The translations under genes were made by a program, and so were the position numbers. A DNA stretch of 64,000 nt. Origin: Cyanobacterium stanieri LEGE 03274. GTDB lineage: Bacteria; Cyanobacteriota; Cyanobacteriia; Cyanobacteriales; Cyanobacteriaceae. The DNA is taken from the NCBI RefSeq assembly GCF_015207825.1, contig NZ_JADEWC010000001.1, positions 62,001-126,000 on the forward strand, given 5' to 3'. Of the stretch, positions 1 through 64,000 are shown one piece after another; position 1 is the stretch's first letter, and each line of letters opens with the position of its first letter. Under the pieces are notes generated by a model. It searched no databases. It was not told where the DNA came from and saw only the letters and a list, made by a program, of their open reading frames with translations.

Positions 1-861
1 GGCGATGTCTCCTGTGGCAAAAATATTTTTATGGGATACACTTTGTAGGGTATTACTAATTAAAATAAATCCTTGTTCATCAAGGGTGATTTCAGTATTT
101 TTAAGCCAAGGTGCAGGAGAAGGGTTGGTGACTAAAAATGTATAGTCGCTGGATATTTTTTCTTTTTTTTGGGTAATAATTGCATTGGGTAATATTTCAA
201 TAATTTCTGTGTTAAAAATTACTTTAATACCTTTATTTTTTAAAATTTTACTAACAATATTTATGGCTAATTGATTATAATTACGGAGAATTGTTTCATT
301 CCTACTAATAACAGTAATGTTAACTTTTTTAATAGTATTAAGATTAGTTAGTTTTTGGAACATATTTAGGGCTAGTTCTACTCCTCCTGCCCCTGCTCCA
401 ATAATATTTAAATTAATATTTTCTTGATTTGTTTGATGACATTTACTAATAATTTTATCCCATTCTTTTAGTAAAGTTGAGACGGGTTTTGCAGGGATGC
501 TATATTCTGTTGCTCCTTTTATCCGAGATTGTTTGGGGGGGCTTCCGATGTCGATGGAGAGGTAGTCATATGGAATAATTTTCCCTGATTTACAAATTAC
601 TTTTTGTTGTTTAGGATTTATATTAATCACTTGATCAATAATTAATTTTATTTTAGTTTTTTTACTTAGTTTTTCTAGGTTAATATGGGTTTGTTCAAAG
701 TTATAATATCCTGCAATATAGGCGGGGAGCATTCCTGAATAGGGAGTATTTTTTACTTCATTAATTAAGATAATTTCAATATTTTTTATGGGATTGTCAT
801 AATACATTTTAAGGGCGATCGCATGGCTATGACCACCCCCAATTAAAACTAATTTTGTCAT
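1..861 (-). CDS. FAD-dependent NDH-like oxidoreductase, likely N-terminal part of a SelD fusion (partial)
   Basis: The gene runs off the left edge; 287 codons are visible. The protein opens with a dinucleotide-binding signature (LVLIGGGHSHAIALK, residues 4-18), has TPYSGMLPAYIAGYY near residue 40, a second Rossmann motif (IIGAGAGGVELAL) and an ATGDIA motif at the window edge, as in pyridine nucleotide-disulfide oxidoreductases. The GGGHSHA and TPYSGMLP-YIAG motifs are typical of the oxidoreductase domain fused ahead of selenide, water dikinase (SelD) in cyanobacteria. Whether a SelD domain follows cannot be seen. The ATG at 861 overlaps the TGA of the upstream kinase gene by 4 bp (ATGA), so the two are probably co-translated. 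A stand-alone type-2-like NADH dehydrogenase is the alternative. Confidence 0.75.
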   Translation of the reverse strand, partial: MTKLVLIGGGHSHAIALKMYYDNPIKNIEIILINEVKNTPYSGMLPAYIAGYYNFEQTHINLEKLSKKTKIKLIIDQVININPKQQKVICKSGKIIPYDYLSIDIGSPPKQSRIKGATEYSIPAKPVSTLLKEWDKIISKCHQTNQENINLNIIGAGAGGVELALNMFQKLTNLNTIKKVNITVISRNETILRNYNQLAINIVSKILKNKGIKVIFNTEIIEILPNAIITQKKEKISSDYTFLVTNPSPAPWLKNTEITLDEQGFILISNTLQSVSHKNIFATGDIA

Positions 862-1955
862 AATGGTTCTTCATGTTGAGGAATATTAATAATAAATTTT
901 GTTCCTTTATTTTCTTCACTTTCGACGCTAATTTCTCCCCCATGAATTTCCACGGCACTTTTAACAATGGATAAACCTAACCCATTACCTTTTATGCCTC
1001 CAACGTTATCAGCCCTTTCAAATAATTGAAATAGTTTATGTTGATAACTATCAGGAATACCGATACCATAATCTTGTATGGTAAGACAAATATTATTTTC
1101 TTCACAGCACAACGTTAAATCTATATCTCCCCCTTCTGGAGAATATTTGATGGCGTTAGAGATTAAATTATTGAGGATATGATGTAACATTTTCCTATCA
1201 AGGTAAGCCTCACAGGATGAATGTTGACAGTGAAAATTAATGGTGTGTTTATCGTTTAAATTATTTTGCTCATCAATTAAACCTTGGAGAAATTCCACTA
1301 AATCAAACTGGTTGGGATAGAGGGTAATTTTTCCTTCTTCTGCTTTACTGATTAATAATAAATCTTCGAGAGAATCGTTCATTTCAACGATCGCACTTTT
1401 GATAAAATTAAAATATCTCTCTTTTTTATCAGGAGATAACTTATCTCCATAGTCCTTGATCAACTCAGTGTATCCCAAAATGCTGGTAAGGGGCGCTCGT
1501 AAATCGTGGGAAGCGGTAGCCAAGGCCTGAGTTTTAATTTGATTGAGTTTTTTTTGTTTCAGTAAGTCGGATTCTGTGCGGGAATCTTCTTCAAATTTAG
1601 ATAAAGCAATGGTGATGGTTGTGCTGATGTCAGCAATTTTGTAAGGCTTAACCAAATAGCCATAGGCAGGAGTTTTTTGAGCCCTTTGGAGGGTTTGGGC
1701 ATCCGCATAGGCACTTAAATAGATAATGGGAATTTTTAACTCTTGATAGATAGCTTGGGCGGCGGTAATACCATCCATCGAGCCTTTGAGCATAATATCC
1801 ATCAAAATTAAATCGGGTAGAGAATCCTTAGCCTTTTGAATTGCTTTTTCCCCTTTACTAACAATACCAATTACCTCATATCCTAGTTTTTTTAAATCGA
1901 GGGAAAGACTCTCAGCCGCAATTAGCTCGTCTTCAACTATCAATATCTTATACAT
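858..1955 (-). CDS. Response regulator-histidine kinase hybrid (REC-HisKA-HATPase)
   Basis: A 365-residue soluble two-component protein. Residues 1-120 form a receiver domain with the acidic pair E8/D9, phospho-acceptor D53 (LILMDIML) and the conserved lysine (YLVKPYK). A HisKA domain follows with H-box ASHDLRAPLTSILGY near residue 152. The C-terminal ATPase domain shows the N box (NNLISNAIKYSPEGG), G1 (QDYGIGIP), F box (LFQLFERAD) and G2 (GNGLGLSIVKSA). There is no sensor or membrane segment, so input probably comes from a separate kinase through the receiver. Its stop codon overlaps the start of the SelD-like oxidoreductase gene by 4 bp. The pathway and output are unknown. Confidence 0.88.
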   Translation of the reverse strand: MYKILIVEDELIAAESLSLDLKKLGYEVIGIVSKGEKAIQKAKDSLPDLILMDIMLKGSMDGITAAQAIYQELKIPIIYLSAYADAQTLQRAQKTPAYGYLVKPYKIADISTTITIALSKFEEDSRTESDLLKQKKLNQIKTQALATASHDLRAPLTSILGYTELIKDYGDKLSPDKKERYFNFIKSAIVEMNDSLEDLLLISKAEEGKITLYPNQFDLVEFLQGLIDEQNNLNDKHTINFHCQHSSCEAYLDRKMLHHILNNLISNAIKYSPEGGDIDLTLCCEENNICLTIQDYGIGIPDSYQHKLFQLFERADNVGGIKGNGLGLSIVKSAVEIHGGEISVESEENKGTKFIINIPQHEEPL

Positions 1956-2088
1956 ACCCTTTGAAATGGTAAATAGTCTGGGATTCTACTCTGATGATTT
2001 AATCTATAGTCTCCTTGTCTAATTATATTCCTTTGGGCTGGTTTAATATCTAAACCCTTTACAAACTTAACTTAATAATAATATGACT

Positions 2089-2670
2089 TCATGATAGAGA
2101 AAAAAGGTTTTTTAATAACGGTAACAAGCCCTCTAAAGCAATTCCTCGATGACTGATTTTATCCTTAGTTTTAGGGGCAATTTCTGCAAAAGTTTGTCCG
2201 ATTTCTGGTATATAAAAAATAGGATCATAACCAAATCCCCCTTGCCCTTGTCGTTGAGTTAATATTTCCCCTCGACAGATGCCCTCATTTTGCAACCTTA
2301 TTTTACCATCTCCAGAGGCGATCGCCACGGCACACACAAACTGAGCTTGACGATTAGTTTCCCCCTCCAACTCCTTCAAAACCCGATCAATACAAGCATC
2401 TGGGCTAGAAGCATACCGAGCTGAAAAAAGACCGGGCGCACCATTCAAAGCATCAATCATCAAACCAGAGTCATCGGCGATCGCCCATTCTCCCATAGCC
2501 AAAGCCACCTGACTAGCCTTTAACATAGCATTTTCCATAAAAGTTGAACCAGTTTCCTCCACCTCCAAATCCTTCGGCTTCAAAACCAACTCAACATCCA
2601 AACCCCTTAAATAACCCTCAAACTCCTTCAATTTACCAGGGTTACTTGTCGCCAATACTAACTTTTTCAC
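2089..2670 (-). CDS. rdgB: Non-canonical purine NTP pyrophosphatase, RdgB/HAM1 family
   Basis: About 193 residues, the normal family length. It hydrolyses ITP, XTP and dITP to monophosphates, keeping deaminated purines out of DNA and RNA. Visible signatures are LVLATSNPGKLKEF at the N terminus, ADDSGLMIDALNGAPGLFSARY in the middle, GGFGYDPIFYIPE and KDKISHRGIAL toward the C terminus, all diagnostic. Two starts are possible: a TTG at 2676 (adding two residues) and a GTG at 2670; the family usually begins MKKLVLAT, which favours the GTG. Neither has a clear Shine-Dalgarno sequence. It lies alone between the kinase gene and a Rossmann-fold gene on the same strand. Confidence 0.93.
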   Translation of the reverse strand: MKKLVLATSNPGKLKEFEGYLRGLDVELVLKPKDLEVEETGSTFMENAMLKASQVALAMGEWAIADDSGLMIDALNGAPGLFSARYASSPDACIDRVLKELEGETNRQAQFVCAVAIASGDGKIRLQNEGICRGEILTQRQGQGGFGYDPIFYIPEIGQTFAEIAPKTKDKISHRGIALEGLLPLLKNLFSLS

Positions 2671-2804
2671 AGACAAAATACTTTATAAACAATCAAATAT
2701 AATTGTAGCCCCAAACACTCAGCCATTAGTAATCAGCTATCAGTTTCCAAAAAACACTGAAAGCCGACAACCTTTAGCTAAAACGGCATCGACAATGAAC
2801 TTCA

Positions 2805-3308
2805 CTAATCAAAGTAAAACAAAGTCACAACCTTTCTTTGCTCCTCCGCCTCCTCACAGGTTTTCATTAGAGTATGACTATCATGAAAAGCAAAACAAAT
2901 TAACTGTTGACAACGAGAGATAATTTCTCGGTTACAATCCGCACTCGCTTCCCCCAAAGAGAGATGATTATGATCAGGATTTTCCACCAAGTGAATTACC
3001 TTTTGTAACTGTTCTTGAGACTCCTTAGGCTGACGATCTAAACTTTGAGGTAGAATCACCGTTAAAAGATTAGGATCAGCCCTCATCGCCCCTCTAATAG
3101 CCGCAGAATTAGTTCCTGCAGCCCCGGACGTGATTAAACGATTACCTCCCAATACAAGGGCATAACTCATCATCTCAATCAGGTGTTGATGAGTTATCGG
3201 CACATGGCGTGAACCTAGCAAAGCGATTTTCTTAGAGCTAGTTTGTTGAATAGCCGCTAATTCCTGTGCTAGGGTGTCTAAATTTGAAATTTCTAGTGCT
3301 TGACTCAA
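2805..3308 (-). CDS. Rossmann-fold protein of the DprA/LOG-like superfamily
   Basis: A 167-residue protein whose core reads KIALLGSRHVPITH, then RLITSGAAGTNSAAIRGA, resembling the nucleotide-binding Rossmann fold of DprA (Smf) and lysine decarboxylase-like (LOG) proteins. Cyanobacterial relatives are often labelled DNA recombination-mediator protein A, but the protein lacks the SAM and winged-helix regions of full DprA, so a role in DNA uptake is not established. The start appears to be a TTG at 3308; no ATG occurs before the conserved core and no strong ribosome-binding site is visible. Function unknown beyond the fold. Confidence 0.7.
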   Translation of the reverse strand: MSQALEISNLDTLAQELAAIQQTSSKKIALLGSRHVPITHQHLIEMMSYALVLGGNRLITSGAAGTNSAAIRGAMRADPNLLTVILPQSLDRQPKESQEQLQKVIHLVENPDHNHLSLGEASADCNREIISRCQQLICFAFHDSHTLMKTCEEAEEQRKVVTLFYFD

Positions 3309-3407
3309 AGACTGTTAATTTATCGTTAAATTTCCCATGCTATTCTAACAAATGATTCATCATTCCGATCCAGTAATCTTTAATTTTATTGTTTTACTTC
3401 CTAAAAC

Positions 3408-3436
3408 TTGCCTTTTATTTCAGATCTTGATATAAT
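3408..3436 (+). promoter_or_regulatory. Sigma70-type promoter of tRNA-Val
   Basis: TTGCCT at 3408-3413 and a consensus TATAAT at 3431-3436 are separated by exactly 17 bp. The tRNA begins 18 nt after the -10 box, so the transcript would start about 10 nt ahead of the mature 5' end. Confidence 0.75.
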
Positions 3437-3453
3437 TTTAGACTGTAGATTAA

Positions 3454-3527
3454 GGACGTATAGCTCAGTTGGTTAGAGTACATCGTTGACATCGATGGGG
3501 TCGCCTGTTCGAGTCAGGCTACGTCCA
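3454..3527 (+). tRNA. tRNA-Val(GAC)
   Basis: A 74-nt cloverleaf. The acceptor stem GGACGTA pairs perfectly with TACGTCC at 3520-3526, followed by discriminator A. The D-arm contains TAGCTCAGTTGGTTAGAGTA; the anticodon arm is CATCG-TTGACAT-CGATG, giving anticodon GAC (Val, GUC/GUU codons); the T-loop is GTTCGAGTC. CCA is not encoded. A strong promoter lies just upstream, and a protein gene on the opposite strand ends 8 nt downstream. Confidence 0.96.
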
Positions 3528-3535
3528 TATAATAA

Positions 3536-3925
3536 TTAAGCTAAAGTTTCTGGGCAATAACCCAATCCCTTAGCAAATTGTAAACGAAAGGCTTCTATCT
3601 CCGTGGTGGTAGGGATACCATGGGAAACGATCGCCACTTGATAATCAACCATAACTTTAACGGGAGGTTCTCCCATATCAAGGCTACAAAACACTAAATT
3701 CATTTTCACCTTAGGATGATAAACATATCCTATCTCCTCTAAAAATGCTCTCAAATTCCCATACTGCCATTGGGTTAAAAGATAAGGTGCTTTGAGACGA
3801 ATTATCCAACCATTAACCTGATTAACAAGGGTTAATTCCGACTCCTGAAATAAAGGATTTTTAACTAAAAAGTTGATTAGCCTAATTACTAAACTAGCAT
3901 TATCAATAAAATATATATATTCCAT
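3536..3925 (-). CDS. Conserved hypothetical protein (129 aa)
   Basis: A soluble 129-residue protein without a recognisable catalytic motif. The N terminus is MEYIYFIDNASLVIRLINFL; the middle alternates short hydrophobic strands and helices (GWIIRLKAPYLLTQWQYGNL) and the C terminus reads FRLQFAKGLGYCPETLA. The ATG at 3925 is supported by a good Shine-Dalgarno sequence, GAGGGG, 6 nt upstream. The gene is convergent with tRNA-Val. It looks like a cyanobacterial small protein of unknown function; I cannot assign a family. Confidence 0.7.
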   Translation of the reverse strand: MEYIYFIDNASLVIRLINFLVKNPLFQESELTLVNQVNGWIIRLKAPYLLTQWQYGNLRAFLEEIGYVYHPKVKMNLVFCSLDMGEPPVKVMVDYQVAIVSHGIPTTTEIEAFRLQFAKGLGYCPETLA

Positions 3926-4165
3926 GGTTTTCCCCTCAATTCCCCTTTTCTTTATCTTTTCTTTATATTTACAGATTATGCGTCCCTTACATAAGGGGTA
4001 AATTACCCTTTATAAAGAATCAGATATGGGGAATATTACCCAATTTCTATGGGAAATCCGTTGAAATCATAAATTATCTCCAGTTCGGGATAAAATTTTT
4101 TATTTAAGGCGGGGAATAGGGAATGGGCAATAGAAAATATATCATCACTCCCCTTGCAATGAATT

Positions 4166-4344
4166 ATATCAAGTTCGGATAATTCATTATAAATAGATTG
4201 TGCCTTGGCAGTTGCCCCACCGTGTAATGAATTACACGGCTAATGGTAATTCGTTCAATAAATTGAACTATTCTACCTGTACTCCCCATCACCTGCCACC
4301 TGAGACATCACTCTAATTTGTAAGTGATCAAAGGGACTTGATAT
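4166..4344 (+). repeat. MITE-like element family A, copy 1
   Basis: 179 bp bounded by perfect 9-bp terminal inverted repeats ATATCAAGT and ACTTGATAT. Inside are two palindromes, CCGTGTAATGAATTACACGG (4220-4239) and GTTCAATAAATTGAAC (4253-4268). Related copies lie at 33962-34109, 37235-37383 and 41873-42020. This copy is about 30 bp longer than the others because of unrelated sequence to the right of the second palindrome. No transposase is encoded. Confidence 0.8.
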
Positions 4345-4365
4345 TAGAATTAATTTGATGCTTAC

Positions 4366-4395
4366 AAAAAAATCCTCCCCCAATGAAGGAGAGGA
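4366..4395 (-). terminator. Rho-independent terminator of pflB
   Basis: On the minus strand an 8-bp stem (TCCTCTCC with GGGGAGGA, one G-U pair, 7-nt loop) is followed by seven T residues. It lies 22 nt after the pflB stop codon. Confidence 0.8.
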
Positions 4396-4417
4396 GACAC
4401 AGAAACAAAAATCAGGA

Positions 4418-6688
4418 TTATAATTGAGCGTGGAAAGTACGGTTAATTACATCTAACTGTTGCTCACGGGTAAGTTTAATAAAGTTCACCGCATAACCTG
4501 ACACCCTGATGGTAAGCTGAGGATATTGTTCAGGATGATCCATGGCATCAAGGAGCGTTTCTCGATTGAGGACGTTAATATTAATATGGTGTCCTGTATC
4601 GTGAAAATAACCATCCAACATCCCCGCAAGGTTATTAATTCTTATGTCAGGGGTTTTACCCAGCGCCTCAGGCACAATGGAGAAGGTATAAGAAATACCA
4701 TCTTGGGCATCTTCGTAGGGCAATTTCGCCACAGAAGCCATAGAGGCGATCGCACCGTTGGTATCCCTGCCGTGCATAGGGTTTGCCCCGGGGGCAAAAG
4801 GTTCACCTGCTTTTCTGCCGTCAGGAGTGCTACCCGTTTTTTTACCATACACCACATTAGAAGTGATAGTTAACACCGACTGAGTAGGTACAGCATTGCG
4901 ATAGGTTTTATTTTTGCGTACCTTATTCATAAAGGTAGTCATAATATTAGCAGTGATAGTGTCCACCCGATCATCATTATTACCAAACTTGGGATAATCA
5001 CCCTCCACCTCGTAATCTACTGCCAAACCAGCCTCATTACGGATAACTTTTACCCTGCTATACTTCATCGCCGACAGGGCATCCCCCACCACCGACAAAC
5101 CAGCAATACCACAAGCCATGGTGCGATAAACATCCCGATCATGTAATGCCATCTCAATACGTTCGTAAGCATACTTATCGTGCATATAATGAATGACATT
5201 CAAAGTATTAACATATAACTTGGCTAACCAGTCGATAAGGAGGTCAAATTTTGCCGTTACCTCTTCATAATCAAGATATTCTGAAGTGATAGGCGCATAG
5301 GCGGGGGCAACTTGCATCGCTGTATTTTCATCCTTACCGCCGTTGATGGCATATAATAAAGCCTTGGCAAGATTTACCCTAGCGCCGAAAAACTGCATTT
5401 GTTTACCGATACGCATCGCCGACACACAACAGGCAATGCCATAATCATCCCCATATTCGGGGCGCATCAAGTCATCGTTTTCATATTGAATCGAGCTTGT
5501 ATCGATGGAAACTTTCGCCACATAACGTTTGAAGGCTAGGGGTAGTTTTTCAGACCATAAAATGGTTAAATTGGGTTCAGGGGCAGGGCCTAGGTTATAA
5601 AGGGTATGGAGGAAGCGGAAACTGGTTTTTGTCACCAAGGGGCGTCCATCTAAACCCACACCACCAATGACTTCCGTTACCCACACTGGATCTGCGGCGA
5701 ATAATTGGTTATACTCAGGAGCACGGAGAAATCTTACCATGCGCAATTTGATCACGAATTGATCGATTAATTCTTGGGCTTCGCTTTCGCTGATTAATCT
5801 TTTTTCTAAGTCTTTTTGAATGTAGATGTCGAGGAAAGTAGATACACGCCCTAAGGACATGGCAGCGCCGTTTTGTTCTTTTACCGCCCCTAAATAGCCA
5901 AAATAGAGCCATTGTAGGGCTTCGGTGGCGTTTTGGGCAGGGCGACTTATATCAAACCCATAACTACCTGCCATCTCTTTTAATTCATGGAGGGCTTTGA
6001 TTTGTTCGGTGATTTCTTCCCGTAGGCGGATGGTGTCTTCATCCATTACATCTACTTCGAGGGAAAGGAGTTGATTTTGTTTATCTTCTATGAGGAAATC
6101 CACCCCATACAATGCCACACGGCGATAATCGCCGATGATTCTTCCTCTACCGTAGGCATCGGGTAAACCTGTAATAATCCCCGATTTACGGGCTTTTCTC
6201 ATCTCGGTGGTGTAGGCAGAGAATACGCCATCGTTATGGGTTTTACGATATTGGTTGAATATATCATGGATTAAGGGATCGATGGTATAGCCATAAGCCT
6301 CGAGAGATTTTTCTACTACCCTAATTCCACCATTGGGCATAATGGCACGTTTGAGGGGTTTATCGGTTTGTAAGCCGACAATTTTTTCTAAGTCTTTATT
6401 GATGTAACCTGCACCGTAGGCGGTGATACTAGAGGGGATTTTGGTTTCTGCGTCTAATACTCCTTTTTCTCTTTCTTGTTTCATCAGCAATTTAACCTCT
6501 GTCCACAGATTGTGGGTGGTGGGGGTTGCATCCCTTAAAAATGATTCGTCACCGTCATAGGGGGTATAATTGCGTTGGATAAAGTCTCGGACGTTAATTT
6601 CTTGTTGCCATTTTCCGCTCTCAAATTCTTCCCAGATGGGTTTGTTTTGTGTGGAGTTGGAGGCGGTTTTGTCTGTCATCATTACCAT
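4418..6688 (-). CDS. pflB: Pyruvate formate-lyase (formate C-acetyltransferase)
   Basis: A 756-residue glycyl-radical enzyme converting pyruvate and CoA to acetyl-CoA and formate in anaerobic metabolism. Length and sequence follow the E. coli enzyme throughout. The catalytic cysteine pair sits in [20 protein letters not shown] near residue 420, and the radical glycine is G731 in RVSGYAVNF, 26 residues from the C terminus. Substrate-site stretches such as [22 protein letters not shown] and [20 protein letters not shown] are intact, so the protein should be functional once activated. Three nearby ATG codons (6688, 6682, 6679) could start it. No activating enzyme (PflA) or formate transporter gene lies in this window. 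The enzyme is oxygen-sensitive, so it presumably works in dark anoxic fermentation. Confidence 0.97.
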
Positions 6689-6998
6689 ATGTTGCGATCT
6701 AGCTTTTTTCTTTTGGTTGCTAGTCCTCCTATCTCTTATTATACTTCTTGGGTTTAGGGGCGATCGTTTAGTTTTGTAAATCCTTGTAATTGATTAAGGT
6801 GCGCTGGATGAGCCAGAAATTAGCTATACATTAATACTTCCATAGCAGGTGATGGGGAGATAGGGAGATGAGGAGTAAGTTTACTAATGGTTTAATTACT
6901 CATTATTTACCCCTTTACAAGACTATAAATTGTATCCTGAACTCAAGTTAATTTATTATATTATCGATTATAATCAGCCTTATTTTTTCAATGATATT
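6689..6998. other. Intergenic, upstream of pflB
   Basis: 310 bp between pflB and the SGNH hydrolase gene. It should contain the pflB promoter, but no convincing -35/-10 pair or regulator box can be named. A G-rich low-complexity tract (AGGTGATGGGGAGATAGGGAGATGAG region, 6846-6872) resembles the short tandem tracts seen elsewhere in the window. Confidence 0.5.
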
Positions 6999-7919
6999 CT
7001 AGTGTAAAGTAATGTTTTTTTGCCAATGATTTACCAATAGCTTATTCCCTTCATGGCTAAGATGAATATGATCATGGTATAAGTCATCAGGATTAGAATA
7101 GCTTTTGAATAGAGGTAAAAAATCAGTATATGTAATTTCTAATTCATTAACAAGATAATTTAGTCTTTCCCTTGCTTTGATTTCATAATCTTTAGAAAAA
7201 GGAGCGAATACTTCTCTTTTTAAGGGAGTTAACGCTAGAAAAAAGTCCATTTTATCTTTTTTTGCTATTTCATAAATATCTTTAACTGCTTTTAAATTCA
7301 TAGCAACCACATCTCCTGTTTCTTTCGGGATATTCCTTAAATCAGGATGAATGGGTAAAGGTAAAACTTTTTTAAAAAATTCTTCTAAGGCCAATAAGGG
7401 TTTTTTATCAGGATAATTAAGAGCTTTTCCTACTTGAATACTAGAAGGAGCAAAGCTAAATAAATCGTCGGTATTTAATACCAAAATTAAAATATTTCCC
7501 GAAAAACTTCCGTACTTTTGTAAATATGCTAACTCGTTACGAGCGCCCCAGGAATTTGCAGAAATATTTAAAACTTCTACTTGATTTAAGGAAGATTGAT
7601 TATTAATAATTTTTTGCTCTAATAAACTAGAAAGAGTCTCTTTTTGATCAGTCCACCAACCACCGTTAACAATAGAATCACCCAATAATATTATGCGAAA
7701 AGTATTTTTTTCTTTCTGTTTTTTTATCTCATCATAACGCATAGAATAACTATTTATTTTAATCAAATTACCATTGCGCCTAGTAACCTGATTTGGTGCT
7801 ATTAAGTATCCAATTTCAGGATCTTTAATATAAATTAAAGGATTACCAAAACCCCATTTTATTCTCAAAAATATTTCTAATAATACAATAAAAATAACTA
7901 GAAAAAAAATAAAATTCAT
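6999..7919 (-). CDS. Membrane-anchored SGNH/GDSL-family hydrolase
   Basis: A 306-residue protein with one N-terminal membrane segment (MNFIFFLVIFIVLLEIFLRI, residues 1-20), so the body probably lies outside the cytoplasm. The block I motif IILLGDSIVNGG holds the nucleophilic serine, ISANSWGA fits the block with the oxyanion residues, and HDHIHLSHEG near the C terminus supplies the catalytic Asp-x-x-His. These identify an SGNH hydrolase; the substrate could be an acyl or acetyl ester on a polysaccharide or lipid, but nothing decides it. The start ATG lies 6 bp beyond the SHOCT-protein stop codon, so the two genes are likely co-transcribed. Confidence 0.8.
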   Translation of the reverse strand: MNFIFFLVIFIVLLEIFLRIKWGFGNPLIYIKDPEIGYLIAPNQVTRRNGNLIKINSYSMRYDEIKKQKEKNTFRIILLGDSIVNGGWWTDQKETLSSLLEQKIINNQSSLNQVEVLNISANSWGARNELAYLQKYGSFSGNILILVLNTDDLFSFAPSSIQVGKALNYPDKKPLLALEEFFKKVLPLPIHPDLRNIPKETGDVVAMNLKAVKDIYEIAKKDKMDFFLALTPLKREVFAPFSKDYEIKARERLNYLVNELEITYTDFLPLFKSYSNPDDLYHDHIHLSHEGNKLLVNHWQKNITLH

Positions 7920-7925
7920 AATCTT

Positions 7926-8777
7926 TTAAAGAGAAGCAATTTTTTGATCATATTCTGCTTGAGTAAGAATACCACTATTTAAAGCCTCTTTTAATTTAAT
8001 CATTTTAATTCGATTACGTTCAGCATATCTTTCTCTCAGAATTTGCTCCCTTGTTTGTGCGTCCATTTGCTCTAATTTTGATGAGTATTCTTCTTGATTC
8101 AAAATACCTTGGGCAAAGGCTTCTTGTAGCTGTTTTATTTTATTCTCAATGATGCAGTTAACTTCATAATCATCAATTTGCTTTTCTAAAATAGATTTTT
8201 TTTGATTAAATTCTCCCTCCGTTAAAATGTCATTAGCAAAAGCATCCTCTAATCTAGCTATCTCCGCTTCTAAGTTATCAATAATTTCTTTTTGCTCAGA
8301 AGTTTTATAATGTGAAGAATCATTTGGTTTATCGGAATACCATACCTCAGATTCCTGAGTTTTATTTTCCATTGGTTGTACCCTTGTTAACTGAGAATTT
8401 CTTTCCAGATAACTAATTAATTCATTTTCCAAAACAAAACTCCAACTCGCCCCAGCAATTCCCGTTAAGTAGGTTAAACCTCCCGTAAAAATTGCCCCTA
8501 AACTAGCCCCTGCTATATTTTGAATCCATTTTCCCCTCGAGGTTTCGATAATGAATTCTTTTCCATTATCTTGAGAGGGATAAATCTTGACTTTAAAAGC
8601 GATGTTAGTTCCTAATATAGTACGAATGCCATCGGTTTTTTTGGCTTGAACAATATAAACACCACTTTTTAAAACTCCCTCCACTTGATATTGTTTACCC
8701 TTAAACCATAACATCACATCCTGATAAACTTTATCTAAATCTCGATAATTATTGAGTACGAAATAATTTTTTGCCAT
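7926..8777 (-). CDS. SHOCT-repeat protein with hydrophobic hairpin
   Basis: 283 residues. The N-terminal 100 residues form an unidentified domain (MAKNYFVLNNYRDLDKVYQD onward) ending in a glycine-rich hydrophobic hairpin, IAGASLGAIFTGGLTYLTG, that may insert in a membrane. The C-terminal half holds three copies of the SHOCT motif (short helical module, pattern L-x-A-x-x-x-G-I-L-T-x-x-E-Y-x-x-K): around residues 172-196, 213-239 and 257-283. SHOCT modules usually mediate oligomerisation or membrane association. An AGGAG sits only 2 nt before the ATG at 8777. The SGNH hydrolase gene follows after 6 bp, suggesting a joint role at the cell envelope. Exact function unknown. Confidence 0.75.
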   Translation of the reverse strand: MAKNYFVLNNYRDLDKVYQDVMLWFKGKQYQVEGVLKSGVYIVQAKKTDGIRTILGTNIAFKVKIYPSQDNGKEFIIETSRGKWIQNIAGASLGAIFTGGLTYLTGIAGASWSFVLENELISYLERNSQLTRVQPMENKTQESEVWYSDKPNDSSHYKTSEQKEIIDNLEAEIARLEDAFANDILTEGEFNQKKSILEKQIDDYEVNCIIENKIKQLQEAFAQGILNQEEYSSKLEQMDAQTREQILRERYAERNRIKMIKLKEALNSGILTQAEYDQKIASL

Positions 8778-8902
8778 AACTCCTGATTACCCAAGGCAAT
8801 ATTTACTAACGTCCAAAACTTCCTAAACTTTATTATATCTACTCTTACGGTGTTGAGAGTTGAAGGATAACCACACCTGTTAAATTTATTTTGATATCCA
8901 CC

Positions 8903-8931
8903 TTGCATTTTTTTTAAGCGATTGCTATAAT
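8903..8931 (+). promoter_or_regulatory. Sigma70-type promoter of tRNA-Leu
   Basis: TTGCAT at 8903-8908 and TATAAT at 8926-8931 are 17 bp apart. The tRNA begins 41 nt after the -10 box. Confidence 0.75.
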
Positions 8932-8971
8932 AGTTATCTGTGAGCAATTCACAAACAAACCCTAAAGTCTA

Positions 8972-9056
8972 GGGGGTGTGGCGGAATGGTAGACGCTGCG
9001 GACTTAAAATCCGTTGACCTTTATCGGTCGTGAGAGTTCAAGTCTCTCCACCCCCA
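8972..9056 (+). tRNA. tRNA-Leu(TAA), intronless
   Basis: An 85-nt class II tRNA. Acceptor stem GGGGGTG (8972-8978) pairs with CACCCCC (9049-9055), then discriminator A. The anticodon arm GCGGA-CTTAAAA-TCCGT gives anticodon TAA, and the long variable arm (GACCTTTATCGGTC) marks a leucine tRNA. The T-loop GTTCAAG is present. Many cyanobacteria carry a group I intron inside this anticodon loop; here the loop is uninterrupted. CCA is not encoded. Confidence 0.96.
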
Positions 9057-9062
9057 TCCAAG

Positions 9063-9094
9063 AAGTAGCTACTTTAATAAGTAGCTATTTTTTT
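9063..9094 (+). terminator. Rho-independent terminator of tRNA-Leu
   Basis: A 9-bp perfect stem TAGCTACTT/AAGTAGCTA (extendable by three pairs) with loop TAAT is followed by seven T residues, starting 7 nt after the tRNA. Confidence 0.9.
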
Positions 9095-9205
9095 GTGCAT
9101 TAACAAATTATTTGTCATCAGCTACAAATTAAATAACCAGGTAATCAATTTATGGGTTATCAAAAGAGAATTTTGTTATGATTTACTCACCATGTAATTA
9201 TGGAG

Positions 9206-10534
9206 TTATAAGATACTTCGGCCTACTAAGATTTTTCTAACTTCTAACATAGCAGAATAGGTCGGAATAATATATAGAGTTTGATTTTCTGGAGTAATTT
9301 TTAAAGCCTCCTCAATGGCTTGAGGTAAATTTTCTTTGATGATTAAGTTTAAGTTGTTTTCGGTGGTGTCGAGACTATATTTTAACCTTAATGCCATGTC
9401 ATAAACCCTATCTCCACTGACAACAATATTTCCTCCTGAGGCAACTAATTTTTCCATATCTACGTCCCATATCCATGATACATCTGTACCATCTGGGGTG
9501 CGATCGTTTAAAATCATCATAGTGGTACAATGGGGATTAATTTTTTTAAGATCATTAACAGCCCGAATGGTTTCATTCATGCCCACGGGATTTTTAGATA
9601 AAAGAATGCGAATATTTTTGTTATTAATTGTTAATTCTTCTGCTCTACCAAAAGCCGCTTTAAAGTTAGTTATTGTTTGATTTATGATTTGTTTTTCGAC
9701 ACCAATAGATTGAGCTAATAATCCTGCAGCAAGGGTATTATATTTATTATAAACACCTATTAAAATTTGTTGCCATTCTTGACTATTAACGTCTAATTTA
9801 CTTTTTGTAAAATCACATTTAGGACAGTTATAATCCCCAAGGTGAGACAGATAAACCCCTTGATAGTCAAGAGGATGACCACATTTTGGACAGTAAATAG
9901 AATCTACAGCGTGAGGAATTTCTTCTAAGTATAAATCTTTTTCATTTAAGCCAAAAAACAATACTTTTTTATCAATATTTTGACCTAAATAACAGAGGGT
10001 GGGATCGTCTCCATTTATGACAATTGTAGTGGCTTGGGATAAAGGTGCGATCGCCCCTTGCCAACGATAACTAATGGTATCAACTTCCCCATAACGATCT
10101 AATTGATCTCGGAATAAATTTAAAGCTAAAATATGACTAGGATTACACTGTGCCAATACTAAAGGTAAAACATTTTCATCAACTTCAAGTATGGCATAAT
10201 CAGCATCAATTTTGCCCCAAAGACTACTATTATCAATCAAGCAAGTAACCAAACCATTAATTAAATTAGCCCCCGTAGAATTATGAATCACCCGATAACC
10301 AGCATTTTCCAAAATTTCCTTTAACAAAAGAGAAGTAGTTGTCTTCCCATTAGTACCAACCACCAAAATTACCCCTTGCTTAATCTGCTTCGATAAAACA
10401 GCCAACAAACGAGGGTGAAAACGCCTAGCAATTGCCCCAGGCAACACACTAGCTGCCCCTAACCCCAGTAAACGCACAGTGCCAGTAATAACTTTTGCCG
10501 TTGCTACCGCCAAAGCTAAAGGAAACTTAACCAT
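9206..10534 (-). CDS. murT: MurT-like Mur ligase (lipid II isoglutaminyl synthase subunit)
   Basis: A Mur-ligase-fold protein of about 442 residues. It has the ATP-binding loop VVGTNGKTTTSLLLKEIL, the central-domain signature AILEVDENVLP, a four-cysteine zinc ribbon (CPKCGHP ... CPKCDF) inserted in the central domain and the C-terminal DUF1727 region (ILNDRTPDGTDVSWIWDVD). This layout is that of MurT, which with the glutaminase GatD amidates the glutamate of peptidoglycan stem peptides. No gatD gene is adjacent or in the window. A TTG at 10561 would add nine residues; the ATG at 10534, preceded by GGGG at 8 nt, fits the usual start better. Confidence 0.82.
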   Translation of the reverse strand: MVKFPLALAVATAKVITGTVRLLGLGAASVLPGAIARRFHPRLLAVLSKQIKQGVILVVGTNGKTTTSLLLKEILENAGYRVIHNSTGANLINGLVTCLIDNSSLWGKIDADYAILEVDENVLPLVLAQCNPSHILALNLFRDQLDRYGEVDTISYRWQGAIAPLSQATTIVINGDDPTLCYLGQNIDKKVLFFGLNEKDLYLEEIPHAVDSIYCPKCGHPLDYQGVYLSHLGDYNCPKCDFTKSKLDVNSQEWQQILIGVYNKYNTLAAGLLAQSIGVEKQIINQTITNFKAAFGRAEELTINNKNIRILLSKNPVGMNETIRAVNDLKKINPHCTTMMILNDRTPDGTDVSWIWDVDMEKLVASGGNIVVSGDRVYDMALRLKYSLDTTENNLNLIIKENLPQAIEEALKITPENQTLYIIPTYSAMLEVRKILVGRSIL

Positions 10535-10620
10535 TAATATTGCCCCACTCTCCAAACTCAAAAAAATAGTAAAAAATACCTAACACTAACCACTATTGCC
10601 CATTAACTAACCTAAACAGA

Positions 10621-11073
10621 TTAACTATTAGTGGGAATCATATCAAGATAAGCATCAAAATCCTTAATAGCTTCAAAATATTGAGCTTGGGCGGCACTAT
10701 AATTTTTTTCCTTTGCAGCCGCGTCAATTCTTTCAAAATGACTGAATAACTCTCTAGCTAGGTTCTGAGCGGATTTTTGATCTTTTTGAAGTAAACGACT
10801 AGAAGCATTAGCCATAGACTGTCTGAGGCTTCCTAAAGGTCCATGAATAAAGGTTCTGGTATCGACCCAATTTTCCTTTTTAATAAATTCTTCAAGGGTA
10901 GTCATTTTTTCCCTGGCCTCGGCAATGGGGGCGCGATATATCTGTAATTGTTCAATTTTTTCAGGGGTGTAAACCGTGGGAATTTTTGCCTTGCTAGGGC
11001 TACTACAGCTTACCAACAATGTAGTCACTAAGACTAAGATAAGGGAAAGAATAGGACGTAATTTTTTCATCAT
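10621..11073 (-). CDS. psbQ: Photosystem II lipoprotein PsbQ (CyanoQ)
   Basis: About 150 residues. The N terminus MMKKLRPILSLILVLVTTLL followed by lipobox LVSC marks a lipoprotein exported to the thylakoid lumen. The mature part is a helical bundle matching cyanobacterial PsbQ (YRAPIAEAREKM, WVDTRTFIHGPLGSLRQSM, YFEAIKDFDAYLDMIP), which stabilises the oxygen-evolving side of photosystem II. The reading frame continues upstream to a TTG at 11160, but that extension would put about 30 charged residues before the signal peptide, so one of the ATG codons at 11073 or 11070 is the real start. It is a single gene. Confidence 0.92.
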   Translation of the reverse strand: MMKKLRPILSLILVLVTTLLVSCSSPSKAKIPTVYTPEKIEQLQIYRAPIAEAREKMTTLEEFIKKENWVDTRTFIHGPLGSLRQSMANASSRLLQKDQKSAQNLARELFSHFERIDAAAKEKNYSAAQAQYFEAIKDFDAYLDMIPTNS

Positions 11074-11330
11074 CGTATTTAAATTGACATAAATATTTTG
11101 TTCTTTGATTATTTTCTCAGAATTGTTACTATTAGCCAACTTTATCTTTATGAAAGACAATAATTATACTCTACGGAATAAATCATAGACTATAGTTAAC
11201 CTGAGTTCGGAATAAAATTTAGAGTCTTGTAAAAAAGGTATCGGGTATCAGGTGTCAGGTTAAGAAGTTGATAAAAACTATATGTTAATTAGAGTTAGGA
11301 ATAACATTTTTAGCTTTTTAAAGGTGTGAA

Positions 11331-12353
11331 TTATTTACCCAGCCACTGCTTTTCAATTAGTAATTCGGCAATTTGCACCGCATTTAGGGCAGCCCCTTTA
11401 CGAATTTGGTCACCACATAACCATAATTCGATATTATTATCACTAGATATATCTTGACGAATTCTGCCCACTAAGACATCATCTTTTCCAGTGGCGTCTA
11501 TGGGCATGGGAAAATAATTGTTTGCCCAATCATCAACTACTGTTACCCCTTCGGCTTGATTGAGCAGTTTTTTCGCTTCATCCACCGCAAAAGGTTGTTC
11601 AAATTCTAAGTTAATGGCCTCCGAGTGCGCTCGTAACACAGGCACACGAATACAGGTGGCACTAATACGAATACTGTTATCTCCAAAAATCTTTCTGGTT
11701 TCATTAACCATCTTCATCTCCTCCTCACAATAGTGATTCTCGAGGATAGGGGAATTATGGGGGAATAAATTAAAAGCGAGGGGATAGGGTAATATTTCAG
11801 GGTTAGGGGTTTCACCATTGAGAATGGCTTGGGCTTGATTTTTTACTTCCTCCATTGCCCTTGCCCCTGCCCCACTAGCAGACTGATAGGTAGAAACTAT
11901 AATACGTTTAATGGGTTGAATTTTATGTAAAGGATAAATGGCAACCCCCATTAGAATAGTGGTGCAGTTAGGATTGGCAATAATTCCTTGATGGTTTTGG
12001 GCATCTTGGGGATTAATTTCGGGTACCACCAAAGGTACATTGTCATCCATGCGAAAAGCGCTGGAATTATCAATCATCACCGCTCCTGCTTCAACGATCG
12101 CCCTTGCCCATTTTTTAGAGGTTGAACCACCCGCAGAGGCCAAGACAATATCCACATCATCAAAGGAATTTTCCGTTACTTCTTCGATGGTTAAAGATTG
12201 ATTTTTAAAGGAGATTGTTTTTCCAGCTGAACGGCTAGAAGCTAGAAGTTTTAAATTAGAGAGGGGAAAATTACGCTCAATTAATAGGTTGATAATTTCT
12301 GTGCCAACCGCCCCAGTTGCACCTAAAATTGCTACTCGAATATTCTTAGACAA
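11331..12353 (-). CDS. asd: Aspartate-semialdehyde dehydrogenase
   Basis: 340 residues, family length. The enzyme makes aspartate semialdehyde from aspartyl phosphate with NADPH, the branch point to lysine, diaminopimelate, threonine and methionine. The N-terminal NADP site is VAILGATGAVGTEI, the active-site cysteine lies in IANPNCTTIL, and STYQSASGAGARAMEE and the RVPVLRAHSEAI region are conserved. The start is a TTG at 12353: a strong AAGGAGG lies 8 nt upstream and no ATG precedes the nucleotide-binding loop. Confidence 0.96.
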   Translation of the reverse strand: MSKNIRVAILGATGAVGTEIINLLIERNFPLSNLKLLASSRSAGKTISFKNQSLTIEEVTENSFDDVDIVLASAGGSTSKKWARAIVEAGAVMIDNSSAFRMDDNVPLVVPEINPQDAQNHQGIIANPNCTTILMGVAIYPLHKIQPIKRIIVSTYQSASGAGARAMEEVKNQAQAILNGETPNPEILPYPLAFNLFPHNSPILENHYCEEEMKMVNETRKIFGDNSIRISATCIRVPVLRAHSEAINLEFEQPFAVDEAKKLLNQAEGVTVVDDWANNYFPMPIDATGKDDVLVGRIRQDISSDNNIELWLCGDQIRKGAALNAVQIAELLIEKQWLGK

Positions 12354-12677
12354 TTATTTTTCCTCCTTGACGATTATTTTTTTTGTTCTCGGTTCAAAAA
12401 ACTATGTTATTTTTAATAATATTACAGTTATGGTGGCTAATTCTGTCTAAATTTTCTTAGTACCCACCTAAACAACCTGAAAAATTATTAAGGTGTGCTT
12501 TTATAGATCGTACACGTTAATTCTTAAGAGTTAAGGCACATTGCAAATATCAAAAAATATACGGCGTTGCTTAATCATGGTATGAAATATTATTAAATTA
12601 CAATAAATATCCCATATTATTACCATTCCCCGTTCCCTATTCCCCACCTTCACGACGTCACTTTTAGCACACCCTAG
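12354..12677. other. Intergenic with dispersed-repeat remnant
   Basis: 324 bp between asd and ccs1. It holds a partial copy of repeat family B (from 12563) and a tract of the type CCCCGTTCCCTATTCCCC near 12627-12645. No gene is seen. Confidence 0.5.
12563..12600 (+). repeat. Partial copy of dispersed repeat family B
   Basis: GGCGTTGCTTAATCATGGTA and the following TGAAATATTATTAAATTAC match the outer end and first third of the family B element found complete at 57323-57437 (reverse orientation) and 28338-28453. The other end is not recognisable here. Confidence 0.5.
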
Positions 12678-14018
12678 TTACAAAGAATCAATCATAGTAA
12701 AAATTTCTCGCTCAAAAGTCACTTGGGCGCGATTAGTTTTCCCCCCAATGAAAGTAGAATCGTCCTTTTCCAATACCCATACCTGAGAGAAAGAAACATA
12801 ACTCATAACTACTCCCACCATCAAAAGAGCAAAACCAAGGTAAACTATAGGTACTCCAGGATCAGCTTTTATTTGTAAACCCGTAGAGCCAATTAAGTCC
12901 AAAACCTTGAGATTAACGCCATTTACCTCCACAGGCATGCCCGGGCGAGTAGCGCCAACTAATTGTCCTGACATATCATAAATGAACATTGTACCTTGTA
13001 AGTCTTTGGTAATGAGAGATACTCCATTGCTCATATCAGGGTTAGTGGGTATCCATGTACCCCAGATGCGCCCTTTTCCTTTGGTATCTAATTCCGCCAT
13101 GGGTAGTTGGAAAATAGGACTATTATTTAATTGTACTTTTACTCCAGAAATGCTCCAACTGGTTTGATAAAAAGTAACTCCTTTATATCTTAGGGGTTGA
13201 TTGACAAAGATAGTTTTTTTGTCTAATTCTTTGCCCTCTTGATCAATAATTGAAAGGTCAGAATAAAATTGATCTACTGCTCCTTGGGGGCTATAATCAA
13301 TTCTAAAATCCTTTACTTTTACTGAAAAATCTTGAGGTTTTTTGAGGTTTGTTAATGCTCCTGCTTCGATAAAATTTTTGATGGTGAAAGTTTCTCCTTC
13401 GGCAATCATTTCTTGGGCAAAAAATCCTGTAAATGCTCCCCAAATTGCCCCCAATAAAATTACTATCATGCCTATATGGACGATAATAGGTCCTACTCTA
13501 CCGATAATTCCTTTTTGAGCGTATAAACTATCATTATCTTGATGAATTTTATATCCTTTTTTAGTTAAACTTTCTTTGATTTCTGCTAAACCATTTACAG
13601 ATAATTCTGCACTAAGAGCTAGTTTATTAAACTCCCTTGGTTGACGGTAATATTTCCATATTTGAGCTGCCTTTAACGCTGGTAGTTGACGGCGAAATGT
13701 ACAGGCAATTAGGCTAGTACCAAAAAGCACTAATATAGACACATACCACCATGTCGTGTAAACATGATCAAAACCCAAATTTAGTAATAATTTCCATGTG
13801 AAAAAACCCCATAATGCGGGATTCTCTGGATAGTTTTCTTGGTAGTAGGATAACCCTTGATTTTGCTCGATGACAGTGCCTGAAATGCTAAAAAGTGCGA
13901 TCGCCAATAGCAATACAATGGCTAACCGTAAATCCGCCACCATGGCGAGAAGTTTACGGAAAAATTTAGAGATAGAGTCATTAAAAGATGAATTGTCAGA
14001 AGAAGGGGAAATACTCAT
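12678..14018 (-). CDS. ccs1: Cytochrome c biogenesis protein Ccs1 (ResB family)
   Basis: About 446 residues. Ccs1 works with CcsA in system II heme delivery, attaching heme to c-type cytochromes on the lumenal side of the membrane. Three N-terminal-half membrane segments are visible ([57 protein letters not shown]), then a large lumenal domain, then a last segment ([20 protein letters not shown]). GTVIEQNQG and the HIGM histidine are typical of the family. A TTG at 14024 is two codons upstream of the more likely ATG at 14018. It is divergent from ndhN, 145 bp away. The window also encodes a client-type protein, CytM. Confidence 0.93.
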
Positions 14019-14163
14019 AAACAAAGGGGAAAAGATTGTCCTAGTATCAACAATAACATGGCTAGGAATTGGTTAATGATGAAAACGATGAGCAAACGGA
14101 GACAGAGCCTATTATAATCAGATTAGCGAAAAAAAGAAATTATTAAAAATTGCTCAAAAAATT

Positions 14164-14643
14164 ATGCCTTTATTAACTACAGGAAAAACCTTTATTCGTG
14201 ACTTAGAAAAAACAGGAGCCTTGGCGGTGTATGCTCCCCTAGAAGGAGGTTTTGAAGGACGTTATCAAAGAAGATTACGCACCAATGGTTATCATAGTAT
14301 TAGTATTTCGGCTAGGGGATTGGGAGATTTAAGTGCTTATTTAATGGGTGTCCATGGGGTGCGCCCAGCCCATTTAGGTAAGAAAAATATTGGGCAAGAA
14401 GGCGCAGTGGGGCCTACTTATTTTGTACCACCCATAGCACTGTCTCAGGTGGAAAATTTACCTCCTAAATCAAAAGGGTTGGTTTTATGGATTATTGAAG
14501 GGTTTGTGTTATCCCGTCAGGAGAAAGAATATTTAGCCAATTTGAGTAAAATTGAACCTAAAATTAAAGTGGTATTGGAATTAGGGGGAGAGCGTTATTT
14601 TCGTTGGCAACCTCTTTCTGAGGCGATTTCTGCGGTGGCTTAA
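14164..14643 (+). CDS. ndhN: NAD(P)H-quinone oxidoreductase subunit N
   Basis: 159 residues matching NdhN, a peripheral subunit specific to the photosynthetic NDH-1 complex of cyanobacteria and chloroplasts, which takes part in cyclic electron flow and respiration. The stretches ALAVYAPLEGGFEGRYQRRL, GLGDLSAYLMGVHGVRPAHL and KGLVLWIIEGFVLS are characteristic. There are no transmembrane helices, consistent with its place on the stromal arm. Single gene, divergent from ccs1, with a palindromic terminator candidate downstream. Confidence 0.95.
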   Translation: MPLLTTGKTFIRDLEKTGALAVYAPLEGGFEGRYQRRLRTNGYHSISISARGLGDLSAYLMGVHGVRPAHLGKKNIGQEGAVGPTYFVPPIALSQVENLPPKSKGLVLWIIEGFVLSRQEKEYLANLSKIEPKIKVVLELGGERYFRWQPLSEAISAVA

Positions 14644-14709
14644 TTTTTCCCTGACTTCTAGCCCTTCTGATAATGTAAAAAGAAGGAAATGAATAAATAC
14701 TTCTAAAAG

Positions 14710-14736
14710 CAAGGGGTTTAAACCCCTTGTTAAAAA
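14710..14736 (+). terminator. Palindromic terminator after ndhN
   Basis: A perfect 20-bp palindrome CAAGGGGTTTAAACCCCTTG (14710-14729) lies about 67 bp after the ndhN stop. It is followed by TT then A residues rather than a long T tract, so efficiency is uncertain. Confidence 0.5.
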
Positions 14737-14888
14737 AATATCATTGGGCAAAAGAAAATACTTAACCCGTTACCCATTGCCTGTTGCTCATTGCCCATTG
14801 TTTTTGTGTTCAAGATATGGCAAAATCAACACAAAGAGAAAAGATTAATCAGTAAGTGCGATCGCACCTAGCAAAGAGAAATAAATCA

Positions 14889-17800
14889 ATGAGTGGCACA
14901 GAAATAAACCTTCCCCCCCAGTATGAAGCCCAACAAACAGAAGCAAAATGGCAAAAATATTGGGAAGAAAATCAAACCTTCAAAGCAAACCCCGACAAAA
15001 AAGGGCAACCCTATGCCATCGTAATTCCCCCTCCTAATGTGACGGGAAAACTACACATGGGCCATGCTTTTAATACCTCATTGATTGATACCCTTGTTCG
15101 CTATCATCGCATGAAAGGCAAAAATACCCTTTGTCTCCCAGGCACCGATCATGCTAGTATTGCGGTACAGACGATTATTGAAAAACAACTCAAAGCCAAA
15201 GGAAAAACCAGAGACGATTTAGGTAGAGAAAAATTTTTACAAATGGCTTGGGCGTGGCGCGAAAAATCTGGGGGCGCGATTTATAATCAACTCAAAAGAA
15301 TGGGTTTGTCTGCCGATTGGAGTCGTCAAAGATTTACCCTCGATGAAAAATTATCTGATTCCGTCAAAACCGCCTTTGTGAAACTCTACGAAGAAGGCTT
15401 GATTTACCGTGGTAAATACATGGTGAATTGGTGCCCTGAATCTCAATCAGCGGTATCAGATTTAGAGGTGGAAAATAAAGAAGTTAATGGCAGTCTTTGG
15501 CATTTTCGTTATCCCCTCACCGATGGCAGTGGTTTTGTGGAAGTGGCTACCACTCGCCCTGAAACCATGTTAGGAGATACGGCGGTAGCCGTTAACCCCA
15601 ATGATGGACGTTACCAAGACATTATCGGTAAAACCCTCACCTTACCTCTTGTGGGGCGCGAAATTCCCATAATTGCCGATGAATATGTAGATCCCACTTT
15701 TGGTACAGGATGTGTTAAAGTTACACCAGCCCATGACCCTAATGATTTTGCCATGGGGAAACGTCATGATCTCCCTTTTATAACTATTCTTAACAAAGAT
15801 GGCTCAATTAATGAAAATGGGGGTGAGTTTCAGGGGCAAGATAGATTTGAAGCCAGAAAAAATGTGGTTAAGGCTATTGATGAGGCAGGATGCTTAGTAA
15901 AAGTAGAAGCCTACACTCATAGTGTACCCTATAGCGATCGCGGTAAAGTACCCGTTGAGCCTTTGTTATCTACCCAATGGTATGTAAAAATTAAACCCCT
16001 TGCCCAAGATGCCCTCAAGGAATTAGATGAGGATAAATCCCCTTTCTTTGTGCCTGAGAGATGGGAAAAGGTATATCGTGATTGGTTGGTAAAAATTGAG
16101 GATTGGTGTATTTCCCGTCAGTTGTGGTGGGGGCATCAAATCCCCGCTTGGTATGTGGTAAGTGAAAGTAATGGGGAAATTAGTGATGATACTCCCTTTG
16201 TGGTTGCCCATAACGAGGATGAAGCCCAGCTAAAGGCGATCGCCCTTTACGGGGAAGATGCTATAATTGAGCAAGATCCAGATGTACTCGATACATGGTT
16301 TTCCTCAGGATTATGGCCATTTTCTACCATGGGTTGGCCAGAAAAAACCATCGACTTAGCCACCTATTATCCCAATGCTACCATGGTAACAGGGTTTGAT
16401 ATTATCTTTTTCTGGGTAGCGCGGATGACGATGATGTCAAAACATTTTACTGGGCAAATACCTTTTAAGGATGTTTATATCCATGGTTTGGTAAGGGATG
16501 AAAACGGCAAAAAAATGTCTAAATCCGCCAATAATGGCATCGATCCTTTATTATTAAGTGATAAGTATGGCACCGATGCCCTTCGTTATACCCTCATCCG
16601 TGAAGTGGCAGGGGCAGGGCAAGACATTAGCTTACAATATAACCGTAAAAGCGATGAATCGGAATCCGTGGAAGCATCCCGCAACTTCGCCAACAAACTT
16701 TGGAATGCAGCCCGATTTGTGTTAATGAATTTGGATGGTAAAACTCCCCAAGACTTGGGTTATCCTTCCCTAACTCAGTTGGAAATGAGTGATAGATGGA
16801 TTCTCTCTCGTTTTAACCAAGTTATCAAACAAACCGATGAATATTTAGAAAATTATGGCTTAGGGGAAGCGGCTAAAGGATTATATGAATTTATTTGGGG
16901 TGACTTTTGCGACTGGTATATCGAGTTAGTGAAAACTCGCCTCAGACAAGATGCCGATTCCCCTTCCCGTATCGTTGCCCAACAAACCCTTGCCTATGTG
17001 CTAGAAGGTATCTTAAAATTATTACATCCTTTCATGCCCCACATTACCGAAGAAATTTGGCATACCCTCACCCAAACAGAAGAAGGTAGTCTCGCCTTAC
17101 AATCTTATCCTGTGGTTGATGAGTTATTAACTTTCTCCTCGGTGGTAGCGGTGACGAATAATAGTGATATGGAAGAATTGATTATTGATTTGAGTGATTC
17201 TAGTCAGTTTTCCAGTGATAACCCTACCATTGTTAAAGTGGGTAATCAATTAATTGGTTTGTTGGATCAATTGCCTGACCAATTTAGTTCTATTATTAAA
17301 AGATACAAGCAACCTTTAACTTTATTGTTAGTTATATTTTTAACTTTGGTTGTTTTGCAGTTGGTGGTATCGGTTTCCAATGCTATCTATGAGTTTCCCC
17401 TTCTTGCCCCTGTGTTGAGGTTAGTGGGTTTAAGTTATTCTGGTTGGTTTATCTATCGTAATCTAGTCTTTGCACAAACTAGACAAGAAACCATTAAACG
17501 TTTGACTGGTTTAAAACAAGAGATTTTTGGTTCAAAAAATGTCACTGCTTCTTTACAGTCTAGCCATGGAGAAAGTGTTACCCCGATGGTAATTGATAGT
17601 TTAATTTCTGAGGATTTAGAAACCAGTTTTACTTTACTCTTTGAAACTATTCGCGCCATTCGTAATTTACGGGCGGAGGCGGAAATTAAACCTAGCGCCC
17701 AAGTGTCTGTTATTCTTCAGTCTGATAGTGAGGAAGAAAGACGAATTTTGAAAAATACTCGTAACTACATTGAGGAGTTGGCTAAGGTGGAGAATCTCTC

Positions 17801-18092
17801 TATCATAGATAGTTTAACTCAAGAAGTGCCAAGGGCGATCGCCTCGGTGGTTGGTACAATTCAAGTATTAATTCCCCTAGAAGGTGTTATCGATGTAGAT
17901 AAGTTAACCGCCAAATTAACTAAAAAAATGAGTAAAATCGAAGGGGAAGTAAAATCCCTTGAGGGGCGTTTAAAGAATCCTAATTTTACCCAAAAAGCCC
18001 CCCCTGAAATTATTCAAACAGCCCAAGATAATTTGGATGAAGCTAAAACTCAATTACAAATTTTACAAAATAGATTAACTTTACTCCAGTAG
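14889..18092 (+). CDS. valS: Valine--tRNA ligase with CAAD membrane domain
   Basis: 1067 residues from the ATG at 14889 (a GTG at 14856 would add 11 residues). Class I signatures are present: [15 protein letters not shown] (HIGH region), [10 protein letters not shown] (KMSKS loop), the editing domain ([13 protein letters not shown]) and the C-terminal coiled-coil arm (from about residue 1000). Between the anticodon-binding region and the coiled coil sits an extra segment of roughly 130 residues with two strong membrane helices, about residues 807-830 ([19 protein letters not shown]) and 837-857 ([18 protein letters not shown]). This matches the CAAD domain appended to some cyanobacterial aminoacyl-tRNA synthetases, which anchors them to thylakoid membranes. 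That explains a length well above the usual 880-950 residues. Confidence 0.96.
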
Positions 18093-18494
18093 TTATAGTT
18101 TTTTGGGGCTACCATTTGAGGGGGTGATTATTATAAATAAGGAGGAAAATTTTTATAGTAATTCTAAATAGCTAATTTTAGTGGTAAGAATAATGATTAT
18201 TACTTGATAGGGGATTAAATATCCTTTATCAGTTACTGTTATATATGTTTATTTAATGGGGCTATGAGATAATTTATGACTCATTTTTAATATAATAAGT
18301 AGTTATTGAACTTTTTATAATCAGCTTCCATGGGATAAATATAACTAAAATTAGTAGTAATTTGTTAGTAAGTAGTTAATAGATTTAATCAGAAACTTTT
18401 TATTAAAAATTAATTTAGGATTACTATAAATTTTTATAAATTATTTAAAATACTTTTCCTTTTCTGTTTACTCCAAAAAATAGTTGTTCTCAAA
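18093..18494. other. AT-rich intergenic region
   Basis: About 400 bp between valS and a hypothetical gene. Very AT-rich with scattered short inverted repeats; I see no gene, RNA or convincing promoter. Confidence 0.5.
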
Positions 18495-18923
18495 ATGTTA
18501 TATTTAGCTCAAGTAGTCGAAAACAATATTTCTCAAAAATTAGAACTACATCTACTAGCCATGGAGGAATCAAGTAATCAATGGACTTTTTGCAACGAGG
18601 AATATTTATCACTGCCCGATGAAATTGAATCTTGTCAAGGATTATTATTATTATTAGATATTAATGAAAAAAGGGAAATAATTCGCTATCGGGATGCCAA
18701 GGATTGGGTATTGAATATAATTAGAGATTTTGTGACAAATGAAGGGGAAAAATGTTCAGATTTCTTTGTAAATGAACAAGTAAGAATTGAGCAATGGAGA
18801 CAGGAATTAACTTTAGAAAGTCAAGATTTAACCAGAATTAAGTTAGAAATGGAAACTCGTCGAGAAGAATTACAACAATTAGAACACAATTTAAGTTTAG
18901 AAAGAAAAAAATTAAATGATTAG
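18495..18923 (+). CDS. Conserved hypothetical coiled-coil protein (142 aa)
   Basis: 142 residues. The first 90 form a compact domain with the pattern LYLAQVVEN, LELHLLAMEESSNQWTF and GLLLLLDINEKREIIRYRDA; the last 45 residues form a charged coiled coil (LTRIKLEMETRREELQQLEH). It resembles a protein family known mainly from cyanobacterial genomes without assigned function. The ATG at 18495 is the first in frame. Neighbours give no clue: valS upstream and psaM, convergent, downstream. Confidence 0.65.
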   Translation: MLYLAQVVENNISQKLELHLLAMEESSNQWTFCNEEYLSLPDEIESCQGLLLLLDINEKREIIRYRDAKDWVLNIIRDFVTNEGEKCSDFFVNEQVRIEQWRQELTLESQDLTRIKLEMETRREELQQLEHNLSLERKKLND

Positions 18924-19008
18924 GGTTTGATTACAATGTAAATTTATAAAGTTGCAAACAAGATGGATTTCCCCCCTTGTCAGAAAAGACTAAAGAGGGG
19001 ATTAGGAA

Positions 19009-19104
19009 TTATTTATATAATTCAGTGGATAAGCGGAAAGCAAGAATAGCAGGTACTAAAGCAATGGCTAAAGCAACGAAAACTTGAGTATCAGAAATAG
19101 GCAT
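19009..19104 (-). CDS. psaM: Photosystem I reaction centre subunit XII
   Basis: A 31-codon gene. The product starts [20 protein letters not shown] and ends with [11 protein letters not shown], the hallmark of PsaM, a single-helix subunit at the edge of the photosystem I core that binds chlorophyll and carotenoid and is involved in trimer formation. One helix (about residues 7-24) spans the membrane. An AGGAG lies 6 nt before the ATG. It lies alone between a hypothetical gene and an HhH-protein gene, facing away from the latter. Confidence 0.95.
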
Positions 19105-19214
19105 AAAAAACTCCTTTTTTACAATGGAAATTGATAAAATTAAGCTAAATTACTATTTAATTTGCCCTAATATAGACACTGTGGCACGATTTTGTAATAA
19201 TTTGCAACAAAATA

Positions 19215-19739
19215 ATGATTAAACTAGACTGGCGAGAAAGGGCGATCGCCCGTAAAATAGAACAAAATCCCTATTATCGTTTCCAAAATCTGTCTGAAAT
19301 TAGAGTAGGGGCAAAACTAGGTATTTCTATAGACGTAAATCAAGCCTGTGTCGATGATTGGTTAAGGCTTCCGGGGATTTCTATTACCCAAGCTCGTACC
19401 CTCGTAGAGATGAATAATTCGGGCATTCAAATCCTTTGTATAGAAGATTTAGCCGCCACCCTAGGCATTTCCGTAACCAAGATTGCTTTTTGGAAACCCA
19501 TTCTTAACTTTTCTTATTATGACCAAAATAGCTTCCATGCACCTCCAAAAATAAACCCCAATACAGCCACCCTAGAGCAACTAGAAGCCATCCCAAACCT
19601 TGATCATGACATGGCCTCTAAAATTATCAAAAATAGAGAGGAGGAGGGCAAATATCGTAATTTACCCCACTTACAGCAAAGATTATCTTTATCCCCTGAC
19701 TTTGTTTATCATCTCATGTATTATTTCCAATTTGATTAA
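19215..19739 (+). CDS. Helix-hairpin-helix (ComEA-like) protein
   Basis: 174 residues with two HhH units. The first is around VDDWLRLPGISITQARTLVEM (residues 46-66) and the second, with the classical INPNTATLEQLEAIPNL pattern and ASKIIKNREEEGKYRNLPHL, spans roughly residues 112-150. Such domains bind DNA through the backbone; in ComEA they serve DNA uptake. No signal peptide or membrane anchor is visible, so a cytoplasmic role is likely and competence is not implied. The frame ends shortly before the convergent ExoD-like gene. Confidence 0.75.
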   Translation: MIKLDWRERAIARKIEQNPYYRFQNLSEIRVGAKLGISIDVNQACVDDWLRLPGISITQARTLVEMNNSGIQILCIEDLAATLGISVTKIAFWKPILNFSYYDQNSFHAPPKINPNTATLEQLEAIPNLDHDMASKIIKNREEEGKYRNLPHLQQRLSLSPDFVYHLMYYFQFD

Positions 19740-19763
19740 GGTAAAAAGTAACAATAAAGGTTG

Positions 19764-20375
19764 CTATTTATTGATAAACTGCCAAAGGGAAGAACTTCCA
19801 ACGATTGCACCGAATATAATAGACGCAGATAAACATCCAGCGACAATACAAACAATCAAACCCAAAAGACAGATAAAACCATCATCCTCCTGTAAACCAA
19901 AAGCCGTGATGAAAATACCCACCGCAGGGGCGGTATTGGTGCCGGGGATGGGAATCATCATGGAAATGGCCATAAGGGCGATCGCACCGCCTAGAACAAT
20001 TTTACCAATATGGCTATTACAAACAGAAGTTAAACGGGGTTTAGTGATAGTTTCCAAGCGTTTGAGCCAGGGTAAACCCTTTTCCACAAAACCTTTAGCC
20101 ATAACCGTTTTCATTTTACCCCTCTTAAAGCGATTAGGTAACCAAGGTATTTGATAACCAATCATAAACTGAATCGCCAATAAAAGAATAAGTATGCCAA
20201 AAGGGATAGAATAACCTGGGGCAGGAATCGGCAACGCCGAAGGTAAAGACAAAATCAGTAACAGAAAGCCAAAAATGCGATCGCCCGCCAAAAGAAGAAT
20301 ATCATCAAAAAAAATAATATCCCCCCTTTCCTCAAGCAAAAAATAGCGCTCCAACTCAACCGATAACTTCGCCAT
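19764..20375 (-). CDS. ExoD-family membrane protein
   Basis: 203 residues with four or five hydrophobic segments, such as IFGFLLLILSLPSALPIPAP, PFGILILLLAIQFMIG, IALMAISMMIPIPGTN and FICLLGLIVCIVAGCL. The twin P-I-P motifs (ALPIPAPG, MIPIPGTN) and the internal repeat are characteristic of ExoD (PF06055), first described in rhizobial exopolysaccharide mutants. The biochemical role is unknown. The gene starts 22 bp after the hisZ stop on the same strand and may be co-transcribed with it. Confidence 0.82.
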   Translation of the reverse strand: MAKLSVELERYFLLEERGDIIFFDDILLLAGDRIFGFLLLILSLPSALPIPAPGYSIPFGILILLLAIQFMIGYQIPWLPNRFKRGKMKTVMAKGFVEKGLPWLKRLETITKPRLTSVCNSHIGKIVLGGAIALMAISMMIPIPGTNTAPAVGIFITAFGLQEDDGFICLLGLIVCIVAGCLSASIIFGAIVGSSSLWQFINK

Positions 20376-20397
20376 ACATTTTAATCACCTAGAAACA

Positions 20398-21609
20398 TTA
20401 AACAACTTCAATTTTAGGCATACCATCAGCCCCAATCCAAGCCAAATACTTAATACCTTCATCCTCAGCATAAAGCCTAATTTGCTCCGCCGAGCGATAT
20501 TGTAATTCTAACTCCACCCTGACAATATGTTCACTATGGCGCAACCTTTGGGCATAATCTAAAGCCATTTTTGCTGCCTCAGAATTTTCAGGAATAACCA
20601 GCCAATCACTAGGAGGAGTCGTTTTTGGTAAATTGGCCCCCGACAATAAACAACTATGTAAATCCTCAATATTAAAAGAAAAACCAATACCGGGATAATC
20701 CTCCTTTTGAGGATGGTATAAACCTAATAATTGATTATATCTTCCCCCCTGCCCCAATACACGAGGTTGACTATCACTAAAACCAACTACTTCAAAAACA
20801 ATCCCCGTATAATAATCAAAGGTTTGCACCAAACTTAAATCCAACACAATGGGCAGAGGCTTACCATAACTGTGATTTACCAACTCCAATAAATCCTCAA
20901 GATGCTTAACCGCTTTTCTGGTATCCCCATCAATATCTAGGCTACTAACTCTACTTAAAACCTGTTGCGCATTCCCTCTCAAATCAAATAACTCTAAAGC
21001 CTTAACCTTTAAATCCCCATCCAATTTTAACCCTTCCAAGGCAACACGATCTAAATTAGCCAAACAATTGAGAATATCTCCTCTGAGATGGCTAGGAAAT
21101 TGACTTAAAAGCCCCTTAGTTAATCCAGCATCCCCCAACAACAACTGCCATTCTTGAATACCTAACCTTTCCAAACAATTAGCCACCAAAAGAATGGTTT
21201 CCCCATCAGCCAAAAGTCCATCAGTAAAGAGTAATTCCACCCCAGCTTGATAAAATTCTAACTGTTTACCATGATGCCCCTCAGCACTGTTGCGAAACAC
21301 ATTGGCACGGTAACACAGCCTTTGCACCGTGTCATTCTGCATTCTCGTCACCGCAGCACGGGCAATGGAGGCCGTCAATTCTGGACGTAAGGCAAGATTT
21401 CCCTCTCCGATATTTTGTAAGGGTATCACCGTAGTAGGTTTGATCGCACCTCCTGCCATTAAAGTATCTAACCATTGAATAGTGGAAGTAACAATCCTTT
21501 TATAACCCCAATTTTGAAATACTTGCTGAAGTCGATCATTAATCCAGCTTTTTTGGGCAACTTCTAAGGGCAATAAGTCTCTAGCGCCTGCAGGGGCTTG
21601 ATGAAGCAT
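20398..21609 (-). CDS. hisZ: ATP phosphoribosyltransferase regulatory subunit
   Basis: 403 residues, related to histidyl-tRNA synthetase but lacking the tRNA-binding domain. It begins GARDLLPLEVAQKSWINDRL and has the class II motif 2 region NLALRPELTASIARAAV and FDYYTGIVFEVVG with VLGQGGRYNQLLG. This pattern is HisZ, the partner of the short form of HisG in the first step of histidine synthesis. HisS itself would usually be longer and carry a C-terminal anticodon domain of different sequence. The short HisG must be encoded elsewhere. Confidence 0.9.
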   Translation of the reverse strand: MLHQAPAGARDLLPLEVAQKSWINDRLQQVFQNWGYKRIVTSTIQWLDTLMAGGAIKPTTVIPLQNIGEGNLALRPELTASIARAAVTRMQNDTVQRLCYRANVFRNSAEGHHGKQLEFYQAGVELLFTDGLLADGETILLVANCLERLGIQEWQLLLGDAGLTKGLLSQFPSHLRGDILNCLANLDRVALEGLKLDGDLKVKALELFDLRGNAQQVLSRVSSLDIDGDTRKAVKHLEDLLELVNHSYGKPLPIVLDLSLVQTFDYYTGIVFEVVGFSDSQPRVLGQGGRYNQLLGLYHPQKEDYPGIGFSFNIEDLHSCLLSGANLPKTTPPSDWLVIPENSEAAKMALDYAQRLRHSEHIVRVELELQYRSAEQIRLYAEDEGIKYLAWIGADGMPKIEVV

Positions 21610-21662
21610 AGTCTGATTTTCGTTTAATTACTTGACAAACTTGGGCAAATTCACCGTTTATC

Positions 21663-22652
21663 CTACCATAAACGAATACCAAAAACCGTAGGACCTTCTT
21701 TTTTATCATCTTTATTTTTTCCTTTTCCTTTAGAAGATTTACCCTTTGTCTTTTTATTTTCTTCTAAAAATTCTTCTTTAATTTGTCTAACTATAGGCTC
21801 ATTAGGATTAAGAGAAAAGGCTTTATTATAATGAATTTTGCCGTAGGTTTTATTACCCTGTTTATAATAATAATAGGAAATTAAACCATGAACCTTAGGA
21901 TTAGCGTTATCGAGTTTAAGAGCCTCGCGCATATCTAAGATAGCCTGTTCCAGATTACCAATTTTAGCCGCATTTTCAGCATTAGCGATTAATCTATCTA
22001 ACCGATTAACACCTGCTTCGGCTTGAGGAGTAGCTTCTGTTTCGTTTTGAACTTGAGTGGTATTATTAGCGACGGTTTCTGGGGATGGTTGTTGGGTGAT
22101 AATCGCTTCAGATGATTGAATTTCTCCCACATTTCTTGAGCTACGGGAGATATTTTCCCGCCGTTGAGTTTCATTTTGAGACATTAAATAAACCATATTT
22201 AACTCACTGATGAGAGCTATTTTTGTGAGCACTGTGTTAATGTCTTGATATTGGTCAACTGCTATTTTTTGGACTAACTCATGGTAGAGTTTATCTCTAT
22301 TTTTTTCGGCTTGATGCAGGGTTTTAGCAATTTCGGTGCTAATGGTAATATCATTGACTTGGGAGGCTAATCTTCTACTCATTTCTGCAAAGATTAATTG
22401 ACATTCTTTCCTTAGTTTATCTTTATAAAGATTTTCATAGGCTGGATTAACTAATTTGGAGAGAATTTGACTTGCTTTTTCTTTTTCTTCGGGAGTTTCG
22501 GCACTACAGGTGTCGGGGTGCAATTGATAGGCAATTTTGAGATAGCGTAAACGAATGTCTTTGGCGCTAGCATCAATGGGTACACCTAAAATAGAGTAGT
22601 AGTCTTTTACTTCGTATTTAAATAGTCCATACTTGACATTGATGTTCATCAT
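21663..22652 (-). CDS. J-domain protein with C-terminal TPR-like repeats
   Basis: 329 residues. Residues 15-80 form a J domain (YYSILGVPIDASAKDIRLRY, with the HPD tripeptide in QLHPDTCSA), which should stimulate an Hsp70 partner. A helical middle and a Gln/Thr-rich linker lead to one or two tetratricopeptide-like repeats (IGNLEQAILDMREALKLDNA, GKIHYNKAFSLNPNEP). The tail is lysine-rich (KKTKGKSSKGKGKNKDDKKE). The zinc-finger domain of classical DnaJ is absent, so this is a specialised co-chaperone. Two ATG codons (22652, 22649) are adjacent. Confidence 0.82.
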   Translation of the reverse strand: MMNINVKYGLFKYEVKDYYSILGVPIDASAKDIRLRYLKIAYQLHPDTCSAETPEEKEKASQILSKLVNPAYENLYKDKLRKECQLIFAEMSRRLASQVNDITISTEIAKTLHQAEKNRDKLYHELVQKIAVDQYQDINTVLTKIALISELNMVYLMSQNETQRRENISRSSRNVGEIQSSEAIITQQPSPETVANNTTQVQNETEATPQAEAGVNRLDRLIANAENAAKIGNLEQAILDMREALKLDNANPKVHGLISYYYYKQGNKTYGKIHYNKAFSLNPNEPIVRQIKEEFLEENKKTKGKSSKGKGKNKDDKKEGPTVFGIRLW

Positions 22653-23127
22653 ATAATTGTGCTGTTTTATGGGTTGCCTATATTTGAATTATATATAAGT
22701 ATTTAACTATTTAACCTCAATTCGGGATAACGGGTTATGGGTAGCACAAGTTTTGGGGTGTAGGTTAGAGGTGTGATGTTGTTTAATTACGGTGTGAAAT
22801 ATATTTTGATGATCAAAACTATTGATTATTAAAAATATTACCACTATTGCCCATTCCCTGCCTTCCTATGAAGATGTTAAACTCAGGCTACCTATCAATC
22901 AATTATTGATAAACCCATTGACAGAGGGTAAACAATCGATATATTGTACTACGATACCGCTAGTTGATATTTTTGGGATGTCAAAGGTATCACTGATGGT
23001 TTTATTTATCTTACCCTAAATAATGTGGGTTTTGTTTAATCATAGATAGTCACAAGTTTTCGCAAACATAGAGATTAATAATTTTAATTAACTAGCTGAA
23101 TTAAAGTATAAAAGTATAGGAGAAAAA
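22653..23127. other. Intergenic upstream of tpiA
   Basis: 475 bp. It contains a CAATTCGGGATAACGGG stretch and G-rich tracts similar to other intergenic repeats here, and a 65-codon open frame without features of a gene. The tpiA promoter should lie near the right end but no clear boxes are named. Confidence 0.5.
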
Positions 23128-23853
23128 GTGCGTAGAATTATTATTGCTGGTAACTGGAAAATGCACAAAACTCAGAGAGAATCTTTAGAGTTTTTACAAG
23201 GTTTTTTACCTCACTTAGAAGATACCCCCGAAAAAAGAGAGGTAGTTTTATGTGTACCTTTCACCAGTTTAAATTTTATGTCAAAAAATTTACATGGTAG
23301 CCGAGTTAAACTAGGGGCGCAAAATATCCACTGGGCGAAGGAAGGGGCTTTCACTGGGGAGGTTTCTGGAGCTATGTTAACGGAAATTGGTTTAAATTAT
23401 GTTATTGTGGGCCATAGTGAGCGTCGTCAGTATTTTGGAGAAACTGATGAGACTGTCAATAAGAGATTGTTGGCGGCACAAAGTCACGGTTTAACTCCTA
23501 TTTTGTGTGTGGGTGAAAGTAAAGCCCAGAGAGATGGGGGGGAAACTGAACAAGTTATTTTTGACCAACTTAAAAAAGGTTTGGTAGATGTTGATCAGGA
23601 TAACTTAATTATAGCATATGAACCCATATGGGCGATTGGTACTGGGGATACTTGCGAAGCAACGGAGGCTAATCGGGTTATCGGTTTGATTCGTGGGCAG
23701 TTAACGAATAAGGATGTTACTATCCAGTATGGTGGTTCGGTAAAACCTGATAATGTGGATGAAATTATGGCACAATCTGACATTGATGGGGCTTTAGTGG
23801 GGGGCGCTAGTCTCCAGGCTGATAGTTTTGCTAGGTTGGTTAATTATCGATAA
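23128..23853 (+). CDS. tpiA: Triosephosphate isomerase
   Basis: 241 residues, normal length. It interconverts dihydroxyacetone phosphate and glyceraldehyde 3-phosphate in glycolysis and the Calvin cycle. The active-site lysine lies in AGNWKMHK, the catalytic histidine in [12 protein letters not shown], the catalytic glutamate in [11 protein letters not shown], and the phosphate loop in [10 protein letters not shown] with VGGASL. The start is a GTG at 23128 with AGGAG 5 nt upstream. Confidence 0.98.
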
Positions 23854-23963
23854 GTCGTTGCTGATTTTAGGTATAATTTGTCATTAGGGTGGGCAATAGG
23901 CAGTGGTTTAATTTGATTAATGATCGTTTTAAATCATTGTCCATTGTCTATGTCTATTTTTTA

Positions 23964-25169
23964 CTAATCATCCTTGGGGTGTTTAGCGATGCCTAGTTTA
24001 ATGAGATTTTTTTCTAAAATTTGAATAAAGTTAGCGTCTTTGAGGTATATTTGCCGATCGCCCCCAGGATATAATAAATAAAGGTTAGTGCTATTCTTAT
24101 CAATAAAGGTAAAAGCCTGTTTAAATTGTATTCCGTTAGATTTAATGGGTGCGTCAAAGTGCGCTGGGATAATATATTCAAAATTCCATAAAGATACCAA
24201 ATTCGCCCAATTTAAAACCTTTTTCGAGGCTTGGGGTAAAATAAGGCTTTCAAGGATAGGGGCTACTAAAAGACGGTTACGGATGGCCATAAATGAGGTT
24301 TGCCACCCCGATAACCAACGGAAGGGAAAAAGCCCAAAATAATTACGACGACTACGGTTAGGCGCATTGATGGCGTTGATAATTAATTCTTTTAAACCCA
24401 CCGTATCAATCATACTCGGGCGAAAATAAAGGGCAAATAGACATATTCTTTGCCATCCTTTGAGACGGTTAAATTCATTGTCAGGCAAGTCATCAAGGGC
24501 CGTTTCACGGGCATGGAAAAGTAAAGGGAAGGGGTTTAATTGGACAATTTCGGGAGGTTTTTCGGGAATAGATATAACCGTATCCGTCACCAATAGGGTA
24601 CGAGATGATTTATGATACATGGCAACCTCGGAAAATGAGCCTTGGGTTAAGTCAATGTCGAGGATATGATATTCAAATTCCTTGGCAAAGGGAGATTCCC
24701 GCCAATCGAGGGGTAAAAATTTTGTTCTATTGATGGGGAAACCCACCCAAGATAATGGTAAACGAAAAGGGAAAGTCCATTGACTGGGTACACAATAAAT
24801 CTCGGCGTAGGGGAAGCGACGGGCAAAAGGGGGTACAAATATTTTATGTTCTAACCCTGAACTTGTAGAGTGGATAATATATTTAATGTTGCCATGGAGT
24901 GCCTCCAATTCTCTCACTAATTTTACACATTCTTGGGTAGGGGCGATCGGGCAATATACCAATAAACCCCCCTCCTCCAACTTCACCACCGTCATGCGAA
25001 TAGGCACAACCGCATATAACAACCCATGAGGTTGCTCAAAAGTCCAAATCTTATCTTTTAATACTTCCTTTCTGATGGTTGCCCTACGATTATAGGGATA
25101 GAGGGGTAATAAAAACCACCAGCCCCATTTTTGCTCTTTATTACTATTAATACTCACGTCAATGGACAA
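23964..25169 (-). CDS. DUF4336-domain protein
   Basis: 401 residues. The sequence WTFEQPHGLLYAVVPIRMTVVKL, IKYIIHSTSSGLEHKIF and TLLVTDTVISIP fits DUF4336, a domain found mostly in cyanobacteria, algae and plants with a metallo-beta-lactamase-like outline but without the canonical HxHxDH metal motif. The role is unknown. A long C-terminal part (about residues 230-400) has several aromatic-rich stretches (NYFGLFPFRWLSGW). The start may be TTG at 25169 or GTG at 25157; neither has a good ribosome-binding site. Confidence 0.75.
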   Translation of the reverse strand: MSIDVSINSNKEQKWGWWFLLPLYPYNRRATIRKEVLKDKIWTFEQPHGLLYAVVPIRMTVVKLEEGGLLVYCPIAPTQECVKLVRELEALHGNIKYIIHSTSSGLEHKIFVPPFARRFPYAEIYCVPSQWTFPFRLPLSWVGFPINRTKFLPLDWRESPFAKEFEYHILDIDLTQGSFSEVAMYHKSSRTLLVTDTVISIPEKPPEIVQLNPFPLLFHARETALDDLPDNEFNRLKGWQRICLFALYFRPSMIDTVGLKELIINAINAPNRSRRNYFGLFPFRWLSGWQTSFMAIRNRLLVAPILESLILPQASKKVLNWANLVSLWNFEYIIPAHFDAPIKSNGIQFKQAFTFIDKNSTNLYLLYPGGDRQIYLKDANFIQILEKNLIKLGIAKHPKDD

Positions 25170-25354
25170 TTAAATATTTATATTACTTCTTTATTAGTCT
25201 TAAAATAGCTTGTAGAAAAATAATGTTTTCAACTCCAATAAGCCATAGAAATTAAGAACTTCATCCTCTATCTTAACAATTTAGATACAAGCAAGACAAA
25301 CTAGAAATAACTTTAATTTAATTGTCCATTGTTCATTCTTAATTGTCAATTATT

Positions 25355-25903
25355 TTAATTGATACCCAATAATTCCACATCAAAAATCAGAGTAGCATTA
25401 GGAGGAATGACACCACCAGCGCCCCTAGCCCCATAACCTAAATCTGGGGGAATAATGAGAGTAGTTTTGTCACCAATTTTCATATTAGCAACCCCTTCAT
25501 CCCATCCTTTAATAACTTGCCCTACTCCTATGGTAAAGGTAAAAGGTTGGTTTCTATCTTTTGAGCTATCAAATTTTTTACCTCTCTTATAACCTTCTTC
25601 TGCTAAATAACCAGTGTAATGCACCGTTACTTTTTGCCCCCTAGTGGGAGATTCTCCATCCCCTGCCTCAGTTTGCACAGAAATTAAACCAGTAGAAGAA
25701 GTTTGAGCGTTAGATAAATCGATTTCCATATTTCCTGTTTCCATAAGTTGACTTGCACTAGCCACCAAAGTGGGTGACTCTGCCTGAATTTCTTGGGTGG
25801 TAGTTGATGCCACCGCACTGGAATTATTGTTAAAAATCACGGAGAAAATTAACATCCCAGCACATACAAAAATAATGCCTAAGCTAATGACAATCGGTTT
25901 CAT
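25355..25903 (-). CDS. FKBP-type peptidyl-prolyl isomerase
   Basis: 182 residues. An N-terminal hydrophobic segment ([21 protein letters not shown]) acts as signal or membrane anchor, followed by a low-complexity linker of about 50 residues and one FKBP domain (residues 75-182). The domain has [43 protein letters not shown] and [20 protein letters not shown], all conserved in active FKBPs. It should assist proline isomerisation of exported proteins in the periplasm or thylakoid lumen. Single gene on the minus strand next to the Argonaute gene, with 163 bp between. Confidence 0.92.
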
Positions 25904-26066
25904 TTTTTATTAAATGTCTTGAAGTCATTTTTAATTGTCTATGATTAACGAGCAAATGTCTATGGAGTAACTTTAATTCCTGCAATAAAATTCTAGTGGT
26001 GGAGTGAATTGATAATGGAGAATTGGTAATGATGATTTTGTTATGCTTGAATTGAGCAAAATCTAA

Positions 26067-28256
26067 TTAAACGCTAATGAGTTTTTCCCTATCTACATTT
26101 TGTAAAACACTCACACTACCCATTCTTTGCATCTCCTTACTACTCTTATCCGCAAGATGTAACACCCAAGGCAAACGAGAGGCACTATAACCACTAGCGG
26201 GGTTAAGTTGGGCGAGATGATAGGTTTGTAAGGCAAGAATATTCAAAGGCGCATCTCCATATTCATGGATAACCTTAAGGGGTTTTACACTACCGATGTT
26301 TTTATTCACAGGTTGATGGGTGACGATGGAAAAAGACTTACTGTTATTCATAAAAAAAACTGTGCCGGATGGGGCATCATAATATTTATCGCTTTGGGGG
26401 TTAAAACATCCCATTCTACCTGTGCCACTTTTTCTCACACTGAGGATGTCGAGGGCTATTTGTTGTTGTTTTAATTCCTCTATGGTTAGGCTAAATTCTT
26501 CTTTTTGCACTAATCCATCTCTCATAATTAAGATTCGGTGGGGATAACGATCGCACTTATGATAAAATTTCAAAACTAGGTTAGAAATTATTTGCCAAAC
26601 TACTTTCCCTGAAATAGCCTCTCCCCGTTGCACATCGGGCAATTCCCATCCTAAACTTTGCCCATCGGCTAAAATAGCATACGCTGGAGTACCATAGTAT
26701 AACTGACGATTTGTCCCTGTATCAAAGCCAATAATTAAGTCCGCCGTTTGAGCATAGTTAGAGGGCTTTAAATGCACTGTTTGCCATTGGGCTTTACACA
26801 ATAATCCTAACACCACATTAGTGGCTTTGTAAGCGTTTGCCTTGGGTTTTGCAATGATAAATTGTGTGGCAATACCTGCACTAAAGGCAGATTTTCTAAT
26901 CTCAATTTTTTTTGTATTACCTAAACGCTCTTTTAACACTACTAAAACTGTTTTAATACCCTCATCTGCCCATTTTTGCCAAAACATTTTTCTTTCTAAA
27001 TCATGATGGGGAAAATCTTGAGCATTGCGATAGGATTGATAATTAATTTCAACATCACTACTTCTAGCAATATCTAATAAACATTTTTCTACTTCTGCAG
27101 GATATTGATGCGCGTCATTGTATAAATTTAAACAACCTAATTTTAATTCCCCTACCTTTGCACAGCCTTTTTGTCTTACTTGACTAACTTTATTTACCTT
27201 TCCTTTTTTAGCTAAAATTTCTGCTTCAGGTAATTTAAAACCAGTCACTTTTATGGCTTCACATTTGTAGTTTTTATCATCAACTTGATAGATTTTAGTG
27301 GCAATTTCATTAGCAATAAAGGTAGATTCATCAATACGTTGTTGGAAAGATTTTTTAATCAGTTGAAATACTTCTTGAACTTCTTTTTTTTCCTCAAAAT
27401 CTGTATTTTCTGCCACATGGGCTAACATTTCCATGGTAAGGGAAGGAGATACTCGAGAGGATAAATGGGGAATTAATTGATTATTAAAACCATTGGCTTT
27501 TTTAACTAAAATTAACTGAGAATTCTTGATTTCTTTTTCTGTTGCCCCCCTTTCTCGATGATATTGTGCAAGGCTGGTTTGGGTATTTTCAATCATCATT
27601 GTTTCTGGATTTTCATCGGTGATGTCTTTTAATATCCAGCTAAGATATTTACCCTCTATTTTGTAAGTATTTCTCATATACTTAAAAGGTGCATCGGGAT
27701 ATTTCTCTAACCATTGTTGTAATGTCCAAGGGGTATAAAAGCGATGATGGCTATCGATTTCCAAGAATAGTCTGCCATCGGCGGCAATATCTACATCTAT
27801 TTTTTTTCCTCTATGTACTTCCCAACCTTCTCCATATTTGGCTGTGCCTTCTTGCCCTGTTATCCACCATATAATTCCTTCGTTGGTTTTTTGGATGGCA
27901 CTATGTTTATGTTTTTTTAGTTGTTTATATAGGTTATTTCTTTCTATTTTTTCGAGGGCTTTTCTTTGGTTTAAATTATCTGGATTTAGTGTTATTTTAT
28001 TAATTAATTGTAATGTCCAATTTTCTGTAGATAGTTTTTCTTCGTCTATTTCTTCTCTGGTAATAATGGTATTTTGAAATATTGCTCCTACTACTTTTAT
28101 ATCATACAAAATACGGGCGATCGCCCTTAATTCCTGTCCTGTTTCGCTCCATTGATGAAATGAGCATTGATATTGATAAACTTCCCTTTCTTTTTCCGAT
28201 AATTGTTTAACAAAAAACTTATTTAAAACTAATCCAACCTTAGTTAAATGAACCAC
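26067..28256 (-). CDS. ago: Prokaryotic Argonaute (long, catalytically complete)
   Basis: 729 residues with full-length N, L1, PAZ, L2, MID and PIWI layout and close resemblance to the Synechococcus elongatus Argonaute, a DNA-guided DNA nuclease. Shared stretches include GLVLNKFFVK at the N terminus, GWEVHRGKKIDVDI and HHRFYTPWTLQQWLEKYPDAP in the first half, and RLPWVLHLADKSSKEMQR near the end. The PIWI tetrad appears intact: D512 (IGFDTGTN), E546 (QRGEAISG), D580 (LIMRDGLV) and D703 (HLADKSS). The MID region holds KGCAKVGELKLGCLNLYN. The GTG at 28256 is the likely start, with AGGG upstream. Neighbours are housekeeping genes (fkbp and cobA); no accessory nuclease, helicase or Cas4 gene is adjacent. 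Likely role is defence against plasmids or processing of replicon ends, by analogy. Confidence 0.95.
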   Translation of the reverse strand: MVHLTKVGLVLNKFFVKQLSEKEREVYQYQCSFHQWSETGQELRAIARILYDIKVVGAIFQNTIITREEIDEEKLSTENWTLQLINKITLNPDNLNQRKALEKIERNNLYKQLKKHKHSAIQKTNEGIIWWITGQEGTAKYGEGWEVHRGKKIDVDIAADGRLFLEIDSHHRFYTPWTLQQWLEKYPDAPFKYMRNTYKIEGKYLSWILKDITDENPETMMIENTQTSLAQYHRERGATEKEIKNSQLILVKKANGFNNQLIPHLSSRVSPSLTMEMLAHVAENTDFEEKKEVQEVFQLIKKSFQQRIDESTFIANEIATKIYQVDDKNYKCEAIKVTGFKLPEAEILAKKGKVNKVSQVRQKGCAKVGELKLGCLNLYNDAHQYPAEVEKCLLDIARSSDVEINYQSYRNAQDFPHHDLERKMFWQKWADEGIKTVLVVLKERLGNTKKIEIRKSAFSAGIATQFIIAKPKANAYKATNVVLGLLCKAQWQTVHLKPSNYAQTADLIIGFDTGTNRQLYYGTPAYAILADGQSLGWELPDVQRGEAISGKVVWQIISNLVLKFYHKCDRYPHRILIMRDGLVQKEEFSLTIEELKQQQIALDILSVRKSGTGRMGCFNPQSDKYYDAPSGTVFFMNNSKSFSIVTHQPVNKNIGSVKPLKVIHEYGDAPLNILALQTYHLAQLNPASGYSASRLPWVLHLADKSSKEMQRMGSVSVLQNVDREKLISV

Positions 28257-28337
28257 ATTAATAACCCTATCATTAACCTATTCAAACATTTTATGATAGT
28301 TGATGGTCAAAAAAATTAAAAATACCACAAAAATATT

Positions 28338-28453
28338 AGCATTGCACGGGTTATGGTATGAAATATGGTTGAATTACACTAAAAACCAAGACTTCTAAAT
28401 ATTATAACCGTTCCCTTCCTCAACGAGAAATCATACCTAAAATCGGCAACGCT
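28338..28453 (+). repeat. Dispersed repeat family B, complete copy
   Basis: 116 bp bounded by AGCATTGC and GCAACGCT, imperfect inverted repeats. It matches, in opposite orientation, the element at 57323-57437 over its whole length, including TTCCCTTCCTCAACGAGAAA and GGTATGAAA. No open frame inside. It lies upstream of the Argonaute gene. Confidence 0.75.
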
Positions 28454-28524
28454 AAATATTATCAGTATTCCCCGTGGTTATGGAGGGAAGTCGAGATGTC
28501 CTATTCCCTGCCTAAAATTGTAAT

Positions 28525-29289
28525 TTAACTAAATACCATATCGCTTATTGCTTGTCTAAATGCCACCACTTTACCAATAACAGCAATGGCAGGGGCTTCA
28601 AATCCTGATGATTCTACTTTCTCAATGATATTTTCCAGATTACCATATAACTCCTGTTGATCGGGACGTGTACCCCAACGAATAAGCGCTATTTGGGTTT
28701 GGGGTGTCAACCCTGCCTCCATTAATTGGGGAATAATTTGATGAAGGTTATGGATTCCCATATAAATAACTATAGTTTCCGAACCACGGGCGATCGCACT
28801 CCAATCCACATTAGGGCGATATTTTCCCACCGATTCATGGCCGGTAACAAAAGTAACCGATGAACTATAACCCCGATGAGTAACAGGAATACCGGCATAA
28901 GCAGGAGCGGCAATACCAGAAGTAATCCCCGGTACCACTTCCACAGGAATCCCAGCTTTGATTAAATCCGCCATTTCCTCTCCTCCCCGACCAAAAACAA
29001 AGGGATCTCCCCCCTTCAGGCGTACCACTATGGCGTGTTCACGGGCTTTTTCGATCAAAATTTCATTAGTTTCATTTTGGGGCAAAGAATGGCGACCACG
29101 GCGTTTCCCTGCGTTGATTTTTTCGGCGTAGGGGCTAATAATATCTAAAATTTCTGGACTAACTAGGGCATCATACACCACCACATCTGCCAATTCTAAC
29201 AGTGATTTTCCCTTAACCGTAAGTAATCCGGGGTCCCCGGGACCTGCGCCCACTAAATAAACTGTTCCGATGAAAGAATTCTGACTCAT
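28525..29289 (-). CDS. cobA: Uroporphyrinogen-III C-methyltransferase
   Basis: 254 residues. The SAM-dependent enzyme methylates uroporphyrinogen III at C-2 and C-7 to precorrin-2, leading to siroheme and cobalamin. Diagnostic motifs are VYLVGAGPGDPGLLTVKG at the N terminus, VRLKGGDPFVFGRGGEE, VVPGITSGIAAPAYAGIPVT and YMGIHNL. There is no fused CysG dehydrogenase or HemD domain. Siroheme is needed by nitrite and sulfite reductases, which fits an organism with narB. Single gene. Confidence 0.96.
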   Translation of the reverse strand: MSQNSFIGTVYLVGAGPGDPGLLTVKGKSLLELADVVVYDALVSPEILDIISPYAEKINAGKRRGRHSLPQNETNEILIEKAREHAIVVRLKGGDPFVFGRGGEEMADLIKAGIPVEVVPGITSGIAAPAYAGIPVTHRGYSSSVTFVTGHESVGKYRPNVDWSAIARGSETIVIYMGIHNLHQIIPQLMEAGLTPQTQIALIRWGTRPDQQELYGNLENIIEKVESSGFEAPAIAVIGKVVAFRQAISDMVFS

Positions 29290-29391
29290 AAATTAAGGGT
29301 GTTTTGCAAAAAAGCCGTAATGAAGCAATAAATTAAAATATAATAAAATTTTGGCCTATTATCAGTTAATTTTAATACATTCTCCCCAAAA

Positions 29392-32028
29392 TTAAATCTG
29401 TTTATTGTTTATATACTCTTGATAAGAACCCTTTTCGAGTACCATGGTAGCTTGGAGAGGTAACAGAGGAGGAGAAAAGAAGTAACCTTGCCCCCACGAA
29501 CATCCATGCTGTTTTAACCAGTTTTTTTGTTCCACTGCTTCTACCCCTTCAGCAATAACAGACATCCCGATGGATTTAGATAAAACAATAATTGATTCGG
29601 TAATCAATTGATTATGATGATTAAACTCTAAATTATGGACAAAACTGCGATCAATTTTGAGAATATCTACAGGTAAACGATGTAAATAACTAAAACAAGA
29701 ATATCCTGTGCCAAAATCATCAATACTAATAGAAATATTTCTTTCTTTTACTTGATGTAATAAATAAAAAGTGGACTCAAGATTTTCTATCAACATACTT
29801 TCAGTAATTTCTAGGCTCAAGGTGTTGGGTAAAATTTCATATTCAGAAAGAATTTCATCTAAAGTAGTAATCAAAGAATTATTTAACTGTTTTACGGATA
29901 AATTAATGCTTAATTTTAAGGGATAGTTAAATTGTTTTTGCCATGTAGATAATTGTTGACAACCTGTTTTTAAAATCCATTGCCCTAGGGGGATTATTAA
30001 CCCCATTTCTTCGGTAATGGAAATAAATTTGAAGGGAGAAATTAACCCTTTTTTTGGATGTTGCCAACGGATAAGGGCTTCAAAACCTTCGATGACGGAT
30101 GATTCTAGGTTAACGATGGGTTGATAGTTTAAAATAAATTCCTGATTATCAAGGGCGTGACGTAAATCATTTTCCATTTGTAGTCTTTCCACGACCTGGG
30201 AGTGCATAATGGGATCGAAGATGGCATATTTGCCCTTTCCTCTTTGTTTAGCCCGATACATGGCTATATCTGCATCTCTGAGGATGTTTTCGGCTTTCTC
30301 ATCCTCTGCACTGCCTGTGGTGATGCCGATACTGGTTTTGATGAAAACGTTTTTATTGTCTAGGGTAAAGGGTGATTCGAGGGCTTGGATAATTCTTTGG
30401 GCTACGGTGATGGCTTCTTGAATGGTGGCAATGTCTTCTAATAAAATAACAAATTCATCTCCTCCGAGTCGGGCGGCAATATCTGTTTCTCGGATGAAGT
30501 CTTGTAATAGTTTTGCCATGGAGATGAGTAATTTATCACCCGTGGAATGTCCTAAACTATCGTTAATGACTTTGAAGTTATCTAAGTCTAGGAATAAGAC
30601 GGCAAATTGAATTTGGGAATTTCTTTTCTGTTTTTGGATGGCTAATTCTAGTCTTTGGGTGAGTAAGTCTCGGTTTGCTAATCCTGTTAGTTTGTCGTGA
30701 AAAGCGTTATGTTTTAATTGTTGTTCGATTAAGATGCGATCGCTTATATTTGTTACAGTACCGATATAACCTTTTAGTTGATTATGGCGATCATATTCTG
30801 GTAAACATTGTCCAAAAACCCATACTATGGATTTATCAGGCCGTTGGAAACGATATTCTATGTCAAAGTTTACTCCTTTTTTAATGGAATTTGTCCAATG
30901 GATTGTTTTTTCTCTGTCTTCGGGGTGAATACCATTTAACCAGCCTTCAGTTTTAATTTTTTCTGCAGATAAACCCATTAATTGGCAACAGTATTCATTG
31001 ACGTATAAGCAATTAAAATCTTTATCGGTTCTAAATACTCCGACGGGGATACTATTGGTAAGGTTAATATAACTATTTTTGCTCTCTTGTAAGTTTTGTT
31101 CTACTATTTTGCGACGGGCAACTTCTTTTTTAAGGAAATAATTCCACAGGGCGAGAAAAATTAGGGCGAAAAATGGTATATAAATTAGGGAATTTATGAG
31201 TAATTCTGGTATATCTTGCCAACCAAATATTTTTTCTGGTTCTAACCATCTACTTCTTGCTTGATAATAAATAGAATCGGAGTTATCCATTAGTTTTTCT
31301 AGGGTGAGATCTAGTTCTGGTAATATATTTTTAGGATCTCCTTTTGGGGTAATAAAATGTAAACGGGCTGGATTAATCAAAATATTTGTTCTCGAAATAT
31401 TATATTCTAATAAGTTCTTTCTGCCTAAAAAATTATTAACTATTCCTGCGTCTATTTCTCTATTTTCTAGGAGGATAAAAATATCTTCAAAACTATCAAC
31501 TTTTACTAATCGAGGAAAAATACCAAAGGCTTGTATTTCTTTTTCTAACACCTCCTGTTGAATACTCGATTTTAATATTCCAATAGTTTTACCATCTAAA
31601 TCAAAGATCGAGTTTAATTCTAATCCAGGTCTTGTGTATACCTCTGACCAACTGGCTAATACTACGTTATTATTAAAAGTGAAGGTGCGATCGCGCTCAG
31701 GGGAATAAGCCACATCAACCATTAAATCTAATTCATTGGCTTCCACTAAATTTAAACACCTTTCCCATCGACAAGGTACATAAACTATTGACCAATTATT
31801 TATTCTTGCAATCTCATCAATAATATCTACCCAAAAACCTTGAGGATTACCATTTTCATCAATAAAGACTTTCGGGCTATTTTGATAAACTCCAACATTT
31901 ATTGCTTTTAAATTATTGGAAATTTCTTGGGCAATGTTTCCTTGTTCTAAAAAAATAAGAGAAAGCCAAATGACTAAGAGAACAATATATTTTAAATGTT
32001 TTAAGTATCTTGAAACATTAACTTTCAT
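29392..32028 (-). CDS. Periplasmic-sensor PAS-GGDEF-EAL protein
   Basis: 878 residues. After a signal anchor (YIVLLVIWLSLIFLEQG) comes a family 3 solute-binding domain (residues 38-265, starting AINVGVYQNSPKVFIDENG), a membrane helix (SLIYIPFFALIFLALWNYFL), a PAS domain with PAC motif, a GGDEF domain with intact ARLGGDEFVILL and RETD inhibitory site, and an EAL domain with intact EGFEALIRWQHP and DDFGTGYS. It should both make and break c-di-GMP, with activity set by an extracellular small ligand, perhaps an amino acid. Which activity dominates cannot be told. Single gene. Confidence 0.92.
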   Translation of the reverse strand: MKVNVSRYLKHLKYIVLLVIWLSLIFLEQGNIAQEISNNLKAINVGVYQNSPKVFIDENGNPQGFWVDIIDEIARINNWSIVYVPCRWERCLNLVEANELDLMVDVAYSPERDRTFTFNNNVVLASWSEVYTRPGLELNSIFDLDGKTIGILKSSIQQEVLEKEIQAFGIFPRLVKVDSFEDIFILLENREIDAGIVNNFLGRKNLLEYNISRTNILINPARLHFITPKGDPKNILPELDLTLEKLMDNSDSIYYQARSRWLEPEKIFGWQDIPELLINSLIYIPFFALIFLALWNYFLKKEVARRKIVEQNLQESKNSYINLTNSIPVGVFRTDKDFNCLYVNEYCCQLMGLSAEKIKTEGWLNGIHPEDREKTIHWTNSIKKGVNFDIEYRFQRPDKSIVWVFGQCLPEYDRHNQLKGYIGTVTNISDRILIEQQLKHNAFHDKLTGLANRDLLTQRLELAIQKQKRNSQIQFAVLFLDLDNFKVINDSLGHSTGDKLLISMAKLLQDFIRETDIAARLGGDEFVILLEDIATIQEAITVAQRIIQALESPFTLDNKNVFIKTSIGITTGSAEDEKAENILRDADIAMYRAKQRGKGKYAIFDPIMHSQVVERLQMENDLRHALDNQEFILNYQPIVNLESSVIEGFEALIRWQHPKKGLISPFKFISITEEMGLIIPLGQWILKTGCQQLSTWQKQFNYPLKLSINLSVKQLNNSLITTLDEILSEYEILPNTLSLEITESMLIENLESTFYLLHQVKERNISISIDDFGTGYSCFSYLHRLPVDILKIDRSFVHNLEFNHHNQLITESIIVLSKSIGMSVIAEGVEAVEQKNWLKQHGCSWGQGYFFSPPLLPLQATMVLEKGSYQEYINNKQI

Positions 32029-32475
32029 TAGTTTTTATTTTTTATATTATTTTATCATTTAATTCATAGAATAATTTAATTATTCCTTTATTTCTTCTGA
32101 ATATTAATTATGGAATTTTGCCATTTTTAAAAATTATCTATTTAGTTAAATAAACAAATAAATTAGTATTGTTAATGAGATATAACCAAGATAAATTTAA
32201 TTCCCCTTGAGCAATTTTATTGTATGTAAAAATACTAAAAGACCTAATATAGAGAATATCCCAAAAGATTACGGATTAACTTATGTATTAAGATTATTGT
32301 AATTTATTTTTCACTATTCGTAATACTTTGTTGATTGCCCCATTAATGAAGTAGGCTGTTTTTTATTTTCTTTCCATGGTAATCCTCGGAAACAGTTTAA
32401 CAGAAGAAAGGCTCAATTCTTGTATATTAGAGATATGCAAAAAAACTAACTATATATTTAATTTTTATTGAAAAT
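32029..32475. other. AT-rich intergenic region upstream of miaB
   Basis: 447 bp between two divergent genes. It must hold promoters for both, but no box stands out in the AT-rich background. No gene or structured RNA recognised. Confidence 0.5.
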
Positions 32476-33831
32476 ATGACCAATAGCAATCGTCGATATA
32501 ATATCACTACCTTCGGCTGTCAGATGAATAAAGCAGACTCCGAGCGCATGGCAGGAATATTAGAAACCATGGGCTATGATTTCACCGAAGATCCTAACGA
32601 TGCTAGTATTATTGTTTATAACACCTGTAGCATTAGGGATAATGCCGAACAGAAGGTTTACTCTTATTTAGGTAAACAGGCCAAAAGAAAGCACAAAGAG
32701 GGGGATTTAACCCTTGTGGTGGCTGGTTGTGTGGCACAACAGGAGGGAGAACAACTTTTAAGACGTGTACCTGAAATTGACCTGATTATGGGGCCTCAAC
32801 ACGCCAATCGCCTTGATAGTTTGTTGGATCAAGTTTTTGCGGGAAATCAGATTGTTGCCACTGAGCCTGTACATATTTTTGAGGATATTACTAAACCTCG
32901 TCGGGAAAGTAGTGTTTCGGCTTGGGTTAATATTATCTATGGTTGCAATGAAAGGTGCAGTTATTGTGTAGTGCCTAATACTCGTGGGGTAGAACAGTCT
33001 CGCACCCCTGAAGCTATTAAGGGGGAAATTGAGGAGTTAGCCCGTCAAGGGTACAAGGAAATAACTTTACTTGGTCAAAATATTGATGCCTATGGTCGTG
33101 ATTTACCAGGTACTACGGAAACAGGGAGACATAAGCATACTTTAACGGATTTACTTTATTTTATCCATGATGTGGAAGGTATTGAGCGCATCCGCTTTGC
33201 CACTTCTCACCCCCGTTATTTTACGGAGCGTTTAATCAAGGCTTGTCATGAGTTACCGAAGGTATGCGAACATTTCCATATTCCTTTCCAGTCGGGGGAT
33301 AATGAGGTATTAAAGGCGATGAAGCGTGGTTATACCCATGAGCGTTATCGGGATATTATTAACAAGATTCGTGGTTATATGCCCCATGCGGCCATTAGTG
33401 CTGATGCTATTGTGGGTTTTCCTGGGGAAACGGAGGAGCAGTTTGAGAATACTTTAAGGTTAGTGGAGGATATTGGTTTTGATCAATTAAATACGGCGGC
33501 TTATTCTCCTCGTCCTCAAACCCCTGCAGCGGAGTGGGAAAATCAGCTTAGTGAGGAGGTTAAGGGCGATCGCCTCGCGCGCCTAAATCATTTAGTATCT
33601 GTTAAGGCGGCGGAACGTTCTCAAAGATATTTGGGTAATATTGAACAGGTATTGGTAGAGGATGTTAACCCCAAAGATGCTACTCAGGTGGTGGGTAGGA
33701 CAGATGGTAATCGTCTTACTTTCTTTGCAGGGGATATAAATGAGTTGAAAGGGAAAATTGTCCCTGTGAAAATTACTCAGGTAAGGGCTTTTAGTCTCAC
33801 TGGGGAGGCTCTTACTTTGGTGGAGGCTTAA
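32476..33831 (+). CDS. miaB: tRNA-2-methylthio-N6-dimethylallyladenosine synthase
   Basis: 451 residues, family length. This radical-SAM methylthiotransferase converts i6A37 to ms2i6A37 in tRNAs reading UNN codons. The N-terminal UPF0004 domain supplies three cluster cysteines ([31 protein letters not shown]), the radical-SAM cluster is [17 protein letters not shown], and a TRAM domain closes the protein ([11 protein letters not shown] onward). The GCQMN sequence separates MiaB from the related RimO and MtaB. Start ATG at 32476. Confidence 0.96.
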
Positions 33832-33850
33832 ATTAGATGGTAGGTGTTAG

Positions 33851-33887
33851 GTGATGGGGAGTAAGGGTGATGGGGAGTAGGGGTGAT
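33851..33887. repeat. 16-bp tandem repeat
   Basis: Two units, GTGATGGGGAGTAAGG and GTGATGGGGAGTAGGG, differ at one position and are followed by GTGAT of a third. Confidence 0.75.
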
Positions 33888-33961
33888 AATAGTTTTTTAA
33901 TTATCCGTTGTCCATTGTTTACAATTTTAAAAGGCGAAAAATATTATCCTTACCTCAAGTT

Positions 33962-34109
33962 ATATCAAGTTTGGATACTTCGTTATAAATAGATTGTATC
34001 TTCTTTGCCCCACCGTGTAATAAATTACACGGCTAATGATAGTTCGTTCAATAAATTGAACTAAGATATTGATATTGCTAATTTGTAATTGATCCACTGG
34101 ATTTGATAT
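33962..34109 (+). repeat. MITE-like element family A, copy 2
   Basis: 148 bp with ends ATATCAAGT and ATTTGATAT (one mismatch between the inverted ends). The palindromes are CCGTGTAATAAATTACACGG and GTTCAATAAATTGAAC. Same orientation as the copy at 4166. It lies in the convergent 3' region of miaB. Confidence 0.8.
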
Positions 34110-34146
34110 TAATTGTTTAAACTATTCCCCATTCTCTATTCCCCAA

Positions 34147-34641
34147 CTACCCTTGAATTGTATCAATGATACTCAAAAGTTCTGAGAGTTTTTCCTTAAC
34201 TGATTCGTGGGAGTATTCGTCTTCAGGGTGCGCTGGTTGTCCTGGTTTTTGGAAGTAAGGGCGATCGCCACTTATTTGCCCAGACTTAAGGTCAACCCGT
34301 CTCACAAAGTCATAATATAAATTATCACTCTCCATAATCTCCTCAATAATAGCCCTCAAGGCCGATAAAGGATCAGTATCATGGTTACCAATTTTATTAT
34401 CCGCCCCATCCACCATATCTTGTAATACAGCCTGTAGCGCTCCAGAGCTATCCCGAAGATTATTACTAATAAATAACTTGATTTCCGTTTTCAACCTAAT
34501 AATAAAAGGCACGGGAGACTCTCCCTTAAGAAACCCTCCTCCTTCTTGCCCAATTAAATCTGCCAAAGAAAATTGTCGGCCTCGCAAAGCATCTCGACGC
34601 AATTCCAAATCCTTTTCTTTATCTTCCTCTGACTTACTCAT
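34147..34641 (-). CDS. Conserved hypothetical protein (164 aa)
   Basis: A soluble, acidic 164-residue protein. It opens with a charged helix (MSKSEEDKEKDLELRRDALR), then ADLIGQEGGGFLKGESPVPF, a helical core and a C-terminal helix ending in IDTIQG. The pattern resembles a family found in many cyanobacteria with no assigned function. No motif points to catalysis. The start ATG at 34641 is the first in frame. It may share transcription with the glycosyltransferase gene 111 bp upstream on the same strand. Confidence 0.65.
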   Translation of the reverse strand: MSKSEEDKEKDLELRRDALRGRQFSLADLIGQEGGGFLKGESPVPFIIRLKTEIKLFISNNLRDSSGALQAVLQDMVDGADNKIGNHDTDPLSALRAIIEEIMESDNLYYDFVRRVDLKSGQISGDRPYFQKPGQPAHPEDEYSHESVKEKLSELLSIIDTIQG

Positions 34642-34752
34642 GGTAATGAATAATTATAGTGACTTTTAATTAATCTTACTTCCTTTGACCACCCGTTCAA
34701 TAAATAGGTTGGTGAAATTATTTTCAGTTTCAACTATGCCTAATTACTTAAA

Positions 34753-35817
34753 CTAATTAGTCTTAACTATCTTTTTAAACCAAGCCTCAAACCTATCTCC
34801 CCACACCTCCAAAGAATACTCCTTTTCCACCACCAAACGACAATCATAACGATTAATGGTAGATAACTGATTAATAGCTTTCACTAAACCATCAACACTA
34901 TCAGGGGTTACTAAAAAGCCCGTCTTACCATCTTCCACAATTTCCGATGGCCCTCCCCTAGCATAAGCAATTACAGGCACACCACAAGCTAAAGCCTCAA
35001 TAGCTACATTACCAAAAGCCTCAATCCAGCGGGGAGTCATCAACAAACCCTGACATTGTCTTAATTCTTCCTGTAAATCTTGAGTGGATAAAAAACCTCG
35101 ATAATCGATGGGTGCATCAGGATATTGAGTAAGAATATTTTGCCAGTATTGCTCATCTTGAATTTTACCAAAAATTAATAAAGGAACTTGGGTAATATCA
35201 CAAGCCTTGACAGCATCTTCGAGCGCCTTTTCTGGTGCAATTCTTCCTAACCATGCCAATTTTTGCTCACATTTTTCACTATATTGATACAAGGATAAAT
35301 CTAAACCACTGCCTAAGATTTCGCATAGCTGACTAAAAGGAAAGGTGTTTGCCTGAGACTTGGTATAAACTCCAAAATTATGGGGATATTGTTGGGCGAT
35401 TTTATCCATCATCTCATCAAGGCTATCTGATAAAGAACCCATACTGATAAATTGAGCAATGGGGGTAGAGAAAAAAGGAGTTAAATAAAAAGGAAGCCAA
35501 TCGAAGGCAAAGTTAACAATCAAATCATATTCTGATTGTACTTTTCTGGCATATTCCCACATATTACCTAATACTGAATTTTTGGGCATCACCGTGGGAA
35601 TGTCTCTAGTTTGAGTTTGGGCGGGAATATGCACACTACCTTCAATTTCAATGATTTTGGCGTTGGCAAAGTAGGAGTTTTTTGGGGCTATGGTGGTGAT
35701 GTCATAACCTCTTTTTTGCATTTCTTGGATCAGGTTATATAGGGTTAATTCTACTCCGCCTCCAATACCTGAACTTAAAGCACCGACGGGGGTTGACATG
35801 AATAATAGTTTGTGCAT
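34753..35817 (-). CDS. GT4-family glycosyltransferase
   Basis: 354 residues with the GT-B fold of family 4. The acceptor-side glycine loop is SSGIGGGVELTLYNLIQEM, and the donor-side motif is EAFGNVAIEALACGVPVIAY with GGPSEIVEDGKTGFL, which holds the E-x7-E pair that binds the nucleotide sugar. The middle shows LAWLGRIAPEKALEDAV, typical of the start of the second Rossmann domain. Substrates are unknown; an envelope polysaccharide or glycolipid is likely. No other sugar-polymer genes are adjacent. Confidence 0.88.
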   Translation of the reverse strand: MHKLLFMSTPVGALSSGIGGGVELTLYNLIQEMQKRGYDITTIAPKNSYFANAKIIEIEGSVHIPAQTQTRDIPTVMPKNSVLGNMWEYARKVQSEYDLIVNFAFDWLPFYLTPFFSTPIAQFISMGSLSDSLDEMMDKIAQQYPHNFGVYTKSQANTFPFSQLCEILGSGLDLSLYQYSEKCEQKLAWLGRIAPEKALEDAVKACDITQVPLLIFGKIQDEQYWQNILTQYPDAPIDYRGFLSTQDLQEELRQCQGLLMTPRWIEAFGNVAIEALACGVPVIAYARGGPSEIVEDGKTGFLVTPDSVDGLVKAINQLSTINRYDCRLVVEKEYSLEVWGDRFEAWFKKIVKTN

Positions 35818-36005
35818 TTTGATAATTTTAATAAAAAATAATAACCAATACTAGGTTGTTTTTAGATCAATGGGATGGTATCAATTTAAGATATTTCAAG
35901 CTAATTCCGCATTTTTAAACGTTAATTAAATCTGCAAAAGTGGCATTAATGAGACAAAATATTGCAGAATGTTAAATAGGTAAACCAAAAGTTAACAATG
36001 ATTCC

Positions 36006-36392
36006 GTGAACAACCAGATATTAGAAACAAAAATTAATAGACCAGAAGTCAGAAACGTAATCATAACCGTTTCTGGCGTTGTTATGTTAACGATGGTAAT
36101 ATTTCTCTCATTTTGGTTGCTACCGTCTAAAAATCCTTATGTGCAAGAAGTATTATCTTATCAGGGTAATGGGGAAAGGGGGGAGGCTATTTTTAATGTT
36201 AATTGTGCTGGTTGTCATGGAATACAGGGGGTGGGAAATGTGGGGCCAACTTTAACGAATGTTTCTAAGCGTAAGTCGGAGGAAAGTATTATTAATCAGG
36301 TAATTAGCGGTAAAACTCCTCCGATGCCTAAGTTTCAGCCTTCGGCGGAAGATATGGCAGATTTATTGGCTTATTTACGGGATTTAAATTAA
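36006..36392 (+). CDS. cytM: Cytochrome cM (membrane-anchored c-type cytochrome)
   Basis: 128 residues. An N-terminal hydrophobic helix (ITVSGVVMLTMVIFLSFWLL, about residues 20-40) acts as an uncleaved anchor or signal, followed by one class I cytochrome c domain. The heme site is CAGCH, and the sixth ligand methionine lies in KTPPMPKFQPSAEDMADLLAYL. This C-terminal sequence is the pattern of cyanobacterial CytM, a low-abundance cytochrome linked to regulation of photosynthetic and respiratory electron flow in the dark. The GTG at 36006 is the first possible start; no ATG precedes the anchor. Confidence 0.82.
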   Translation: MNNQILETKINRPEVRNVIITVSGVVMLTMVIFLSFWLLPSKNPYVQEVLSYQGNGERGEAIFNVNCAGCHGIQGVGNVGPTLTNVSKRKSEESIINQVISGKTPPMPKFQPSAEDMADLLAYLRDLN

Positions 36393-36427
36393 CTCAATTA
36401 AGTCCGAAAAATACACAAAAATAGCCA

Positions 36428-37099
36428 TTATCCATTGATGGTGGCGACATATTCTCTTGTTTGTAAGTCTATTCCTGTGATGGCTGTGCCAACTACTACG
36501 GCAAATGCTCCGATTTCGAGGGCTTTTTTTGCTTGTTGGGGGGTTTTTATGCCTCCTTCACAAATAATTGGTTTATCGATGGTGGTTACTAATTCTTGGA
36601 GGAAGTCGAAGTTAGGAGGGGTTTTATCGTTGGTATCTTCGGTATAGCCGTATAGGGTTGTACCAATAAAGTCTGCCCCTGCTTGGCTAGAGGCGATCGC
36701 ACTTTCGATGGTATCAATATCAGCCATCACTAAACGATCTAAATTAGACTTAATTCTAGCAATAATATCTGGCATTTGTTCACCGTTAGGACGAGGGCGC
36801 AAAGTAGCATCCACCGCAATTATATCCGCTCCCGCTTCACTTACTGCCACCGCATCTTCATATCTAGGGGTAATATACACTGAGGAGTTAAGCCCCATTT
36901 GTTTCCATAAACCAATGATGGGAATATCAGGGGCTAGTTTACGCACGGCCCGAATGTGGCTTGGGCTATCGATTCTTACTCCTTTTGCCCCATTCATAAT
37001 AGATGTAAGGGCGATCGCACCTATCATCTCAGGTTGATGTAAAGGAGAATCACTAGGGGCTTGACAAGAAACAATTAAACTCGATTTTAAAATATTCAT
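36428..37099 (-). CDS. nanE: Putative N-acetylmannosamine-6-phosphate 2-epimerase
   Basis: About 223 residues of a TIM-barrel protein. It starts MNILKSSLIVSCQAPSDSPL, has GAKGVRIDSPSHIRAVRKL, IIGLWKQ, DIIAVDATLRPRP, VMADIDTIESAIASSQAGAD and IICEGGIKTPQQAKKALEIG, all of which match NanE. The enzyme converts ManNAc-6-P to GlcNAc-6-P in sialic acid and mannosamine breakdown. No nanA, nanK or transporter gene is near. The frame extends to a TTG at 37132, but the ATG at 37099 gives the usual N terminus. It is convergent with cytM. Confidence 0.88.
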   Translation of the reverse strand: MNILKSSLIVSCQAPSDSPLHQPEMIGAIALTSIMNGAKGVRIDSPSHIRAVRKLAPDIPIIGLWKQMGLNSSVYITPRYEDAVAVSEAGADIIAVDATLRPRPNGEQMPDIIARIKSNLDRLVMADIDTIESAIASSQAGADFIGTTLYGYTEDTNDKTPPNFDFLQELVTTIDKPIICEGGIKTPQQAKKALEIGAFAVVVGTAITGIDLQTREYVATING

Positions 37100-37504
37100 A
37101 GGAATAACGTCGGTGGGGATTAAGGGAAACAATTAACCATGGACAATTAATACTTATACCAAATCTGAAAAAAACAGTAAATAATAAATAGCCTTTAGTT
37201 TATTCAGCCTCAATCAACCCCTAGCTAATATCTAATATCAAGTCTGCTTGATCACGTCACTTACAAATTAGTAAGATCAATATCTTAGTTCAATAAATTG
37301 AACTAACTACCATTAGCCGTGTAATTCATTACACGGTGGACGAAGATACAATCTATTGATAACAAATTATCCGAATTTGATGTAATTCCTAACCCCTTTA
37401 CCCTACCCCTTGTCCGAAAAAAGTATTTAACGATACTATTGCCCAATTTTTGTAAACTTATGTTACGATGGGTTAAGAAGATTAAGAAAACTTTAAATAT
37501 TACA
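37100..37504. other. Intergenic with MITE-like element
   Basis: 405 bp between two divergent genes. It contains family A copy 3 (37235-37383), so promoters of both neighbours must lie in the remaining flanks or within the element. No gene is seen. Confidence 0.55.
37235..37383 (-). repeat. MITE-like element family A, copy 3
   Basis: 149 bp, inverted relative to the copies at 4166 and 33962. Ends are ATATCAAGT and ATTTGATGT (two mismatches between the inverted ends). Read in element orientation the first palindrome has loop GA and the second has loop TT instead of AA. Confidence 0.8.
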
Positions 37505-38365
37505 ATGACTACTCAAGCACAACACCTAAAAATGTTAACCTCTGTTCAGAAATGGAACTTATGGCGCAAGGCCAATCCCAATCTTTTGCCAGAGTTAAGA
37601 GGGGTTGACTTGAGTTATCGTAACCTAGACGGTATCAACTTTAAAGGCGTAAACCTAAGGGAAGCAAATTTGAGGGGTGCAAGTTTAAACAACGCCAACT
37701 GTGCAGGGGCAAACTTCCACCGTGCAGATTTAACAAAAGTAACTATGAAAGATGCTGAACTTCACAAAGCATCATTAAGTGACGCTAATCTTTATCAAGC
37801 AGTATTCAACGGTAGTGATTTAAGTCAAGCTACCATTTGTAATTCTAATCTAACAGAGGCACAAATGTCTGGTTGTTATTTCATCAAAACTGATTTAACT
37901 GACTCTAAATTAAATCAAGCAGATTTACGTCAATCTTATTTTACCGAAGCTGTTTTAGTGGGTACAAAATTCATTGAAGCTAATTTAACTCAAGTTGATT
38001 TGAGCAACGTTAATGCTAAATCTGCCCAATTTACGGGGGCAAATTTAACAGGGGTAACCATTGAAGACTGGATTATTGATGAGAATACCCAAATGGATAG
38101 TGTTTTCTGTGATCATTTTTATCCTCAGTTACATGAAAAAATTGATCTAAATAGTGGCAATGTTAATGCTTTCGACTCTTTTGTAATGAATGATAAAGAA
38201 AGGGATAATCTTAGTCAAGATGAGGTTGTTAACTCTTTCCCTAACTCTAATGTTTCTGGGGCTAATGGCTTAAATAATATTAGACAAACTGATAATTATT
38301 TTGAGGTAGCCATTAAAAGATCTCAAGAAATTTGGAATACCTCCCATAAACCTGTTAATCTATAG
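37505..38365 (+). CDS. Pentapeptide-repeat protein
   Basis: About 286 residues from the ATG at 37505; a TTG at 37439 would add 22. After a short helical head (SVQKWNLWRKANPNLLPELR) about 30 consecutive pentapeptides of the A(D/N)Lxx type run from roughly residue 35 to 190 (such as NLREANLRGASLNNANCAGA), forming a right-handed quadrilateral beta helix. The tail of about 100 residues is acidic and repeat-free. Such proteins are numerous in cyanobacteria and most lack known function. Same strand as truB, 27 bp upstream of it, so possibly co-transcribed. Confidence 0.88.
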   Translation: MTTQAQHLKMLTSVQKWNLWRKANPNLLPELRGVDLSYRNLDGINFKGVNLREANLRGASLNNANCAGANFHRADLTKVTMKDAELHKASLSDANLYQAVFNGSDLSQATICNSNLTEAQMSGCYFIKTDLTDSKLNQADLRQSYFTEAVLVGTKFIEANLTQVDLSNVNAKSAQFTGANLTGVTIEDWIIDENTQMDSVFCDHFYPQLHEKIDLNSGNVNAFDSFVMNDKERDNLSQDEVVNSFPNSNVSGANGLNNIRQTDNYFEVAIKRSQEIWNTSHKPVNL

Positions 38366-38392
38366 GGTAGAAGATTGTGAGGATAATTGGTA

Positions 38393-39298
38393 ATGACAAT
38401 GATGGGATTTATTAACCTCCACAAACCTAAGGGGTTTTCATCCCATGATTGTGTTGCTAAGGTAAGGAGAATATTACATACGAAAAAAGTTGGTCATGGT
38501 GGTACATTAGATCCCCTCGCTACGGGAGTATTGCCTATGGCGGTGGGTAAAGCGACTCGCCTACTGCAGTTTTTACCTACTAAAAAAGCCTATCGGGCTA
38601 GAATAAGATTTGGAGTAGTTACCACCACAGATGATTTAGAGGGAGAGATAATTAGACAGGATAAATGTCCTGATTTAAAGTTAGAAAATGTTGCTAATTT
38701 TATTCCTCATTTTGTTGGTAACATAGTACAAATTCCCCCCATATATAGTGCCATAAAACAGGGTGGAAAAAAATTATATGAATTAGCAAGGCAGGGAAAA
38801 GATGTAGAAATTATCCCTAGAAATGTAGAAATATTTGAGATAAATATTATTAACTGGGACTCAGGAGATTACCCAGAATTAGATGTAGAGATTGTTTGTG
38901 GGGCAGGTACTTACATAAGGGCGATCGCCCGTGACCTTGGGGAAAGAGTAGGTACAGGGGCAACCTTAGCAAAGTTAGAAAGAACATTAAGCTGTAACTT
39001 AGAAATAAAAAATAGTGTAACCTTAGAGGTTTTAGAAAAAGAAAAAAAAGATGATAAACTATTTTTAATTAAACCTGATTTACTATTAGAAAATTTACCG
39101 ACTATTAACTTAAATGATAATGAAAGTATGAGATGGCAACAGGGACAAAAATTAAAATTTAATCAAGAAAATAACCATGACTATTATCGCACCTATAACC
39201 ATGAACAAAAATTTTTAGGTATTAGTACCATAAAACAAGGAGAAGAAGGATTAATAATCAAACCAAAAATAGTGATAATTAACCCCAACGAAACTTAA
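38393..39298 (+). CDS. truB: tRNA pseudouridine(55) synthase
   Basis: About 301 residues. The enzyme makes pseudouridine 55 in the T-loop of tRNAs. Motifs are GFINLHKPKGFSSHDCVAK, the catalytic loop KVGHGGTLDPLATGVLPMAVGKATR (catalytic Asp in TLDP), IPPIYSAIKQGGKKLYELAR and VVCGAGTYIRAIARDLG-like CGAGTYIRAIARDLGE. Starts at 38387 (TTG), 38393, 38399 and 38402 (ATG) are in frame; the GAGG about 10 nt before 38393 favours that one. The C-terminal part carries an extra segment ending in KPKIVIINPNET. Confidence 0.96.
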   Translation: MTMMGFINLHKPKGFSSHDCVAKVRRILHTKKVGHGGTLDPLATGVLPMAVGKATRLLQFLPTKKAYRARIRFGVVTTTDDLEGEIIRQDKCPDLKLENVANFIPHFVGNIVQIPPIYSAIKQGGKKLYELARQGKDVEIIPRNVEIFEINIINWDSGDYPELDVEIVCGAGTYIRAIARDLGERVGTGATLAKLERTLSCNLEIKNSVTLEVLEKEKKDDKLFLIKPDLLLENLPTINLNDNESMRWQQGQKLKFNQENNHDYYRTYNHEQKFLGISTIKQGEEGLIIKPKIVIINPNET

Positions 39299-39417
39299 AA
39301 CTATTCAAAAAATAAAAAAAATGTAAACTAATTGTTAATAATAACCAAGAAAATCAAAACCCCATTCCAACTCAAGCTATATTAATCAATATCTGTTCAC
39401 CATAGGCGAGATACTTA

Positions 39418-40116
39418 ATGTTAGACCAAGTTTTACATCCCTCCATTGATTTCGGCATCGAAACTTTTTTCATATTAGTTATATTAATTGCCCTAGAAGC
39501 GGTTTTATCCGCCGATAATGCCATCGCCCTAGCCTCCATTGCTCAAGGGTTAAGTGATGAAAAAGAACAGAAATATGCCCTTAATGTCGGCTTGATATTA
39601 GCTTATGTTTTGCGGATTACCCTCATTGTTACAGCCACATGGGTGATTCAATTTTGGCAATTTTCCGTAGCGGGTGGGTTATACTTGTTGTGGCTTGTTT
39701 TTCGTTACTACACCAATAAAAATGATGACTCCGAGGGGGTTTCTAGTCTGAATTTTAAAGGGCTTTGGCAAGCTATTCCTATGATAGCCGTTACGGACTT
39801 AGCTTTTTCCTTAGATAGTGTGACAACGGCGATCGCAGTGGCTGAAGATATATGGTTAATTATAGCAGGGGGAACAATCGGAGTTATTGCCCTTCGTTTC
39901 CTTGCTCAACTGTTTATCCGTTGGATAGAAGAATATACTCACCTAGAAGAAGCCGGATTTATTACCGTCGGTTTAGTAGGACTAAGACTAATTATTAAAG
40001 TAGCACAACCAAACTTAGTACCCCCAGAATGGTTAATGATAGTAACTATCATTGGTATCTTTGCTTGGGGCTTCTCCACAAAAAATCAAATGACAGAAGA
40101 AAGCCAAGAAGGTTGA
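39418..40116 (+). CDS. TerC-family membrane protein
   Basis: 232 residues with about seven membrane helices. The first holds LVILIALEAVLSADNAIALA, the metal-site signature of TerC, and a repeat of the motif appears in VTDLAFSLDSVTTAIAVAED; acidic residues in these helices are characteristic. TerC proteins take part in metal homeostasis, notably manganese export or delivery to exported proteins; the substrate here is not shown. AGGCGAG lies 7 nt before the ATG at 39418. Downstream, after 71 bp, is a permease gene on the same strand. Confidence 0.9.
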   Translation: MLDQVLHPSIDFGIETFFILVILIALEAVLSADNAIALASIAQGLSDEKEQKYALNVGLILAYVLRITLIVTATWVIQFWQFSVAGGLYLLWLVFRYYTNKNDDSEGVSSLNFKGLWQAIPMIAVTDLAFSLDSVTTAIAVAEDIWLIIAGGTIGVIALRFLAQLFIRWIEEYTHLEEAGFITVGLVGLRLIIKVAQPNLVPPEWLMIVTIIGIFAWGFSTKNQMTEESQEG

Positions 40117-40187
40117 TGATTTAAATATCAAAACAACGTAGAATTGAGAAATAATATTAGCTATCACAAAATTAGATCCATACCCCT

Positions 40188-41255
40188 ATGAACGAATCAA
40201 GACTAAAAATATCCCTGAGTAGTCTTGCAATATTAATTTCTGTCATTCTATGTTTAATTCTACTTTGGCATTTAAGGGGGCTTCTGGTCACCCTAATGAT
40301 TGCAACAGTTTTAGCCGCAACCCTTTCTCCTATTGTTGACTATGTAGAAAGGTTTTTACCCCGTTGGCTTGGAGTAATTCTTGCTTACTTAATCATTATC
40401 GCCATTTTAGTCGGAGGAGGATTAGTAATTGGCCCAACGGTATTCACTCAATTACAAAGATTGATACAAAAATTTCCTCTCTATCTTGAAATACTAGGTA
40501 ATACCGCTGAAAATTTGGTAATGCGTTTTGGTATCACCGAACCTAGAGCCTTAGAACTGATTGACAAACTCCTTGATTTACAAGCCCTTATTTCTTGGGG
40601 GGTTAGATCTAGTCAAAAATTACTTTTAAGCTCATTGGGAGTTACTAAGGGTATCGTTGGAGGGGTTTTTAACCTCATCCTCTCTATTTTATTATCGGGT
40701 TATCTTTTGGCCGGTTCAGATAAACTGATCAAAGGATTTGTCAGACTTTTTCCTTCTCCATGGAATCAAAGAATAGAAGCTCAATTTGAACCAGTTACCG
40801 AAAGAATGGGTAAGTATATTCAAGGGAGAATTCTGGTGTCTTTGGTGCTAGGGGTTGCTATTACCATCGGTTTAAAAATTCTTGGCATTAATGAATTTGC
40901 CCTTGGTTTGGGGGTAATTGCTGGGTTTACTAATTTAATACCATTTTTTGGCCCTGTTTTGGGTTCAGTACCTGCCCTAATTGTTGCGGTGGCACAGGGG
41001 GGCTGGGTGTTTTTATGGGTGTTACTTTTATTTCTGGTGATTCAAAATATAGAAACTTATGTATTAGATCCTTTGTTGGTGGGTTCTAGCGTTAAGGTTG
41101 AGCCTTTATATCAGTTGTTGGCGGTGTTAGGAGGTGTGCAAGTGTTAGGCATTATTGGTGCTTTGATTGTACCTCCTTGGATTGCAGGGGCTGGGGTGGT
41201 TTTGGAAAACCTTTATATTGAGCCTAGGGAGAAGAATGATTATTTGGAATCCTGA
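40188..41255 (+). CDS. AI-2E-family permease
   Basis: 355 residues with about eight membrane helices. It starts with LAILISVILCLILLWHLRGL and has ATVLAATLSPIVDYVERFLP near residue 40-60, PFFGPVLGSVPALIVAVAQG and ETYVLDPLLVGSSVKVEPLY in the C-terminal half, all typical of the AI-2E transporter family (YdiK/TqsA/PerM group). Members have been linked to autoinducer-2 export, sodium/proton antiport and other roles; the substrate is not predictable. The last 20 bp overlap the start of the HD-domain gene, suggesting translational coupling. Confidence 0.88.
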   Translation: MNESRLKISLSSLAILISVILCLILLWHLRGLLVTLMIATVLAATLSPIVDYVERFLPRWLGVILAYLIIIAILVGGGLVIGPTVFTQLQRLIQKFPLYLEILGNTAENLVMRFGITEPRALELIDKLLDLQALISWGVRSSQKLLLSSLGVTKGIVGGVFNLILSILLSGYLLAGSDKLIKGFVRLFPSPWNQRIEAQFEPVTERMGKYIQGRILVSLVLGVAITIGLKILGINEFALGLGVIAGFTNLIPFFGPVLGSVPALIVAVAQGGWVFLWVLLLFLVIQNIETYVLDPLLVGSSVKVEPLYQLLAVLGGVQVLGIIGALIVPPWIAGAGVVLENLYIEPREKNDYLES

Positions 41256-41784
41256 AAAGTATTTACAGGCTTGGAATTTTGTTTCTTTTGCTCATAAAAC
41301 GCAAAAAATGCCTGGTTCTGATATTCCGTACCTTAATCATCTTGGGGCAGTTGCCATGGAAGCTATGACGACTATTTGTTATGGTAAGGTCATTTATCCT
41401 GATTTATTGATTCAATGTGCGGTGCTACATGATGTGATTGAGGATACTGGCTTTGGTTATCAGGATCTCAAAAAAGAATTTGGCATTGATGTGGCTGATG
41501 GGGTTTTAGCATTAACTAAAAATACAAATTTGCCTTCTAAACAAGCCCAAATGGAAGATAGTCTGATGAGGATTCTTCAACAACCCCCAGAAATTTGGAT
41601 GGTTAAAATGTGCGATCGCACCACAAATCTACAAGTACCGCCAAAACACTGGGATCAAGGAAAAATAAGGAGTTATCATCAAGAGGCGATGTTAATTTGG
41701 GAAAACCTCCACCAAGCCAACGAATATCTAAGTCAAAGACTCAAACAAAAAATCATTGACTATCAACAATATTTTCAATGTTAA
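41236..41784 (+). CDS. HD-domain protein resembling small alarmone hydrolases
   Basis: About 182 residues, starting at the ATG at 41236 (AGGGAGAAGA just before it). It contains the metal-binding pattern of the RelA/SpoT hydrolase domain: the histidine in YLNHLGAVAM, the HD pair in AVLHDVIEDTG, and the late aspartate in MVKMCDRTTNLQVPP. The fold elements and length match HD-only enzymes of the MESH1/SAH type, which hydrolyse ppGpp or NADPH, rather than full-length Rsh. It overlaps the permease gene by 20 bp. The substrate is inferred from family likeness. Confidence 0.78.
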   Translation: MIIWNPEKYLQAWNFVSFAHKTQKMPGSDIPYLNHLGAVAMEAMTTICYGKVIYPDLLIQCAVLHDVIEDTGFGYQDLKKEFGIDVADGVLALTKNTNLPSKQAQMEDSLMRILQQPPEIWMVKMCDRTTNLQVPPKHWDQGKIRSYHQEAMLIWENLHQANEYLSQRLKQKIIDYQQYFQC

Positions 41785-42140
41785 TTTCATATATTAACGT
41801 CAGTTCAAGATTTGTCACTATAGTAGGGGATGTATCATGGTACGTCTGTACAGGTTGCAGGTTATAGGTTTAATATCAAGTCACCTTGATCACTTACAAA
41901 TTAGTAATATCAATATCTTAGTTCAATTTATTGAACGAACTACGGTTAGCCGTGTAATGAATTACACGGTGGGGGTACAAAGATACAATCTATAGATAAC
42001 AAATTATCAGAACTTGATATAAAATACGACTATATTTAATCTATCAAAGAAGTAAAAATGAGATTAATAGACTTTTTGTAAATTCTTTAACCTGATACCC
42101 GACACCTTTTCTAGGGGCATCAAAGTTTTATTATCCATTG
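41785..42140. other. Intergenic with MITE-like element
   Basis: 356 bp between convergent genes, largely filled by family A copy 4 (41873-42020). No gene is seen. Confidence 0.6.
41873..42020 (-). repeat. MITE-like element family A, copy 4
   Basis: 148 bp with perfect 9-bp ends ATATCAAGT and ACTTGATAT, inverted relative to copies 1 and 2. In element orientation the first palindrome has loop TC instead of GA; the second has the usual AA loop. Confidence 0.8.
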
Positions 42141-43397
42141 CTAACTATTCGATTCTGGTTGAGAGAAAATAGCAAAAACAGAAGTATAACCATGGACAAA
42201 AGTTGAACCACCCACAGGGCCAATTTCCCCATTGCAGAAGAAACCAGATAAAGGAATATCTACGAAATAATCAAGGAATAATTCCGAGTCAAAATTAGGT
42301 TCACCATACAACCCCTCTCCTCTGCCCATGCAGGAAAACATTAGCCCTCCCACAGCAGGAACTTCATCTTTAAGATCAAAGTAATTGTCTAAGAGGGTTT
42401 CTAAATCTTCCGCCGAAGCATTACCATCACGGAGATGAAAACGGATTCTTTGTCCGGGCCTGATGCGATCGCCCACTGCGATCGCCCCATACTTAGGATC
42501 AACCCCCATCAAATTACGAATTAAAAAATCTCCATGGTTCAACTCCAACTTAAACTCATCCCTAGCAATACCGATAAAAAGGGAATGTTGAGCCAATTCC
42601 TGATCCCCCGCATCCAAATCATTAATCAACTCTCGCAAAAAATTAAGGGGGGAATCCGTATTACCCTGATTATCCGTTAACTCTAAGATGACATTTCTTT
42701 CTCCCTTGGTCACCTGATAAATCTTACCGATGGAACGGCATCCCTGTGCCACAATGGATTCGACCACAATATTACCGCTCATAGCTAAACCAATCGTTCC
42801 TTGAGTCGCAAAACACCCTTGAGGTTCATCTGGTGTACGATAAAACAAACCACTGGCCACCCCCATAGTGCTAGAACTAGCCAAACCACCCACCTTAATA
42901 GCTGCCGGATAAGCATAGTCTAAACCCTCTATTAACTCATTAGTCGCCCCCGAAAAAGGATCTGACAACAAAATAAAATCAGGTTTTACCTCAGGAGATA
43001 CCCCCACCATATCCCACCACTCTTGGGGGGCGCTATCAGAATCTGGTAAATCATCAGGGAGAATATGAAAAAGGCTCAAGTCCACATCAGGTAAACAAGC
43101 CACCGTCAAACTCAAAGCCGGACTAGATTCCACCTCCGCAGGTTGTTCCTCATCTTCCATGCCCACGATGCCACCCCCACCACAGCCAATTAAAAAAGGC
43201 AGGGGAAACTTATCTAACAATAAAGGCAACAACCGAGCATAATCACTAGCAAAAGCAGAGGAGATGAATAAAATACCTAAATCTGGATCGCCAGTTAAAC
43301 GCTCTTGTAATTTTTCCACCACCTCATCAATGGCTTTTTCGAGGGATGATTGAACAGAGAGGGCATTAATCCATTGAATTTTTTGTGACATAGGCAT
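42141..43397 (-). CDS. FIST N- and C-domain protein
   Basis: About 418 residues. The N-terminal half has the FIST_N pattern (LGILFISSAFASDYARLLPL, FLIGCGGGGIVGMEDEEQ) and the C-terminal half the FIST_C pattern (FLIRNLMGVDPKYGAIAVGD, VGGLMFSCMGRGEGLYG, PLSGFFCNGEIGPVGG). FIST proteins are thought to sense small ligands such as amino acids and are often linked to signalling. No kinase is fused here. The frame extends to a TTG at 43436; the ATG codons at 43397 and 43391 are more plausible. It starts 101 bp after the rsh stop on the same strand. Confidence 0.85.
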   Translation of the reverse strand: MPMSQKIQWINALSVQSSLEKAIDEVVEKLQERLTGDPDLGILFISSAFASDYARLLPLLLDKFPLPFLIGCGGGGIVGMEDEEQPAEVESSPALSLTVACLPDVDLSLFHILPDDLPDSDSAPQEWWDMVGVSPEVKPDFILLSDPFSGATNELIEGLDYAYPAAIKVGGLASSSTMGVASGLFYRTPDEPQGCFATQGTIGLAMSGNIVVESIVAQGCRSIGKIYQVTKGERNVILELTDNQGNTDSPLNFLRELINDLDAGDQELAQHSLFIGIARDEFKLELNHGDFLIRNLMGVDPKYGAIAVGDRIRPGQRIRFHLRDGNASAEDLETLLDNYFDLKDEVPAVGGLMFSCMGRGEGLYGEPNFDSELFLDYFVDIPLSGFFCNGEIGPVGGSTFVHGYTSVFAIFSQPESNS

Positions 43398-43498
43398 TTT
43401 TGAGTTAATGGAATCTAGTCCATTGCTATGGGTCAAACTAAAGCATTAACCTTTAATTATTAACTTTTCATCTCCTCTTGTCAATTCATGGTTGGGCA

Positions 43499-45745
43499 TT
43501 AGTTAACATCGCTGATACGACGTATATTTAGCACATCGCTAATATTTCTAATTTTTTGCATCACGCTACTTAATTGTTCAGAGTCTCGCACATCAATGGT
43601 GAGGGAAATAAGGGCAGGTTTAGCAGAATGAGTCTTCACAGAAGCATTACTGACATTGATATGATAATCACTTAGTCTGCCAAGGATGTCTCGTAAAACA
43701 CCCACCCGATTAATGGTTTCTACCACCACATCCACAGGATAAGTTGCCACACGATTGGATTTTTGATGACTATTCCATTTTACGGGTATGAAGCGATCGC
43801 CCTTAACATTAGCCAAATTAGGACAATCATGGTGATGAATAGAAATACCCCGTTGATGGGTAACTACCCCCACAATGGATTCACCCGGCACAGGGCGACA
43901 ACACCCTGCAATGTGGTATTCTAGCCCCTCAATCCCTGCGATGGGATATTTAGTAGCATCAATTTCCTTATACTGTTTTTGAGGAGTAATATTAGCCGAA
44001 GTTAACAAAGTTTCCTCTGTCAAACTTGTGGGCTTAGTATCGGGTTGATTTTGTTTGTTTTCATCCCGCAAACGGTTAATTACCTGAGTTGAAGTAATTT
44101 CCCCATAGCCCAAAGCCACTAATAAATCATCTACCTTATGAAAGTTACACTTTTGGGCAACCTTCATCATGGTGTCGGACTTCAATAAAGACTCTAAGCC
44201 ATTTTTACCCAATTCCTTCTCCAACAATTCCTTACCCCTGGCAATATTTTCATCACGGTGGGATAACTTATACCATTGACGAATACGGTTACGCGCCGTG
44301 GGAGTTTTGACAAAATTGAGCCAATCGAGACTAGGATGGGCATTATTAGCGGTGATAATTTCCACAATGTCGCCATTTTCTAAAATATGATCCATGGGCA
44401 ACCAACGACCATTTATTTTTGCTCCCTTCATATGATTTCCTACCTCAGAATGGATACGATAGGCAAAATCTACTGCCGTAGAGCCACGATTTAGGGAAAT
44501 TAACGCCCCTTGAGGAGTAAATACATAAACATCATCATCAAAAAGATTTTCTTTAAGGTTATCAACATACTCTTCAGCATCTTTCAAATCCTTCTGCCAG
44601 TCTAATAGTTGCCTTAACCAAGTAAACTTCTGATCATCATTGGATAGGTTGGTATTATGAGAATTACCCGCTTCCTTATACTTCCAATGGGCGGCAATCC
44701 CATATTCAGCGATGCGATGCATTTCCATGGTGCGGATTTGAATTTCCAGGGGGCGACCATTTAAACTAACCACCGTGGTATGTAAAGATTGATAAAGGTT
44801 AGGTTTTGGTAAGCCGATATAGTCTTTGAATCTACCTGGAATGGGGCGAAAAGCATTATGCACCACCGCAAGGGCTTGATAACATTCTTGTATGGTGTTT
44901 ACAATGATTCTTAGGGCGGCAATATCAAAAATTTGGTCAAATTCTTTGTTTTGTCGTTGCATCTTCTCATAGATGCCATAGAGATGCTTGGGGCGCCCTT
45001 TTACTTCAATGGGATCAATCTTCGATTCTCTTAATCCTTGGTTGATGATGTCGATAACTTGATTAATTCTGGTTTCTCTATCACTTCTTCTTTCGGCTAT
45101 TAAACTACGAATATTTTGATATTCGTCTCCGTGGAGGTATTTAAAACTTAAATCTTCTAATTCCCATTTAAATTGCCACATACCAAGACGATTAGCAAGG
45201 GGCGCAAAAATTTCTTTAGTTTCCGTGGCGATTAATTTTTGCTTTTCAGGGGGTAAAAAGTCGAGGGTACGCATATTGTGTAATCTATCGGCTAATTTGA
45301 CTACGATTACTCGAATATCCTGCGCCATGGCGAGAAACATTCGTCGAAAGTTTTCCGCTTGTCTTTCGGTTTTGTTGGAAAAGTTAAATTTTGATAGTTT
45401 GGTGACGGCTTCTACTAATTGACGTACGTTACTACCGAACAATTCTTCGATATGATCTGGGGTGATGTCTTCGTTATCTTCCACTACGTCATGGAGAAAA
45501 CCTGCGGCTATCATCTCTGCGTCTCCTCCTAAGTCTCGTAGCAATTCGGCTACAGCGATGGGATGAATAATATAAGCCTCCCCTGATTTACGATATTGTC
45601 CTTCATGGAGTTGATAGGCATATTCAAAGGCTTTACAGATTAGGGCGTTATTCGGATCTCCTTGATCCCCAATCATACATTGGTTAAGCCATTCTGGAAG
45701 ATGAATTTTCTTTTGTTTATCTTTGGTAGGGGTTGCAATAGTCAT
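43499..45745 (-). CDS. rsh: Bifunctional (p)ppGpp synthetase/hydrolase (Rsh)
   Basis: 748 residues with the complete Rsh layout. The hydrolase HD domain holds HPIAVAELL and FLHDVVEDNED; the synthetase domain has FDIAALRIIV, the DYIGLPKPNLYQSLHTTVV loop and EIQIRTMEMHRIAEYG; TGS (YVFTPQGALISLNRGSTAVD), a zinc-finger-like region with HIAGCCRPVPG and HHHDCPNL, and a C-terminal ACT domain follow. Both catalytic sites look intact, as in the single Rsh enzyme usual in cyanobacteria, which manages stringent response and dark adaptation. ATG at 45745. Confidence 0.95.
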   Translation of the reverse strand: MTIATPTKDKQKKIHLPEWLNQCMIGDQGDPNNALICKAFEYAYQLHEGQYRKSGEAYIIHPIAVAELLRDLGGDAEMIAAGFLHDVVEDNEDITPDHIEELFGSNVRQLVEAVTKLSKFNFSNKTERQAENFRRMFLAMAQDIRVIVVKLADRLHNMRTLDFLPPEKQKLIATETKEIFAPLANRLGMWQFKWELEDLSFKYLHGDEYQNIRSLIAERRSDRETRINQVIDIINQGLRESKIDPIEVKGRPKHLYGIYEKMQRQNKEFDQIFDIAALRIIVNTIQECYQALAVVHNAFRPIPGRFKDYIGLPKPNLYQSLHTTVVSLNGRPLEIQIRTMEMHRIAEYGIAAHWKYKEAGNSHNTNLSNDDQKFTWLRQLLDWQKDLKDAEEYVDNLKENLFDDDVYVFTPQGALISLNRGSTAVDFAYRIHSEVGNHMKGAKINGRWLPMDHILENGDIVEIITANNAHPSLDWLNFVKTPTARNRIRQWYKLSHRDENIARGKELLEKELGKNGLESLLKSDTMMKVAQKCNFHKVDDLLVALGYGEITSTQVINRLRDENKQNQPDTKPTSLTEETLLTSANITPQKQYKEIDATKYPIAGIEGLEYHIAGCCRPVPGESIVGVVTHQRGISIHHHDCPNLANVKGDRFIPVKWNSHQKSNRVATYPVDVVVETINRVGVLRDILGRLSDYHINVSNASVKTHSAKPALISLTIDVRDSEQLSSVMQKIRNISDVLNIRRISDVN

Positions 45746-46072
45746 AGTAGGGGTAATGGGGTAGTGGTTTAATAATAAATGAGTTTTTTCCTAATATTTT
45801 TTGATAATCAAAATTTACTCCTTTGCCTTTAAATGGGGGAGTTTTGTTTAATTATCCTTGAGATTAGGGATGATAAATAATATATTTATTGTTATAAGAA
45901 AACCATGGCGATTTACTTAGATTAGTAATTTTTTATAGCAATATTTTATTTGTATGGAAACCTCTGAAGTCTTATTGTTTTAACTTCTTGTTTAGGTTGA
46001 CTGGAAAAGATACTTTAATCTAAGTATAATCAAAAACTCTTAATTATATGATTGTAACGCAATATAAAGACA
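45746..46072. other. Intergenic between rsh and a PatD-like gene
   Basis: 327 bp between two divergent genes; AT-rich, with a possible TATAAT-like TAGTATAAT-type sequence near 46021-46030 (AAGTATAATC) about 45 bp before the PatD-like start. No gene or RNA recognised. Confidence 0.45.
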
Positions 46073-46459
46073 ATGTTATCAAAATCACATTTTTCTATTG
46101 TAAAGGATTGGGTATTTTTACTGAAAGATTTTCAAAGTCAGTGGAATTTACAAAAAATAAATAACTATTATCAAACTTCCCTATGGCAAAAAATTAATGG
46201 TTTTTTACAATCAGAAATTATGAGTCTTAATGAGGATGATTTTCCTCTTAATAATATTCCTCAATGGCAGTCTTGGCAAACGGAAACCTATCGTTTTATT
46301 CGTCTTCTTAATACGGAGTTGTTATTTTTTGCATCGGCTAAACAACCTCATACTAAGCAGTTAAAAACTAATAGTATTTCTCAAAAGTTACAAGGTGCGA
46401 TCGCCCTTAGCGAAAATTTGTTAAATCAGGCAATGGGGAATGGTAATAATATTTTATGA
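46073..46459 (+). CDS. PatD-like conserved protein (128 aa)
   Basis: A helical 128-residue protein. The pattern WQTETYRFIRLLNTELLFFA followed by a basic stretch and a C-terminal helix (QKLQGAIALSENLLNQAM) resembles PatD, a small protein affecting heterocyst frequency in Anabaena whose relatives also occur in unicellular cyanobacteria. The likeness is from memory of the family and is not strong; it may be a general cyanobacterial hypothetical protein. The N-terminal helix (SIVKDWVFLLKDFQSQWNL) is also family-like. It is convergent with cpcBA. Confidence 0.55.
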   Translation: MLSKSHFSIVKDWVFLLKDFQSQWNLQKINNYYQTSLWQKINGFLQSEIMSLNEDDFPLNNIPQWQSWQTETYRFIRLLNTELLFFASAKQPHTKQLKTNSISQKLQGAIALSENLLNQAMGNGNNIL

Positions 46460-46470
46460 TTTGCAGTTTA

Positions 46471-46498
46471 ATTATCAATTATCCATTCTCAATTATCC
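46471..46498. repeat. Heptanucleotide tandem repeat
   Basis: Four 7-bp units: ATTATCA, ATTATCC, ATTCTCA, ATTATCC. It begins 12 bp after the PatD-like stop codon and resembles the short tandemly repeated sequences of filamentous cyanobacteria. Confidence 0.65.
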
Positions 46499-46596
46499 AT
46501 TAACTTAAAGCCAACATCGCCCGAAAAAGTCAACAAACACAAGAATTAAATCCGTATTCGCAAACCTTCTCAGGCGATGAATGTTTATTATTTCAA

Positions 46597-46619
46597 CCTT
46601 GATTGAACAAGGATTTTTT
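46597..46619 (+). terminator. Terminator candidate after the PatD-like gene
   Basis: CCTTG-ATTGAA-CAAGG forms a 5-bp stem followed by A and six T residues on the plus strand. It lies 50 bp from the convergent cpcA end and could act for either strand, but only the plus strand has a T tract. Confidence 0.45.
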
Positions 46620-46668
46620 GATGTTCTCCCTTAAGAGAAACCTATGATCAAAACTCAGAAGCAATAGA

Positions 46669-47157
46669 TTAGCTGAGAGCGTTGATAGCATAATCGATGT
46701 AGGAGTTAGCTTCTACAGCAGGATCTCCACTTAAACCGTGGTTAGCTTTGATGTATTTTAAAGCCTCGATGTACCAGCTAGGAGATAACTCGAAGCTACG
46801 GTTGATTTCATCGATACCAGCGATTAAATACTCATCCATAGGACCAGTTCCACCAGCTACTAAACAGTAGGTAACCATACGTAGGTAGTAACCGATGTCA
46901 CGGGAACATTTTGCTTTACCTTCAGAGGTAGAAGCGTAGTTAGCACCAGGGGTAGAAGTGGTGTAAGGGAATTTGCTGTAAACAGCGTTAGCAGCGCCAT
47001 CAACTAAACGTTGAGCATTTTCAGTTAAAGACTTAGCGGCAGATAAACTAGCACTAGCTTGACGGAAACGACCGAAAGCGGTTTGGATTTCGGTGCTGCT
47101 GAGGAAACGACCTTGAGAATCTGCTGCGGATACTGCTTCAGTTAAAGGGGTTTTCAT
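46669..47157 (-). CDS. cpcA: C-phycocyanin alpha subunit
   Basis: 162 residues, normal length. It starts [20 protein letters not shown], binds one phycocyanobilin at the cysteine of [20 protein letters not shown] (Cys84 in standard numbering), and ends [10 protein letters not shown]. It pairs with CpcB to form phycobilisome rod hexamers. AAGGAG lies 11 nt before the ATG. It follows cpcB by 73 bp; the next gene downstream is convergent, so the rod-linker genes that often follow cpcBA are not here. Confidence 0.98.
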
Positions 47158-47230
47158 TGTCTAATATTCTCCTTAAATTTGTGTTTTTGTTAACGAAATG
47201 ATTTTTTTAACTTATGAGGTAGCTATTTAA

Positions 47231-47749
47231 TTACGCTACTGCAGCAGCAGCACGATCAAAATAGGTAGCAACTTCAGCCATTAATTGGCTACAATCACCA
47301 AGGGTGATGTTGTTGGTGTCGTTAGCAATTGCTAAAGCAGCATCTTTCATTTTTTGTACGCCAACAGCAACCGAAGATCCGGGAGTTCCTAATGCTAAGT
47401 AGGTTTCACGGAGTCCATTTAAACAACGATCTTCTAATACGGAAGCGTCACCAGAGAAGATAGCGTAGGTAACGTAACGTAAGATGATTTCCATGTCACG
47501 AAGACAAGCTGCCATACGACGGCTGGTGTAAGCGTTTCCACCAGGTGCGATTAATTGAGGCTGTTCAGCGAATAAGGAACGAGCTGCGTTGGTAACGATA
47601 GCAGAAGCGTTGCTGGTGATACGGTTAACGGTATCCATACGCTTGTTGCTGTCAGCAACCATTTGGCTTAAAGCATCGATTTGAGAAGCAGATAAGAACT
47701 CTCCACGAGCGTCAGCTTGAGAAACAACCCTTGTGAATGCGTCGTACAT
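47231..47749 (-). CDS. cpcB: C-phycocyanin beta subunit
   Basis: 172 residues. It has both phycocyanobilin cysteines, in [17 protein letters not shown] (Cys82) and [12 protein letters not shown] (Cys153), and the asparagine that is usually methylated in [11 protein letters not shown] (Asn72). It forms heterodimers with CpcA in phycobilisome rods. First gene of a cpcBA operon with a long leader; AGGAG lies 11 nt before the ATG. Expression is presumably high: both genes use a limited set of codons. Confidence 0.98.
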
Positions 47750-48178
47750 TTTAAGTTAATCTCCTAAATTGAATTAGTTTTGTTAGTGTTTGTTTTATTA
47801 AATGTGATTTAACTTTTTTTTCGTTAAACCTTGGGAGTAAACCCTTGCAAATTAGTTTCCTACATTATGAGCTTAAAACCAAGTTTTTGTTAAGCATTTG
47901 TAAAGAAACTTAATTTTTTTACATTTCTTTTTTGTCAATGGGTCTTTTTTTACTTCCCGAATACAGTTATACACCTTGAATGGACTTTTTTACATTACAT
48001 CATGTTAATTTTTTGACCTTACTTCTTTACATTTCTTAATAAGAAATAAGTAAATATTCATAATCTAAAAAAATTGACAATGGACAATGAACAATGGACA
48101 ATTAACTGTAATAACTTTAAGTCGTAAAGATGAATGATCAATGGTTAATTATTCATCACCAACTAATCATTAATTCCC
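47750..48178. promoter_or_regulatory. cpcBA upstream region
   Basis: 429 bp between divergent cpcB and rlmB. On the minus strand a TTAACA and CATAAT pair 18 bp apart (about 47866-47895) is a possible cpcBA promoter, giving a leader of roughly 110 nt. Further upstream TTTACATT-type octamers recur on the plus strand at 47918, 47989 and 48026; they could be regulator sites. A heptanucleotide tract lies at 48076-48103. Confidence 0.45.
48076..48103. repeat. Heptanucleotide tandem repeat
   Basis: Four 7-bp units: GACAATG, GACAATG, AACAATG, GACAATT. It lies about 75 bp before rlmB. Confidence 0.75.
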
Positions 48179-49063
48179 ATGAAACCTCGTCCCAAGAAAA
48201 AGCACAATTCCCCTCGTAATTCTTTCCCTGAGCAAAAGATGCCCCGTAAAAGAGATAGTGAGCCTCGTTTGAAGTCTGTAAAGGTTGATGATGGTGTTTT
48301 AGATAATGATAATCATCAAGATTTAATTTATGGTTGTTATCCTGTATTGGAGGTTTTAAAGGGCGATCGCACCTTAAACCGTATTTATGTAACAGGTAAA
48401 ATAGCCCATGACAAAAGATTTGCCGACTTAATCCAAGAAGCCAAAAGTAACGGTGCTGTCATCGATATAGTTGATTCCAAAAGAATTAGCCAAGTAACCA
48501 ATTTTGCCAACCATCAGGGTATTGCCGTCACCGTTGCCCCCTACGAATATGTAGAATTAGATCAATTAATTTCCCAAGCAAAAGCCCAAACCCCAGACCC
48601 TGTAATTATTATAGCCGATGGAATCAGCGATCCCCACAACCTAGGAGCGATCATCCGTACGGGGGAAGCCCTCGGAATGCAAGGTTTAATCATTCCCCAA
48701 AGAAGGGCGGCCGGGGTAAACTCCACCGTCATGAAGGTGGCCGCAGGGGCGCTCGAACATTTTCCCATCGCTAGGGTAGTCAATCTCAACCAAGCCATTA
48801 GCGCCCTCCAAGAAGCAGGTTTTTGGATTTATGGCACCGTGGCCGAAAGTGGTAGCTATTTACACAATACAAAGTTACAGGGGGCAGTAGGTTTAGTAAT
48901 AGGTTCTGAAGATAAGGGCTTAAGCCAATCCGTGGCGAAATCCTGTGATTTTCTAGTATCTATTCCCATGACAGGGAAAACCCCTAGTTTAAACGCCTCT
49001 GTGGCAACGGCCATCTGTCTTTATGAAGTATGTCGTCAAAAATTAGTTTCTCAAGGTAAATAA
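48179..49063 (+). CDS. rlmB: 23S rRNA 2'-O-methyltransferase RlmB (SpoU/TrmH family)
   Basis: 294 residues. A basic, disordered head of about 45 residues (PRPKKKHNSPRNSFPEQKMP) precedes the substrate-binding domain (IYGCYPVLEVLKGDRTLNRI) and the SPOUT knot. The knot motifs are DPHNLGAIIRTGEALG (motif 1), VIGSEDKGLSQSV (motif 2) and IPMTGKTPSLNASVATAICL (motif 3). The match is to RlmB, which methylates G2251 of 23S rRNA in E. coli; other TrmH-group enzymes share these motifs, so the target is inferred. ATG at 48179. Confidence 0.9.
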   Translation: MKPRPKKKHNSPRNSFPEQKMPRKRDSEPRLKSVKVDDGVLDNDNHQDLIYGCYPVLEVLKGDRTLNRIYVTGKIAHDKRFADLIQEAKSNGAVIDIVDSKRISQVTNFANHQGIAVTVAPYEYVELDQLISQAKAQTPDPVIIIADGISDPHNLGAIIRTGEALGMQGLIIPQRRAAGVNSTVMKVAAGALEHFPIARVVNLNQAISALQEAGFWIYGTVAESGSYLHNTKLQGAVGLVIGSEDKGLSQSVAKSCDFLVSIPMTGKTPSLNASVATAICLYEVCRQKLVSQGK

Positions 49064-49212
49064 CTGGGTAAATGCCCCCTTGTCAATGCCAAAATCAAAG
49101 ACTAAAGTTGAATAAAGAGGGAGAATTTATTTTCCAGCGCTTCAAAAACTTTTGGTTAGCAATATATAAATAGGATTAAACTTAAACAAATACTACTATC
49201 GAGGTGTCAGTT

Positions 49213-49506
49213 ATGAAAGAACTTTTGATTCAAATTCTTAATTTTTTCGGTTGGGCTTGTTGGTTGAAAGTAACTACCGAAAATCCTAGGTGTACTTATT
49301 ATTTTGGGCCTTTTTTAACACAAAAAGAAGCTAGGGAAAATCAACAGGGTTATATTGATGATTTGCTTGAGGAGGGAGCAAAGGAAATTAAAATTTCTAT
49401 TAGGAGATTTAAACCCACGGAATTAACTATCTTTGATGATTTAGCTGATTTGAATAATGCTTCCCAGAGGGTTAAGGTTTCAGGGCAACCTTCTTTAAAC
49501 TTATAA
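49213..49506 (+). CDS. DUF1816-domain protein
   Basis: 97 residues. The core CWLKVTTENPRCTYYFGPFL and KEARENQQGYIDDLLEEGAKEI matches DUF1816, a small domain almost confined to cyanobacteria and sometimes reported near phycobilisome linker proteins. A GTG at 49204 is in frame, but GAGG lies 8 nt before the ATG at 49213, which is therefore the likely start. The protein is soluble and its role unknown. Confidence 0.82.
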   Translation: MKELLIQILNFFGWACWLKVTTENPRCTYYFGPFLTQKEARENQQGYIDDLLEEGAKEIKISIRRFKPTELTIFDDLADLNNASQRVKVSGQPSLNL

Positions 49507-49586
49507 TTACTATTTATTTCCTGTCAACCTTGGGGTATAATTTTATAGCTCTGTGTTACTATTAAAAGATTTTACCCCAGTTTAGT

Positions 49587-50213
49587 ATGCCCATTAGACA
49601 ACAACCGAGAAGAACCGCCAGAATTCTAGCTTTACTTAGTTTAACTCAAGTTCGTGGTAATGCTGAGAAAATAGAGCAATTAGAAATTAATGATTTATTG
49701 TTAGGGGCAATTCGTAGTTTAACCACAGAGGTGGAAAATGCTTTGGAAACTGCGGCAGATGAGCTAAATCGCAGTAATGAACAGGTTTTTAGGAGTGAAA
49801 CCCGTACTACTAATGTGGGTAGTGCTAAGGAGATGTTAAAAGATGCGATCGCCCTTACCCAAAAAGCTATTAATCGTCTTGGTAATGTTTTAGAGTTACC
49901 CGAATTTGTGCAACTTTCTCAACAAGCACAGGTGAGGGAATATGCCATTGAATTAATTACCACGGTTAATCGTCGTCAAGGGGAAATTAATCAAATGTTG
50001 GATGACGTGATGATTGATTGGAAGTTAAATCGTCTATCTTTGATTGATAGTAATATTCTGCGCATTGCGGTGGCGGAAATGGCTTTTTTACAAATTGAAC
50101 CAAAAGTGGCCATTAATGAGGCTGTGGAAATCGCTAAGACTTATTCTGATGATGATGGTTTTCGTTTTATTAATGGGGTTTTAAGGAAAATTAGTGATCA
50201 ACTTACTAAATAA
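49587..50213 (+). CDS. nusB: Transcription antitermination factor NusB
   Basis: 208 residues, all helical. It begins [20 protein letters not shown] and has the NusB core in the C-terminal half: [42 protein letters not shown] and FINGVLRKI. The N-terminal half carries an insertion of about 60 residues between the first helices, as usual in cyanobacterial NusB. It binds boxA RNA with NusE to support rRNA transcription. Single gene, 80 bp after the DUF1816 gene on the same strand. Confidence 0.94.
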
Positions 50214-50254
50214 ACTGAGCTTTTTAAGTAAAAATAAGGCTTTTCCATCAAGCC

Positions 50255-51049
50255 CTATGGAGAAATAATCCCAGACCATTGTACTTGTTTTTGGTGGGTG
50301 CGACGGTAGGAAAAAAAGCGCGCTGGGGTTTGATAGGTGCAGTAAGGGGCGATCGCAATTTGTCCTTTATTGATACCTTGTTGCTGAATTTGAGTATGAA
50401 TTACTTGAGTAACATCTAATTTTACTTTACCTTCTTCCTTGTCGCCTAAAATTACTTTATGGGGGGAGTTATACCCTTGTTGCAGAATTTCTTGATCTTC
50501 TCCCTTAAAAATGGTCGATAATACCTTTAAGGCCACGGGAATATCGACTTGATAAACTTCTCCATTAATAGCAGGGCCCAGGGCAAAGAGTAAGTCTTCT
50601 TTTTTTGAGCCTAATTGGTTAAAAAGGGTGATGGCATCTGGTACAATTTTTAAGGCAGTGCCACGCCAACCAGAATGAATGGCGCATACTTTTCCTAAGG
50701 TGCGATCGGCTATCAAAACGGGGGTACAATCAGCACTAGCAACCCATACAGAATCCCCCGCTTTTTCGCTGATAATACCATCCCCTTGGGAATAAGTTAT
50801 GTTTCCCTCCTCATCTTTTTTGGTTTCCACCGCCGAGGTAGAAAAAAGAATATTACTATGAATTTGTTTGAGACGAAAAACATTGGCAGATTTATGTAAA
50901 TATTTACTTAACATAGATGGGGGTTGCCCTGCAAAATCCACCGAAAAAAAACCATGACACCAATCTTTTAATAAATCACAGGTTAAAAATTCTCCGTCGG
51001 GGGTTGATTTCCATTGCCATTGAGAATGATTTGATGAAGAATAAGCCAT
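50255..51049 (-). CDS. pgeF: PgeF/YfiH family protein (LACC1-type copper/zinc hydrolase)
   Basis: 264 residues. The metal ligands of the family are visible: the cysteine in WVASADCTPVLIADRTLG, the histidine in CAIHSGWRGTALKIV, and a conserved histidine near KQIHSNILFS. The tail APYCTYQTPARFFSYRR is typical. Family members were described as laccase-like polyphenol oxidases, purine nucleoside phosphorylase/adenosine deaminase, and as PgeF, a peptidoglycan-editing factor. Which activity holds here is not decidable. It is convergent with nusB. Confidence 0.9.
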   Translation of the reverse strand: MAYSSSNHSQWQWKSTPDGEFLTCDLLKDWCHGFFSVDFAGQPPSMLSKYLHKSANVFRLKQIHSNILFSTSAVETKKDEEGNITYSQGDGIISEKAGDSVWVASADCTPVLIADRTLGKVCAIHSGWRGTALKIVPDAITLFNQLGSKKEDLLFALGPAINGEVYQVDIPVALKVLSTIFKGEDQEILQQGYNSPHKVILGDKEEGKVKLDVTQVIHTQIQQQGINKGQIAIAPYCTYQTPARFFSYRRTHQKQVQWSGIISP

Positions 51050-51159
51050 GGTGAGATAGTTTTTAGTAATGATAACTAAGGGTAAATTGCCTATATTTTA
51101 ATCAAATTTTTGACTGTTCACCCAAATTTTTTTTATCTCTGATTATCCCTGAAAAAATC

Positions 51160-52506
51160 TTAATTTAATTCCTTAGCAATGATACAGTTTCTACCATTTT
51201 TTTTAGCTAAATAAAGGGCTTGATCTACTAATTCAATTAAATTTGACCATAAATGATCTTGACTAGGAATTGTGGTGGCAATACCAATACTTAATGTTAC
51301 CTGATCACTAACATCAGAGTATTCATGTTTTAGCGCTAAATGTTTAATATTTTTTTGGATTAATTCCCCAAGGGCGATCGCATCTTGACTAGAAGTATGA
51401 GGTAAAATAATAATAAACTCCTCCCCTCCAAATCGAGATACCAATTCCCCCGCCCGTTTTACCGTAGCCCCAAGACAACGGGCAATTTGCCTCAAACACT
51501 CATCCCCTTGTAAATGTCCATAACCATCATTGTATGCCTTAAAAAAATCCACATCTAACATAATTAAAGATAAATTATGTTCCTGTCTTTGATGTCTTTT
51601 CCATTCACTCTCTATGGTTTTATCAAATAGACGACGATTAGCAACCCCTGTTAAACCATCACTATTGGCAAGGAATTCTAATTTTAATTCCATTTTTTTG
51701 CGGTTAGTAATATCCCTTACCATCAAAGAAAAACCATCACCCAGTTTATTCGCAATAAAATGATACCATCGACTTCTTTCCCCTGTTTTTAAATAAATAT
51801 CTTCTGAGATAAAACCACCATTTTCTACCAAATTCTTTAACTTATTAAATAAACTAGAATCGATTTTATTAATCAATCTTTTACCCACTAATTTTCCCAC
51901 CAAATTACTCTCATGGGCATTAATCATTTTGGCAAAAACAGGGTTAACTACTAAACAACGAAAATCATCAATTTCTGTGCTTAAAGGTTTTCTTACCGCT
52001 TGTAAAGCAGCTACCCCATCGAGGGAAGTATTAAGAATACTAGCTAGTAAAGCCCTTGATTGATACAAAATTTCTTCTGCTTCTTGTCTTTTATGAATTT
52101 CTTTTTCCAACAATTTCTTTTGTTTTTGAATAGTCAATTGATTTTCAATTCGGGCGACTACTTCTTCAATTTGAAAAGGTTTTGTAATATAATCAGCACC
52201 ACCAACTTGAAAGGCTTTTACCTTATCAAATACTTCATTTAAAGCACTAATAAAAATAACGGGAATGTGTTGAGTAAAAGGATCTTTTTTTATAGCTTCA
52301 CACACTTGATAACCATCCATTTCTGGCATTTTTATATCCAATAAAATTAAGTCAGGAGGATTAGAATTGATTGAGCGTAAAGCAACTTTACCACTAAGAG
52401 CTTTCCTGACATTATAATTAGAAGAACTTAATATATTAGCTAAAACTTTGATATTTTCCGCTATATCATCGACAATTAAAAGACTATATTGAGAATTTTC
52501 TGACAT
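51160..52506 (-). CDS. REC-PAS-GGDEF response regulator (diguanylate cyclase)
   Basis: 448 residues. The N-terminal receiver has LLIVDDIAENIKVLANIL, phospho-acceptor in LILLDIKMPEMDGYQV and YITKPF. A coiled-coil linker leads to a PAS domain (about residues 145-275) and a GGDEF domain with active-site SRFGGEEFIIIL and ANSDGLTGVANRRLFD. The usual RxxD inhibitory site reads RAGE, so product inhibition may be weak. It should make c-di-GMP on phosphorylation. The gene for a hybrid histidine kinase lies 167 bp upstream on the same strand, a likely partner. Confidence 0.93.
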   Translation of the reverse strand: MSENSQYSLLIVDDIAENIKVLANILSSSNYNVRKALSGKVALRSINSNPPDLILLDIKMPEMDGYQVCEAIKKDPFTQHIPVIFISALNEVFDKVKAFQVGGADYITKPFQIEEVVARIENQLTIQKQKKLLEKEIHKRQEAEEILYQSRALLASILNTSLDGVAALQAVRKPLSTEIDDFRCLVVNPVFAKMINAHESNLVGKLVGKRLINKIDSSLFNKLKNLVENGGFISEDIYLKTGERSRWYHFIANKLGDGFSLMVRDITNRKKMELKLEFLANSDGLTGVANRRLFDKTIESEWKRHQRQEHNLSLIMLDVDFFKAYNDGYGHLQGDECLRQIARCLGATVKRAGELVSRFGGEEFIIILPHTSSQDAIALGELIQKNIKHLALKHEYSDVSDQVTLSIGIATTIPSQDHLWSNLIELVDQALYLAKKNGRNCIIAKELN

Positions 52507-52673
52507 TATTACGAAGATAAAATATTTATGGTTGGCTAAAAAATGAAGTTATGATCTTAATTAATATATTTAGGATGGATAATTGAGAATAGTAATTATT
52601 GTATATTTTTTGATGTTTATATGATGCCAAAACCTCTGAGCATAGCTCATAAATTTATTCATCAAACTTTAAA

Positions 52674-55388
52674 CTATAATTCTTCAATTAGATTGGTAAT
52701 TTTATCTAATTCTAAAGAATTAACAATGGTTTTCAATCCTTCAATTAAATTTGTTTCTGTGGTCGGTATTTGGGCAATTAAATCTAAAATTAATTGTTCA
52801 TCTAAATCAATACTAGCCTGATATAGTTTATTTAACCATTCTTGGGGCATTACCAATAAATCCGCAGGTTTTAAGTCTCTATGATTATGGGAAAAAGATT
52901 TGTCAGACTCTATCTGATTATAAATAAAACGTATCCCTAAATGTTTACTTAACATTGCGAAAATGGTTTCTTGGCGAAAAGGTTTACGCACAAAATCATC
53001 GCATCCTGCCGATAAAATAATCGCCTTTTCCTCCTCCAAAACACTGGCAGTCACCGCAATAATAGCCGTGGCATTACCCATAACAGTGCCTTTGATAATT
53101 TTAGTTGCCTCATAACCATCCAATACAGGCATACGCATATCCATAAAAATCAGATGGGGTTGCCATTTTTCCCAAAGGGCGATCGCCTCTTGACCATTAT
53201 TTGCTATGGTTAAATCAAACCCAAAAGGCTCTAATAATTTCCATAATAATTGACAATTAATATCTTTATCATCCACAATCAAAATTTTATATCTTGGCTG
53301 ATTTTTTTCAATACCCACCACTTGTAAACTAGGATTATTAACCTTAATTTCATTTTCCGTCACCAAATTAGCATCAATGGAAAAAGAAAAAATACTACCG
53401 ACATTTTCTTCACTAGAAACATTAATTTCTCCCCCCATCAATTCTACAAATCTTTTGCTAATGGATAACCCCAAACCCGTACCATCATTAACCTCTTTTC
53501 CTGTTTTAGTTTGGCTAAATGGTTGAAATAAATTTCCCAACTCATCCTGACTAATTCCTTTGCCAGTGTCTCGAATAATAAATAAAAGTTTTACCTGATT
53601 TTCTGGTAAATTATCTTCTGAATTATGAAGATTGGCAATTTGTGCAGATATTCCCCCTTGTTCAGTAAACTTGATCCCATTACCAATTATATTAAGTAAA
53701 ATTTGTCTTAATTTTGGAGCATCAGCTTCCACAAAACGAGGTAAATTATCTACCTTTTCAAAAATTAACTGTAAACCTTTTTTATCACACTTATATTTAA
53801 AAATATCCTCAATATCATCTAATAATTTATATAAATCAAATTTTTCTGAATTAAGAGTTATTTTACCTGCCTCAATCTTCGATAAATCTAAAATATTATT
53901 GATCAACGTTAATAAATGTTCACCACTACGATTAATAATATCAATACTTTCTTGATGTTCATGGGGTATATCACTAGACCTTAACATAATCTGCGTAAAA
54001 CCCAAAATAGCATTTAAAGGAGTGCGTAATTCATGGCTCATATTGGCTAAAAACTCACTTTTTGCTTGGTTAGCAACCTCTGCTTTTTCCTTTGCTTTTA
54101 CCAATTCTTCTGTCCTTAGTTTTACTTTTTCTTCTAAGTCATTTAATAAACTATTAATTTTATCTGCCATTTCATTAAAAGCACTTCCTAAATTACCTAA
54201 TTCATCATTTCTATTAATCTTAATAGGTTCATTATAGTTACCATCTTTAAAACGATTTACAGCTCTATTTAATTTTAAAATAGGTTTAGTAATATAGCCC
54301 GTAGTCCATAAACCAATTATGAGGGAAATTATCAAAGTAATTAACCAAATAAAAATAGTAATTTTCGTATTTTCTCTTACTTCTCCCATCACATCTTTTT
54401 CAGGTAAAAGAATAACCACAAACCACGGTTGATCAAGATTATTATCAAAAGGAACAATCTGCACAAAATAAGGTTCATTATCTAGGGTAATTTGTAAAAA
54501 CTCTGGTTTTTGAACTTGTGCTAATCTACTACTAATTGTTTTACTTAATTCCCTCACTGATGAAGATTTACTATTGGCAATATTTACTCTTTCTGCCACT
54601 TGTTCGAGTGTATTTCCTTCAGGATTTCTAATGACAAAAGGATTTTCTAAGGAACTAGCAATTAATTCACTAGAGGAGTCAATAATAAATATTTCTCCTG
54701 TTTCTCCAATAGTTAAATTATCCAGAAAATTACTAATTAAAGATAATAGTAAATCACTAAATAAAACTCCCTCCAATTGATTATTTTGATCATATATAGG
54801 CACTACGGCAGAAATGGCTAAACGGGGAGTACCTTTGTAGATAAAAACATCACTCCACGTAGCTTCACCCATGGTGACGGCTTTTTGATACCAAGGACGA
54901 TTTTCGTTAATGAAATTTGGTATGACGGTTTTTTGTGCTAGTCTATTCCCTTGATTATCAGTGCCATAAATGCGTAAATTAGTGGGGGAGGTTTCGTCCA
55001 TTAAATTTAAGTCAATTTGATTATTATCTAGTCTTTCAACCCCAATTAATTCTCCTTGGGCTGAAGCATAACCAATAAAGCCTATTTCAGAAAAACTATT
55101 AATTTGTTTCCACAAGTATTTTTCCATCAAATCAAAATCTTGATAGTTGAGGATTCCTAATTCACGGTTACTGAGATTAAGTTCATTAATTTTTAATGGT
55201 TGGGATAGATAATTATTTAATTGTTGTTCAACTTTACTGTTGATTTCTGTTTGTAATTGTTCGGCAAGTTTTTCTACTGTTTTACTACTACTATTGAAGG
55301 AAATATAACCCACCAATCCAATGCTACTGAGAAGGGGAATAACGAAAAGAAGGATTATTCTGAAACGCAGAGAAGTAAATGGTTGCAT
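52674..55388 (-). CDS. Hybrid histidine kinase (dCache-HAMP-HisKA-HATPase-REC)
   Basis: About 904 residues from the ATG at 55388; a TTG at 55418 would add ten. Two membrane helices (FRIILLFVIPLLSSIGLVGY and TIFIWLITLIISLIIGLWTT) flank an extracytoplasmic dCache-type sensor of about 310 residues. HAMP follows, then HisKA with MSHELRTPLNAILGF, an ATPase domain with NIIGNGIKFTEQGG, DTGKGIS and GTGLGLSISKRF, and a receiver with ILIVDDKDINCQ and phospho-acceptor in LIFMDMRMPVLDG. A C-terminal helical tail of about 100 residues ends the protein and may be a degenerate phosphotransfer domain. It probably feeds the adjacent REC-PAS-GGDEF protein. Confidence 0.93.
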   Translation of the reverse strand: MQPFTSLRFRIILLFVIPLLSSIGLVGYISFNSSSKTVEKLAEQLQTEINSKVEQQLNNYLSQPLKINELNLSNRELGILNYQDFDLMEKYLWKQINSFSEIGFIGYASAQGELIGVERLDNNQIDLNLMDETSPTNLRIYGTDNQGNRLAQKTVIPNFINENRPWYQKAVTMGEATWSDVFIYKGTPRLAISAVVPIYDQNNQLEGVLFSDLLLSLISNFLDNLTIGETGEIFIIDSSSELIASSLENPFVIRNPEGNTLEQVAERVNIANSKSSSVRELSKTISSRLAQVQKPEFLQITLDNEPYFVQIVPFDNNLDQPWFVVILLPEKDVMGEVRENTKITIFIWLITLIISLIIGLWTTGYITKPILKLNRAVNRFKDGNYNEPIKINRNDELGNLGSAFNEMADKINSLLNDLEEKVKLRTEELVKAKEKAEVANQAKSEFLANMSHELRTPLNAILGFTQIMLRSSDIPHEHQESIDIINRSGEHLLTLINNILDLSKIEAGKITLNSEKFDLYKLLDDIEDIFKYKCDKKGLQLIFEKVDNLPRFVEADAPKLRQILLNIIGNGIKFTEQGGISAQIANLHNSEDNLPENQVKLLFIIRDTGKGISQDELGNLFQPFSQTKTGKEVNDGTGLGLSISKRFVELMGGEINVSSEENVGSIFSFSIDANLVTENEIKVNNPSLQVVGIEKNQPRYKILIVDDKDINCQLLWKLLEPFGFDLTIANNGQEAIALWEKWQPHLIFMDMRMPVLDGYEATKIIKGTVMGNATAIIAVTASVLEEEKAIILSAGCDDFVRKPFRQETIFAMLSKHLGIRFIYNQIESDKSFSHNHRDLKPADLLVMPQEWLNKLYQASIDLDEQLILDLIAQIPTTETNLIEGLKTIVNSLELDKITNLIEEL

Positions 55389-55858
55389 AAAAGAAATATG
55401 GTGTCCAATGGAGGACAAACTTTTAACAGATTTGCTTCAATAATAGTGTATTCATCCGCTAATTCGCCTTGCTGAAATTAGGGACTTCTTTTGCCATTCA
55501 CGTTAAACAATAATGGTTTAATACCAAATCTTGTTTTAATAATAAACTAATCAAGGCAGGGAATAGGCACTCTTGCTGATTCGACTACGCTCATGAACCG
55601 GGCAATGGTAATAATAGTGTTGATATTATATATTTGCTGCGATTGAGTCATATCCCATGTCCAAAATCACCAACGCTCAATTTTAAGTTAATGAATAGAT
55701 ATATTCACTAAATCGGATTTGGTATAAAAAGTTGGAAAGATGAAAAAATGAGATTATCCAAAAATTAATTATCAATTGTCAATTGTCAATTGTTCATTAC
55801 CTATGGGTACAGATGTCAGTAAAATAGAAGGATTGAAATTAAGTTAAATTAAAAGGTT
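55389..55858. other. Intergenic upstream of lpdA
   Basis: 470 bp between divergent genes. It contains fragments resembling repeat family B (AAAATCACCAACGCTC near 55664-55680), a palindrome-rich stretch and a TCAATTG heptamer tract (55772-55792). An AAGG 2 nt before the lpdA ATG is the only expression signal seen. Confidence 0.5.
55772..55792. repeat. Heptanucleotide tandem repeat
   Basis: Three perfect TCAATTG units, followed by a degenerate TTCATTA. Confidence 0.75.
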
Positions 55859-57277
55859 ATGAGTCAATTTGATTATGATTTAGTTATTATTGGTGCGGGT
55901 GTTGGTGGCCATGGTGCTGCTTTACACGCCGTTAAGATGGGTTTAAAGACTGCTATCGTGGAGGCAGGGGATATGGGTGGTACTTGTGTTAACCGTGGTT
56001 GTATCCCTTCTAAGGCTCTTTTGGCAGCTTCTGGTAAGGTGAGGGAATTGGCAGATACTTCCCATCTACAGGATATGGGTGTAAGTGTTGGTGGTGTTAC
56101 TTTTGATCGCAGTGCGATCGCCTCTCACGCCAATGATTTAGTGAGTAAGATTAGGGGAGATTTAACCAACAGTTTAAAAAGGTTAAAGGTAGATACCATC
56201 AGAGGATGGGGAAAAGTAGTTGCCCCGCAAAAAGTAGCGGTGGAAACCGAATCAGGGGAAAAAATCATCACCGCTAAAGATATTATGCTTTGCCCGGGCT
56301 CAGTGCCTTTTGTGCCAAGGGGTGTGGAGATTGACGGTAAAACCGTTTATACTAGCGATCATGCGGTGAGATTGGAATCTTTACCCCAGTGGATTGCCGT
56401 TATCGGTAGTGGTTATATCGGCTTGGAATTTGCCGATGTTTATACCGCCCTTGGTTCGGAAATTACCATGATTGAAGCCATGGATAAGTTAATGCCGACT
56501 TTTGATCCTGATATTGCTAAAATTGCCGAAAAGGTACTAATTAACAGCCGTGACATTGAAACCTATACGGGAGTTTTCGCTACTAAGGTAATTCCTGGTA
56601 CCCCTGTGATGATTGAGTTAACCGACGCTAAAACCAAAGAAGTGGTAGAAGTGTTGGAAGTGGATGCCTGTTTGGTGGCTACGGGGCGCATTCCTGCCAC
56701 CGAAAACCTTGGCTTGGAAAATTTGGGTGTGGAAACTGAAAGAGGTTTTATCCCCGTCAATGACAAAATGCAAGTTTTGAAAGATGGTCAGGTAGTTCCC
56801 CATCTTTGGGCGGTGGGTGATGCTAATGGTAAAATGATGTTGGCGCACGCGGCTTCTGGGCAAGGTATTGTGGCGGTGGAAAATATGTGCGGTAATGATA
56901 AAACCATCGATTATCGTAGTATTCCAGCGGCGGCTTTCACCCATCCTGAGATTAGCTATGTGGGGCTTAGTGAGCCTCAAGCCAAGGAGTTGGGTAAAAA
57001 TGAAGGTTTTGAGGTAGGCACGGCAAAAACCTACTTTAAAGCGAATTCTAAGGCGTTAGCGGAGAAAGAAACTGATGGTATTGCCAAGGTGATTTATCGT
57101 AAAGATACAGGGGAACTTTTGGGGGTACATATCATCGGTATTCATGCTTCTGATTTGATTCAGGAGGCGGCAAATGCGATCGCCTCTCGTCAATCAGTCC
57201 ACGAGTTAGCATTCAATGTCCACGCCCATCCTACCCTTTCTGAGGTACTCGATGAGGCTTATAAACGCGCTGGTTAG
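55859..57277 (+). CDS. lpdA: Dihydrolipoyl dehydrogenase (E3)
   Basis: 472 residues. The FAD loop is [18 protein letters not shown], the redox disulfide [16 protein letters not shown], the NAD site [17 protein letters not shown], and the C-terminal dimer motif holds the catalytic histidine-glutamate pair in [13 protein letters not shown]. It reoxidises lipoyl groups of pyruvate dehydrogenase and the glycine cleavage H protein. Spacing and sequence fit cyanobacterial LpdA. With pflB in the same window the organism would have both aerobic and anaerobic routes to acetyl-CoA. Single gene. Confidence 0.96.
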
Positions 57278-57322
57278 ATATTAGGTAATGGGTATTAAGT
57301 GTTAGGTAACAATGTTTTTTCT

Positions 57323-57437
57323 AGCATTGCTGATTTTGAGTATGATTTCTCGTTGAGGAAGGGAACAGCTATAATATTTAGAAATCTTAGTTTTCAGCAT
57401 AATTCAACTATGTTTCATACCATCATTAAGCAACGCC
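57323..57437 (-). repeat. Dispersed repeat family B, complete copy
   Basis: 115 bp bounded by AGCATTGC and GCAACGCC. Reverse-complemented, it aligns over its full length with the element at 28338-28453. It fills most of the space between the convergent ends of lpdA and narB. Confidence 0.78.
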
Positions 57438-57444
57438 TTTTTTC

Positions 57445-59559
57445 TTAAACCTTGGTAATATTTACCGCACAGGCTTTTAATTCAGGTTGTTTAGACACAG
57501 GACAAGCTATAGGATGACTTAGGCTATTGGCTTCGGTGTTTTCCCCCCACAAAAAACCCCAGTGCATCGGGATAAATAGGGTTCTAGGGGCGATCGCCCT
57601 TGTCACCAAAGCCTTAAAAATTCCTTTGCCCCGTAAAGAAGTAATGGCCACCATATCCCCCGACTCAATGCCATATTGACTTGCATCCTTGGGGTGAATC
57701 TCCAACAAAGGCTCAGGGTGCATTTTATTAATTTTGGCAATTCTGCCCGTGCGCGTCATGGTGTGCCAGTGTCCATACAGCCTACCGATGGTTAACACAA
57801 AAGGATAATCAGGGTTAGGAGGTTCGGCCAATCCCCGACTATGCACCGCAATAAACTGGGCTTTTTGGTTAGGGGTATGGAACTTTAAATCAGTGTATAA
57901 CCTTCTGCCATACTTATCATCAGGATTGGTGCCTTCAGGAAAAGGCCACTGGATGGGGGCTTGTTTTAACAAATCATGGCTTAACCCCGACATATCACAG
58001 GGGCGATTTTTGGTTAACGACACATACTCATCATATACCTGTGCCGAATTTTCAAAGGCAAAATATTCCTCAAATCCCAACCTTCTGCCCACCTCCGCAA
58101 AAATTTCCCAGTCCGCCTTCCCTTCCCCCACAGGTTGACTAAAACGAGGGCAATAGGTAACCACTCGCTCAGAATTGGTCATGGTACCTGCTTTTTCACT
58201 CCACTGTGCCGCAGGTAACACCAAATGGGCATAATAGGCGGTTTCCGTGGGAAAATAAGCATCTTGATATACCGTAAAAGGGGAATTGAGCAGGGCTTTT
58301 TTTGTCCTTTCCAAGTCTGGCATACTTACCACAGGGTTAGTGGCGGCCACCCAATAAAATTGTACTTCTCCTGTTTCTAAACCCATAATCGCTTCCCAAG
58401 CGGTTTTACCAGCTTCAGGAGAGATCGAATTTTCGGGCAGATTCCATAATTGTTCTACCTCTGCTCGATGGTTAGGGTTATGGATAAGGCGATAACCGGG
58501 GAGAATATGGGCTAAACCCCCCGCCTCTCTGCCTCCCATGGCGTTGGGTTGCCCTGTGAGGGAAAAAGGCCCACATCCTTCCCTGCCCATGGTGCCTGTC
58601 ATCAAGTGTAGGTTAATCAAGGTACGAATTTTGGCAGTGCCTTCGGAGGATTGATTCAAACCCATGGACCACAGGGATATAACTCGATTAGACTCCGCCC
58701 AATAGGTGGCAGCGGTAATTAAATCGGCTTCAGGAATACCGCATATATGGGCTACTTTTTCGGGGGAATAATCTTTGATAATTTCTTGGTAATGGGCAAA
58801 GTTATCGGTATATTGGGCGATAAAGTCGGGGTCAATTTTGCCCCATTTTTGCAATAGATGGGCGATGCCGTTAAATAAGTCAATGTCGGTACCGGGGCGA
58901 ATAGGTAAATGGAGATCGGCGGCTTCTGCGGTGGCAGTACGGCGAGGATCAATGACTACCATTTTGACATGGTCATTTTTCTTGTGATATGCCCTTACAC
59001 GATTGAATACAATGGGATGGCAGTCAGCGGTATTCGTTCCCACCAAAAAGGCACAGTCGGTATTTTCTAAGTCGGTATAGGTGCAAGGGGGGCCATCTGC
59101 TCCAAAACTACCTACATATCCTGAGACGGCGGAAGACATACACAGACGGGAATTGGCATCAAAATTATTTGTCCTTAAGCATCCCTTGAACAGTTTTTGG
59201 GCGATATAGTAATCTTCGGTTTGAAATTGCCCTGAGCCATACATACAGATACCGTCAACCCCAATAGTATTTTTTACTTTGTTGATCTGATTGATGATTT
59301 TGTCAAAGGCTTCATCCCATGAAATACGTTGAAATTCTTTGTCTAGGCTTTCTCGCCAGAGGGGATATTGTAAACGACTTTTTTTGATGGATTCACCCAC
59401 GGTTGCCCCTTTGACGCATACTTTTCCTAAGCTAGATGGGTGGGTGCGATCGCCCATAACCTTACCGATAGATTTTGTTTGATCATCTCCAGAGGGCATT
59501 ACTTCTAAACCACAACCTACACCACAATAAGGACAAACTGTCTTTACTTTCTCACTCAT
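57445..59559 (-). CDS. narB: Ferredoxin-dependent assimilatory nitrate reductase
   Basis: 704 residues, molybdopterin oxidoreductase family. The N-terminal 4Fe-4S cluster is held by C9, C12, C16 ([10 protein letters not shown]) and C48 (GKVCVKG). Molybdenum-cofactor segments follow ([57 protein letters not shown]). The C-terminal domain shows [19 protein letters not shown]. This is the cyanobacterial single-subunit enzyme reducing nitrate to nitrite. It is usually in an operon with nirA and transport genes; here it is alone. A perfect NtcA-type palindrome lies 72 bp upstream of the ATG. Confidence 0.96.
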
Positions 59560-59630
59560 AATCTAACAACGACAAAGGGACACCCATTTCACTACCACCC
59601 TTATCCTGTCAGTTCCTTGTGATGGGGAAA

Positions 59631-59644
59631 GTATTTTTTGATAC
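59631..59644 (-). promoter_or_regulatory. Putative NtcA box of narB
   Basis: GTATTTTTTGATAC, that is GTA-N8-TAC, the exact NtcA consensus, ends 72 bp before the narB start. On the minus strand a GATAAG sequence follows 25 nt downstream, a weak -10 candidate at slightly more than the usual spacing for class II NtcA activation. Confidence 0.65.
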
Positions 59645-59831
59645 TTTTTGTTATCTTATATGTTTTTTTTGAATTTTTAATATTCGATTAAAACATAAGA
59701 TATTATCACCATTCTCTATTCCCTAAGGTTGATAAATATAATCTACTTATTTCCCATCTTCATCAAAAATAAGTAACCCTTAAATAGATGACATCAAGAG
59801 AATCAAATCTGATAATTGTGTATTTATCCCC

Positions 59832-60164
59832 TTAATTGTTCCCACAACAACTATCAATACCCAAACTTTTAAGAATTAAATCACTAACAGCATTGGCGAT
59901 GGCAAATTCACTATAAAAACTTTTCTGAAAATCAAAAGACTGCATTTCAGTAACAATAGCAATAACTAGAGAACCTAAGTCATTTTCCCCCTCAAGACGA
60001 TGACGAATAAAAATCTGTGAGGCACGGTAAGCAATGGTTTCATTAATAGCCTCGGGCAAAAATTCCTCATTTAACCACTTATGCAGATTTTGCCGTAACC
60101 AGTTTGCTTCAACTTCAACATTTTCAAGGGGAGGTAAAACTATGGGAGGAATGGGTTTAGACAT
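59832..60164 (-). CDS. Conserved hypothetical protein (110 aa)
   Basis: A soluble 110-residue protein, mostly helical, with a proline-rich head (MSKPIPPIVLPPLENVEVEA), then WLRQNLHKWLNEEFLPEAIN and a C-terminal SCCGNN with a vicinal cysteine pair. Families like this are common in cyanobacteria without a known role. The start ATG at 60164 is clear. It is divergent from aat, 65 bp away. Confidence 0.65.
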   Translation of the reverse strand: MSKPIPPIVLPPLENVEVEANWLRQNLHKWLNEEFLPEAINETIAYRASQIFIRHRLEGENDLGSLVIAIVTEMQSFDFQKSFYSEFAIANAVSDLILKSLGIDSCCGNN

Positions 60165-60229
60165 GATTAAATATTACAATAGATAGATAAGTTGTCTTAA
60201 TAATGATTATATAAAGATTTCCCATCCTT

Positions 60230-60802
60230 ATGATAGATATTGCCTCCATTATTCAAGGCTATGCCCACGGTAATTTTTTGATGGCTGATGATTACCATAA
60301 CCTAGGGTGGTATTCTAGCAACGAGCGCACCCTAATCCCCCTAGATCAAAGTTTCCGCTATCCTAAGTCCTTAAAACGAGTTTTAAACCAAAATAAGTTT
60401 TCCGTAGCCATTAATCAAGATTTTTTGGGGGTATGTCTAGGATGTGCTAATCGGGAAACTACTTGGATTTCTGATGATCTAATTGAAATATATCTTAAAC
60501 TAAATCAAGCTCGATGGGCCTATAGTTTCGAGACTTGGCAAGGAGATAAATTGGCGGGGGGAATCTTGGGCATTGTCATCAAGGGAGCGTTTATCGGTGA
60601 GTCGATGTTCTACAATATTCCCGATGCTTCTAAAGTTGCCATGGTCAAATTGGTGGAACATTTACGAAGTAGGCATTTTGTTTTATTCGATGCTCAAATG
60701 CAAAACCCCCATCTTGCTCGATTTGGTTCTTATATTATCGACAATCATGAGTATATCAAGTTATTAAATCAGGCTTTAGATCGTAATTGCTGTTTTGAAT
60801 GA
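60230..60802 (+). CDS. aat: Leucyl/phenylalanyl-tRNA--protein transferase
   Basis: 190 residues. The enzyme adds Leu or Phe to N-terminal Arg or Lys, tagging proteins for ClpS-ClpAP degradation in the N-degron pathway. The signature GESMFYNIPDASKVAMVKLV and the following LFDAQMQNPHLARFGSYII, with WYSSNERTLIPL near the N terminus, are family-specific. The usual order is GWFP or GWYS followed by R-x-x-x-P. It is shorter than the E. coli protein (234 residues) because of a shorter N terminus. The ATG at 60230 is the first in frame. Confidence 0.92.
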   Translation: MIDIASIIQGYAHGNFLMADDYHNLGWYSSNERTLIPLDQSFRYPKSLKRVLNQNKFSVAINQDFLGVCLGCANRETTWISDDLIEIYLKLNQARWAYSFETWQGDKLAGGILGIVIKGAFIGESMFYNIPDASKVAMVKLVEHLRSRHFVLFDAQMQNPHLARFGSYIIDNHEYIKLLNQALDRNCCFE

Positions 60803-60844
60803 ACTAAAGCCCGATTATCTCCCCCATGGAGAGGAAGACGAAAC

Positions 60845-63352
60845 CTATTGATTAACTAATTTTTCCTCCAATTTTGCAATGTCGAGGAGGGTTTTAAGCA
60901 CCGAATCAGGGTTAAGACTAATAGAGTCAATGCCTAATTCCACAAGGAAACGGGCAAATTCGGGATAATCGCTGGGGGCTTGTCCACAAATACCGATTTT
61001 ACGGTTATTTTGGTGGGCTTTTTCGATTACCATTCTTACCATATCTTTAACGGCCTGGTTGCGCTCGTCAAAAATGTGAGCGACGAGGGAAGAATCTCGA
61101 TCCAATCCGAGGGTAAGTTGGGTTAAATCATTAGAACCAATGGAGAAACCGTCAAAGATTTCACTAAATTGATCCGCTAAAATAACGTTACTGGGAATCT
61201 CGCACATGACATATACCTGTAAGCCATTTTCGCCCCGTTTTAAGCCGTGTTTTTCCATCTCCGCTAAGACTTTACGACCTTCATAGGGTGTACGACAGAA
61301 AGGAATCATAGGTATTACATTAGTTAAGCCCATTTCATCCCTTACCCTTTTAAGAGCTTTACATTCCAAGCCATAGGCATCACGATATTTTTCGTCGTAG
61401 TAACGGGAAGCACCACGCCAACCAATCATGGGGTTTTCTTCGTGGGGTTCAAAGTCTGCACCACCCAAAAGATTGGCATATTCGTTGGATTTGAAGTCAG
61501 ACATTCTCACTACCACAGGATTAGGATAGAACGCCGCTGCGATCGCCCCTACCCCTTGAGCCACCTTATCGACAAAGAAATCAGCCTTATGATCATAACC
61601 CCTGGTCAGGTGAGCAATTTCTGCTTTCACTGCGTCATCTTTCAATTGTTCAAAATTCATCAAAGCGAGGGGATGAGCCTTGATATGGTTCGCAATAATA
61701 AACTCTAAACGAGCCAAACCAACGCCATTACAAGGAATCGAAGCCAATTTAAATGCCTCTTCAGGGTTACCCACATTCATCAAAATTTGAGTCTTCGTAG
61801 TGGGTAAATTATCAAGGGGAGTTTCAATAATATCAAAAGGAATTAAACCCTCATAAACTCGACCTTCTTCCCCCTCGGAACAAGACACCGTAATATCTTG
61901 ACCCGTTTTCAAAATGCCCGTGGCGTTACCACAACCCACAATGGCAGGAATGCCCATTTCTCGGGCAATGATCGCCGCATGGCAGGTTCTGCCCCCTTGG
62001 TTAGTAACGATCGCACTGGCTTTTTTCATAATCGGTTCCCAGTCGGGATCGGTTTTATTGGTGACTAAAACTTCTCCCTCCTTAAACTGCCCAATTTCAT
62101 GGACATCGAGGATAACACGGGCTAAACCTTGCCCAATCATTTCCCCTACTGCCCTTCCCCTGACCAAGACCTTACCATCGCCCAGGAGTTTATAATCTTT
62201 AAGTACATTACCCGACTTACGGGATTGTACCGTTTCTGGACGGGCTTGGACAATGAATAATTCTCCCGTTTGTCCATCCTTTGCCCATTCAATATCCATG
62301 GGGGTAAGTTGTCCCCGTTTTTCGCTGTAATGATCTTCAATGATACAAGCCCATTTTGCCAGGAGCAAGGCTTCTTCATCACTGATGGCATATTGTTGGC
62401 GTTTGGCTTCGGATACAGGGACATTTTTGACCTTTTTGCCACCCCCTAAGTCATATACCATCTTGATTTCCTTGGAACCAAGGCGTTTACTGAGGATGGG
62501 TTTAAAACCTTGTTTGAGGGTGGGTTTAAAAACGAAAAATTCATCGGGGTTAACGGCACCCTGTACCACGTTTTCTCCTAAACCATAGGCGGCGGTAACA
62601 AAGGCAGCATCTTTGAAACCTGTTTCGGTGTCGATGCTAAACATTACTCCAGAGGAAGCCAAATCGGAGCGTACCATTTTCTGTACCCCTACCGATAACG
62701 CCACCTCAAAGTGGTCAAACTTGTTCATGGTGCGATAAGAAATCGCCCTGTCGGTGAAAATGGAGGCGAAACATTTATGGCAAGATTCTAATACGTCTTT
62801 TACCCCATGGACATTAAGATAGGTTTCCTGTTGCCCTGCGAAACTCGCATCGGGTAAGTCTTCTGCGGTGGCAGACGATCGCACCGCTACATCAGTATCA
62901 TAGACGCAATCGCGCAATCTCATCTGTTCTTCTTCGGTTTTTTCGCACAAAGTAGGATCTGCTCCATATCTTTGGCATAATTTGAAGTAAGCATGGGCGA
63001 TCGCCAATTCCAACTCTTTCGGAAAAGGAGTATTTAAAACCAAAGCCCTCGCCTGTTTACCCACCGACTGCAAACTAACAAGATTATCAACATCCAAATC
63101 CGCAAAGATTTTCCGTAACCCAGACTCAATCCCCGCATTTTCAATAAAATAACGGTAAGCATAGGCCGTTGTAGCGAAGCCCGTCGGCACATTTACCCCC
63201 TTAGCCGTCAACTGTTGGATCATTTCCCCCAAGGAGGCATTTTTTCCGCCCACCATGGGGACATCTTCGATGCCAACTTCCTCAAACCACAAGACAAATT
63301 TATTTTTGTGATTAATGTCTGCGTTAATTTTTTCTGGAGCTGTGTTCACCAT
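60845..63352 (-). CDS. ppsA: Phosphoenolpyruvate synthase
   Basis: 835 residues. It makes PEP, AMP and phosphate from pyruvate, ATP and water. The N-terminal ATP-grasp domain has VGGKNASLGEMIQQL, RSSATAEDLPDASFAGQQET and MDIEWAKDGQTGELFIVQAR; the swivelling domain holds the phospho-histidine in TNQGGRTCHAAIIAREMGIP; the PEP-binding barrel has VVRMSDFKSNEYANLLGG and SIGSNDLTQLTLGLDRDS, and GICGQAPSDYPEFARFL near the end. Start ATG at 63352 with AAGGAG about 10 nt upstream. It is convergent with aat. Confidence 0.97.
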   Translation of the reverse strand: MVNTAPEKINADINHKNKFVLWFEEVGIEDVPMVGGKNASLGEMIQQLTAKGVNVPTGFATTAYAYRYFIENAGIESGLRKIFADLDVDNLVSLQSVGKQARALVLNTPFPKELELAIAHAYFKLCQRYGADPTLCEKTEEEQMRLRDCVYDTDVAVRSSATAEDLPDASFAGQQETYLNVHGVKDVLESCHKCFASIFTDRAISYRTMNKFDHFEVALSVGVQKMVRSDLASSGVMFSIDTETGFKDAAFVTAAYGLGENVVQGAVNPDEFFVFKPTLKQGFKPILSKRLGSKEIKMVYDLGGGKKVKNVPVSEAKRQQYAISDEEALLLAKWACIIEDHYSEKRGQLTPMDIEWAKDGQTGELFIVQARPETVQSRKSGNVLKDYKLLGDGKVLVRGRAVGEMIGQGLARVILDVHEIGQFKEGEVLVTNKTDPDWEPIMKKASAIVTNQGGRTCHAAIIAREMGIPAIVGCGNATGILKTGQDITVSCSEGEEGRVYEGLIPFDIIETPLDNLPTTKTQILMNVGNPEEAFKLASIPCNGVGLARLEFIIANHIKAHPLALMNFEQLKDDAVKAEIAHLTRGYDHKADFFVDKVAQGVGAIAAAFYPNPVVVRMSDFKSNEYANLLGGADFEPHEENPMIGWRGASRYYDEKYRDAYGLECKALKRVRDEMGLTNVIPMIPFCRTPYEGRKVLAEMEKHGLKRGENGLQVYVMCEIPSNVILADQFSEIFDGFSIGSNDLTQLTLGLDRDSSLVAHIFDERNQAVKDMVRMVIEKAHQNNRKIGICGQAPSDYPEFARFLVELGIDSISLNPDSVLKTLLDIAKLEEKLVNQ

Positions 63353-63906
63353 AATAGCTAATCTCCTTAATTATTTTACTTACTTCCAATGGGTGGAGAC
63401 TAAGCAACATTTTTTTTACAAAAAATAGTTATTTGGCTAATATTTTCAACATAAATAAACATAAATTTCATTAAAATAAATTAATTACTTTTTGATGCTT
63501 TATTTTTATGTTTTGCTTAAACCCTTGTCGAAATATTTTAAGAAAAAACTATGCTAGGTAAAGATTTACAGTCTCTTACTCTTTGGAAGATCGGATAAAT
63601 AGTTAGTTATTTATTTAAGTTCCTATTTTTATTAAAGCAAATAAAATCTACTTATAATCTACCTTGATAAAAAACTTAATAAACTTTATCTTTATTTATC
63701 TATAATTTAAGTAAAAATACGATAATTATCAATAAATATATATGTTTAAGACTCTTAATCAAATCGAGAAAAAAATAACCAAAAAACCTTAGTTAGATTT
63801 ATCCGATGAAAAATTATTCCCCATGACAAAAAAACCTAGCCATCAAAAGATAGCTAGGAAAGAGGAAAAGTAGTGTATGTAACAAAGAGATAGATTGCGA
63901 AAAAGA
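63353..63906. other. Intergenic upstream of ppsA
   Basis: 554 bp of very AT-rich sequence. It should hold the ppsA promoter, which I cannot place, and contains the terminator of the gene at the right edge (63828-63858). No gene or RNA recognised. Confidence 0.5.
63828..63858 (-). terminator. Rho-independent terminator of the right-edge gene
   Basis: On the minus strand CCTAGC and GCTAGG form a stem extended through ATC/GAT pairs around one mismatch, with an AAAA/TTTT loop, followed by seven T residues. It lies about 50 bp after the stop codon at 63907. Confidence 0.8.
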
Positions 63907-64000
63907 CTAGAGCTTAAAGTTTGCCCAATCTTGAGGTTGTAGGAAAAAGTCGGTTAATTGTGCCTCACGACTATTCTTTTCTGGTTGATAGCCGTATTCC
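63907..64000 (-). CDS. C-terminal fragment of an unidentified protein (partial)
   Basis: The last 30 codons of a gene running off the right edge. The visible tail includes EYGYQPEKNSREAQLTDFF and ends QDWANFKL before a TAG at 63907-63909. A good terminator follows, which supports it as a real gene end. The fragment is too short to name a family. Confidence 0.6.
   Translation of the reverse strand, partial: EYGYQPEKNSREAQLTDFFLQPQDWANFKL

Follow-up and report, generated by a model that had tools for sequence, protein, structure and literature searches.

A locus in the cyanobacterium Cyanobacterium stanieri LEGE 03274 raises the question of whether an Argonaute gene that lies among housekeeping genes belongs to the core genome of its host or is an accessory gene lodged there. 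In the window, the 64,000-nucleotide stretch of this genome that was analysed, the gene (ago, 26067-28256, minus strand, GTG start) is an open reading frame free of internal stops that encodes a long-A prokaryotic Argonaute (pAgo) of 729 residues. The PADLOC pAgo model matches residues 8-729 (E 7e-261), Pfam PAZ_3 is matched with E 1.4e-23 and places the PAZ domain at about residues 181-271, and among solved structures a TtAgo chain is matched with E 6.8e-61. The Pfam Piwi model, in contrast, stays below threshold on the protein and has zero matches in the whole genome, a sensitivity limit of the model rather than an absence of the domain; the PIWI assignment therefore rests on alignment and fold. 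An AlphaFold2 model, computed within a set of 28 sequences from the window and its relatives, has a pLDDT of 86 and a pTM of 0.83; the highest-ranking PDB matches to it are without exception complexes of TtAgo with guide and target (E ~1e-58, TM-score 0.7-0.8). The full-length PADLOC match, PAZ_3 and the whole-chain match of the model to TtAgo place N, PAZ, MID and PIWI in one chain. The original prediction of a 729-residue Argonaute is thereby borne out far beyond chance, alignment and fold leaving no doubt about the identity of the protein.

The catalytic residues D512, E546, D580 and D703 align in register with D478, E512, D546 and D660 of TtAgo, forming a DEDX tetrad at exactly the positions first proposed. 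The tetrad is invariant in close relatives of the protein and keeps its register across the aligned relatives of the S. elongatus Argonaute (SeAgo) type, with exceptions at the last position only, which is H in two of these and, in another whose frame is truncated, is not covered by the open frame. In the MID domain, R418, K422, Q433 and K457 of the TtAgo 5'-phosphate pocket correspond to K450, R454, Q465 and K488, so that a pocket for the guide 5' phosphate is retained with two conservative changes, and the C-terminal valine aligns with that of TtAgo as well. Alignment and modelling of the PIWI site had been proposed as a check on the catalytic assignment; the alignment puts no acidic residue out of register, and the model is confidently TtAgo-like. 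All features of a catalytically complete long-A pAgo that could be examined are present in the protein, and, judged from sequence and predicted structure, the gene looks functional and catalytically competent.

The closest relative is the Argonaute of the congener G002 (L036:5739-7940), at 60% identity, followed by several other cyanobacterial Argonautes at 54-55%. L096 from genome G409, which we provisionally take to be the S. elongatus Argonaute, matches over its full length at ~49-50%. The close resemblance to SeAgo that had been proposed thus holds for the type of protein but not for its degree, other cyanobacterial Argonautes being closer. In a tree of 35 rows with TtAgo set as outgroup, the protein falls inside a cyanobacterial clade, here called SeAgo-type, with the Thermosynechococcus and probable S. 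elongatus proteins, and forms an exclusive sister pair with the G002 copy (SH-aLRT 100). It shares with SeAgo the domain order, the tetrad, the clade and a stand-alone gene, but differs in host, in gene neighbourhood and at half of its residues. TtAgo, the best structural match, is 27% identical over its full length and aligns at all catalytic and guide-5'-end residues, although it is distant, belongs to a thermophile and is encoded on a plasmid. The genus also holds a stand-alone pAgo gene of another type, in G003 (L040:11283-13472), whose product is related only across its PIWI part, at ~30% identity. Within L040:10783-13472, this G003 pAgo gene starts right after a 69% homologue of window gene 34147-34641, a gene whose product has no Pfam match that lies ~6 kb from ago and is present also in the Argonaute-free genome G001. 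A Thermosynechococcus MAG carries two equal-scoring Argonaute copies ~13.7 kb apart on one contig (L066 and L067), a duplication or an assembly artefact, and in the Gloeomargaritales genome VI4D9 (G427; L100 / L080) the Argonaute lies in two separate pieces, corresponding to residues 4-202 and 205-729, and may be disrupted.

The gene order on the minus strand is a cobA-type methylase gene, ago and an FKBP gene, with intergenic gaps of 268 and 163 bp. The upstream neighbour (28525-29289, minus strand) encodes a cobA-type uroporphyrinogen/tetrapyrrole methylase (PF00590, E 2.1e-52), and the downstream neighbour (25355-25903, minus strand) an FKBP-type peptidyl-prolyl isomerase (PF00254, E 3.4e-36), in agreement with the original assignments. 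Farther out lie genes for valyl- and histidyl-tRNA synthetases, NdhN, triosephosphate isomerase, a MiaB-type radical SAM enzyme and similar proteins. A PADLOC scan of 20 neighbouring proteins returned no convincing defence match, the sole listing being a marginal CasR match within the valyl-tRNA synthetase. Because these 20 neighbours include no convincing defence protein, ago is a stand-alone gene, as had been proposed. The claim that it does not belong to a mobile defence island likewise stands for the present state of the locus: composition is ordinary, and the flanks hold neither defence nor mobile-element genes, only a short non-coding repeat upstream. In the same region, 19215-19736, ~6.5 kb from ago, encodes a small protein that carries a ComEA/T2SSK-type helix-hairpin-helix motif, possibly, from its sequence, a competence-type DNA-binding protein.

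A search for partner genes among the ORFs of ~30 Argonaute loci revealed no recurrent partner, save contexts common to small groups of relatives, namely three Thermosynechococcus genomes and three Leptolyngbya-like genomes with a DUF433-like neighbour. Since these shared contexts are local only, the Argonautes have no general partner. A functional link of ago with FKBP or cobA was considered and rejected, neither gene adjoining Argonaute in relatives. The DUF433-like gene is small and of antitoxin type, and it lies 115-440 bp behind the Argonaute gene in the Leptolyngbya-like loci (L065:12606-12848, L069:12281-12511 and L070:12328-12558); at L063, a homologue is found far from Argonaute.

The uniformly housekeeping character of the window neighbours, together with a composition of ago that matches theirs, might suggest a core housekeeping Argonaute that sits between cobA and FKBP because of a conserved role in the cell, and the gene had been described as core-genome-like on first inspection. 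Its distribution leaves this reading next to no credence. SeAgo-type Argonautes occur in three of 15 family genomes, the source genome (G000), G002 (60%) and G006 (~50%); among the same 15, G003 carries the pAgo of another type. The complete genomes G001 and G004 contain neither the SeAgo type nor the G003 type, even though they are the closest sisters, with FKBP proteins 96% and 93% identical and cobA products 94% and 91% identical, respectively, to those of the source genome. No remnants of ago were found in the corresponding regions of these sisters. At greater distance, 30 of 390 genomes in a class sample carry the SeAgo type at 1e-20, and 12 of 386 genomes in a phylum sample give matches at E 1e-5, of which eight are full-length SeAgo-type proteins. 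(In the contig scan, a single-protein query gave no match, but an alignment query did.)

Gene order points the same way. A cobA orthologue is present in all 15 family genomes, yet cobA and FKBP are non-adjacent in every relative that carries both on one contig; they map to 311 kb and 849 kb in G001 and to 3017 kb and 140 kb in G004. The cobA-Ago-FKBP order is private to the source genome, and the comparison of cobA-FKBP synteny that had been suggested therefore turns against a conserved setting. What the sisters do keep are a TIM-DUF4336-FKBP block and a cobA-GGDEF/EAL-MiaB block, both of which stop exactly at the side that faces Argonaute in the window, with a continuation that differs between G001 and G004 too. 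Because the blocks end at this side and cobA and FKBP lie apart in relatives, the housekeeping setting of ago is a junction produced by rearrangement in this genome alone, within a genus whose gene order is fluid. Related Argonautes adjoin different genes in most genomes, so that neighbours vary among the ~30 loci: the gene adjoins glpX and crtE, rather than cobA and FKBP, in G002, and a PIN-domain gene and hisB in G006. The case opposite to a core gene had been framed as disruption in sister strains as part of a variable island; the gene is indeed missing from sister strains, but its place is unlike a defence island. Being lost in complete sisters, ago is dispensable, and it is a relocatable accessory gene outside the conserved core genome.

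The repeat upstream of ago, also noted at the outset, is a MITE-like dispersed element of ~116 bp (28338-28453, strand not assigned) that starts 82 bp upstream of the ago start codon. It has imperfect terminal inverted repeats (AGCATTGC...TTATGGTATGA / TCATACCTAAAATCGGCAACGCT) and an internal GTTCCC(T)-type tandem of variable length, and it folds with a z of -3.2. Thirteen aligned copies share sharp common ends, which confirms the exact ends of the element. Match pieces number 55 in the source genome, 12 in G001 and 17 in G004, and the repeat is a genus-wide short interspersed element. A second window copy lies near 57322-57423 on the minus strand.

How an accessory gene came to be present in one species and absent from its nearest sisters is a separate question. 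The SeAgo-type family itself is mobile: in two genomes of different families, G098 (f23) and G546 (f28), the Argonautes are 86.6% identical and MiaB 70.6%, and this excess shows that the family has moved horizontally between cyanobacterial families. Such mobility, the absence of ago from the two nearest sisters and an identity to the G002 protein of 60%, compared with ~87% for FKBP and cobA, would all fit a recent independent acquisition from an unsampled cyanobacterium, the kinship with the G002 copy then arising only from similar donors. Synonymous sites tell otherwise. Divergence of ago from its G002 counterpart (pS 0.585, fourfold difference 0.52) equals that of the host genes FKBP (pS 0.553, fourfold 0.516) and cobA (pS 0.632, fourfold 0.596), and Argonautes of other families lie above it (pS 0.65-0.80, fourfold 0.63-0.70). 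The exclusive, fully supported pairing with the G002 copy speaks against such an acquisition, as does the lack of mobile-element genes beside ago, and no compositional sign of recent transfer is seen, base composition and codon usage lying within ~1 standard deviation of window genes. A dN/dS of ~0.27, compared with roughly 0.06-0.08 for the neighbours, means that ago is under constraint.

The gene thus does not look freshly acquired, and the common ancestor of the source genome and G002 probably already carried it. Read most simply, these patterns describe a gene long resident in the genus, whose protein has evolved fast or in a relaxed manner within the limits of purifying selection, and which has changed place and been lost from G001 and G004. 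Vertical descent is nonetheless unproved, because synonymous sites are near saturation and a transfer within the genus would look alike. G002 is a MAG with a completeness of 63%, and its species position comes from FKBP and cobA alone; with this incompleteness and the saturation of synonymous sites, independent acquisition, although unlikely, keeps a real minority share of the weight.

The closest relative studied in vivo is SeAgo (PMC10653904, PMC10269773). In S. elongatus it reduces natural transformation and keeps RSF1010 from being maintained, and a strain deleted for it grows normally and shows raised transformation (PMC10653904). By analogy, we consider it likely that ago encodes a stand-alone, competent long-A Argonaute of the SeAgo/TtAgo type that would use DNA guides to cleave single-stranded DNA and so limit transformation and foreign replicons, as an accessory function probably inherited vertically with losses. 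Guides would be short 5'-phosphorylated DNAs, of 14-19 nt as in SeAgo, derived from single-stranded or stalled and broken DNA, and the PIWI domain would then cleave matching single-stranded DNA. The expected net effect is restriction of transforming DNA and of foreign or multicopy replicons, with chromosomal replication sites partly sampled. No dedicated partner gene would be needed, guides probably being supplied by the protein's own activity and by general recombination nucleases. Activity, guide type and targets we infer from homology, and at an identity of 50% the target preference of SeAgo need not carry over. The host encodes the competence channel ComEC, which makes DNA uptake plausible. 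It also has three cas1 loci, so that the contribution of the Argonaute to defence may be small, one layer among several.

In E. coli, the 14-19 nt DNAs bound by SeAgo are enriched for plasmid and ter sequences, and the protein aids division under gyrase inhibition (PMC10269773). These observations, together with the lack of defence genes near ago, favour a main role in chromosome replication or segregation rather than defence, a role reported both for TtAgo and for SeAgo in that host. Such a role is rather improbable here: loss in complete sisters shows that ago is dispensable, SeAgo gives S. elongatus itself no protection against ciprofloxacin (PMC10269773), and the SeAgo deletion strain combines normal growth with raised transformation (PMC10653904). 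A bolder conjecture, to which we give very little probability, is that a genus-private, long-resident, fast-evolving and partnerless Argonaute beside three CRISPR (cas1) loci has drifted from SeAgo in its guide or target preference, for example towards palindromic dispersed repeats such as the one upstream of ago.

A patchy presence of pAgos, the lack of fixed or consensus operons, disagreement with host phylogeny and horizontal spread have already been published (PMC6299218, PMC10653904), and current ideas on these proteins are unchanged by the ago gene of this genome. A literature search that combined the genus with Argonaute gave no result. With this gene, a clade of which few members have been characterised gains a further mesophilic DNA-guided nuclease, probably active as judged by sequence and model, and closely related genomes that carry or lack it offer a natural comparison for effects on transformation and plasmid load.
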